This document shows, one piece after another, positions 1 to 34,033 of a stretch of 34,033 nucleotides of DNA. Position 1 is the stretch's first letter. Every line of letters starts with the position of its first letter. Source of the stretch: a virus. Location of the stretch: the IMG/VR virus record IMGVR_UViG_3300050131_000236, positions 1 to 34,033 of that record; one strand, written 5' to 3'. Made by a program: the position numbers and the translations under genes. The notes beneath the pieces were generated by a model that had not been told where the DNA came from, ran no database searches, and saw only the letters and a list, made by a program, of their open reading frames with translations.

Positions 1-150
1 GCGTATTTGCACGGCGCGTATTTGCACGGCGCGGATTTGCAGCGCGCGTATTTGCACGGCGCGGATTTGCAGGGCGCGGATTTGCAGGGCGCGGATTTGC
101 AGGGCGCGGATTTGCAGGGCGCGGATTTGCACGGCGCGGATTTGCACGGC
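1..150 (+). repeat. Tandem 15-bp repeat array encoding pentapeptides
   Basis: Ten consecutive 15-bp units can be read, of the forms GCGTATTTGCACGGC and GCGGATTTGCAGGGC. Four adjacent copies are identical, and the array ends at GCGAAAGGC. The window edge cuts it, so the true copy number is unknown. Near-identity at the DNA level, including silent sites, points to recent slippage expansion. Confidence 0.95.
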
Positions 151-447
151 GCGAAAGGCTTACTTCCGGGCGGCCTCGTTCCGCTACAGATCGGCGGCAG
201 CCGGCACTGGCTCATCGTCCGAGAGCCGGGATACATCACTATCGGCTGCCATCACCAATCGCTTGCCTGGTGGCGTGAGCACTATAAAGCGACGGGGCGC
301 ACCGACGGCTACAGCGAGGCAGAGGTCGCTGAATACGCAGCTCACATCGAACACTGTGCGCAGTGGATGCAGGCGCATGGCGTGGATCGGGAGCCGGCAG
401 CACCACCCACTGAGGCCCCCACGGCTTCCCCGGAGGTGTCCTTATGA
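1..447 (+). CDS. Pentapeptide-repeat protein with phage-type C-terminal domain (5' truncated)
   Basis: The frame is open from base 1, so the gene starts outside the window. A TTG at 7 is available but lies inside the repeat array and is unlikely to be the start. The N-terminal part is about ten pentapeptides of the A(D/Y)L(Q/H)G type, which in this family fold as a right-handed quadrilateral beta-helix. The C-terminal ~95 residues contain [10 protein letters not shown] followed by a Tyr/Glu-rich helical stretch. I recall this combination from phage and prophage pentapeptide proteins of unknown role. The stop overlaps the next start (ATGA at 444-447), so it heads a coupled early-type cassette. 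Topoisomerase-protecting pentapeptide proteins (Qnr type) share the fold, but nothing here supports that function. Confidence 0.8.
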
Positions 448-716
448 ACCCCTTCGTCCGCTTCCGTGTGGAGGTCTGGTGCAGTGGCGAGTGCTCTTCG
501 CGCTACCTGCAAACCATCACCACCGCCGACCCAAGCGAGCTGGAGACGCTCGGCGCCAGTCTCACCGCGGCCGCCTGTCGTGACGGCTGGACAAGCGACC
601 GCAAGGCCATCTGGTGTCCGAGCTGTACGCGAGAGAGGCACGCGGAAGATAATGCCGCGACGGTCGCCCAGTTCAAGGCGGAAGCCCGCAAGGCGATGCT
701 CGGAAGTGTCAAATGA
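444..716 (+). CDS. Small hypothetical protein with Cys pairs
   Basis: A 90-residue protein that I do not recognise. It starts at an ATG overlapping the upstream stop and ends at an ATGA overlap with the next gene, typical of translationally coupled phage genes. It contains CSGEC near residue 14 and CPSC near residue 58, a spacing that could bind one zinc ion. The C-terminus is an Ala/Lys-rich amphipathic helix. A small zinc-binding accessory protein of the replication cassette is possible, but no function can be assigned. Confidence 0.75.
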
Positions 717-2020
717 AGCCCGACAAAAACAAAGCGCTGATGTTGGCCTGCGGGTCGAAGACCGGGGCCTATGATTGCGAGGCCCCTGACCAGTGGAGAT
801 GGGTCATGGTGCACGCGAAAGACCCGCTCGAAAGAGGAATGGCGTGGGTGAAGTCGAAGACCACGGCATATCACCACGAGTCCCCCTTCTGCGTTGACGA
901 TCACGGCCGGCCGCTCTACGTGCAGCACATGGCCGCTGACCTGGGATGGGCGGAACAGACGGCGAGGAACGTCCTCTCCGAATTGCAGTCACAGGGCCGG
1001 CTGAAGTTGAAAGGTAAGCGCATCTGGTACTGCGCCGATGTTCCGCAAGCCTACCAGGAACCCGAGGAGCAACCGGAAGCGCCGGATAGGCGAACAAAGG
1101 GCGAACGTTTTAACTCTGTACGGAGTTACTTTGGTTCGTATGTCGCTGATTTCATTGCAAACAAGCCAGAAGAAAAACAGTTTCTGGACCTGACCACGCT
1201 GGAAGCCTGGCAGAACCGGAAACGGGACATCTTCGCGGACACTATGGCAGCAGTTCGCATGAAAACCGATCCAATCGAAGATAGCATACTCGTCGGCCAG
1301 ATTGGAATCTCAAAGAAGCGACTGCCGAAGCGCCGGCACGTCGACGTCAGGTGGGTGCAGCTCGAGCTGGTCGAAAATCCTAACCCTGTACAGAGTACGG
1401 AATCGCCGCGTACAGACTCGGTTCTCCACTCTGTAGACGCGCGCGCGGTACTTCTTCAACAGCAACAGCAAAGGCCGACGTCCGCCCCAGTTTCAAGTTC
1501 TTCTGCTCTTCCATCATCATCAAGGCTGGTGAAGCCTGCTCCGCCTTCGGCGGGCGCGACTCATGAAACCAGGCAAGTAAAGACCGCTCCGCCTGCGGCG
1601 GGCGCTGCTTATGAAACCGCGCGTGACGAGCTCATTGCGATCTATCGCGCCAAGACCGGCGAACTCCCTGCGGTGATGCTCCTCAATAGGATCGAAACCC
1701 TCCTGTTGAATAAGGGCCGCAATTTTGAGGCCTTTTTGGACGTCCTGCGGCCCCACCTGGGGAACGAATGGCGGAACCCTCCCGCCTTCCTTACCCATAA
1801 AGCCAAGTTCGGATTTTTAGAGGCAATTCCGGTACCGGAGCCACAACTGAAACTGGCACCCAAATGCCCGCGCTGCCTCTCGCGCGGCGGTAGAGGGGCG
1901 GTTTTTTTTAACGGCACAATTATTGCCTGCCCCGACTGCACCACGTCGGACGAATGGCGCGAGAAGGTGGCCGCGAAGATGAAACCGAAAACACTCACCC
2001 AAACAGGAGGCGCCGCGTGA
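713..2020 (+). CDS. Winged-helix replication-initiator-like protein
   Basis: A 435-residue protein. Residues about 67-108 form a winged helix-turn-helix of the kind seen in phage replication proteins (LGWAEQTARNVLSELQSQG, then a basic wing). Residues 110-240 are charged and unassigned. A low-complexity linker with a Gln run lies near 248-253, followed by a duplicated KPAPPSAGA/KTAPPAAGA segment and a helical domain around 300-365. The C-terminus has CPRC and CPDC about 21 residues apart (385-409), a probable zinc ribbon. The architecture (N-terminal HTH, linker, C-terminal small domain) resembles lambda-O or DnaD-type initiators, and iteron-like DNA lies within the gene. No helicase, primase or polymerase motif is visible. 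Initiator is the best guess; a transcription regulator is the alternative. Confidence 0.65.
   Translation: MKPDKNKALMLACGSKTGAYDCEAPDQWRWVMVHAKDPLERGMAWVKSKTTAYHHESPFCVDDHGRPLYVQHMAADLGWAEQTARNVLSELQSQGRLKLKGKRIWYCADVPQAYQEPEEQPEAPDRRTKGERFNSVRSYFGSYVADFIANKPEEKQFLDLTTLEAWQNRKRDIFADTMAAVRMKTDPIEDSILVGQIGISKKRLPKRRHVDVRWVQLELVENPNPVQSTESPRTDSVLHSVDARAVLLQQQQQRPTSAPVSSSSALPSSSRLVKPAPPSAGATHETRQVKTAPPAAGAAYETARDELIAIYRAKTGELPAVMLLNRIETLLLNKGRNFEAFLDVLRPHLGNEWRNPPAFLTHKAKFGFLEAIPVPEPQLKLAPKCPRCLSRGGRGAVFFNGTIIACPDCTTSDEWREKVAAKMKPKTLTQTGGAA
1111..1440. other. Candidate iteron cluster / replication origin inside the initiator-like gene
   Basis: Four copies of a CTGTAC-centred motif occur. TAACTCTGTACGGAGTTA at 1111-1128 has perfect TAACTC/GAGTTA arms. 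TAACCCTGTACAGAGTACGG lies at 1381-1400. An inverted copy is near 1408-1422, and ACTCTGTAGACGC begins near 1428. The stretch between 1105 and 1200 is more AT-rich than its surroundings. Iterons inside the initiator gene are the lambda arrangement; the assignment here is inference. Confidence 0.4.
1532..1618 (+). repeat. 39-bp direct repeat pair with hairpin cores
   Basis: Two 39-bp copies (1532-1570 and 1580-1618, period 48 bp) lie in the linker of the initiator-like gene. Each holds a CCGCC-N3-GGCGG hairpin and ends in ATGAAACC. They encode KPAPPSAGATHET and KTAPPAAGAAYET. Confidence 0.8.
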
Positions 2021-2157
2021 CTCATCTACCTGAACCCTCTTACGTCCTCTACAGGCGCCGCACGAGCTTTGGCGCCATGCTGGTGATCATTTTCGTGGTC
2101 TTCGCTGCCGGTTGGGGCCTGGTCACGCTCGTTAAATGGATTGCGAGGTGGCTATGA
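2017..2157 (+). CDS. Small single-pass membrane protein
   Basis: A 46-residue protein starting at GTG, whose TG is shared with the upstream TGA stop. A perfect AGGAGG at 2005-2010 sits 6 nt upstream. After a short basic N-terminus (YRRRTSFGA) there is one membrane helix (MLVIIFVVFAAGWGLVTLV), then a basic/aromatic end (KWIARWL), so the N-terminus may face either side. It ends at an ATGA overlap. The strong ribosome binding site and the overlaps support a real gene. The role is unknown; small phage membrane proteins of this type include exclusion and lysis-timing factors. Confidence 0.7.
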   Translation: MTHLPEPSYVLYRRRTSFGAMLVIIFVVFAAGWGLVTLVKWIARWL

Positions 2158-2420
2158 CGCTGATCCACTACGCGATCGCGCGAGCCTACGCGCAACTTCT
2201 CACCGGGGATGCGGCCGACCAGGTCGAACTCCTCCGGCCGTCGATCGCCAATTATCAGGCACGCGAAGCCGGAATCCTCTGCCCCCGCTGCGGCGGCGCC
2301 GGCAGGGAACCCAGAATTGCCTCCTGGCCTTATCGGCGGTCCGGAACTCACGTGAAGTGCCTGCACTGCGGTGGCCTGGCTTGCGGACTGCGCTCAGCCG
2401 CGGTCGGAGGCCTGTCATGA
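2154..2420 (+). CDS. Small zinc-ribbon protein
   Basis: An 88-residue protein starting at the ATG of an ATGA overlap (2154) and ending at another (2417-2420). The N-terminal half is helical (LIHYAIARAYAQLL). The C-terminal half has CPRCGGAG and CLHCGG about 30 residues apart, a four-Cys zinc ribbon resembling those of DnaJ-like or nucleic-acid-binding ribbons. Probably a DNA- or RNA-binding accessory factor of the early cassette; no specific function is supported. Confidence 0.7.
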   Translation: MTLIHYAIARAYAQLLTGDAADQVELLRPSIANYQAREAGILCPRCGGAGREPRIASWPYRRSGTHVKCLHCGGLACGLRSAAVGGLS

Positions 2421-2617
2421 TGCACGACTCCAACGACTTCGCGCGTGCGGCCATCAGCGCCGCACAACTGGCCGCCGAACTGAAACCCGATGACCGCGAC
2501 CCACTCGGTGATCTGCGCAAACTGGCGCAGTACCACCTACTGGCCGCCGCCAAGATCACACGCCAGATCGCCGATGCCCTGGGAGAAAAGGCCAATGCCG
2601 CCGGAGGCCAGCCATGA
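2417..2617 (+). CDS. Small helical hypothetical protein
   Basis: A 66-residue protein that starts at ATGATG in the upstream stop overlap and stops in an ATGA overlap with the HNH gene. It is predicted almost wholly helical, with Ala-rich amphipathic stretches (FARAAISAAQLAAEL, YHLLAAAKITRQIADAL) and an acidic-basic hinge (KPDDRDPLGDLRK). I do not recognise the family. Gene spacing is the main support. Confidence 0.6.
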   Translation: MMHDSNDFARAAISAAQLAAELKPDDRDPLGDLRKLAQYHLLAAAKITRQIADALGEKANAAGGQP

Positions 2618-3300
2618 GCCGGCGACCGTGGACGTCGGGAGAGTTGAGCCGGGTGCGGAAACTGTATCCGCACCGCCCCACGCGCGTGATCGCAGAAATG
2701 TTAGAGAGATCCGTGAGTAGCGTGTGCAACGCCGCGTGCATCCTGGGCCTTCGAAAGACGCAGGCGTTCCTCCAGAGCGAGGAGTCGGGCATCCTGATCA
2801 AGGGACATACGCGAGGCATCTCCACCCAATTCAAAAAGGGGCAGACTCCAAAGAACAAGGGTCTACGGCGCCCGGGATGGTCTGCCGGGCGGATGAAAGA
2901 GACGCAGTTCAAAAAAGGCGACCGCACGGGAATCGCCGCGAGGAATTGGAAGCCAATCGGCACAGTACTGGCCGACACCGATGGATACCTACGCATCAAA
3001 GTGTGCGAGGCGGTACACGGAAAGGAACCCACCGGATTCGGCAACCAGAAGTGCTGGCCCTTTCTGAGCCGGCACACCTGGGAGCAGCGCAACGGGCCCA
3101 TCCCGCCGGGGCACGTGATCGCGTTCCGCAACGGCAACCGCGCCGATTGCGCGATTGAGAATCTGGAGTGCATCTCACGGGGCGAGTTGGCAAACCGGAA
3201 CAAGATGTGGGGCCGCCTGCCACAGGAGCTCGCGGAAGCGATCCAGTTAAACGGGGCGTTGAAAAATAAAATCAGGAGGCTCATCGATGGCAAAAAATAA
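2614..3300 (+). CDS. HNH endonuclease with N-terminal HTH and NUMOD-like repeats
   Basis: A 228-residue protein. Residues 1-50 look like a SANT/HTH DNA-binding module (RPWTSGEL, then TRVIAEMLERSVSSV). Residues 70-105 carry two FKKG motifs (TQFKKGQTPKNKG and TQFKKGDRTG) like the NUMOD-type DNA-binding motifs of homing endonucleases. The C-terminal HNH fold is visible as HTWEQRNGPIPPGHVIAF, GN, and IENLECIS, with probable active-site His154, His167 and Asn183. Phages carry such enzymes either as free-standing homing endonucleases or as packaging-linked nickases. The location in the early cassette, away from the expected terminase, favours the homing type. Start by ATGA overlap. Confidence 0.9.
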   Translation: MSRRPWTSGELSRVRKLYPHRPTRVIAEMLERSVSSVCNAACILGLRKTQAFLQSEESGILIKGHTRGISTQFKKGQTPKNKGLRRPGWSAGRMKETQFKKGDRTGIAARNWKPIGTVLADTDGYLRIKVCEAVHGKEPTGFGNQKCWPFLSRHTWEQRNGPIPPGHVIAFRNGNRADCAIENLECISRGELANRNKMWGRLPQELAEAIQLNGALKNKIRRLIDGKK

Positions 3301-3550
3301 GATGTCGGACCTGCGCGACCATCTGTTCGAGACATTGGAAGCGCTAAAGGATCCCGATACGCCGATGGACCTGGCGCGCGCCAAGACAATCAGCGACGTG
3401 GCCCAGACCATCATCAATTCAGCCAAGGTCGAAGTGGACCTGGTTAAGGCAATCGGGGGGGACAATCCCAGCGAGTTTTTCGGCCGCCCACAGGAACTCC
3501 CGGAAGGTCGCCGTACGCTGATGATCCCAAAGGCAGGAGGCCGCCCGTGA
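3287..3550 (+). CDS. Small conserved phage-type protein
   Basis: An 87-residue protein with AGGAGG at 3274-3279 in front of the ATG, overlapping the end of the HNH gene by 14 nt. The pattern of a helical N-terminus (LRDHLFETLEALKD), then LARAKTISDVAQTIINSAKVEVD, is one I recall from short proteins beside HNH genes in many phages, where the role is unknown. It ends in a GTGA overlap with the following gene. Confidence 0.8.
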   Translation: MAKNKMSDLRDHLFETLEALKDPDTPMDLARAKTISDVAQTIINSAKVEVDLVKAIGGDNPSEFFGRPQELPEGRRTLMIPKAGGRP

Positions 3551-3783
3551 GCCCCGCGAGTACCCGAGACATCGGCACGGCGGCCGCTCTCAACCGGGAC
3601 CGCGCCATGCGTTTGGACAAGGCAGCGAAAGCCGCCTTCGATCGCTGGGCCTGGCCGGCGGGCGTGTCCACTCCCTGGGAACGGCTGGAATCGCGCGAGC
3701 AGGAAGCGTGGCGGATGTCCCGCATAAAACAGCTTGACATGCCCGCAATAAACAGCTATAGTATAAACATAAGGAGCTACTGA
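3547..3783 (+). CDS. Small hypothetical protein
   Basis: A 78-residue protein starting at the GTG of a GTGA overlap, preceded by GCAGGAGG. It is helical and rich in Arg, Ala and Trp (AAFDRWAWPAGVSTPWERLESREQEAWRM, read here as two pieces around the Pro). The last 20 residues overlap the promoter at 3734-3762 and have atypical composition (Asn/Ser/Ile). The true functional part may therefore be shorter, or the promoter evolved inside the gene end. Function unknown. Confidence 0.6.
   Translation: MSPASTRDIGTAAALNRDRAMRLDKAAKAAFDRWAWPAGVSTPWERLESREQEAWRMSRIKQLDMPAINSYSINIRSY
3734..3762 (+). promoter_or_regulatory. Strong sigma70-type promoter
   Basis: A perfect TTGACA at 3734-3739 and TATAGT at 3757-3762 are separated by exactly 17 bp. 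The predicted transcription start is near 3769, followed by AAGGAG at 3771-3776 and the ATG at 3785. This is the best promoter match I found in the window, in an AT-rich island inside the 3' end of the upstream gene. Confidence 0.8.
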
Positions 3784-3784
3784 G

Positions 3785-3979
3785 ATGACATCGAAAATGC
3801 TGGTAATTGACCCGATCACAGACGCCACCGAAACCGCTGTTTCCGCCATCGTGCGGAATATGGAAACTGGCGAAGAGCGCATCATCACCGATTCCGCCGA
3901 GATCCGCGCGCTCTATAACGATCCGACCGCTCAGTCGTATGGCGAGGGCAGCTACACTGTGGTCAACGATGCCGCGTAA
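3785..3979 (+). CDS. Small acidic hypothetical protein driven by its own promoter
   Basis: A 64-residue acidic protein (MLVIDPITDATETAVSAIV, then ETGEERIITDSAEIRALY). The start is supported by AAGGAG 8 nt upstream and by the promoter just before it. It looks like a compact beta/alpha fold, with no Cys and no membrane segment. A dedicated strong promoter and a very short leader suggest early high expression. An anti-host or regulatory role is conceivable but unproven. Confidence 0.7.
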   Translation: MTSKMLVIDPITDATETAVSAIVRNMETGEERIITDSAEIRALYNDPTAQSYGEGSYTVVNDAA

Positions 3980-4124
3980 TCTCACCTACACCCAGGCCGT
4001 AGCGATGGCTGCGGCCCGAAAGACCAACGGCGCTGGACCCGGCCGCCCGAAACTGAAGGCCCGGCGCTGTCGCTGCGGCAAATTCACCCGCGCAACGGCC
4101 AAGGCGCGATACCACGCCTGCTAA
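3969..4124 (+). CDS. Small basic protein with Cys motif
   Basis: A 51-residue protein overlapping the previous gene by 11 nt. It has a basic GRPKLKARRCRCGKF core and ends in ARYHAC, so four residues (three Cys and one His) could hold a zinc ion. I recall short phage proteins with a GRPK...C-C...H-C pattern. Probably a small nucleic-acid-binding protein; function unknown. Confidence 0.55.
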   Translation: MPRNLTYTQAVAMAAARKTNGAGPGRPKLKARRCRCGKFTRATAKARYHAC

Positions 4125-4222
4125 TCGCCGCCGGCCGACCTGACCGCGCCGCCCAACTGCGCCCGCACGCAATCCAGCAGATCCTCGCCGGCGCGGGCCT
4201 TCTCATCGCCCGCAGGCCTGCG
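4121..4222 (-). pseudogene. Possible C-terminal gene remnant
   Basis: Read on the minus strand, this 33-codon open stretch gives a plausible protein end (DEKARAGEDLLDCVRAQLGG...). Almost every codon ends in G or C, but there is no start codon, and an in-frame TAG lies just upstream at 4223-4225. It may be the tail of a gene whose front was lost or frameshifted, or a chance high-GC frame. Confidence 0.25.
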
Positions 4223-4247
4223 CTATTCTCTCTTCAGAGGTGTTCGA

Positions 4248-4325
4248 TGGCTAACACAACGAAGAAGCCGATCAAAGCGGCAGCTGCAACGGCCGGCAAG
4301 AAGAAGAAGCCGACGAAGAAGTAGC
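4248..4325 (+). CDS. 25-residue Lys/Ala-rich peptide
   Basis: The ATG at 4248 has CAGAGG six nt upstream. The product is MANTTKKPIKAAAATAGKK plus KKPTKK, a histone-H1-tail-like basic peptide of a kind seen as tiny ORFs in phages; it would bind nucleic acid non-specifically. The opposite strand is also open here and would encode a Phe/Ala-rich membrane-like segment, but that is the expected complement of AAG/GCA-rich codons. Confidence 0.45.
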
Positions 4326-4679
4326 CCGCAACCGAAACGGCCCGCTTCCCGTGGACCTGGCGGCGGGCCAAACTCGCCGGCATCGCCGCCCCGGTAGATT
4401 CCACCCGAGCAGCTCGTACAATTCCAGCTCCCATTCCCCGCCCACGAACTCATCCACGCCCCAGCCCCCCTTCCGGATAATTCGCCCTTCGCGCGAGCCG
4501 CGACCCATCCCGACCTATGACCGCGCCCCCCGCCCGCTAGCGCCTCCAGCCCCGGAAACGGACCTAACTCTCCTGATTTCAGTGCGCAATCCGTCCCACA
4601 CGCTGTAGTCTACTGACCAGTGAAAACAGGGCTCCGCATCCACGTGTTTTCAACACGCATTCTGCGGTTGGAAAATAGG
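4326..4679. other. Gene-poor stretch between convergent early modules
   Basis: No confident gene. A minus-strand open frame (4272-4508) begins with a protein-like segment (GWGVDEF, GEWELELYELLGWNLPG) but then turns into Arg/Ser-rich sequence and overlaps the Lys-rich peptide gene. It could be a decayed gene. The + strand is C-rich and encodes only Pro/Ser/Arg low complexity. The right end holds the nested dyad at 4634-4667. Confidence 0.5.
4634..4667. repeat. Nested inverted repeat next to the recombinase gene
   Basis: The outer arms are CCGCA (4634-4638) and TGCGG (4663-4667). The inner arms are CGTGTT (4643-4648) and AACACG (4652-4657) with a 3-nt loop. It lies 13 bp beyond the recombinase stop. 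Candidates are a serine-recombinase crossover site or a terminator between convergent transcripts; no T-run follows in either direction. Confidence 0.4.
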
Positions 4680-5327
4680 CTAGTGGGACACCTTCCGGCG
4701 CTCCGCCAGCAGCCGCTCAATCGTGCCGCGGCCAACCTTCAAGGCCCGCGCAATTTCCCGGATCGAGCATCCCTCTCTCCCCATCTGCACCGCTCGATCG
4801 CGATCGAAGATCCGCCGCGGCCGGCACGGAGGTAAATCTTTGCCCGAACGGCTGTGGCGCCCAGTCCGCCCGCCAATCTTCCCGTTCGTGTAATCCTCCC
4901 GGTATCGCTTCAGTCCCGCCGTGACTCGCTCCTTGATCATCTCGCGCTCGAACTCCGCGAACGCCGCCATGATCGTGAGCATCAGCCGCGACATCGGGTT
5001 GCTTTCATCCGTGTCGAGGTTCTGCGTCACCGCGACCCAACGCACGCCGAGGCCTCGGAGCTCCTGGATGCTCTCCAGACACTGCCCAACGCTTCGGCCC
5101 CACCGGTCCAGCTTCCACACCAGCACGCAGTCGATCCGCCTGGCGCGCGCCTCCTGCATCAGGCGCGTCAACTGCGGCCTGTCCTTCTTTGCCCCGCTCC
5201 ACCCGAGATCTACGTACTCCGTCGCGGCGCCCCACTTCCGGGCCTTGCAGTACTGCCGCAGATCGCGCAGCTGCATTTCACAGTTCTGATCGGTGGTCGA
5301 CACGCGGGCGTAGATGGCAACTCTCAT
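4680..5327 (-). CDS. Small serine recombinase (resolvase/invertase family)
   Basis: A 215-residue protein with a complete catalytic domain. MRVAIYARVS places the nucleophile at Ser10 with Arg8 beside it. LVWKLDRWGRS (about 69-79) carries the conserved active-site Arg residues. SRLMLTIMAAFAEFEREMIKER (split by its helix start near 113) is the long dimer helix E. The C-terminus (174-209) is a Hin/resolvase-type HTH (FDRDRAV, GCSIREIARALKVGRGTIERL). The length fits small resolvases and invertases, not large phage integrases. It is the last gene of the 6544-4680 operon, 32 bp after its neighbour. It may resolve multimers, invert DNA or integrate; no matching site pair was found apart from the dyad at 4634-4667. 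Confidence 0.93.
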   Translation of the reverse strand: MRVAIYARVSTTDQNCEMQLRDLRQYCKARKWGAATEYVDLGWSGAKKDRPQLTRLMQEARARRIDCVLVWKLDRWGRSVGQCLESIQELRGLGVRWVAVTQNLDTDESNPMSRLMLTIMAAFAEFEREMIKERVTAGLKRYREDYTNGKIGGRTGRHSRSGKDLPPCRPRRIFDRDRAVQMGREGCSIREIARALKVGRGTIERLLAERRKVSH

Positions 5328-5359
5328 ACTGAGATCTTCGCCCCGCCGTCAACCAGGCG

Positions 5360-5554
5360 TCACCGGGCCCCCACGGTAAACGCCACCAGCATCACCAACA
5401 CGAACAGCAAAAGCCCCGGCCACCCGCCGGCCAGGGCCTTCCACGTGAGCCGCAGTTCGCGCCGGCCCTGGTCTAACACAAGCGAACGGAGGGCAGAGGT
5501 CCGCGAGAGTGGGGTTTCTCGCAGGTCGCCGAGCAACAGAAGGAGACGTTTCAT
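5360..5554 (-). CDS. Small membrane-anchored protein
   Basis: A 64-residue protein starting at the ATG that overlaps the stop of the 28-aa gene (ATGA). Residues 1-40 are basic and amphipathic (LRETPLSRTSALRSLVLDQGRREL), and residues about 47-62 form a membrane helix (GLLLFVLVMLVAFTV), giving a tail-anchored topology. Its pairing with another single-pass mini-protein recalls phage holin/antiholin or spanin-type pairs, but there is no lipobox and no endolysin neighbour. Unassigned. Confidence 0.65.
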   Translation of the reverse strand: MKRLLLLLGDLRETPLSRTSALRSLVLDQGRRELRLTWKALAGGWPGLLLFVLVMLVAFTVGAR

Positions 5555-5637
5555 GGATGCCCCCAGATCAACGCCGCGACCACCGCCAGGAAGATGACGG
5601 CCAATGTAATGCGGAACGCTATACGCGGGTCTCTCAT
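5551..5637 (-). CDS. 28-residue single-pass membrane mini-protein
   Basis: The ATG at 5637 overlaps the stop of the upstream gene (ATGA), and its own TGA overlaps the next ATG (5551-5554). This double coupling is strong support for so short an ORF. The product is MRDPRIAFR followed by a membrane helix (ITLAVIFLAVVAALIWG) and HP. The positive residues before the helix suggest N-in topology. Holin-like or regulatory mini-protein; function unknown. Confidence 0.6.
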   Translation of the reverse strand: MRDPRIAFRITLAVIFLAVVAALIWGHP

Positions 5638-6365
5638 TTCGACCCCCGAAAGAGCGCGATCGCCAACGCGGTGACGTCGGCCGAGTTGAACCGGACTCCG
5701 GCGCCCTCGGCGGCCAGCTTGATTTCCGCGGTGCGCGTGGCCCGGCCGGCGGCGACGAGGAAGTCCGCCATGGTGGCGGCCGCCGGCACTGGAACCGCCG
5801 CGGTGCGTGCGATGTGCTGGGCGACTGGCCCGTTGGTCCCTGTCCCCAGAGCGATCGGAGGCGTGGCGGAAGTCGCCGCCACCGGCGCCCGGCGCTCCGT
5901 GGGTAGGTCATCCCAGTTGATCGGTGGCGGACCAGAGACCGCAGCAGCCGACGGCCGGCCGATCGGCCGCGCGTTGGCCGCCCTGATGCGGGCGATCTCA
6001 GCATCGACGTTCCGGGCGGCCTCGGCCGGCAAGTGGACCCGCGGCCGCGGCGGAGAGGTCCAGGCGCCGCCGGGGTTCTCTTGCATGGCGCGGCGCTTCT
6101 CGGAATCAGGGCTTAGCCAGACGTCCCAGCGCGCCGCCGTGCCGCCTCTCTTGGCGGACCGCTTGCAGATCTGGAAGCACTCACCGACAGCCGGCTGCAG
6201 CATGCCGACCTGGTCGGCCACCGCCAGGTCCAGAAACATCACCTGATTGTCAGTCAGGGAGAACATCACCTGCGGGCCGAAACGACCTTCGACCGTCTTC
6301 CCCTGCGCAAACTGCAGGGCGACTTCTATCGGGACATTGAGCTCGAACGACACCTTGTTGCGCAT
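5634..6365 (-). CDS. Conserved-looking phage protein of unknown function (243 aa)
   Basis: The start is the ATG in a TGATG overlap with the upstream gene; a GTG three bases earlier is the alternative. The N-terminal ~75 residues look like a compact beta domain (VSFELNVPIEVALQF, then FSLTDNQVMFLDLAVADQV, PAVGECFQICK). The middle (80-190) is Pro/Ala/Arg-rich and probably disordered. The C-terminal ~50 residues are helical (ADFLVAAGRATRTAEIKLA). A beta domain plus a flexible tail resembles single-stranded-DNA-binding-type phage proteins, but I see no diagnostic motif. I recall similar N-terminal domains only in uncharacterised prophage proteins. Confidence 0.7.
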   Translation of the reverse strand: MRNKVSFELNVPIEVALQFAQGKTVEGRFGPQVMFSLTDNQVMFLDLAVADQVGMLQPAVGECFQICKRSAKRGGTAARWDVWLSPDSEKRRAMQENPGGAWTSPPRPRVHLPAEAARNVDAEIARIRAANARPIGRPSAAAVSGPPPINWDDLPTERRAPVAATSATPPIALGTGTNGPVAQHIARTAAVPVPAAATMADFLVAAGRATRTAEIKLAAEGAGVRFNSADVTALAIALFRGSK

Positions 6366-6544
6366 CACGCCACCGCCTTTGCTCTCGCCGCGACAAGTCG
6401 GGTACGGAGTTCGATCTCGCGCTGTAATCGGATGATCCGGCGGCGCTGGATCTCAGCGTCAGCTTCCGCCAGGAGCTGGGCTTCCCGCTGGCCCTCGATT
6501 TCGGCTGTCCGGCGCGCGGTGGTTTCAGGTAAGAAGCGTTCCAT
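6365..6544 (-). CDS. 59-residue coiled-coil protein, first gene of the recombinase operon
   Basis: The product starts MERFLPETTARRTAEIEG and continues as one long charged helix (QREAQLLAEADAEIQRR, LQREIELRTRL). It ends in a TGATG overlap with the next gene. No Shine-Dalgarno is present before its ATG. The predicted -10 box ends six bases upstream, so the transcript probably begins at the ATG itself. Function unknown; as first gene after a palindrome-bearing promoter it could be a small regulator. Confidence 0.65.
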   Translation of the reverse strand: MERFLPETTARRTAEIEGQREAQLLAEADAEIQRRRIIRLQREIELRTRLVAARAKAVA

Positions 6545-6550
6545 GTATGT

Positions 6551-6579
6551 ATATTATCATTGACCGAAAGTTACGTCAA
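6551..6579 (-). promoter_or_regulatory. Minus-strand promoter of the 6544-4680 operon
   Basis: Read on the minus strand, TTGACG (6579-6574) and TAATAT (6556-6551) are separated by 17 bp. The predicted start at 6544 is the A of the first ATG, implying a leaderless transcript. Confidence 0.6.
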
Positions 6580-6580
6580 T
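6559..6580. promoter_or_regulatory. Operator-like inverted repeat between divergent genes
   Basis: ATTGAC (6559-6564) and GTCAAT (6575-6580) form perfect arms around a 10-bp spacer. The right arm overlaps the minus-strand -35 box, so a bound dimer would block that promoter. This is a typical early-operator layout; the binding protein is not identified. Confidence 0.5.
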
Positions 6581-6594
6581 AACAAGTATGTTAT

Positions 6595-6600
6595 TATTAT
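6595..6600 (+). promoter_or_regulatory. Possible -10 box for the + strand zinc-ribbon gene
   Basis: TATTAT ends six bases before the ATG at 6607, mirroring the minus-strand arrangement. No good -35 hexamer is seen at 16-18 bp, so this is tentative. Confidence 0.3.
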
Positions 6601-6606
6601 TCCGAA

Positions 6607-6786
6607 ATGCCTATCGATCCTGACCGAGTTTGCGATTGCCGGCGATGTGGACACGCCTGGGTGAAACGCATTGAAGGTCGCCCTGGTTGGTGCCCGAACT
6701 GTAAACAGCCGAACTGGGATGTCCCTGCCGGCGTGTTGCCGATGGGACGTCCCCCGAAGAAGAAGGCGCGGAAGAAAGGGAGGTAG
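6607..6786 (+). CDS. 59-residue zinc-ribbon protein with basic tail
   Basis: The product has CDCRRCGHAW and, after an EGRPGW segment, CPNCKQPNWD: a four-Cys zinc ribbon (Cys11/14 and 29/32) with aromatic flanks. The end is basic (GRPPKKKARKKGR). This CxxCGH-W...RP--CP-C-S-W pattern is widespread in small bacterial and phage proteins of unknown function. No ribosome binding site precedes the ATG. A probable nucleic-acid-binding regulator; it could be the partner of the operator at 6559-6580, but that is a guess. Confidence 0.75.
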   Translation: MPIDPDRVCDCRRCGHAWVKRIEGRPGWCPNCKQPNWDVPAGVLPMGRPPKKKARKKGR

Positions 6787-6791
6787 ACCGT

Positions 6792-7358
6792 ATGGACGTA
6801 AAACTGAAAGAGAAGATCAACGAGGCGGTGGATGCTGCCATCGCTCAGTGGAAAACATCAAATCCCGTGTCCCAGGACACGGAACCATTGCCGCAGGGCA
6901 AGGAACCAGTGCCACAGGGCACTGGAATTGAAAGTAAAACTTTAACAAGTCGGCTGGCCCGATCCGTCCGGAATCGGCTCAAAAACGAGGCGATCTGGGG
7001 TAAAGTCCAGGCCGCGCTTGCCAAAGATGCGCTGGCCCAGATCTTCGCCAGAAAGCTCAGGCCACCCACCCGGCCTGTCGACGAGAAACAGTATGCGTTC
7101 CCCGGCTTCGATCTACTGGAAACGATACGGATGGGCAGGACGTCGGTGAAGCTGCCCGAGACTCGCGTGTCCAAGTTCCTGGTATTCGTTGACGGCTTTC
7201 GGGCCCGGAGCCAAAGGGATCAACAGAAGGCCGAGGAACTGCGCCGCCTGGCCGAGAAGGTCCGACCATTCGCTGATGGCGATCCAACGGTGGCCGATGC
7301 TTTCAAACGTGCCAATTCCCAGCCATCAACCCTTGCGGCGGTTCCGAGAGTGGGTTAG
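6792..7358 (+). CDS. Hypothetical protein with palindromic-array segment
   Basis: A 188-residue protein preceded by GGGAGG (6778-6783), 5 nt after the zinc-ribbon stop. The N-terminus is helical (LKEKINEAVDAAIAQW). It is followed by a Pro/Gln heptad-like segment near residues 25-45 (three repeats of EP-(L/V)-PQG-type units), then a basic helical body (LARSVRNRLK) and a C-terminal helix rich in Arg/Glu (RDQQKAEELRRLAEKV). No family recognised. The repeat segment looks inserted between two folded parts. Confidence 0.65.
   Translation: MDVKLKEKINEAVDAAIAQWKTSNPVSQDTEPLPQGKEPVPQGTGIESKTLTSRLARSVRNRLKNEAIWGKVQAALAKDALAQIFARKLRPPTRPVDEKQYAFPGFDLLETIRMGRTSVKLPETRVSKFLVFVDGFRARSQRDQQKAEELRRLAEKVRPFADGDPTVADAFKRANSQPSTLAAVPRVG
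6864..6926 (+). repeat. Three 21-bp units, each palindromic, with paired base changes
   Basis: The units are 6864-6884, 6885-6905 and 6906-6926. Their cores are GTGTCC-CA-GGACAC, TTGCC-GCAG-GGCAA and GTGCC-ACAG-GGCAC. The first and third cores extend outward to 8-bp stems. Arm sequences differ between units but stay self-complementary. Confidence 0.85.
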
Positions 7359-7371
7359 CCGGGGGGCTGAT

Positions 7372-7905
7372 ATGAGATTCTCTAGTTCGGCACTCGCGGC
7401 GGTGGGGTTTTTGCTGGTACTGGTTCTAGGAGGCGAAGCCATCGCCCAGACGAGTACCGTTCCTCTTCTGGCCGGCGTTAATCTGCGTCTCGGTATGGGC
7501 AAAGAGGCTGTGCTGGCTAAACTTGCGGTGGCTCCAGACACCAGGCTGCTCGAAATCGGAACCGACTGGTATGAGGTCCTCACCAAGAAACCTGAGGCTT
7601 GGGTTGGCGCCGGCGATGTCGTTTTCAGAGACGACAAGTTAACCCGGGTCGGCCTATATATGGTAGGGCAAAGTGCGTCATCCGTCGCAACGGCACTCTA
7701 CGACGCAGTCGGCCAAGGGAATGCAAATAACACCGCCACGGCATGGGCGCGCATCAATTCCGATCCAGATCCGCCTGTGCGCGAGGTGCATTTCATGTTC
7801 GCCGACCGTGAGGTTGTTGTATCCTCCTCGTCGCCAGCACGTGTAGAAGTGGTTTCGGTGCAAGTCTACTTTCCGCGAGTTCTCGCGAAAGACACTCGAC
7901 CGTAA
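7372..7905 (+). CDS. Secreted (periplasmic) protein with Sec signal peptide
   Basis: The start at 7372 gives a clear signal peptide: MRF, a hydrophobic core (ALAAVGFLLVLVLGG) and a cleavage site at AIA-QT, near residue 26. The mature ~150 residues begin with a GVNLRLGMGKEAVLAKL motif. This resembles small periplasmic proteins where a G-xL-xG-M-s-xxxV-xxkL motif opens the domain. No catalytic residues are recognised. The gene's wobble use is less GC-biased than its neighbours, and it ends the + strand group. It may be a host-derived cargo (moron) gene acting on the envelope. Confidence 0.75.
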   Translation: MRFSSSALAAVGFLLVLVLGGEAIAQTSTVPLLAGVNLRLGMGKEAVLAKLAVAPDTRLLEIGTDWYEVLTKKPEAWVGAGDVVFRDDKLTRVGLYMVGQSASSVATALYDAVGQGNANNTATAWARINSDPDPPVREVHFMFADREVVVSSSSPARVEVVSVQVYFPRVLAKDTRP

Positions 7906-8045
7906 CCCTTAGCTGCAGCAAAGCTTCCTGGCAAAGACGGTCCGACTCCGAAGAGCGGATAGCACGAGGAAAGGCAGGAGCAGAGGCGAGGTGGGGGAAA
8001 CAGAAAGCCGGGAAGAAGAAGGCGAAATAGGGCGGCTCGCAGAGT
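7906..8045 (+). other. Non-coding or decayed stretch
   Basis: A protein-like basic segment (DSEERIARGKAGAEARW, GKQKAGKKKAK) can be read on the + strand up to a TAG at 8028, but no ATG, GTG or TTG precedes it in frame. A competing frame from a GTG at 7991 also stays open to 8143. It may be the tail of a lost gene. Confidence 0.35.
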
Positions 8046-8219
8046 GTGGCGCAAACGCCACAGATAAATTCGTCCACAACTTCCAGTGGCAGAAAGTGTA
8101 TCAAGTACTGCTACGACAAGGGGAAATTCTACCTGCTCGATGAAGAGGGAGTGGAATTTGAGATGGCGGTGTTGCGCAAAGAGGCTCTCCCGCCGCCCGC
8201 CCCACCCAAAGTCCAGTAG
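8046..8219 (+). CDS. Possible 57-residue small protein
   Basis: A GTG start at 8046 gives an N-terminal Ser/Thr stretch and then a protein-like core (KCIKYCYDKGKFYLLDEEG, VEFEMAVLRKEAL) with a Pro-rich end. The stop lies one base from the minus-strand stop at 8221, giving convergent spacing. The start codon sits inside a perfect GTGGCG-CAAA-CGCCAC hairpin (8046-8061), which would hide it in RNA. No ribosome binding site is clear. Confidence 0.4.
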   Translation: MAQTPQINSSTTSSGRKCIKYCYDKGKFYLLDEEGVEFEMAVLRKEALPPPAPPKVQ

Positions 8220-8220
8220 T

Positions 8221-8454
8221 TCACCCCATCTGCGGCTGCCGCCGCGGACTGTGCGCCGCCGTAGGCCTGCTGCCCTGCAGCGCCTCCATTTCCACAGCGC
8301 ACACATCCTGCCGCTTGTAGAGCCCGGCCACTGTCTCCAGTAGGCGCGCCTCGGATTCCATCTGCCCGGCCCGAATCTTCAGATTGAGAATATAATTCGC
8401 GATCTGGCCACCCACCGCCAGCACCGCCATAATCGCCGCCACCCACTGCCCCAT
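8221..8454 (-). CDS. Small membrane protein, holin-like
   Basis: From the ATG at 8454 the product is 77 residues: an N-terminal membrane helix (MGQWVAAIMAVLAVGGQIANYIL) split by a Gly-Gln turn, then a charged helix (IRAGQMESEARLLETVAGLYK) and a basic tail. One membrane helix followed by a coiled coil is a common holin or accessory-lysis layout in phage genomes. A GTG at 8502 would add 16 residues. It lies downstream of the structural genes, where lysis genes are often found, but no endolysin is nearby. Confidence 0.55.
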   Translation of the reverse strand: MGQWVAAIMAVLAVGGQIANYILNLKIRAGQMESEARLLETVAGLYKRQDVCAVEMEALQGSRPTAAHSPRRQPQMG

Positions 8455-8496
8455 CGCCCCGAGTCCCCTCTGGGTATTTCGCCAGTTCCCACCTTT

Positions 8497-8516
8497 CCCC
8501 ACCTGCTAAAGTGGGG
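8497..8516 (+). promoter_or_regulatory. Inverted repeat over the ribosome binding site of the 8519 gene
   Basis: CCCCAC (8497-8502) and GTGGGG (8511-8516) pair around an 8-nt loop. The right arm is the G-run just before the ATG at 8519, so the hairpin would sequester it. Confidence 0.4.
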
Positions 8517-8518
8517 GC

Positions 8519-8800
8519 ATGTGCGCCCTCATCCGCGAACTGGCTATTCCCCTGGAAGATCTCACCCGCCTGGCCATTGACTGTCCGCAGTGCAGGTCCA
8601 CCATGATTGTCAATCTCAGCGCCGAAGTGCCGCTGCGCTTCTGTTCGGTTTGCTCCCTCGACTTTAATGACGCCGAGAGGCAGAGCTTCCGCGCCCTTGC
8701 CACGGCCATCGACCACATGAAGATGGGGCGACACAAGTTTTCTTTCCGCGTCCCCCCGCCCCGCGACGGATGGACCATCCCCAGCCTCAAAGACGACTAG
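8519..8800 (+). CDS. Small zinc-binding protein on the + strand
   Basis: A 93-residue protein whose codons end mostly in G or C, unlike a shadow frame. It has CPQC near residue 23 and CSVC near residue 42, a likely zinc ribbon, between a helical N-terminus (IRELAIPLEDLTRLAI) and a C-terminal basic/aromatic part (FSFRVPPPRDGWTIP). It converges on the long minus-strand late operon with 3 bp between stops. It may be a late-acquired cargo gene. Function unknown. Confidence 0.6.
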   Translation: MCALIRELAIPLEDLTRLAIDCPQCRSTMIVNLSAEVPLRFCSVCSLDFNDAERQSFRALATAIDHMKMGRHKFSFRVPPPRDGWTIPSLKDD

Positions 8801-8803
8801 ATC

Positions 8804-11800
8804 TCAGCGTTTCCCGCTCACAATCTCATCCCAAACGGACTGAGGTTCCTTCTCCTCGAAGGGAACCAGGCCTTTCGTTTTACTGTAGCGCGTGCCTTCC
8901 GGAGCCACGTGCTGCGACATCGGGCCGAACAGCGAGAGCATGCGCTCCGACCAACGATAGGTATCCGAGTCGTCGCCGGCCGACGTCTTGTAGGCGCTCC
9001 GGACGACGATCGGTATCGGCGAAATGTCGCTGAGCAAAGCCCCCACACTGCGCACCGTGTTGGGAATGAACCCTAAAGACTTCGGCGCGATCTCTTGCCC
9101 TAAGTCGTTCCGGCCGGTCATGGTGTGGATTCCCAGCTTGGTCAGCGGCGCCGCCTTGGATCCCAGAAACACGCCGGTCCCCACGAACGGGCCGTGATCT
9201 TCGATCTTGCTGCCCAGGCTGACCGCGTCGCCGACCGAGCCCCGCCATACTACGTTTTGATAAATGTCGCGGCCCTCTTTGTCTTTGCCCAGGTAAACCT
9301 GGAACGGCCGCGGCGACATCCGCCCCGAAAACAACAGGCTCAGCATCTGATTCTCAACCAACCCCTGGACGATCTGCTTGGTCCAGAACGCCCGCGACAG
9401 CCGCGCCTGCACGGATTCCTTCGTTATCGCGCCGCTGAGCGGGGCTCCGCCGAATTCTTTTCGAGAGAGCGGCGCGTCAAACGCGTATTTCCCGAGCGCC
9501 ACGTTAGACCCCGACCAGTCCGGCGCGAGTAAGAGGAAGCGGCCGACCTCGAGCGCCATACGCCCGATGCCCATATTTTCCCAGTGCAGCCCCCCGAACA
9601 CTCCGTTCACGTAGCTCGCGATGCCCTTCTTCGCCTCGGCGAGCTGGTCCGGCGCGGCCATGGGATTGTCTCGCATCCACGCGTTACGGTGGACGGCAAA
9701 GCTCACCACCTTGAATCGCCGCTGCACGTTGTCGAAGGTCAACCGCGTGATATCGTCCGCCGCCGCCAGCATCTGCTTCGATCCGGGGATGTAGCCGCGG
9801 ATCACCTCACCGCGCGTCGGGATCGTTCCGGGCCGCAAACTGCGATAGGCGTCCATTGTGCGCCCCTGAATCGACGTGCTTCCTCCGGAGGCAATCAGGT
9901 CGCGCTCGTCCACCAGGAACCCCGGACTTTCGCGCTGCGCCTTGAGCGCACGCACCATCTCCGACACTCCGATGTCGGCTTTCGCCATCACGTTCTCGGT
10001 CAGTAGGTGGAAACCCGACAGTCCCAAGATGGCTTCCTTCAGGCCCCGCTGCAGCGTGCGGACTTTGGCGAACCCTGGCAGCTTGGCCATGTAATCCGGG
10101 TCCGTGATCGGGCTCAAAGCCTTGTCGATAAACTCCGGCACATACAGCCCCATCGTCCCCACCTGGATCTCCGGCAATCCGGTCTCCGGATCCATGCTCC
10201 CCGCCACGGGATACCCGACGTTCTTCTTAAACTCCTCACTATGCTGTGCCAGCTGAACCCAACCGTCAGGAACGTGTTTCCCGTCGCCCCATTTCCCCAG
10301 GCCGGAATCGGCCAGGTGGGCTTCCAGCAGATGCGTGGCGCGCGCTCGCGCAAAGTCCTCGGCATGGATCACGAAAGCCGCCGAGGCATCGAGTGTTTTG
10401 GGGATCAGCCCGTCCGCCACTGCGTGCACCATCGTCGGATACTGGTCGGCGCGCCGCTGCCCGAAGCCGAAGTATTTGCCGATCTGCCCCTGCTTGCGCC
10501 CGGTCAGCGACGGCAGTTTGGCAACTTCGCCCTCCCCCTTCGGATTGATCAAATGAGGTAGATACTCGTACGATTGCCATCGCGAGGCGAGCCACCCGCC
10601 CTTGATCCCTTCCTGCAGGCTCTTCTCGGCAATGTTCGTATACAAGCGATCGGCCTTCGCCTCGTTTGGCGTAATGCCGCCCGTGAGCATCCGCAACGCA
10701 TGCTCCATCACCGGACGCAGGCGGTCCAGCCGCGCCATGGCATTGCTCACGCCGCCATCGGCTTCCTGCAGGTATGGGTGGCTGCCGTCAATGAACTGCT
10801 GTAACTCCCGAGGCTTGGCCTTGAACTCGCGCATGATCCCCACCGCCTCGCGGTCTTGCAGCTTCGGCAGCACGGTGCGTGTGACGATGTCCAGCGCCTG
10901 GTTTGCCCGCGCGGCCCAGAGGTCTCGCTCGGCGGTGAAGTAGGAGCGCACAGCCTCGCCGGCCTTCTTCTCCGCCGGGCTTGCCTGCGCCGCCTTCGCC
11001 GCTTCCAGCGCCGCGTTGCGTGCCAACCGGAGTCGATCTCCCTCGGCCTTCGTTTGACGGAACAACGGTTCCAGAGCGCCGAGTCCGGTGCCGAAATACA
11101 CCCCATCGTCGCCGGTAGAAACCTCGGACGGCCGCGCATCGACTTCACCGCGCTCGGCCGGCGGCGCACCACTCACTTGACTGGGTACAGGCTCACCTGG
11201 TGAGTCACTCCCCGCCACTTCCGCCGGCACCGCCCCGTTGGCGTTGGCGTCCGTCTCCCCGTGCCGCGCGAAGTAGATGCCTTCCTTGTCGGCCGCGGCG
11301 ACGTCCTCCACCTTCCCCGTGCGTGGATCCAGGCGCATCATCCCGCCTGGCTGGGTCTGCCACTCCGACGTGAGCACCCCCGGATCTAGGCTCCGGTCTC
11401 CGGGCATGCCCTTCGCCACCCACGCGCGCACCGCCTGCACGTCCCGCCCGCTGGTGACGATGAGCGTCTTCTTCCCCGGCTTCCATCCCGCGATCGCGTC
11501 CTGCACCCCGCCGATCAGCCGGCCGCTCCACTCCGCCGGCTTCTCTCCAGGCGACCCTGAGAACTTGCCTACCCCCGGGATCGGCTCGTCCGGCCGCGTG
11601 CGCAGATGTTCGTTGACGGCCGCAATCCGCTCCGGGGTGACCCGCTCGCCCTCGTGCTCGCCCATGTGCATCGGGTCGAATGCCGGGCTGCTCTTCACCT
11701 CGCCGGCCTGCGTGCTGGTCCGCGCGTAAGCCTGCGCGGTCTCTCTGTGCCGGTCCTTCGTCCCGCTCCGGATCTCGTCGAACTGTCCGGCGGTCCGCGC

Positions 11801-12817
11801 CGCGGCTTCCGCCGCTTGCCGCTTGCCGTCGGCGTTCAGCTTGACGTTCCAGTCACCGCGGAAGTACTCGCCGCTGTTGCCGCCCTCTACGGCCGCCGCG
11901 GGCGCGCCGGCGGCGGCTGGGGCAGCGGGTGCGACGGCGGCCGGTTGGTCGCCGTGTTGAGCCGGTCCAGCAGGCTGCCCTTGGGCTGCTGCTGGCTGCT
12001 CCGGTTGGGTGGTTTGCGGTTGAGTTTCGGCTTTTTGGGGAACATTCGTTTTTTCTCCCTTCACTGCACTGCGTGCCGCCAGGCCGGCCATCCCGGTGCC
12101 CAGCGCCATCCGGGTGAGCGTCTGCCTCACCATCGGCCAATCTTCCTTGTTCCACGCCTCGCGCAGCGCGGGGTGTTGCTTGTAGGCGTCGTGCAACATC
12201 TGCCCCGAGAAGCCGGCTGAGACTAGGCGCGACACCAGCCCTTTGCCGAGCTGCTTCTCCAGCGTGCCCAGGCCGCCCGACCCCACCATCAGCAGCAGAT
12301 TCTCCGGCGTGGTCAGACTGCTCGCGAACTCCGCGGCGCCGCGCGCCACACCGTGGCTGTTCGGATCGAGCGCCGATTCGAAGCGCAGCACCGGAGTACT
12401 CGGATCTTCCTTGCGAGACTCCGCCGTCTCGGTACTGATGCCCAGTGCCCGGCCGATCTGGCCCTCGCGCACCGGAGCGAACATGCGCTCCAGCAGGCCC
12501 GGGTGCGTCGCCTCGATCGTCGCGTTTATGGAAGGATTCGGTTGCTGGGTTGGCGGCGCCTGGGGCCGCGTGGCCATGTCTGCCATCACCCGCCCCAAGT
12601 CGGTGGCCTCTTGTACGACCTGGTCGGGATGGGGCAGCGTCTGGGATAGTTTCTGCGGCGTCGATGGAGCCGGTGGGACAGACGATCGTTTCCCGTCGTC
12701 TGTCATCCCGCCGGCATGGAATGACTGCATGAAGCTATCCGGCGTCAGTCCTTTGGTAGGGCCGTCCGCCTGGCTCGCCATGAAGCTGTCGGGCGTGAGC
12801 TGTTGTGGATCGGCCAT
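8804..12817 (-). CDS. Large polyvalent virion-type protein with permuted histidine-phosphatase domain
   Basis: 1337 residues. The N-terminus repeats LTPDSFM twice (7-13 and 24-30). Residues 100-250 are mostly helical, and 255-312 are a Gln/Pro/Ala linker. Residues 316-528 match the histidine-phosphatase family but in rotated order. FRGDWNVKLNADGKRQA comes first, then DRHRETA (second Arg, 356), MGEHEGE, RPDEPIPG, LIVTSGRDVQAVRAW and GGMMRLDP, and the usual N-terminal IYFARHGETDAN comes last (RHG at 518-520). The second catalytic His (VTH in relatives) is Ser456, so activity is doubtful. The remaining ~750 residues are helical and lack motifs I know. They resemble very large phage polyvalent or internal virion proteins ejected with DNA. 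It starts one base after the upstream stop and ends the late operon. Confidence 0.75.
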   Translation of the reverse strand: MADPQQLTPDSFMASQADGPTKGLTPDSFMQSFHAGGMTDDGKRSSVPPAPSTPQKLSQTLPHPDQVVQEATDLGRVMADMATRPQAPPTQQPNPSINATIEATHPGLLERMFAPVREGQIGRALGISTETAESRKEDPSTPVLRFESALDPNSHGVARGAAEFASSLTTPENLLLMVGSGGLGTLEKQLGKGLVSRLVSAGFSGQMLHDAYKQHPALREAWNKEDWPMVRQTLTRMALGTGMAGLAARSAVKGEKTNVPQKAETQPQTTQPEQPAAAQGQPAGPAQHGDQPAAVAPAAPAAAGAPAAAVEGGNSGEYFRGDWNVKLNADGKRQAAEAAARTAGQFDEIRSGTKDRHRETAQAYARTSTQAGEVKSSPAFDPMHMGEHEGERVTPERIAAVNEHLRTRPDEPIPGVGKFSGSPGEKPAEWSGRLIGGVQDAIAGWKPGKKTLIVTSGRDVQAVRAWVAKGMPGDRSLDPGVLTSEWQTQPGGMMRLDPRTGKVEDVAAADKEGIYFARHGETDANANGAVPAEVAGSDSPGEPVPSQVSGAPPAERGEVDARPSEVSTGDDGVYFGTGLGALEPLFRQTKAEGDRLRLARNAALEAAKAAQASPAEKKAGEAVRSYFTAERDLWAARANQALDIVTRTVLPKLQDREAVGIMREFKAKPRELQQFIDGSHPYLQEADGGVSNAMARLDRLRPVMEHALRMLTGGITPNEAKADRLYTNIAEKSLQEGIKGGWLASRWQSYEYLPHLINPKGEGEVAKLPSLTGRKQGQIGKYFGFGQRRADQYPTMVHAVADGLIPKTLDASAAFVIHAEDFARARATHLLEAHLADSGLGKWGDGKHVPDGWVQLAQHSEEFKKNVGYPVAGSMDPETGLPEIQVGTMGLYVPEFIDKALSPITDPDYMAKLPGFAKVRTLQRGLKEAILGLSGFHLLTENVMAKADIGVSEMVRALKAQRESPGFLVDERDLIASGGSTSIQGRTMDAYRSLRPGTIPTRGEVIRGYIPGSKQMLAAADDITRLTFDNVQRRFKVVSFAVHRNAWMRDNPMAAPDQLAEAKKGIASYVNGVFGGLHWENMGIGRMALEVGRFLLLAPDWSGSNVALGKYAFDAPLSRKEFGGAPLSGAITKESVQARLSRAFWTKQIVQGLVENQMLSLLFSGRMSPRPFQVYLGKDKEGRDIYQNVVWRGSVGDAVSLGSKIEDHGPFVGTGVFLGSKAAPLTKLGIHTMTGRNDLGQEIAPKSLGFIPNTVRSVGALLSDISPIPIVVRSAYKTSAGDDSDTYRWSERMLSLFGPMSQHVAPEGTRYSKTKGLVPFEEKEPQSVWDEIVSGKR

Positions 12818-12818
12818 C

Positions 12819-14276
12819 TCACCGCCCTATGCTGTAGCCTGCCGCCTGGAATTCCTTGACCGCGGCGGCGACGTCGATGCCCTTCCTCTGCGCGTACGCC
12901 CGTACCTTGTCCACTCCCGCGGCCTTCCGCGCTCCTGCAGGTGCGGCCGCACCACCCCGGCCGCCAGTCGGCCCCGGAGTCTGCCCCGCTCGGGTAGGCG
13001 GCCCGCCCGTCGGCGCCGGCGTCTGCTGTTGGCCGGAGTAATCGAAGTGATCTACCGGGTAGCCCAGCGTGCCCAGGCTCTCTTCGTATTCGTTCTGCGT
13101 GGCCTGCTTGGCCTTCCCGAGGGTGTCCTTGGCTGCCGACTCTTCCTGATCGAGCGCCCCGAGTGCCGTTTTCTGCCCTTGCTGCGCGGTCTCGCCGGGT
13201 GCGGGCTGAGCATTGACTTTCCGCCGGCGCTCCTGAATAGACTGCATCGTCTTGCTGAAATCCGACTCGGCGCCCTTCAGCCCGGAGGCCTTCTTGCTGG
13301 TGATCATGCGGAGCTGCGTCGGGTTCGGCTTTGGCGGCGCATCCGGATCTTTCTTCCGCGGCCCCATGGCCGCGCCCGCCGGCATCGTCTCCCAGGCTTT
13401 GCCGTTCCACCGCTCTGGAGTGCCGTTTTCGCCTGCCCCGATGCGGGTGACGTTCACTTTGCCGTTGTCGTCAGTGAAATGGTTGTAGGTGTACTTCTCC
13501 GGCTTGTCGGGCTTCTCCGCCGCCGTCACTCCCGCCGGCAAGTCCAGCGGAGTGACCTTGCCCGTGCTCTTGTTGATGTGTACCGGCACGTTGAAGCTCT
13601 TGGTGTCGATGTCATCCGTGCCCGGGTGAGTGATTTCCTGCTTTCGTGCTTCTTCGCGGAGCCTCTGCTGTAGCCCTTCGCCTTCCGTCGGCCGGTAGAA
13701 CGACTGCTGGCTGCCCGGCGGCGTCTGCACGCGGCTCTGGTCCGGCACAGGCACATTCACCCCGGTCGTGTTGGTGTCAGTGATGTTGCTCGGCTGATTC
13801 AGGTCCGGCTGATTCTCCCGGAGCCGCGGAAGGTCGGTGTCCATGTGGACCGTGCCTTGCGGCGACACCGGGACCGCCCCATCCTTGAACAGGGCATTCG
13901 TGTCGCTGTAGGTTTGCTGCGGCGTGGCGGCCGCCTTCGCGGCAGGTTCGAACCACTTCTTCCCCGTCACCGGATCGGTATAGATTTTCCGGCCGTCTGA
14001 GTTCGGCGGGGCGTCGCGGGTACCTAGCTTGCCCGGCGTCGTCGCGGTAGGTTTCACGGGTTGGCTGGTGACTACCATATCGGCCGGCTCATACCCCGCC
14101 TTGCGCATCTGCAGCTCGTGATCGAAATCCTGCTGGAGTTGCTTCTGCTGAAGCTGCTGCTGCTGCCCCGCCGCCGCGCGCAAACGCTGCACGAATTCGA
14201 GGCCTGCCGCCGCGCCATCGCCGTGCCCGTGCACGTAGGGGTTCTCCGCCGACATCATCGGAGCGAATTGCGCCAT
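12819..14276 (-). CDS. Gln-rich virion-associated protein
   Basis: 485 residues. A short N-terminus (NPYVHGHGDGAAAGLEF) leads into a Gln-rich coiled coil at about 30-60. Most of the rest is Pro/Thr/Asn/Gln-rich and probably disordered, with a small compact piece (KIYTDPVTGKKWFEP). It ends in a helical segment (KVRAYAQRKGIDVAAAVKEF) typical of a short peptide-binding or docking motif. It is the next-to-last gene of the late operon, tightly packed between the Ser/Gly-rich protein and the 1337-aa protein. This position suggests an internal or ejected virion component. No enzyme motif. Confidence 0.7.
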   Translation of the reverse strand: MAQFAPMMSAENPYVHGHGDGAAAGLEFVQRLRAAAGQQQQLQQKQLQQDFDHELQMRKAGYEPADMVVTSQPVKPTATTPGKLGTRDAPPNSDGRKIYTDPVTGKKWFEPAAKAAATPQQTYSDTNALFKDGAVPVSPQGTVHMDTDLPRLRENQPDLNQPSNITDTNTTGVNVPVPDQSRVQTPPGSQQSFYRPTEGEGLQQRLREEARKQEITHPGTDDIDTKSFNVPVHINKSTGKVTPLDLPAGVTAAEKPDKPEKYTYNHFTDDNGKVNVTRIGAGENGTPERWNGKAWETMPAGAAMGPRKKDPDAPPKPNPTQLRMITSKKASGLKGAESDFSKTMQSIQERRRKVNAQPAPGETAQQGQKTALGALDQEESAAKDTLGKAKQATQNEYEESLGTLGYPVDHFDYSGQQQTPAPTGGPPTRAGQTPGPTGGRGGAAAPAGARKAAGVDKVRAYAQRKGIDVAAAVKEFQAAGYSIGR

Positions 14277-14792
14277 CTAGGCCCCCAAACCCACCGGCAA
14301 GCCGCCCGCCATAAATCCGGTACTGCCGCTCAGCCCCGCGCCCCATCCGAAGCTGCTGCCCGAGGTAGTGCCGCTGCTCGTGTCCCCGACCTTGTTGAAC
14401 GCCGCCAGCAGCGAGTCGCCCAGCAGCGCCTGGTCGAAATTCAACTGCTGGCCCGCCGCCGCGGAGTTATTTCCGGCGAGCGCGCCCTGTCTTCCCAGCT
14501 CGGTTTGCACCGCCGCCTTTCCCGTGCTTCCCGACTGCCCGAACCCGCGCGCCGCCAGGAACCGGTTCATCCGGTCGCCTACCCCGGCGTAGCTTTTGTT
14601 GATCGTGTCCGCGTTCTGCGTCTGCGTCGCCGTCACGTTGGGGCTCATCCCTCCGCTGGCCACCCCCGGCAACAGCTTGCTGAACGCCTGCATCAGGGAG
14701 TCCTGCAGGCTCGACTGGCCCGGCGTGTACGTGTTGTTCTGCGACCCGCTGCTGTTCGAGTTGCTGCTCGTGCCGCCTAGACTCAATCCCAT
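14277..14792 (-). CDS. Gly/Ser/Asn-rich structural-type protein
   Basis: 171 residues, with a low-complexity start (MGLSLGGTSSNSNSSGSQNN) and end (GTTSGSSFGWGAGLSGSTG) around a helical core (LQDSLMQAFSKLLPG, DRMNRFLAARGF, FDQALLGDSLLAAFN). The TAG stop abuts the next ATG. The layout of flexible Gly/Ser ends around an Ala/Gln helix is common in small phage virion proteins. The start lies inside the reading frame of the GNAT-like gene. Confidence 0.65.
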   Translation of the reverse strand: MGLSLGGTSSNSNSSGSQNNTYTPGQSSLQDSLMQAFSKLLPGVASGGMSPNVTATQTQNADTINKSYAGVGDRMNRFLAARGFGQSGSTGKAAVQTELGRQGALAGNNSAAAGQQLNFDQALLGDSLLAAFNKVGDTSSGTTSGSSFGWGAGLSGSTGFMAGGLPVGLGA

Positions 14793-15273
14793 CGAATTCC
14801 TCCCGCGTAATTCCCACCGCCACCGCGTTCACCGGCAGCCCATCCCTCACCGTGTGATGCCGCAAAACGCCTTCGATCTTGCCGCCGTGTCTCACGCATA
14901 ACGCCACCGCCAGGCGGTTGTTCTCCGGGATCAGCCCCAGGATCTTGCCCACCGCCGTCGTCTCAAAAATCCGGCCGAGTGCCTGGCGGAGCGCCTCCGC
15001 CGCGCTCGCATGGTCCCAAAACCGCCGGCTGAAGAGCATGTGCGCGATCGCCAGGGCCGGCGTGGCCATTTCGAACAGGAGAGCCCCTCCAATTTGCCCC
15101 TCCTTGCTCGCTGCGAAGGTCCGCCAGGTCGCGGACACCCTGATGGAGTATTCGACAAATTCCTCCGCCGTCTTGGGCGAGAAGTCGTCGCACACCATCC
15201 GCCGCCGCTCATTCACCCAGCTCCAGGCCATCGGCCAGGCCCAAGTGGGAAAAGGTTCAGTCAGTTCGATCAT
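14467..15273 (-). CDS. GNAT-like protein whose frame runs into the next gene
   Basis: 268 codons. Residues 1-160 look like a phage GNAT-type fold: an EFVEYSIRVSATWRTFAA helix, GGALLFEMA strand, a helix with SAAEALRQALGRIFE, and GKILGLIPENNRLAVALCVRHGG, the acetyl-CoA-binding region of the family (Asn118-Asn119-Arg120 then the helix). Acetyltransferase-fold proteins occur in some podovirus structural operons; whether this one is active is unclear. From residue 161 the frame overlaps the 14277-14792 gene and becomes Arg/Gln/Gly-rich. This is either an uncontrolled extension or an overprinted tail. The start ATG abuts the upstream TAA. Confidence 0.7.
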   Translation of the reverse strand: MIELTEPFPTWAWPMAWSWVNERRRMVCDDFSPKTAEEFVEYSIRVSATWRTFAASKEGQIGGALLFEMATPALAIAHMLFSRRFWDHASAAEALRQALGRIFETTAVGKILGLIPENNRLAVALCVRHGGKIEGVLRHHTVRDGLPVNAVAVGITREEFDGIESRRHEQQLEQQRVAEQHVHAGPVEPAGLPDAGVQQAVAGGGQRRDEPQRDGDADAERGHDQQKLRRGRRPDEPVPGGARVRAVGKHGKGGGANRAGKTGRARRK

Positions 15274-15777
15274 TTAAGCCATTTTCTCGATCATCAACGT
15301 CAGGGAATACTGCGGGGCGCCGGTGACGCCGAGCGCCGTCACTCCATACTGCACCTGCGCCGATCCCGCCGTTTTGACCACCAGCACCCCCGAGAGCACG
15401 CCGACGCTCGTCGCGGGCATGTTCCCCGGGTAATATTGTGTCCGCGTTGCGCCGTCGTTGGCGGAAATATAGGGCGAGAACGCTCCGGCGGTCCCCGCCA
15501 CAGTCATCACGGCGTACAGCCAGATCCGGTACGTTCCAGCAGGGATCATCGCCCCGGCAATCAACAGATTTGTTGGCGAGATGGGCGCGTTCAGGCCAGT
15601 CAGCGCCAAAGTTCCAATAATGCCGCTCGCCGCGGCCGGCGCCGGCGCCGCCGCGGCCGCGGGGGTCGCCGCGATGTCCGCCATGGCGACGTTGATCCGC
15701 CGCAACCGGTCGTTCAGCGTCGCGACCAGGTCCGCGCCGGCAATGCTCTGCGGAATGGCCGGTATCTGCTGACTCAC
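15274..15777 (-). CDS. Structural-type beta-rich protein
   Basis: 167 residues, starting at the GTG of a GTGA overlap with the 1597-aa gene. The N-terminus is a helix (LVATLNDRLRRINVAMADI) followed by an Ala/Pro linker. The remaining ~110 residues are beta-rich (GTYRIWLYAVMTVAGTAG, SANDGATRTQYYPG), resembling C-terminal receptor-binding or trimerising domains of tail fibres. It could extend or cap the large tail protein encoded just upstream. No family recognised. Confidence 0.65.
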   Translation of the reverse strand: MSQQIPAIPQSIAGADLVATLNDRLRRINVAMADIAATPAAAAAPAPAAASGIIGTLALTGLNAPISPTNLLIAGAMIPAGTYRIWLYAVMTVAGTAGAFSPYISANDGATRTQYYPGNMPATSVGVLSGVLVVKTAGSAQVQYGVTALGVTGAPQYSLTLMIEKMA

Positions 15778-18700
15778 CCTGTCACCTCAAAGGGCACATC
15801 CACCCACTGCCACACGTCCGGCGTCTCCTCCACGCTCAGCACCTTGCCCCAGATCCACTGTGCTGGCTCGGCCGCCGCCCCGGGCGGCGTCGGATTCACC
15901 GGCAACGGCGCCCACTGCCACTCCGGCTTCGTCGGCTCCACCGGCAAGTCGCTCCAGCTGAACTCCGCCGGCGTCGCCGGTATAGGGATGTCCTGCCATG
16001 CCGGCACCGCGTCCGAATTTTCCAGCGGATACTCGTCCCAGTCCCACCGCGCGCTGCTTTGGTTGACTTCCCGGCTCCAGGATCGCAGTCGGAAAATCCG
16101 GGCGGCCGCCGGGCTGGTGAGAGAGATCTGAAGCAACCGCCCGCGAATGCCGGGAGGCAGCGGGATAGTGAAGGTCATGCGCCCGTTGGGTGTCGTGACC
16201 GTGGTGCTCCAGACCTGCGCGAGCTGGCCGCCCTGCTCGGTGTATGCCGTGATGGTCAGAATGCCATCCGCCAGTACATCGATTTCGATCTTCTTGTGGA
16301 TCTTGATCTTGCCGCTCTGAAAATCGAACGCCAGCGTGTTGACCGTCTCCTGCGCCGAGGGCGTCACCGCCGCCAGATACCGCCCGATGCGGCACGCCCT
16401 CACCTGCGCCCGGTACAAACGGAACCCTGCCGCGCTCGAGACCACCGTGCGGATCGACCGGCCCTCGATCGGGAAGGTGCCCGGCCCCGACAGCGGGATG
16501 GTCGCCCAATGGCGCGACGTCGGCCCGGTGGTCAGCGCCGCGTTCTTGCGCACCGCCATCGCTTCCCCGGGCAGGTCGGTATAGATGGCGCAGTTGGCCG
16601 CTCCGTCCGAATCCATTTCGAAGCGCACCTGGTCGAAATACTTATCGGTGGGGCTGCCCCAGTCCTGCGCCATGGAATCCCACACCGCGCCGGCCGCCGC
16701 CTCGTAACTCTCCGCATACACCCCGATCGCCCGCCCGTGGATCCGCGCTCCAAACAGCTTGAACGCCGCCGCGCTGGTGATAGTCACCCGCACCAGGCGC
16801 CCGAAGAGGTAGTTGTCCGGGACGATCCCCTGCGGCAGGGGAATCTGCACCTTCGTCCGTCCGCTGGTGGCCGCCGGCGTCTTCACCACGCGCGAAATCA
16901 TCACGTTCCCCGGCAGGTCCGTGTAGACCGTGACGGTGTAGCTCCCGTATGCCCAGATGTCCAGCTCGAGCGCGCGCAGTTGCTTCACCGTCTGGCTACC
17001 CAGGTCCAGGTCGGTGGTATCCCACAAGGCGCCGCCGGCCGCTTCGTTGACGTCCACGAAGGTCCCGATGGCGCGCACCCTGAGCTTTGCCCCGTACAGC
17101 CGGAAAGCCAGCGTGCCGCTGAGAATCAAACGCAGCAAACGCCCCTCGACGAACTGCTCGAGCGCCGCGTTGATCGTCAGGGGAATCAGCACCTTCTGCC
17201 TGCCCGTGGTGCTGACCCCGGCGGCGGCAACCTGCACCGCGATCGCGCCCGGCGTCTCCACTCCCCCTACCCAGGTGATATCGCTCAGCAGTTGCGCCAT
17301 CATCGTGCCGCCGCTGACATCGATGTCTAGTTCCAGCTCGCGCGCTTCCTTCACCGCCGGGCTGCCCCAGTCCTGCTCGCGCGAATCGAACACCGCGCCG
17401 CCCGCCGCCTCGTAGGCTTCGATATAGACCCCCACCGGCAGCAACTCCACCGCTGCCTCGTAGAGAATGAACTTCGACCCGCCCGACAATTGCAGCCGGC
17501 ACATCCGCCCTTCGATCGGTAGCGCCACCCACCAGGTGGGCGAGCTCGCCGGCGTGTGGCCCGTGTTGCCGTTCTGCAAGCTCTGGTAGGCCACGCCGGC
17601 GCTCCACACCTGCTGCCCCAGCGTGTACGTCGTTCCGCCGGCGTACGCTGGCGGATTCGCCGTGGGTTGCGGCAGCGGCAGCCGGACGAAGCGCCGCCCT
17701 GCCGTCCCCGTGTTGACGGTCGCGGTGAAGCGCGAGGCCTGCGCGTTGCCCGGCAGGTCTGTCAGGAAGGTAAGCGTGACGTTGCTGTTGAAGGTCTCGA
17801 TCTCTAGCGAGATCTCGCGGAACCGCTTGATCGGCACCGCCGCCAGGGCGATCGCGAACGTCCGCGGAATCTTCGTGATGGCGCTCTCAAAGCTCAGCTC
17901 CATCGAATCCCAAACGAAGCCGCCCGCCGCCTCGTAGGCCTCCACGTACGTGCCCACCACGCGCATCAGCAACCGCGCGGCGTACAGCCGGAACGGTCCG
18001 GCGGCTGCCAAGAGCGCCACCCGCCACAGATACCCTTCCGTGTAGCTCGGTGGCGGCCCCGCCGTGGAGAACGGGTACTTCATCAGCGCGCGGCCGCTGT
18101 TGGCCGTCACCGTGGGCGTCTGCCGCACCGCCAGCGCGTTGCCCGGCAGGTCGGAGTACAGATTCACCGCCACGTTGCCGCTCGAGGCGTCGATGTCCAG
18201 CTCGAGCTCCTTGCACTGCTTTACCTTGCCCACGCCCAGATCGCTTGGCAGGGTGCTCGCCGCCAGCGCCAGCCGAGCCTCTTCGTAGTAGTACAGGTAG
18301 ACGTTGTGGATGATCAGCAAATGGCTGGCCGCGGCCGTGATCTGCACCGAGAGATTCTTCGCCAGCACGCCGTCGACGCCCAGCGCGAAGCTGCTCTGCT
18401 GGCGCGCCGTGCCGGTAATCGTCCCGAGCGCGGTTGGAATCGCCAGCCACCAGGCCGGCGAGCTCGCCGGCGTGTGCCCCGTGTTGTTGCCTTGCAGGCT
18501 CTGATAGAGAAGGCCTCCGCTGGTCGCCCATTGCGCCACCGCGTACGTCGTGCCCCCGGCATACGCCGCCGCGTTGAAATTGGCGCCATTGTCGTAGCCG
18601 GCGCTCACCGTGGCCGTGTCGCCGGCGAATTCGTAATCGATCACCACCTCCAGCCACTTCTTCTGGTTGTCCGGCAGGCCGCCGTCTTCATAATGCGACT

Positions 18701-20567
18701 GGTAATCGCAGTTGATCGCCGCGGCGCCCGAATCCGTCGTCCCCGCGCCGCGGAAGTCGTCCACATTCACTCCCAGCGCCGCTCCGCCCGCCGATCCCGT
18801 GAGTCCGCACATCACCGCGCCGTCGAACAGGAAGCCGTAAAACCCCGTCGTGCCGGAGATGATGTTGTAGTGCATGAACCAGCGCTGCGACTCTTCGTGG
18901 TACACCAGCACCCGGTAGGCGTCCGTGCTCCCGGTCTTCTCGGCATAGCCGATGTACAGCTTGCCCAACCCATAGCCCAGCGCCACGGCGTAGGGAAAGA
19001 TCGAATTGGCGTTGTAGCTCGTGCCCGGTTGGATGCTGCCGTAAGTCGTAATGCCGGCGCTCGTCAGGCCCGTCTGAAACAGCGGCCGGATGGCGCTGCC
19101 CGCCTCTTTCACCCGGTCCATATCGAACACGTAAAGCCCGCCGGGCCCCACGAAGTAATCGATGCTGCCCGCCGGCGTCACCGCAAACGCGCCCGCCAGG
19201 CCGAGGGCATCGGTAATCTGCTGCAAGTAGCCGGTGTCCGGATCGCCCACCAGCATCCAGATGGAGCGTTCCTTGTAAATCACCAGGATGTTGGTGTGCA
19301 CCGTGCACCACAGGATTGCCTCGCCCTCGGTGCCCACGTCCACCCAGTTGCCCACCGCCGCGTCGGCCGAGCCGGGCCAGTATTGCGGCACGTCCGGGTT
19401 GGTGTAGAACAGCCGGTTCGAGTTGGCCACCGTTGACCAGGCGAACAGCCGCGAGAAATGCGGTCCCACCATCCCGGCGGCAGCCGGCGGCGGATCGTTG
19501 TCCGTGGGCATCGTGACGCCGGCGTTGGTCACATCCAGGTCGGAAAAGCTGAAGGTCCACGTGGTGGTGGAGTTGTCCCCGATCGTTGTCACCTGGTAGG
19601 CCTGCCCCAGCGTGCCGCCGATCGCGTAGATATTGCGGAAGCCTCCGCTCATGCGGGCATCCGCGCTCACCGCGAGGTTGGTCAGCGTCACCGAGTGCGC
19701 GCCGTCCAGCAGCACCGGGTTGGAAACCGCGCTGGGGTTCGATTCCAGGGTTTCGTCCGCCGTCTGAAAGGTTTCGTAGAAGGTATAGGTGCCGTTCGGC
19801 AGCGAGGTGACCGAGCCGTTGGCCAGGTTGGCGGCCGTGTTGCCGTCGCTGCCCGAAACCTGCACCAGGGTATTGGCCACAATCGGCGTGATCACCACCC
19901 CGTGCGCCGGCGTGCCATCGTACGTTACCGTGCAGTTGGGGTCCGCCGAGGCCATGCTGGCGATCACCAGCGGAATCTGTGCCGCGCTATAGCCGTTCTC
20001 CGCAAACTGGTAGAGGTTGCCGGCGATGTTTAGGTAGTGGATGTAGGCCGGATTGCTCTGCAGCGAGTAGACGTAGGTGGCTGAGCCCACCGTCGCCCCC
20101 ACGGCCGCCGCCGCCGCGGTGGGCGAGTTGGCCGGCTGCGCCAGGTTCCACGTCTGCGACGTCCCGGCGCCCAGGCTGGCCTGGTGCCGGCCCTGCTTGC
20201 CGCGGTTCATGAAGTACACGCAGCCATTCATACAGGCCAGGCCGATGCGTCCGCCGTCGAATCCCGTGGCGATCGCCGAGGCGTTGAAGTTCCAGTACAG
20301 CTTGCTCGGTGTGGGCGTCCCGATCGAAGCGTTGCAGCCGACGTAGTAATCCCCGTTGATGCCGCCGTTGACGAAAGCGGAATGCGCCAGGCCGGCGCCC
20401 GTGATGGAAAACTTCTGCGGATACCCGAAGCGCGAGACCAGGTTCCCCAGCCGGTCCACCCGCCAGTTCTGCGCCTGGAGGTAATCGGTTTTCGGCACCT
20501 TGTCGACGGGCGGCAGCAGGTTGAACCCGCCGCCCAAAATCTGCAGTTCCTTGCGCTTGTATCCCAC
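15774..20567 (-). CDS. Very large tail protein: propeller-like hub, repeat modules and carbohydrate-binding-like inserts
   Basis: 1597 residues from a GTG start. Residues 1-600 resemble phage tail hub/propeller proteins: GGFNLLPPVDKVP near the N-terminus, VIYKERSIWMLVGDPDTG, then LQQITDALGLAG and YFVGPGGLYVFDMDRV. Residues about 780-1460 hold at least six copies of a beta module recognisable by (E)LELDID...LYTDLPGNA.A.R followed by SGR...IPLP and RLYGA.....IG.YVEAYEAAGG..WDS. Two inserted modules near 659-712 and 969-1016 (GTTY...G...Y.SLQ..N.GHTPASSP.WW) look like CBM5/12-type chitin-binding domains often used by phage fibres. The C-terminus is Pro/Trp-rich. Likely tail/receptor-binding component of a short-tailed virion. 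Confidence 0.8.
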   Translation of the reverse strand: MGYKRKELQILGGGFNLLPPVDKVPKTDYLQAQNWRVDRLGNLVSRFGYPQKFSITGAGLAHSAFVNGGINGDYYVGCNASIGTPTPSKLYWNFNASAIATGFDGGRIGLACMNGCVYFMNRGKQGRHQASLGAGTSQTWNLAQPANSPTAAAAAVGATVGSATYVYSLQSNPAYIHYLNIAGNLYQFAENGYSAAQIPLVIASMASADPNCTVTYDGTPAHGVVITPIVANTLVQVSGSDGNTAANLANGSVTSLPNGTYTFYETFQTADETLESNPSAVSNPVLLDGAHSVTLTNLAVSADARMSGGFRNIYAIGGTLGQAYQVTTIGDNSTTTWTFSFSDLDVTNAGVTMPTDNDPPPAAAGMVGPHFSRLFAWSTVANSNRLFYTNPDVPQYWPGSADAAVGNWVDVGTEGEAILWCTVHTNILVIYKERSIWMLVGDPDTGYLQQITDALGLAGAFAVTPAGSIDYFVGPGGLYVFDMDRVKEAGSAIRPLFQTGLTSAGITTYGSIQPGTSYNANSIFPYAVALGYGLGKLYIGYAEKTGSTDAYRVLVYHEESQRWFMHYNIISGTTGFYGFLFDGAVMCGLTGSAGGAALGVNVDDFRGAGTTDSGAAAINCDYQSHYEDGGLPDNQKKWLEVVIDYEFAGDTATVSAGYDNGANFNAAAYAGGTTYAVAQWATSGGLLYQSLQGNNTGHTPASSPAWWLAIPTALGTITGTARQQSSFALGVDGVLAKNLSVQITAAASHLLIIHNVYLYYYEEARLALAASTLPSDLGVGKVKQCKELELDIDASSGNVAVNLYSDLPGNALAVRQTPTVTANSGRALMKYPFSTAGPPPSYTEGYLWRVALLAAAGPFRLYAARLLMRVVGTYVEAYEAAGGFVWDSMELSFESAITKIPRTFAIALAAVPIKRFREISLEIETFNSNVTLTFLTDLPGNAQASRFTATVNTGTAGRRFVRLPLPQPTANPPAYAGGTTYTLGQQVWSAGVAYQSLQNGNTGHTPASSPTWWVALPIEGRMCRLQLSGGSKFILYEAAVELLPVGVYIEAYEAAGGAVFDSREQDWGSPAVKEARELELDIDVSGGTMMAQLLSDITWVGGVETPGAIAVQVAAAGVSTTGRQKVLIPLTINAALEQFVEGRLLRLILSGTLAFRLYGAKLRVRAIGTFVDVNEAAGGALWDTTDLDLGSQTVKQLRALELDIWAYGSYTVTVYTDLPGNVMISRVVKTPAATSGRTKVQIPLPQGIVPDNYLFGRLVRVTITSAAAFKLFGARIHGRAIGVYAESYEAAAGAVWDSMAQDWGSPTDKYFDQVRFEMDSDGAANCAIYTDLPGEAMAVRKNAALTTGPTSRHWATIPLSGPGTFPIEGRSIRTVVSSAAGFRLYRAQVRACRIGRYLAAVTPSAQETVNTLAFDFQSGKIKIHKKIEIDVLADGILTITAYTEQGGQLAQVWSTTVTTPNGRMTFTIPLPPGIRGRLLQISLTSPAAARIFRLRSWSREVNQSSARWDWDEYPLENSDAVPAWQDIPIPATPAEFSWSDLPVEPTKPEWQWAPLPVNPTPPGAAAEPAQWIWGKVLSVEETPDVWQWVDVPFEVTG

Positions 20568-20581
20568 TACCCGTCAATTCG

Positions 20582-20619
20582 CCAGCTGGTAGGACAGGCC
20601 TCCCGGCCTGTCCAGCTGG
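20582..20619. repeat. REP-like compound palindrome
   Basis: GGACAGGCC (20592-20600) and GGCCTGTCC (20605-20613) pair perfectly around TCCC. The hairpin is bracketed by two CCAGCTGG palindromes (20582-20589 and 20612-20619). I recall similar GGACAGGC-type palindromes scattered in Acidobacteriota chromosomes, so it looks host-derived. It lies between a late gene start and a + strand ORF. Confidence 0.7.
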
Positions 20620-20631
20620 TACCCTGGAGGC

Positions 20632-20838
20632 GTGGTCACCCCGTCCATCGAAGAGATATGGGAAGCCCTTGTGAAGTCGGTTAAACTCCAGTCTCATTAC
20701 GCCAAGCTGCTGAACATGTGGGACGGTGGGGAACGCCGCTCTTTTGAAAGTGCCGAGGAGTGGATAAATCGGCTCCGCGAGGTTCGCCCTACTGCCCCGG
20801 GCCCCACAGATGCTCAATCAGCTGATCGTACAGATTGA
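20632..20838 (+). CDS. Small + strand protein inserted in the late operon
   Basis: 68 residues from a GTG at 20632. GGAGG at 20626-20630 is only one base away, so a later in-frame start such as the GTG at 20671 is possible. The sequence is protein-like (SIEEIWEALVKSVKLQSHYAKLL, read through its helix, then NMWDGGERRSFESAEEWINRL) with a helix-loop-helix layout. It resembles short uncharacterised host proteins more than virion proteins. It overlaps the end of the opposing adaptor gene by 50 nt and follows the REP-like palindrome. This is the only break in strand within about 25 kb, suggesting later insertion. Confidence 0.55.
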   Translation: MVTPSIEEIWEALVKSVKLQSHYAKLLNMWDGGERRSFESAEEWINRLREVRPTAPGPTDAQSADRTD

Positions 20839-21433
20839 GCCGCTGCCCGAAGTGCGCCGCCATCTCCGGTAACGCCGAGTCCGACTCTTTGCCGCGCCCG
20901 CCGGCCAGCATGGCATACGTCAGATAGTCCTGCAGCACACTCGGCATGGCCGCCAACTGCGACGCCCCCGCCGCCACCGTCCCCGGGAACTGCTGGCAGA
21001 TCTGCTCCAGCGTCCCGCTCGTGATCGGCACCGGATACAGCGTGATCGTCCCCACGCTGCCCGCATCCAGCGAGTACCGCTTGCTCTCCCCCGCCGTCGT
21101 CGCCCAGGTATTGTCCAGCGCGAACAGGTTGCCCACCGGCGTGGCCCGTAAGAGCTGAATGCTGCCGCCCACTCCAGCCTGCGGCGCCACCCAGGCCAGC
21201 AGGGTAAACACATGGTCCGCCGGCAGGCTGTACACTCCCACCCCGGCGGTAACCGGCATCGACGTGTCCAGCCCGGTGAAGATGCCCACCTGATAGCTCA
21301 AATGCTTGGCGGCATCGTCGGCGAACTGATACAGCTCCGGAGGTGTCACGTAGCCGTTGGCCGCGCAATCCGCCAGGCTCTGGAAGCCCAGCCGGTAAAT
21401 AGCATCGTTCAGTGAGTTGAGGGCGTCAACCAT
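20789..21433 (-). CDS. Head-tail adaptor-like protein 3
   Basis: 214 residues. The pattern of an N-terminal helix with ALNSLNDAIYRLG, an aromatic/acidic helix (PPELYQFADDAAKHL), a beta insert (YSLPADHVFTLLAWV), then LEQICQQFPG and a C-terminal helical pair (LPEMAAHFGQRLNLYDQLIEHL) matches short-tailed-phage adaptor and stopper proteins. These form a ring between portal and tail hub. It overlaps the upstream adaptor gene by 8 nt. The stop is shadowed by the opposing + strand ORF. Confidence 0.65.
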   Translation of the reverse strand: MVDALNSLNDAIYRLGFQSLADCAANGYVTPPELYQFADDAAKHLSYQVGIFTGLDTSMPVTAGVGVYSLPADHVFTLLAWVAPQAGVGGSIQLLRATPVGNLFALDNTWATTAGESKRYSLDAGSVGTITLYPVPITSGTLEQICQQFPGTVAAGASQLAAMPSVLQDYLTYAMLAGGRGKESDSALPEMAAHFGQRLNLYDQLIEHLWGPGQ

Positions 21434-22151
21434 TGCTCGGCCGCCTCTCCGGCATCAGATCCTTGCGCAGCTTCAATAATTGCGAGCGGTCGAACTTCTC
21501 CAGCTCGAACGGCACCTTGTCGTATCTCGACCCCAGGTTGCGCGATCGCACGTACTTGCCGTAGTGGATCGCCCCCTGCATGAAACTGTCGAAGAACGGC
21601 AGCGCCTTCTCGAATTCCTGCGCGCCTTCCCCTTGCCGCATTCCATAGACCGCGTAGTCCACCAGCTTGGGGTGATACTCCGCCGGCGCCTCCGGAACGT
21701 CCAGATCGTTCACCAGGGGCACGGGCGCCCGCGCATACGTGACCTGCAGCGTGGTCGCCGCGGCCGGCTGCTGGTAAACCCCGACCAGGTCCGCCCCGAG
21801 GGCCACATAGCGCCCCAGCGGCCCCACGGACTGAATCCATTGCGGGTCGAGGCAGCTCAGGTCTTCCAGCCGCGCCGGCCGGATCTTGGCCCCCGCTGCG
21901 GTGGTGATGCGCAGCGGCACGATCCAGTCCGGAAACACGGTCAGCATCCGGAAGAAGGTGTTCTGCGTGCCCGGCACAAATCCCGGCACAACCCAGGGCG
22001 ACGTGACTTCCAGGCCGAGCGTGAGCAGGATGAAGAAACGCTCCGCCTCATTCAGTCTGGCGACGATCTCGGCAGTCGGGTAGTAAGTCGGCCCGCTTGC
22101 GCCTTCGTTGAGCCGCTGCGACACCAGGCCGTACATCGTCGAGAGGTTCAC
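21426..22151 (-). CDS. Head-tail adaptor-like protein 2
   Basis: 241 residues, starting at the GTG of a GTGA overlap. The N-terminus has the adaptor-type helix-loop (YPTAEIVARLNEAERFFILL). A beta insert follows (DWIVPLRITTAAGAKIRPA), then a helical bundle (HPKLVDYAVYGMRQGEGAQEF) and a basic C-terminus. Together with adaptors 1 and 3 it fits a family of connector proteins that assemble below the portal. No enzymatic motif. Confidence 0.65.
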   Translation of the reverse strand: MNLSTMYGLVSQRLNEGASGPTYYPTAEIVARLNEAERFFILLTLGLEVTSPWVVPGFVPGTQNTFFRMLTVFPDWIVPLRITTAAGAKIRPARLEDLSCLDPQWIQSVGPLGRYVALGADLVGVYQQPAAATTLQVTYARAPVPLVNDLDVPEAPAEYHPKLVDYAVYGMRQGEGAQEFEKALPFFDSFMQGAIHYGKYVRSRNLGSRYDKVPFELEKFDRSQLLKLRKDLMPERRPSNG

Positions 22152-23281
22152 AGGATGATCGCCCCTCCGCCCGTCGCCCCGGACGCCGTGCCCGCCGTCT
22201 CCGCACCATACGTGATGAAATTCCCCGCTCCGATGTTCCCCGGCGCATTCTGATTGTTGTACTCGGTCAGAATCCAGTCGGCGGATTCGGCCACCGCTGA
22301 GATACGCACTTCATCGACGGCCCCCTGGAACTGCGAAGTGCCGTTCGCATACGCACCTAGTCCCACCACGGGACTTATCGTTCCAAAGGTGGGTAGTCCC
22401 GTATGGGTTGAATCCAGCGCGCCATTCACGTAGAACGTCACTGATTTCGCCGTCAGATCGTAGACAAACGTGAACCAGTTCCATGACCCCAGGCCCCTAG
22501 CGGCGGTATAAATGCCGCTGCCCCAGTAAGTCCACCCCATCCCAGAACTGTTCTCGCTGATCCCCAAGTTCAAAGTCGCTGCGTCGTCTCCGAAATACAC
22601 AGGGTGAGAATCCGCTGCCCCGTTGGAATACAGCCAAGCGGACATCGTGACTTGCCCAGTGAGGGGGATGCCAGTCGCGGGGGTTTTGTAGTACCAGCCT
22701 CCGCCCGAAGTGAAATCGGCACAGCCCCCGACCTTTCCAGCCGTTAAGGTCGGCGCTCCCCCTCCAGCGGTCAAGTTGTTTACCCCGGTTGAGTCGAGCA
22801 GACTGGTCGCGCCCTCCATGTGCCAAACGCCTTTGTAGTTGGCATTCCACGCGTTCGCGGGCGAATAACTTCCGGTGTTCTGGCACGTTGAAACCGATGC
22901 GTCCCCGTAGGCCATGTAAAACACGGTGTTGGCTGAGTTACTGACCGTGGGCACCTGGACCCAGGCAAGCATCGTCCCCGCAGCGCCATCGTAGAACGAC
23001 ACCTCCCACGGATACTTACTGGACCCGGCGGAATCGCTGGAGAATACGAGGTCCGCAGGAATAGTGCCGCCCACGCCACCCGTCTGAGTGCATGTGTGCT
23101 GAACGCGCCCACCGCTCCCGGTCAACTTGATAGACGTTGCAGTGGAGATCGACACCAGGACGGAAAAACTGGTAGAAGGACTGGACCCGACTTTCGTGTG
23201 GTCGATGGTCAGGGACCGGTAGTACCCATATGCCCCGAAGGACTGCCCCGTCAGCGCCAGCGCCAGCATCAGCAGTTTCAT
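22148..23281 (-). CDS. Fibre-like protein: Sec signal peptide + DUF2341-like + LamG-like lectin domain
   Basis: 377 residues from the ATG at 23281, which overlaps the upstream stop (ATGA); the longer open frame upstream is not used. The N-terminus is a signal-peptide-like segment (MKLLMLALALTGQSFG-AYGYY). Residues 20-140 look like a DUF2341-type beta domain (YYRSLTIDHTKVGSS, WEVSFYDGA, VFYMAYGD). Residues 150-355 form a concanavalin-type LamG jelly roll (WHMEGATSLLDSTG, TMSAWLYSNG, WNWFTFVYDL, FYVNGALDSTH, VDEVRISAVAESADWI). Such domains bind glycans or proteins and occur in phage fibres. A signal peptide on a phage structural protein is unusual. Confidence 0.8.
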   Translation of the reverse strand: MKLLMLALALTGQSFGAYGYYRSLTIDHTKVGSSPSTSFSVLVSISTATSIKLTGSGGRVQHTCTQTGGVGGTIPADLVFSSDSAGSSKYPWEVSFYDGAAGTMLAWVQVPTVSNSANTVFYMAYGDASVSTCQNTGSYSPANAWNANYKGVWHMEGATSLLDSTGVNNLTAGGGAPTLTAGKVGGCADFTSGGGWYYKTPATGIPLTGQVTMSAWLYSNGAADSHPVYFGDDAATLNLGISENSSGMGWTYWGSGIYTAARGLGSWNWFTFVYDLTAKSVTFYVNGALDSTHTGLPTFGTISPVVGLGAYANGTSQFQGAVDEVRISAVAESADWILTEYNNQNAPGNIGAGNFITYGAETAGTASGATGGGAIIL

Positions 23282-24558
23282 TGGTCGCACTCCAACACCA
23301 GGCTCGCCAGCGTCGCCGATGCCACCGCAGAGATCTTGAACCCGAACATATCGTTGGCCGCCACCGACGTCGTCCATCCCGTTAAAGTCGTGCTGTGCAG
23401 CGCCGTCCCGCTCGCGATCGCCGGCAGCGCCGACGCCGTGATCGTGTTGGTGACCGTAGGAATTGCCGTCCCGGTGGCGATCTTCCAGACATCGAACGTG
23501 ATCGTCCCCGTGTCCACCGTCGCATTCCACCCCGCAATTGTGCAGGCAAACGGCACCGTCACGTACCCCACTTTGCTGGTAGTCAGCGCCGATCCCGCGC
23601 CGTCGAAGGCATACCCGATTCCCCTAGCCCGCACATTGCTCGGGAGGTCGCTCGCCGCCAGCGTGTGGCAACTGAAAGCGTGCGTGCTCGTGTTGTAGTT
23701 CACCACCCCGCCCGCGCCGCTGCAGCTCGCCAGTGCCGCCCAGGATCCCGTGGCGGCCGCCGTGGTCAGCAGCACCTGATCCGCCGCGCTGTTGGTCGGC
23801 ACACTCGTGCCGTTGACCTTCCCCACAGTCATGGCGCCGCCATTGGCCACGCTTGCGTCGCCGGAGATCGTCACCCCTCCGACCGTCGTCGATCCCGCCC
23901 CCACGTACTGCGCCATCTGCGGATTGCTGCCGGCGTTGATCGTCCCCGTTCCACTGCCCGATGCGCCCGTGGCTCCGGTCGGACCCTGCGGCCCGGTCGC
24001 ACCCGTGGCTCCCGTGGTGCCTTGCACGCCTTGCGGACCCTGCGGCCCGGTCGCGCCGCTCGGTCCCGTTGGTCCCACCCCGCCGTTGATGACGACGTAA
24101 TAGTTGCTCTGCGGAGACCCGAAGGAAACCACCACATCGTACGTCGAGGGGTTCACGCTCCATCCCACCGAAACCGCGTTGCGGGGAGAGGCATTGTCGT
24201 AGACAGCCACCAGCAGAGCCGCCGTGGCAAAACCGTGCGTTGCCCCGGTGATCGTCTTCGTCATGTCGGGGCCCGCGATGAGCGGGGAGTTATACGCCGC
24301 CGCGCCAGCCCCTCCGCCTGCCCCCGTGCTGGTCCAGTGGTTCGCCGCGTCGCAATAGTACAGCGTCCCCGGCGAGGTGGTGGTCAGCAAATAGACGTCC
24401 AGGCCCGCCGTGCACGTGGCCGGCAGCGCCGTCCCTTGCCGCGACGCCGGCTTGGCATTGAGGATCTGTTCCAGCTGCGGATATTGCGTGTGAGGCACCG
24501 GCACCCACTGCGCGCACCCGAGCGCGGCCGTCGCGAACATCGTCAGCAAAATCTTCAT
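23278..24558 (-). CDS. Collagen-like fibre protein with Sec signal peptide
   Basis: 426 residues from the ATG at 24558 (ATGA overlap). The N-terminus MKILLTMFATAALGCA-QW is a signal peptide; GC just before the site is not a convincing lipobox. Residues near 150-205 are collagen-type Gly-X-Y repeats (GPTGPSGATGPQGPQG...), which in phages make triple-helical fibre stalks. They are followed by Gly/Ser/Ala-rich beta repeats and a C-terminal beta domain (GYVTVPFACTIAGWNATVD, TITFDVWKIATG) like trimeric receptor-binding heads. It sits between adaptor 1 and the LamG fibre. Confidence 0.8.
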   Translation of the reverse strand: MKILLTMFATAALGCAQWVPVPHTQYPQLEQILNAKPASRQGTALPATCTAGLDVYLLTTTSPGTLYYCDAANHWTSTGAGGGAGAAAYNSPLIAGPDMTKTITGATHGFATAALLVAVYDNASPRNAVSVGWSVNPSTYDVVVSFGSPQSNYYVVINGGVGPTGPSGATGPQGPQGVQGTTGATGATGPQGPTGATGASGSGTGTINAGSNPQMAQYVGAGSTTVGGVTISGDASVANGGAMTVGKVNGTSVPTNSAADQVLLTTAAATGSWAALASCSGAGGVVNYNTSTHAFSCHTLAASDLPSNVRARGIGYAFDGAGSALTTSKVGYVTVPFACTIAGWNATVDTGTITFDVWKIATGTAIPTVTNTITASALPAIASGTALHSTTLTGWTTSVAANDMFGFKISAVASATLASLVLECDQ

Positions 24559-25583
24559 GGCTTCATGTTTCCCCAGGAGTCGGAATTCAGGCTGCCCCAC
24601 ACGCTCTCGTCGGTATTGGTGCCAACCACGCCGCGCCCCGTATCCCGCGCAGCCCGCTCCAGCCGGTGCCGCGTGAACCGGTCCGCCATCCGCATCGCCA
24701 CAATCTTGCGCACCTGCGCATGCTCCACCATCAACAGCTGCTGCAATACGCCGTCGAACTTCGCCTCGTACATCTTGGCGAGTTGCAGGTACGCTCCTCG
24801 TTGGCCGGCATCGTCCGTCTGCCCGGCCAGATAGGCATACCCGTCCGCCCTGCAGCCGTACAACAGCGCCGAGCTGCCCACGAACGGCAGCGGCGAGCCG
24901 TTGGTGTTGCTGCCATCGAAGCCGATCGCCGCGTGCACATACTCCACCGGGATCCCCCGCGCATTCAGCGGCGGCGGATAGAACCGGATCTGGTGAACCA
25001 CCGGCGGCGTGTTCTCGCTCGAGTCGTCGTACATCGCGTAAGAGGTGGGAGTCTGCACCAGCGTGCGCGGCCCGCAGCTCGCCTCCATCTCCGCGATCGA
25101 CATATATTCGTTCAGGAAGCCCGTCGTCGGGTTGCCGACACCGTTGGGAACGATGCTGCGCACATCGGAGGGCAGCGGGTAGATGTCCTGCATCAACACG
25201 TAAGCCGACGCCGGATAGACCGTGCCCGCGGCGTCGACGCCGTTGCCCTCATAGGGCCGGTCCAGCGTCGCGCTCGTCGCCGAGACGTACGTGAAGGTGT
25301 AGACCACCGTGTCGCCCGGCAGGTAGAATTGCAGGCCCGTTTGGCCGGTCACCCAGGCCGTCCCCGCCCCTGTCACGTTGGCCGATCCCACCGTGAGGCT
25401 CACCGTGTCCGCCCCCGACTGGTACGCAGCCGTGGTCTGGACCGTGCAGCGGTACTTCAGCCCCTTCCAGTTGGTGGCCTCGAGGACCTGCTCATAGCGG
25501 CCGTTCAGCCACTCGTCGAGCAAGTCGAGCGGAGTGCCCGGCAGCGTGATTTGTAACTGAAGTCTGAGTTGGCCCCAGGTCAT
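24555..25583 (-). CDS. Head-tail adaptor-like protein 1
   Basis: 342 residues. The N-terminal helix (DLLDEWLNGRYEQVLEATNWKG, read across one turn) is the most typical adaptor/connector motif of the three. An inserted beta domain (residues 50-120) resembles a tail-hub Ig-like insert (GTAWVTGQTGLQFYLPGDTVV). Then come LPSDVRSIVPNG and PVVHQIRFYPPP, and a helical C-terminus with AYLQLAKMYEAKFDGVLQQLL. AGGTGA lies upstream of the ATG at 25583. Confidence 0.7.
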   Translation of the reverse strand: MTWGQLRLQLQITLPGTPLDLLDEWLNGRYEQVLEATNWKGLKYRCTVQTTAAYQSGADTVSLTVGSANVTGAGTAWVTGQTGLQFYLPGDTVVYTFTYVSATSATLDRPYEGNGVDAAGTVYPASAYVLMQDIYPLPSDVRSIVPNGVGNPTTGFLNEYMSIAEMEASCGPRTLVQTPTSYAMYDDSSENTPPVVHQIRFYPPPLNARGIPVEYVHAAIGFDGSNTNGSPLPFVGSSALLYGCRADGYAYLAGQTDDAGQRGAYLQLAKMYEAKFDGVLQQLLMVEHAQVRKIVAMRMADRFTRHRLERAARDTGRGVVGTNTDESVWGSLNSDSWGNMKP

Positions 25584-25592
25584 AGAATCACC

Positions 25593-27626
25593 TCAACACC
25601 CGCCCGGATACCAAAGGCTCGTCGTCGTGTTCCAGACCAGCGTGATGGCCTTGCCCACCGTGGCAGTGCATGCCGCCGCAATATTCCCTCCAGTTGCGAG
25701 CGACCAGGCTCCGGTGGGGAGCAGCGTCACGGGCCCAGTAAACACACCACCGGCGCCAAGGGATGACCGTACAACTGTGGTGATCGTAGCCGTTCCACTG
25801 ACCCGCTGAATGGGGTTGACTGGCGTGATGGACGAACTGCTGACGATATCTACGCCCACCACGTCATCGATCCCGGCATTGTCCCTCACGATGACGTTTG
25901 GGGACGTGGACGAATTGATAATGGGAAGAGCAGTGTTCAGGTATGAGAAGCGATTACCCGTCACCTGCACATTGGGGTTGGTCGGCCCTTGGATCAAGAT
26001 GCCAGCCGAGGCACTCGTCACCTCAAGGTAGTTGTCGGCTATGTGGGCGTCAAACGCCGTGTTTTGAACAATGATTCCGTACCCGTAAGGGATGATCGAG
26101 AGGCGGGAGTGTACCACTGAATTCCCCCGGCTGGACCCCGAGATCAAGACTGCTGATTGCGCTGTGGTCTTCGCGCTGCTGATGGTGGTTCCGATCAGCT
26201 CGTTCATGAAGGACGAACCGCCGAAGTCCACACCGAAGGTGTAGTACTGGTCAACCATCACGCCTGAGATCGTGCTGTACGATGGGTTCCCATTTACTCC
26301 GCCAACCACCCCGCCCTGCATGTTCACGCCGTTTGTGGCTCCCACGATGGACCCGCCAATCACCTGCACGCCCTGGCAGTCGCTCAGAATATCGACTCCA
26401 TCGGCCGCATTCATAAGCCCTTGCGTGGTGAAGTCCACCAGCGACGAATTGATCGCCCGCTGGAAGGTGACCACGGCCGCGCGCTGGAAGGTCAGAGAGC
26501 CTAGACCTATGCTCGTGAAATGCTGGACGTTCGCCACCTGCACGTTGAAGCTGTAATTGCCGTAACTATAGGGGCCGGTGCCCGCTAAAGTCGAGCCGAC
26601 AAACATGGTGGTGTTGTCGATGAGCTTGATATTGCTCGCCTGCGCCACGAAGCACCGATCGATAAAAATCGCCGTGCCGATGTCGTTGAACTGGAGAGCA
26701 TCGAGCGTAGTGTGGAAGTTTTGCAAGAGGCTGATGCCCACCACCGAATTCACGGGCGTGGTGTGGAGGTCGAAGGCAAGGGCCCGGAAGGAGATACCGG
26801 TGGCACCAGCCACTCCCTGGAACATGGTCGTTGTGGACGATCCCGGCACCAGCACTGTGGAAGCGCCCGCCCCGCGAATCTCCACGGAGGAAGGAACTGA
26901 AACCGTGCCGTAAATGGTGTACGTCCCGGCCGGTATGTAGATGAGCGATCCGACTCCCCCCACGTTGATTTCTTCCTGCACGCCTCCATTGGCCGGGCCG
27001 ATGGTCCAGGCCCCGCTGTGAGCATACTGCGGGGTGACGGTGATGGTGCCGCTCGCGGCGCCGCTCGTGCAGGTGCCGCCGGTGATTGGCACCGGCTCCG
27101 CGGTTCCCGTGCCGCCGGAGAGATAGACCTGGTGCGCTGTGTCGGTGCCGGCCACTCCCAGCGGACACGGGGAAAGCGCGATAGCTTGGTTGACCCCGTA
27201 CTGGATCAGCGTCCCGCCAGGAGTCTGCGCGGGGAACGCATAGTCCGCCACGCTCGTGATGGCGGGGGCCGCCCACTGATAATTAGTGGTGCTGCCCGTG
27301 TTGGGCTGGATCCTCAAAAACTGAAGCTGGCTTCCTCCGCCTGGGAAACTGCCGGAAAACACCTGCGTCCAGTAGACCGTGCCGCCAGGCGCCGGCGTGT
27401 TGTTGCGGTTGGCGCCCGACAGACTCACATAATTTGCGCCGCCGTAGCTGACGACATCCTGCGGGTTGTACGTGGTGGTCGAACTCCACGCGCCCGCCCA
27501 GCGCATCTTGTTGTAGTACAGCCAGGTCAGCGAGACTGGAGTGCCCTGCCCGGGCAGCGTGATGATTTGCGCGAAACTGAGACCTGCGAGGATGGCTGCC
27601 AGCACGGCAACGCGAAGCGTCTTCAT
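25593..27626 (-). CDS. Beta-helix tailspike-like protein with Sec signal peptide and CBM-like module
   Basis: 677 residues. The N-terminus MKTLRVAVLAAILAGLSFA-QI is a good signal peptide. Residues 33-85 contain a CBM5/12-like module (WSSTTTYNPQDVVSYGGANYVSL, split at its Pro, then APGGTVYWTQV). From about 200 to 620 there are many short N/V/I-rich rungs (IYIPAGTYTIYGTVSVPSSV, NFHTTLDALQFNDIGTAIF, IQGPTNPNVQVTGNRF) typical of pectate-lyase-fold tailspikes, which bind or cleave surface polysaccharide. No catalytic triad can be identified with confidence. The C-terminus is a small beta domain. Likely a receptor-binding depolymerase or an exported homologue. Confidence 0.8.
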   Translation of the reverse strand: MKTLRVAVLAAILAGLSFAQIITLPGQGTPVSLTWLYYNKMRWAGAWSSTTTYNPQDVVSYGGANYVSLSGANRNNTPAPGGTVYWTQVFSGSFPGGGSQLQFLRIQPNTGSTTNYQWAAPAITSVADYAFPAQTPGGTLIQYGVNQAIALSPCPLGVAGTDTAHQVYLSGGTGTAEPVPITGGTCTSGAASGTITVTPQYAHSGAWTIGPANGGVQEEINVGGVGSLIYIPAGTYTIYGTVSVPSSVEIRGAGASTVLVPGSSTTTMFQGVAGATGISFRALAFDLHTTPVNSVVGISLLQNFHTTLDALQFNDIGTAIFIDRCFVAQASNIKLIDNTTMFVGSTLAGTGPYSYGNYSFNVQVANVQHFTSIGLGSLTFQRAAVVTFQRAINSSLVDFTTQGLMNAADGVDILSDCQGVQVIGGSIVGATNGVNMQGGVVGGVNGNPSYSTISGVMVDQYYTFGVDFGGSSFMNELIGTTISSAKTTAQSAVLISGSSRGNSVVHSRLSIIPYGYGIIVQNTAFDAHIADNYLEVTSASAGILIQGPTNPNVQVTGNRFSYLNTALPIINSSTSPNVIVRDNAGIDDVVGVDIVSSSSITPVNPIQRVSGTATITTVVRSSLGAGGVFTGPVTLLPTGAWSLATGGNIAAACTATVGKAITLVWNTTTSLWYPGGC

Positions 27627-27644
27627 GCTGGGTTATTCGCCAGC
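27627..27644 (-). promoter_or_regulatory. Leader hairpin, copy 1 of a shared motif
   Basis: GCTGG (27627-27631) and CCAGC (27640-27644) pair around 8 nt containing TTATTC, immediately before the ATG of the tailspike-like gene. A near-identical element lies at 31654-31669 and a partial one at 20577-20586. Confidence 0.4.
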
Positions 27645-27647
27645 GCG

Positions 27648-28298
27648 CTAAATGGGGATCTCTTCCCAGGTGATCGAGCAGCCGTACAGCACCGCCGTGC
27701 CGGCGGCCTGCCACATCGGCACCCAGGTGTAGCCGGGTGGGATGATGATCGAGCCGTCCACCAGGTCATCGGTCGAAACCAGATAGGGCGATGCCGGCGT
27801 GGTGACCGTGGTCGAGAAGTTCGCCAGCATGTGCGTGTTGTTGGCCGCGCCTCCGGTGAGTGCCGCGCCCGCCGCCGAAACGTAGCCCCGCGCCACGGAG
27901 TTGGCGCCCGCGCCCATCCTGTTGTTCAGAATCGTGCCGCTTGGGGCTAGGGTCGGAACCCCCGCCTGATACCCATGGAAGATCGGCCCCGCGCCTTCCG
28001 TGGTTGCCGAGATCACTCCCAGACGGAAGCGCAGCAAGACCAGGTGCATGCCCGATGCCACCGGATTCGCCAAAGCGAACTGCGTGATCGCCGCGGCCGT
28101 GCCGCCCACCACATTGCCCGCCGCCACCGTGCCGGTGTTGGCCCCCAGCGTCATGCTGAACACGTTGCCGCGGTACACCGACTCCTGATAGGAGCAGTGC
28201 CCGTTCGCCATTACCGAGGCGCCGTCCTTCGTGCACCGCTCTTGGGTGAGCGCTCCGTCCGAGAGGACTTGCGGGCCGGTTTTCACTTGCGGAAACAT
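27648..28298 (-). CDS. Structural-type protein, duplicated pair copy B
   Basis: 216 residues from the ATG at 28298, preceded by AAGGAGAAG; the longer frame to 28361 is not needed. It opens MFPQVKTGPQVLSDGALTQERC and closes SITWEEIP, almost the same as its upstream neighbour. The body is Ala/Gly/Thr-rich beta sequence (NVFSMTLGANTG, LLRFRLGVISATTEG, FSTTVTTPASPYLVSTDD). A virion surface or decoration-type protein is likely. No family recognised. Confidence 0.75.
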   Translation of the reverse strand: MFPQVKTGPQVLSDGALTQERCTKDGASVMANGHCSYQESVYRGNVFSMTLGANTGTVAAGNVVGGTAAAITQFALANPVASGMHLVLLRFRLGVISATTEGAGPIFHGYQAGVPTLAPSGTILNNRMGAGANSVARGYVSAAGAALTGGAANNTHMLANFSTTVTTPASPYLVSTDDLVDGSIIIPPGYTWVPMWQAAGTAVLYGCSITWEEIPI

Positions 28299-28321
28299 AG
28301 CTTCTCCTTGAACTGGGTTTC

Positions 28322-28975
28322 TTAAACGGGGATCTCTTCCCAGGTGATCGAATACCCGCACAAAACCGAGGTGCCGGCGGCCGCGTGCAGCGGCGCCCAG
28401 CCGCCGCCTTGCGGCACAATCAGTACGCCGTCGAGCAGGTCATCGGTGGTCACCAGGTAGGGCGAGGCCTGCGCCGTGGCGGTAGTCGAGAAATTGGCCA
28501 GGATGTGCGTCTGCACCGCCGGGGCGCCGGTCAGGGCCGTCCCGGCTTGTGCCGCGGTAGCGAACCCTTTCGCGATGGACGGAGTTCCGGCACCCACGAT
28601 ATTGCTCAGAACCGTGCCGGTGCCCGCGACGCTGGTGGAACCCACGTAGAAGCCGTGGAACAATGGGCCGCCCACCGGAGTGCCCGAAAGGATGCCCAGG
28701 CGGAAGCGCAGCAGCACCAGCAGCTTCCCTGACGCCGGCGGATTAAACAGGGCGAACTGCACGGCGGCCGCTGCCGTCGCGCCCACCAGGTTGCCGGCCG
28801 CGTTGCCCGCGGCCGTCGCCGGCAGGACCATACTGAACACGTTGCCGCGATACGTCGGTTCCTGATAGTAGCCGTGTGCGTTGATGCCGACCAGCGACCC
28901 GTCTTTGGAGCAGCGCTCCTGTGTCAGGTCTCCATCGTTCAGCAGCTGAGGCCCGGTCTTGACTTGCGGAAACAT
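28322..28975 (-). CDS. Structural-type protein, duplicated pair copy A
   Basis: 217 residues, with GGGAG shortly before the ATG. It shares with copy B the start MFPQVKTGPQ, the motif YRGNVFSM, LLRFRLG, FHG, ANFSTT, SPYLV-TDD and the end SITWEEIP. More than half of residues look identical by eye. Tandem duplication is therefore certain; divergence suggests separate roles or host-range variation. 13 bp separate it from the upstream gene. Confidence 0.75.
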   Translation of the reverse strand: MFPQVKTGPQLLNDGDLTQERCSKDGSLVGINAHGYYQEPTYRGNVFSMVLPATAAGNAAGNLVGATAAAAVQFALFNPPASGKLLVLLRFRLGILSGTPVGGPLFHGFYVGSTSVAGTGTVLSNIVGAGTPSIAKGFATAAQAGTALTGAPAVQTHILANFSTTATAQASPYLVTTDDLLDGVLIVPQGGGWAPLHAAAGTSVLCGYSITWEEIPV

Positions 28976-28988
28976 AAACTTTTCTCCC

Positions 28989-29378
28989 TTACTTCAGCAG
29001 TTCGGCCGAGAGCGAATAGGTGTAGCTCAGCCCGTCGGCATGTTTCACAATGGCGTCCCACTGGTACGGCACCGCCCGGCTCACCGCTTCGCGGATGTTG
29101 CCGAACGCCGGATCCGGCGCGAACGTCATTTCGTAGCAGTAGGTGCCGACCTGGCTCACCGGGACGCCCCCGGTGGTCAGTTCGACCTTGCCGCCGCTAA
29201 TCCTGTCGTAGCCGCGGATCACTACCGACACGCCGGCGCCCCCCGGCACTACCGACAGATTCAGGTACAGCCGGATGGCTGCCACGTCCGGATCGGTGAA
29301 GATCTGGCTCGCCGTGCTGACGGTGCGCGCCGCGCTGGGCAGCAGGCCCCGGATCGCTTTGGTGCCGATGTTGGGCAT
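28989..29378 (-). CDS. Small structural-type protein
   Basis: 129 residues from the ATG at 29378 (TAATG overlap with the upstream stop). The sequence has a short N-terminal segment (MPNIGTKAIRGLLPSAARTV), then strands such as IRLYLNLSVVPGGAGVSVVI, CYEMTFAPDPAFGNI and a C-terminal SLSAELLK. It is compact and beta-rich, with no membrane segment. A head or neck component is suggested by its position downstream of the capsid genes. Confidence 0.7.
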   Translation of the reverse strand: MPNIGTKAIRGLLPSAARTVSTASQIFTDPDVAAIRLYLNLSVVPGGAGVSVVIRGYDRISGGKVELTTGGVPVSQVGTYCYEMTFAPDPAFGNIREAVSRAVPYQWDAIVKHADGLSYTYSLSAELLK

Positions 29379-30061
29379 TAGAGTAGATGGACGCGGTAAG
29401 TGGTGTACACCTTGATGGTTCCCGCCGCCGTCCCCGGCTGAGTGAAGGCCGAAGCCGCCACCAGACTCAGGCCGACGTTGGCGGTCATGGCGAAAGCCGC
29501 GGTCGACAGCGGCACGAACTGAATCACGTTGCTCGCGCCCGCGCCGATCGAGCTGGCGGCTGAGATCACGCCGGTGAGGGCCGCCCCGCCGCCGCCCAGG
29601 TTGACGGTGATATTGCCGCCGCCGGTGTAGGCCGCCGTGGCAAAGGTGTAGGACATCAGCACCGATTCCAGTTCCAGCCCATAGCCCGCGCCAGGCGCCA
29701 CCACCAGGGTCTGCCCGTTGGCGTGGCCGAAGTTGCCGGCCGCCGTGGAAACCAGCTGCGCCGCCGAAATGATGGTCAGCGTGGTGAAGTGCTTGCTTCC
29801 CACGTTGCCGCCCGTGAAGAGACCGGACTTGCCGTCGAACCCGGCGGCAACCGTGCCTTCCGGCTGTTCGATCTGCAAAGCGTTGGCGGTCTGCCCGCTG
29901 GGGATTCCGATGACCAGGCCCGGTTCGAGCCCCGCCCCGACGGGCCCCACTCCGCCCAGCGTTCCTTCGTGGCCTTTGCCACCCGCTCCGTAGAGCGTCA
30001 CCGACAGGCCGTTCTTGATGCGCGTCCGCCCCGTGGTGGTCTGTGCTTGTGCCTTTGCCAT
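29378..30061 (-). CDS. Ala/Gly-rich beta structural-type protein
   Basis: 227 residues, rich in Gly, Ala, Thr and Val with few charges after the N-terminus (KAQAQTTTGRTRIKNGLSV). Strand-turn patterns such as GTVAAGFDGKSGLFTGGNVG and TTLTIISAAQLVSTAAGNF suggest a jelly-roll or fibre-like fold. Located right after the major capsid gene with 9 bp between, it may be a head fibre, decoration or minor capsid protein. No known family assigned. Confidence 0.7.
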   Translation of the reverse strand: MAKAQAQTTTGRTRIKNGLSVTLYGAGGKGHEGTLGGVGPVGAGLEPGLVIGIPSGQTANALQIEQPEGTVAAGFDGKSGLFTGGNVGSKHFTTLTIISAAQLVSTAAGNFGHANGQTLVVAPGAGYGLELESVLMSYTFATAAYTGGGNITVNLGGGGAALTGVISAASSIGAGASNVIQFVPLSTAAFAMTANVGLSLVAASAFTQPGTAAGTIKVYTTYRVHLL

Positions 30062-30070
30062 GATTCCCCC

Positions 30071-30991
30071 TTAGGAGCTCGGCACGCCGTAGATGCCGTA
30101 GAAGCCGTTGTACCCGACCGAATACCGCATCCAGCCGGCGGTCTTCACGCTGCGCGAATCGAAGTCGATGTCGTGCACCGTGTTGAACGCCTCGCGGTCG
30201 TAGAACCGCAGCTCCGTGTCGCTCTTCTCGCCTTCCAGGAACCAGGCGTGCGGATCGGTGAGATAGTCCCACACCATCCAGCTGTCGAAGCTGGGCATGC
30301 CGCTGCGCCGACGGAACGCGTTGATTGTCCGGTTGGCGGTGTCGGGCCGGTCGTTTCCGCCCAACAGTTCGGCGCCGATGAACTCCAGCGGTGCCGGGAA
30401 AATTGCTTTCTTGGTCGGGATGCGCAGCCGCTTGCCGCGGTGATCCAGCGTCTGACGCATATCCGTCAGGGCGAGCTGAATGCTCGTCACGTCCGGATCG
30501 CTCGGATAGCTGAGCTTGTTGGTCTGCGTGCCGCCGCCGATCAGCGGGTGCCCGGTGGCGAACAGCGCCTGGCCGTCCGGCCCGGTCGTGCTCGTGAACC
30601 CCGTGTTGAACACGTTGGCCGCGCCCACTTCCTTGGTTTCCTTGGCCGAGCGTCCCAGCTCCGTCGCCAGTTTGCGCACCACCCCGAACTTGTCATCGTC
30701 CATGGCCACTTTCGAGACCTTGAACCCCAGCCCGTACTGCGCGTGGATGTAGGTCTTGTTGAAGCCCGGCAGCGCTTCGTCGTAGCGCGTCCCCGCGCCT
30801 TCGGGAACCACCGCGAACTGGCCGAAGCCGGTCACTTCCGTGGTCTGCTCGATCGAGCGCGAGCTGCTTTCCTGGCGGAACACCTCGACATACTCGTCGG
30901 GGAACCGGGAATACTTCGTCATGATCACTTCGTCGATCGCAGGCAGCATGCTCTGCAGGAAGAGATCCGGAAAAATCGTTCTGATAAACAT
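30071..30991 (-). CDS. Major capsid protein (Mu gpT-like, HK97 fold)
   Basis: 306 residues. The N-terminal arm (IFPDLFLQSMLPAIDEVIM, KYSRFPDEYVEVFRQESSS) is followed by GFGQFAVVPEGAGTRYDEA and YGLGFKVSKVAMDDDKFG, the E-loop/spine segments of gpT-type capsid proteins. Then come a long helix (RKLATELGRSAKETKEVGAANVFN), DGQALFATGHPL, and the P-domain strands SIQLALTDMRQTLD and PAPLEFIGAELLGG. The C-terminus (DHDIDFDSRSVKTAGWMRYSVGY, read with its His) is typical of the same family. A strong GGAGGGG lies just upstream of the ATG. Position after the scaffold-like gene is as expected. Confidence 0.85.
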   Translation of the reverse strand: MFIRTIFPDLFLQSMLPAIDEVIMTKYSRFPDEYVEVFRQESSSRSIEQTTEVTGFGQFAVVPEGAGTRYDEALPGFNKTYIHAQYGLGFKVSKVAMDDDKFGVVRKLATELGRSAKETKEVGAANVFNTGFTSTTGPDGQALFATGHPLIGGGTQTNKLSYPSDPDVTSIQLALTDMRQTLDHRGKRLRIPTKKAIFPAPLEFIGAELLGGNDRPDTANRTINAFRRRSGMPSFDSWMVWDYLTDPHAWFLEGEKSDTELRFYDREAFNTVHDIDFDSRSVKTAGWMRYSVGYNGFYGIYGVPSS

Positions 30992-31061
30992 CTAAAACCC
31001 CTCCGAGACTTTTGAAGCGGAGCCGGATCTGTGCCCGGTCCCCGCCCCCGAAAACCTTTCC

Positions 31062-31634
31062 TTACACGCCCACAGTCACGTTGGCGTAGAAGTGCTTGAT
31101 GCAGAGGCACTCCAAGATCGCGTAGCCGCCCGCCACGTTCGGCTGCAGGCTGCTCAAGGCCAGGACCCGCACATCGCGGTCCGTGCCGCTGCCCGCGGCA
31201 ATGGTCGAGTGGTTGATGGTGTACGCCGACTGCTTCGTGGTGGCGCTTCCGGCGCCTGCCAGGCAGTTCGCGTTCTTGCCGACATGCGAGGCCACCGAGA
31301 TCGAGGTGGTGTCGTCCACCTGGGCCATGGTGATCAGGTCCGGCTCGTCCGCCACGTAGTGCACCGTGGCCGTGGAAATCGCGCCCCAGTTCAGGCTGAC
31401 GCCCACCCAGAGAGTCGTACCGGGGGTGCCGCTTGAGAAACTGGCGATGCCGGGCGCCGCGCTGCCCACTCCGGTCGGATCGGCCACAGAGGCGGCCGCC
31501 TTCATCACCGGATCGTTCATGAAGATGGCGTAATTGGTGTCCGTCGCCGGCTTGCCGTATTGATTGATCGACCAGGGCCCGCCGCCCGTACGGGCGATCG
31601 GTCGGAACCCAAAAGGACTGTTCGGATTTGCCAC
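31062..31634 (-). CDS. Head decoration-like protein
   Basis: 190 residues from a GTG start. The opening MANPNSPFGFRPIARTGGG is a signature I associate with phage structural proteins located just before the major capsid gene, where decoration or stabiliser proteins usually are. The rest is beta-rich (TLWVGVSLNWGAISTATVHYV, AGGYAILECLCIKHF) with a Gly-rich loop. A 52-bp leader with the shared hairpin motif precedes it. Confidence 0.75.
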   Translation of the reverse strand: MANPNSPFGFRPIARTGGGPWSINQYGKPATDTNYAIFMNDPVMKAAASVADPTGVGSAAPGIASFSSGTPGTTLWVGVSLNWGAISTATVHYVADEPDLITMAQVDDTTSISVASHVGKNANCLAGAGSATTKQSAYTINHSTIAAGSGTDRDVRVLALSSLQPNVAGGYAILECLCIKHFYANVTVGV

Positions 31635-31653
31635 TTAGCTAATTCCCCCCACG

Positions 31654-31669
31654 GCTGGTTATTCGCCAG
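31654..31669 (-). promoter_or_regulatory. Leader hairpin, copy 2 of a shared motif
   Basis: CTGG (31655-31658) and CCAG (31666-31669) flank TTATTCG in the gap before the decoration-like gene. The core GGTTATTCGCCAG also occurs at 27631-27643. Confidence 0.4.
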
Positions 31670-31686
31670 TCGCGGAGGGAATCGCT

Positions 31687-32601
31687 TCAGGCTTGTCGAT
31701 CGAACTTCACGCCCATCTCGATGTCGCTGCCCAAGAGGTCCTGGCTCTCCGTCGCGTTGGCGCGCACCACCTCGCCGCGCTCCAGCGGCCGCGAACCCGC
31801 CCCCCGGGCGCCGGCGCCGCGCACCGCGCGCTCCTGCTCCACCTGGTAGTTCTCTTCCACATCGCGGACAGCCTGCTCGCTCTCCTGGGCGTACTTACGC
31901 CGCCGCCCCTCCGCCACCACGGCCGGAATCCTGGCCAGAAACAGCGTCCCGGCCTTCGCCGGCTCGCCGCGATCGTCCGGCACCAGCACGTACCCGCGCA
32001 TGCCCAGCACGTCGATGCAGCGCTGCGAGAGGAACTTGTAACTCATGCCCGGCTCGTTGCCGTAGCGCACCACGGTGTCTCGCAGGGCGTTAGAGCCCAG
32101 CATCAGCGGGTCGCCGAAGGTTTCGTCCCCGATCTCATAGTCCACCTGGCGCGCCGGAATTTTCAGGATGCGCTTGCTGAAGGCCTCCGCTACCTGCTCC
32201 TTGCCGAACTTCTTGATGGCCGCGTACAGCCCGCGCCGCATGATGGGGTCCTGCACGGCTTCGTGCTCTTTCACCAGGATGGCCGCGGCCGTCGCTTCCG
32301 CGAACGCTTCCAGGCCTTCCTTCTCGATCGCCGCCAGCAACGCCGGGCAGGTGTCGATCAGCGGATCCGGACCGTACACCCACCGGCTGATGGTCTCCGC
32401 CGGTGCGCCGAATGCCGCCTTGTCCCAGGCGTCGTTCAGAAACTGCGCCGCCGTTTCCGGCGGTTCCTGCAAGCCCAGGCCCAGGTCGGGGATGGCTTTC
32501 ATCTTGTCGTCGATGCGCTCTTGCCGGTCCGCCAGGATTCTCTGGTTCGCCGCGCGCGCCGGATCCGGCGCCGGCTTCGGCTGATTTCGTTGTTTGGCCA
32601 T
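31687..32601 (-). CDS. Helical late protein of unknown function
   Basis: 304 residues, mostly helical and charged. The middle shows AFAEATAAAILVKEHEAVQDP, GRPLY-type packing (MRRGLYAAIKKFGKEQVAEAFS) and a segment with VDYEIGDETFGDPLMLGSNAL. The last 60 residues are a Glu/Arg coiled coil and Gly/Arg-rich tail (ESEQAVRDVEENYQVEQERAV). It is placed between scaffold-like and decoration-like genes, 3 bp after the former. A portal-associated or capsid-assembly role is possible; nothing specific is recognised. Confidence 0.6.
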   Translation of the reverse strand: MAKQRNQPKPAPDPARAANQRILADRQERIDDKMKAIPDLGLGLQEPPETAAQFLNDAWDKAAFGAPAETISRWVYGPDPLIDTCPALLAAIEKEGLEAFAEATAAAILVKEHEAVQDPIMRRGLYAAIKKFGKEQVAEAFSKRILKIPARQVDYEIGDETFGDPLMLGSNALRDTVVRYGNEPGMSYKFLSQRCIDVLGMRGYVLVPDDRGEPAKAGTLFLARIPAVVAEGRRRKYAQESEQAVRDVEENYQVEQERAVRGAGARGAGSRPLERGEVVRANATESQDLLGSDIEMGVKFDRQA

Positions 32602-32604
32602 GGT

Positions 32605-33399
32605 CTACCTAAAACCTCCCCGCATTTTGACGCCTTCCTTGGCGCGTTTTTTGTACTTCTCGATGGCCTGCTCCGGCGTGGTGTCGGCGTCCACCAGCAT
32701 GCGGATGGCAATCTGTTTCTGCTCGTCGTCCAGCTCGCCGTCCTCTTCGGAGGCCTCCGGCCGCCGGCTGCCATGGTCGCCGCTCTGTGCCGCCGCGCGA
32801 TCGCGCCGCGTCTGCGCCTTCGCAGCTTCCGCATCCGTCTTCAGTTGCGCCGGCGTCTTCAGCTTGCCCTCCCGGAGGAAGGTCAGCTCGGTCCGCTCCG
32901 CCGCCATTTCCATGGCCACCACTTCACTGACGCCCATCTTCTTCAGCCGGCCGTACTCCGCCGCGGTCGCCGTGAAAAACTCGCTCTTATCGTTCTTCAG
33001 GTCCGGATACTGCGCCACCAGCTTGCCCTGCGCGGCGAGCTCGGCCGCCTTAGTGCTGATGGCCTCGGTCATCTCGTCGCCCTTAACGAAGCCCTGTTTT
33101 TTAGCCCAGGAGGTCATGTAGGCTTCGAAGGCCTTACCGCCCTTCGTAGCCAGTTCGAGCACATCGACCTCGGGCTCATCGGCCGCTTTCGGCACCGCCG
33201 GCGCGGACGGCGCCGCGTTGGCCTTGTTGTACCAGAACTCGGCCGTGCGCTGGCCTTCGGCCACTTGCAATTTCAGCGCATCCAGTTCGCGCTGCAACGC
33301 GTCGTTAGACGGTGCCGCCGCGGCGGCCGGGATAACCGGCGCCGCGGCCGCGGCGGCCGGGATGGCAGGAACGGTTACGGCTGGGGGAGAAGGGGTCAT
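32605..33399 (-). CDS. Capsid scaffold-like protein
   Basis: 264 residues from the ATG at 33399 (ATGA overlap with the upstream stop). The N-terminus is Ala/Pro-rich, then a coiled coil (SNDALQRELDALKLQVAEGQ), a helical middle (AFEAYMTSWAKKQGF, EFFTATAAEYGRLKKMGVS) and an acidic-then-basic C-terminus (EEDGELDDEQKQIAIRML, then KYKKRAKEGVKMRGG). A soluble, helical, highly charged protein with a basic C-terminus two genes before the capsid genes is the usual profile of phage scaffolding proteins. No protease motif. Confidence 0.65.
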   Translation of the reverse strand: MTPSPPAVTVPAIPAAAAAAPVIPAAAAAPSNDALQRELDALKLQVAEGQRTAEFWYNKANAAPSAPAVPKAADEPEVDVLELATKGGKAFEAYMTSWAKKQGFVKGDEMTEAISTKAAELAAQGKLVAQYPDLKNDKSEFFTATAAEYGRLKKMGVSEVVAMEMAAERTELTFLREGKLKTPAQLKTDAEAAKAQTRRDRAAAQSGDHGSRRPEASEEDGELDDEQKQIAIRMLVDADTTPEQAIEKYKKRAKEGVKMRGGFR

Positions 33400-33749
33400 G
33401 ACGTTTTCAAAGCCTCGGCACCGAATCGGGTGCCCTTGTAGAGTTGTTTCTGTTTCGGAAGGTAGGGCGCGACGCACGCCGCGCACATCAGTTGTAAGTA
33501 GCCGTCTTTCGGCACCACGTAGAGCCGGACCACCGCGCCTGGCGTGGAGTCGCTCAGCAGTTGCCAGCTCTTCTCACACACCTGGCATCCCGCCGGCGGC
33601 GCGCCGCCCAGGAAGTCCAGCGCGCGATAGTGCCACTCCAGGCAGTAGTCGCAGATCACCTGGTTGCTCGCCAGGCGGTGCACGCGCCACAACGGCCGGT
33701 GCTTCGTGCACCAGCTGCAGGCGGCCGTCTCCATCAGGCTGGGACTCAC
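33396..33749 (-). CDS. Cys-rich zinc-binding protein
   Basis: 117 residues, starting at the GTG that overlaps the upstream TGA (GTGA). Four Cys pairs are visible: CSWC, CDYC, CQVC and CAAC, enough for two zinc sites, with KHRPLW and LEWHYRAL between them. The pattern resembles two zinc knuckles or a degenerate HNH/zinc-ribbon fold, but no catalytic His-Asn set is present. It ends in an ATGA overlap with the scaffold-like gene. Function unknown. Confidence 0.7.
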   Translation of the reverse strand: MSPSLMETAACSWCTKHRPLWRVHRLASNQVICDYCLEWHYRALDFLGGAPPAGCQVCEKSWQLLSDSTPGAVVRLYVVPKDGYLQLMCAACVAPYLPKQKQLYKGTRFGAEALKTS

Positions 33750-33964
33750 AATGGTTCCCCATCCACCAGGTGCACCACTTTGTGTTTGGGACAGAACCAC
33801 GCGTCCCCGATTTTGTGCCAGCCCGGCGGAGTCGTTGGCATCCAGAGCGACTGGCCGGGTATCAAGCGCCTGGTCTCCGTGTGCACCACGGCAGCGCAAT
33901 GCGCGCACACCCAGCGGTAGATGATCTCGGCGAAGCTGATGTCCCGGCTGATCGTTGGCGCCAT
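33746..33964 (-). CDS. Small Cys/His protein
   Basis: 72 residues if it begins at the ATG at 33964 (the frame is open further to 34021). Motifs CAHC, then CPKHKVVHL near the end, could coordinate zinc. The middle is LIPGQSLWMPTTPPGWHKIG. The stop overlaps the next GTG. Start uncertain: only a weak AGG lies upstream. The pair of zinc proteins may act together. Confidence 0.55.
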   Translation of the reverse strand: MAPTISRDISFAEIIYRWVCAHCAAVVHTETRRLIPGQSLWMPTTPPGWHKIGDAWFCPKHKVVHLVDGEPL

Positions 33965-33998
33965 CCTAGATTTTCGCGGGCGTTTTCTAGCCCACGAA

Positions 33999-34033
33999 CT
34001 AGGCGAACACGGCCACCACAAACAAGCCCACCA
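33999..34033 (-). CDS. C-terminal end of a gene entering from the right (partial)
   Basis: Only about ten codons are visible on the minus strand, ending in hydrophobic residues (GLFVVAVFA) and TAG at 34001-33999. It looks like the end of a membrane helix, for example a holin-type protein, but too little is present to judge. Confidence 0.3.
   Translation of the reverse strand, partial: VGLFVVAVFA

Follow-up and report, generated by a model that had tools for sequence, protein, structure and literature searches.

Histidine phosphatases are among the commonest enzyme folds. In the window, a viral contig of 34,033 nucleotides (IMG/VR record IMGVR_UViG_3300050131_000236) with SU10-type adaptors, tail-fibre and virion-like proteins, an open reading frame encodes a giant protein of 1337 amino acids (P0001). 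The initial annotation recognized the motifs of this fold in P0001 in an unusual order, the first strand with the RHG motif following the remainder of the domain instead of preceding it. The question raised by this locus was whether the domain is a true circular permutation, whether its pocket could still be catalytic, and what such a domain may do in a phage protein of this kind. The features discussed are collected in Table 1.

Table 1. Features of P0001 and neighbouring genes, with positions in the window (aa, amino acids of P0001 unless stated otherwise)
Feature	Position	Strand	Basis
Giant virion/polyvalent-type protein P0001, 1337 aa	8804..12817	-	Open reading frame
Histidine-phosphatase body, aa 314-504, canonical profile positions 12-188	11306..11878	-	PF00300 and HMM built here
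Displaced strand 1, aa 514-529 (IYFARHGETDAN...), canonical profile positions 1-16	11231..11278	-	PF00300, HMM and strand-1 matrix
Arg356, second pocket Arg (DRHRETA)	11750..11752	-	Invariant in permuted members covering the site
Glu389, GxxEG motif	11651..11653	-	Invariant in permuted members wherever covered
Ser456, in place of the second catalytic His	11450..11452	-	Alignment of permuted members
Conserved C-terminal region, aa 574-1337	8807..11098	-	Identity to L056 and 14 loci
N-terminal short motif LTPDSFM, twice (aa 7-13 and aa 24-30)	12728..12799	-	Read from the sequence
Two genes directly upstream of the giant gene, 485 and 171 aa	12819..14792	-	tblastn synteny
Virion/internal-virion-like protein further upstream, 1597 aa	15774..20567	-	PHROG 3287 and 511, weak

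All motifs named in the initial annotation were found in frame at the positions it gave, namely YFRGDWN (318-324), RHRETAQ (356-362, with R356), MGEHEGE (385-391), VTSGRD (454-459, with S456) and GGMMRLDP (491-498). The piece IYFARHGETDAN occupies amino acids 514-525 (window 11243-11278) and contains the RHG nucleophile motif as ARHGETDAN (517-525), here moved to the domain end. The Pfam profile PF00300 matched amino acids 314-468 as profile positions 12-159 with an E value of 2.4e-14 and a score of 53.9 bits against a curated cut-off of 21.7, which identifies the body as a homologue of branch 1 of the histidine phosphatases. The RHG piece alone matched positions 1-16 of the same profile with an E value of 0.078 in a search of 24,736 Pfam models. 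When it was moved to the front, the PF00300 score rose from 50.2 to 66.7 bits, and a scrambled piece at the same place gave 53.2 bits. A matrix built from canonical phosphatase strand-1 segments only peaked at amino acid 514 with 40.9 bits, compared with at most 17.5 in 3,000 shuffles and at most 4.3 in relatives lacking the phosphatase domain. With an HMM built in this analysis, which had the window among its rows, amino acids 314-504 corresponded to positions 12-188 (E 1.4e-45) and amino acids 514-529 to positions 1-16 (i-E 3.2e-5). Each half occurs once in P0001, and together they make up profile positions 1-188, exactly one domain, with strand 1 after the body and not in the canonical N-to-C order.

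Searches for close relatives with the window domain or with the whole of P0001 yielded nothing in viral contigs or phages, and relatives in viral contigs surfaced only once the domain stood in canonical order in the alignment. A search with the domain rearranged in this way gave L014 to L018. In these, the tblastn alignments were confined to the body, and the RHG motif was located downstream of it within the same giant reading frame. Further scans added L053, L055 and L056, and L072, L073 and L077/L081 were found through the C-terminal part of the giant protein. The phage matches that were read through had the canonical order; plasmid matches were classified by their annotation only, as histidine phosphatase family proteins.

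The order seen in the window, termed type I, is present in 11 members (window, L014, L015, L016, L017, L018, L055, L056, L072, L073 and L077). In their alignment, the RH(G) segment comes after the last strand together with a short hydrophobic strand, and a PG turn usually precedes them. In most members, a short linker joins the last strand to strand 1. The group also has an extra S..PGES stretch. In L055 the permuted domain lies in a short reading frame of at most about 290 amino acids and not in a giant protein. The contig end cuts the body of L017, and between this body and strand 1 lies an inserted ADP-ribosyltransferase domain (ADPrib_exo_Tox; L017:3-3770). A twelfth locus, L053, has amino acids 820-927 matching profile positions 74-177, followed by amino acids 936-1002 matching positions 1-65. 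This phosphatase (L053:7959-8591), in a 2049-amino-acid protein of another phage, is the single example found that is permuted at a different point; type I is cut after strand 1 and type II (L053) after the helix with the second Arg. Because ten more loci of uncultured phages share the type I order and L053 is cut elsewhere, the sequences indicate that the domain in P0001 is a genuine circular permutation and that a very common enzyme fold has here undergone a recurring natural rearrangement. The initial reading as a permutation rather than a deletion is thus borne out by the order kept in 11 members, by the other cut in L053 and by the confident structural model described below.

The permutation is unlikely to be an assembly artefact, since a separate contig (L007) was 99.97% identical to the window over 11.4 kb, with three mismatches, none of them inside the phosphatase domain. 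The full-length P0001 reading frame is likewise intact in this independent contig (L007/L008). L007 comes from a Bryobacterales (Acidobacteriota) MAG from palsa and may share its sampling programme with the window, so it counts against misassembly and not for wide spread. A search of bacterial genomes related to the MAG gave seven matches, L061 to L063 among them, of which L058 to L060 were read through; a permuted domain was seen there only in phage contigs binned into MAGs. L007 and L058 are phage contigs of this kind, and their binning is either a weak hint at the host or an artefact.

All 11 permuted members have the His that corresponds to the nucleophile, and every member covering the site of the second pocket Arg (Arg356) has that residue. 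Five members (L014, L015, L017, L018 and L077) retain the second His; L016 has Asn at this site, and the window, L055, L056, L072 and L073 have Ser. Of the members with Ser, all but the window copy also lack the Arg of RHG, and L077 has RHS for RHG. The full His/Arg/Arg/His pocket is found in L014, L015 and L018, whose domains are, judged from these residues, probably active phosphatases. In the window copy, the His and Arg of RHG, Arg356 and Glu389 are intact, and the substitution of the second His by Ser456 noted initially was confirmed. As the window copy lacks the second His and is grouped with copies lacking the RHG Arg, the most likely reading is a descendant that is slow or only binds phosphate, with little or no activity, in agreement with the earlier suggestion of a binding, repurposed or slow enzyme. 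It is possible, at lower probability, that the domain is still a working phosphatase in which Ser456 or another residue substitutes for the second His. The four intact pocket residues and the open reading frame in two contigs are compatible with such an enzyme, but all four other members with Ser at this site are those without the RHG Arg.

The giant gene comes after the genes for the 485- and 171-amino-acid proteins and that for the 1597-amino-acid virion-like protein, relatives of which occur in L072, L073, L055 and L049. By tblastn, this order was largely kept in relatives, and the P0001 gene closes a conserved virion-gene cluster. The C-terminal part of P0001 is 41% identical to L056 over 781 aligned columns and has relatives in 14 loci at 34-61% identity. 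In relatives of the C-terminal 750 or so amino acids, ddrB-ParB, Zeta toxin, FtsK-gamma or PBECR1 domains replace the phosphatase or are added to it. P0001 resembles the phage polyvalent proteins of Iyer et al. 2017 (PMC5512222), giant multi-domain proteins that are likewise encoded beside virion genes and whose ddrB-ParB, PBECR1 and Zeta toxin domains are found in the relatives of P0001. It differs from them in that the phosphatase is its only recognizable effector domain; as no second known one was found, the label polyvalent rests on the relatives, which carry several. With this restriction, the gene order and the exchange with known polyvalent-protein domains support the earlier designation as a virion-type polyvalent protein, and P0001 is probably packed in the virus particle.

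Most of the giant proteins carry a short N-terminal motif two or three times (window, L014, L015, L053, L068, L069, L071 to L074, L077 and L080). The repeats are near-identical within a protein and differ between proteins (LTPDSFM, DLGGGWTVA, VDGMRITGPG, LPxGFTxDA etc.), and L014 repeats its own motif just before the phosphatase domain. The motif is possibly a packaging or processing tag. In L015 (4522-12126), a 2H phosphoesterase/Acb1-like domain directly follows the RHG segment of the permuted phosphatase, a pairing in which a two-step attack on a phosphodiester signal is possible.

Phosphatase domains were also seen on portal proteins. In L024, L030 and L035, a canonical phosphatase is fused to the C-terminus of a portal protein (Portal_Mu and Phage_portal; Mu-type and other). 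The order is canonical and the carrier protein a different one, but these fusions give independent support to phosphatases on virion proteins as a wider theme. In L033, L038 to L040, L044, L045 and L047, a canonical phosphatase domain interrupts a protein of about 1000 amino acids near positions 175-245; the carriers looked portal-like by eye, and the two tested (L038 and L044) had no other Pfam match. The domain of stand-alone phage phosphatases (L019, L020, L041 and others) is related and includes the RHG motif and the second Arg, but these are small, single-domain proteins of canonical order.

Taken as a whole, these data are probably best explained by a permuted branch-1 histidine phosphatase serving as an exchangeable cassette inside a giant polyvalent, probably virion-carried phage protein. 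P0001 would enter the host together with the DNA, and its phosphatase domain would, at an early stage of infection, remove or bind a phosphate of a host molecule in the service of counter-defence or takeover. The delivered cassette would, in the window phage, most likely have been weakened to a slow or phosphate-binding form. The domain could instead be a scaffold or assembly module of a virion protein, its phosphatase ancestry being irrelevant, and the decay of the pocket in several members and the canonical domains on portal proteins would suit such a role. We consider this unlikely, as L014, L015 and L018 retain the complete pocket and related giants without the phosphatase domain carry effector domains instead.

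Structure prediction, proposed initially as a check, gave a confident fold in which the RHG segment forms a strand. AF2, run on five permuted sequences, gave a mean pLDDT of 86.4 and a pTM of 0.86, and the RHG segment formed a strand (204-209) within a block whose pLDDT was 93. Of the 50 best Foldseek matches in the PDB (best E value 6e-7), almost all carry the name of a histidine phosphatase or a phosphoglycerate mutase, and two sets of entries are named only 'mycobacterial hydrolase'. Together with the pTM, these matches point to a phosphoglycerate-mutase-like fold for the permuted domain. The TM score was about 0.6 (0.60) in an order-dependent alignment; as Foldseek aligns in sequence order, the displaced strand cannot be superposed. 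The RHG strand is predicted to fold back into the central sheet, which would give the domain the overall fold of an ordinary histidine phosphatase. The L053 model was of moderate quality (pLDDT 74, pTM 0.72), and a Foldseek search with it returned no phosphatase match. As the L053 domain is cut in the middle and the program is order-dependent, this empty search was expected and was not counted as support. The whole ADP-ribosyltransferase domain in L017 means that the connection between body and strand can be very long, which would be in keeping with completion of the fold in trans by a domain swap between copies. The short linker in most members and the confident single-chain AF2 fold make this improbable compared with folding within one chain.

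The origin of the permutation was examined with trees. In the first tree, type I was one group with a support of 66/79. With more members, the best topology needed two changes; a single type I clade was not rejected (p-AU 0.11), and adding L053 to that clade was marginal (p 0.049). The trees are therefore compatible with one or several origins. L002, which is the same contig as L024, and L030 lay near the permuted group. As two cut points exist, a route by tandem duplication and trimming is plausible; no relic of a duplication was present in the flanks of the window domain, where 19.5% (protein) and 19.3% (DNA) of shuffles scored equally well. Permutation classically arises by tandem duplication and later loss, which could leave two remnants side by side, but that P0001 holds a truncated phosphatase and an unrelated chance RHGET or the start of a lost second domain is extremely unlikely, given that 11 members keep the order with the strand always present, none has a second body after the strand or a strand ahead of the body, and the flanks show no duplication. 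Two separate truncated domains were also sought in the homologues and were not found.

The permuted domain shares with branch 1 of the histidine phosphatases (PF00300; CobC, PhoE, dPGM, TIGAR) a near-whole profile, the RHG motif, the second Arg, the Glu of GxxEG and, in the AF2 and Foldseek results, the predicted fold. It differs in the C-terminal strand 1, the Ser for the second His in P0001, and the S..PGES stretch of the permuted group. No natural permuted histidine phosphatase or phosphoglycerate mutase was described in the full-text literature searched, subscription titles being outside its scope, and the main text of Iyer et al. 2017 (PMC5512222) mentions neither a phosphatase nor a permutation.

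For profile searches that depend on sequence order, the consequence is that such permuted domains are reported as truncated. With pockets that range from complete to decayed, the members allow the transition from enzyme to pseudo-enzyme to be tested directly. The phosphatase joins the candidate toolkit of early infection, its permuted forms adjoining ADP-ribosyltransferase, 2H/Acb1-like and nuclease domains. More tentatively, phages may have re-cut the phosphatase fold repeatedly, at more than one point, into cassettes for long injected proteins, and the derived branch may consist of phosphate-binding pseudo-enzymes that counter phosphate-based signalling of the host.
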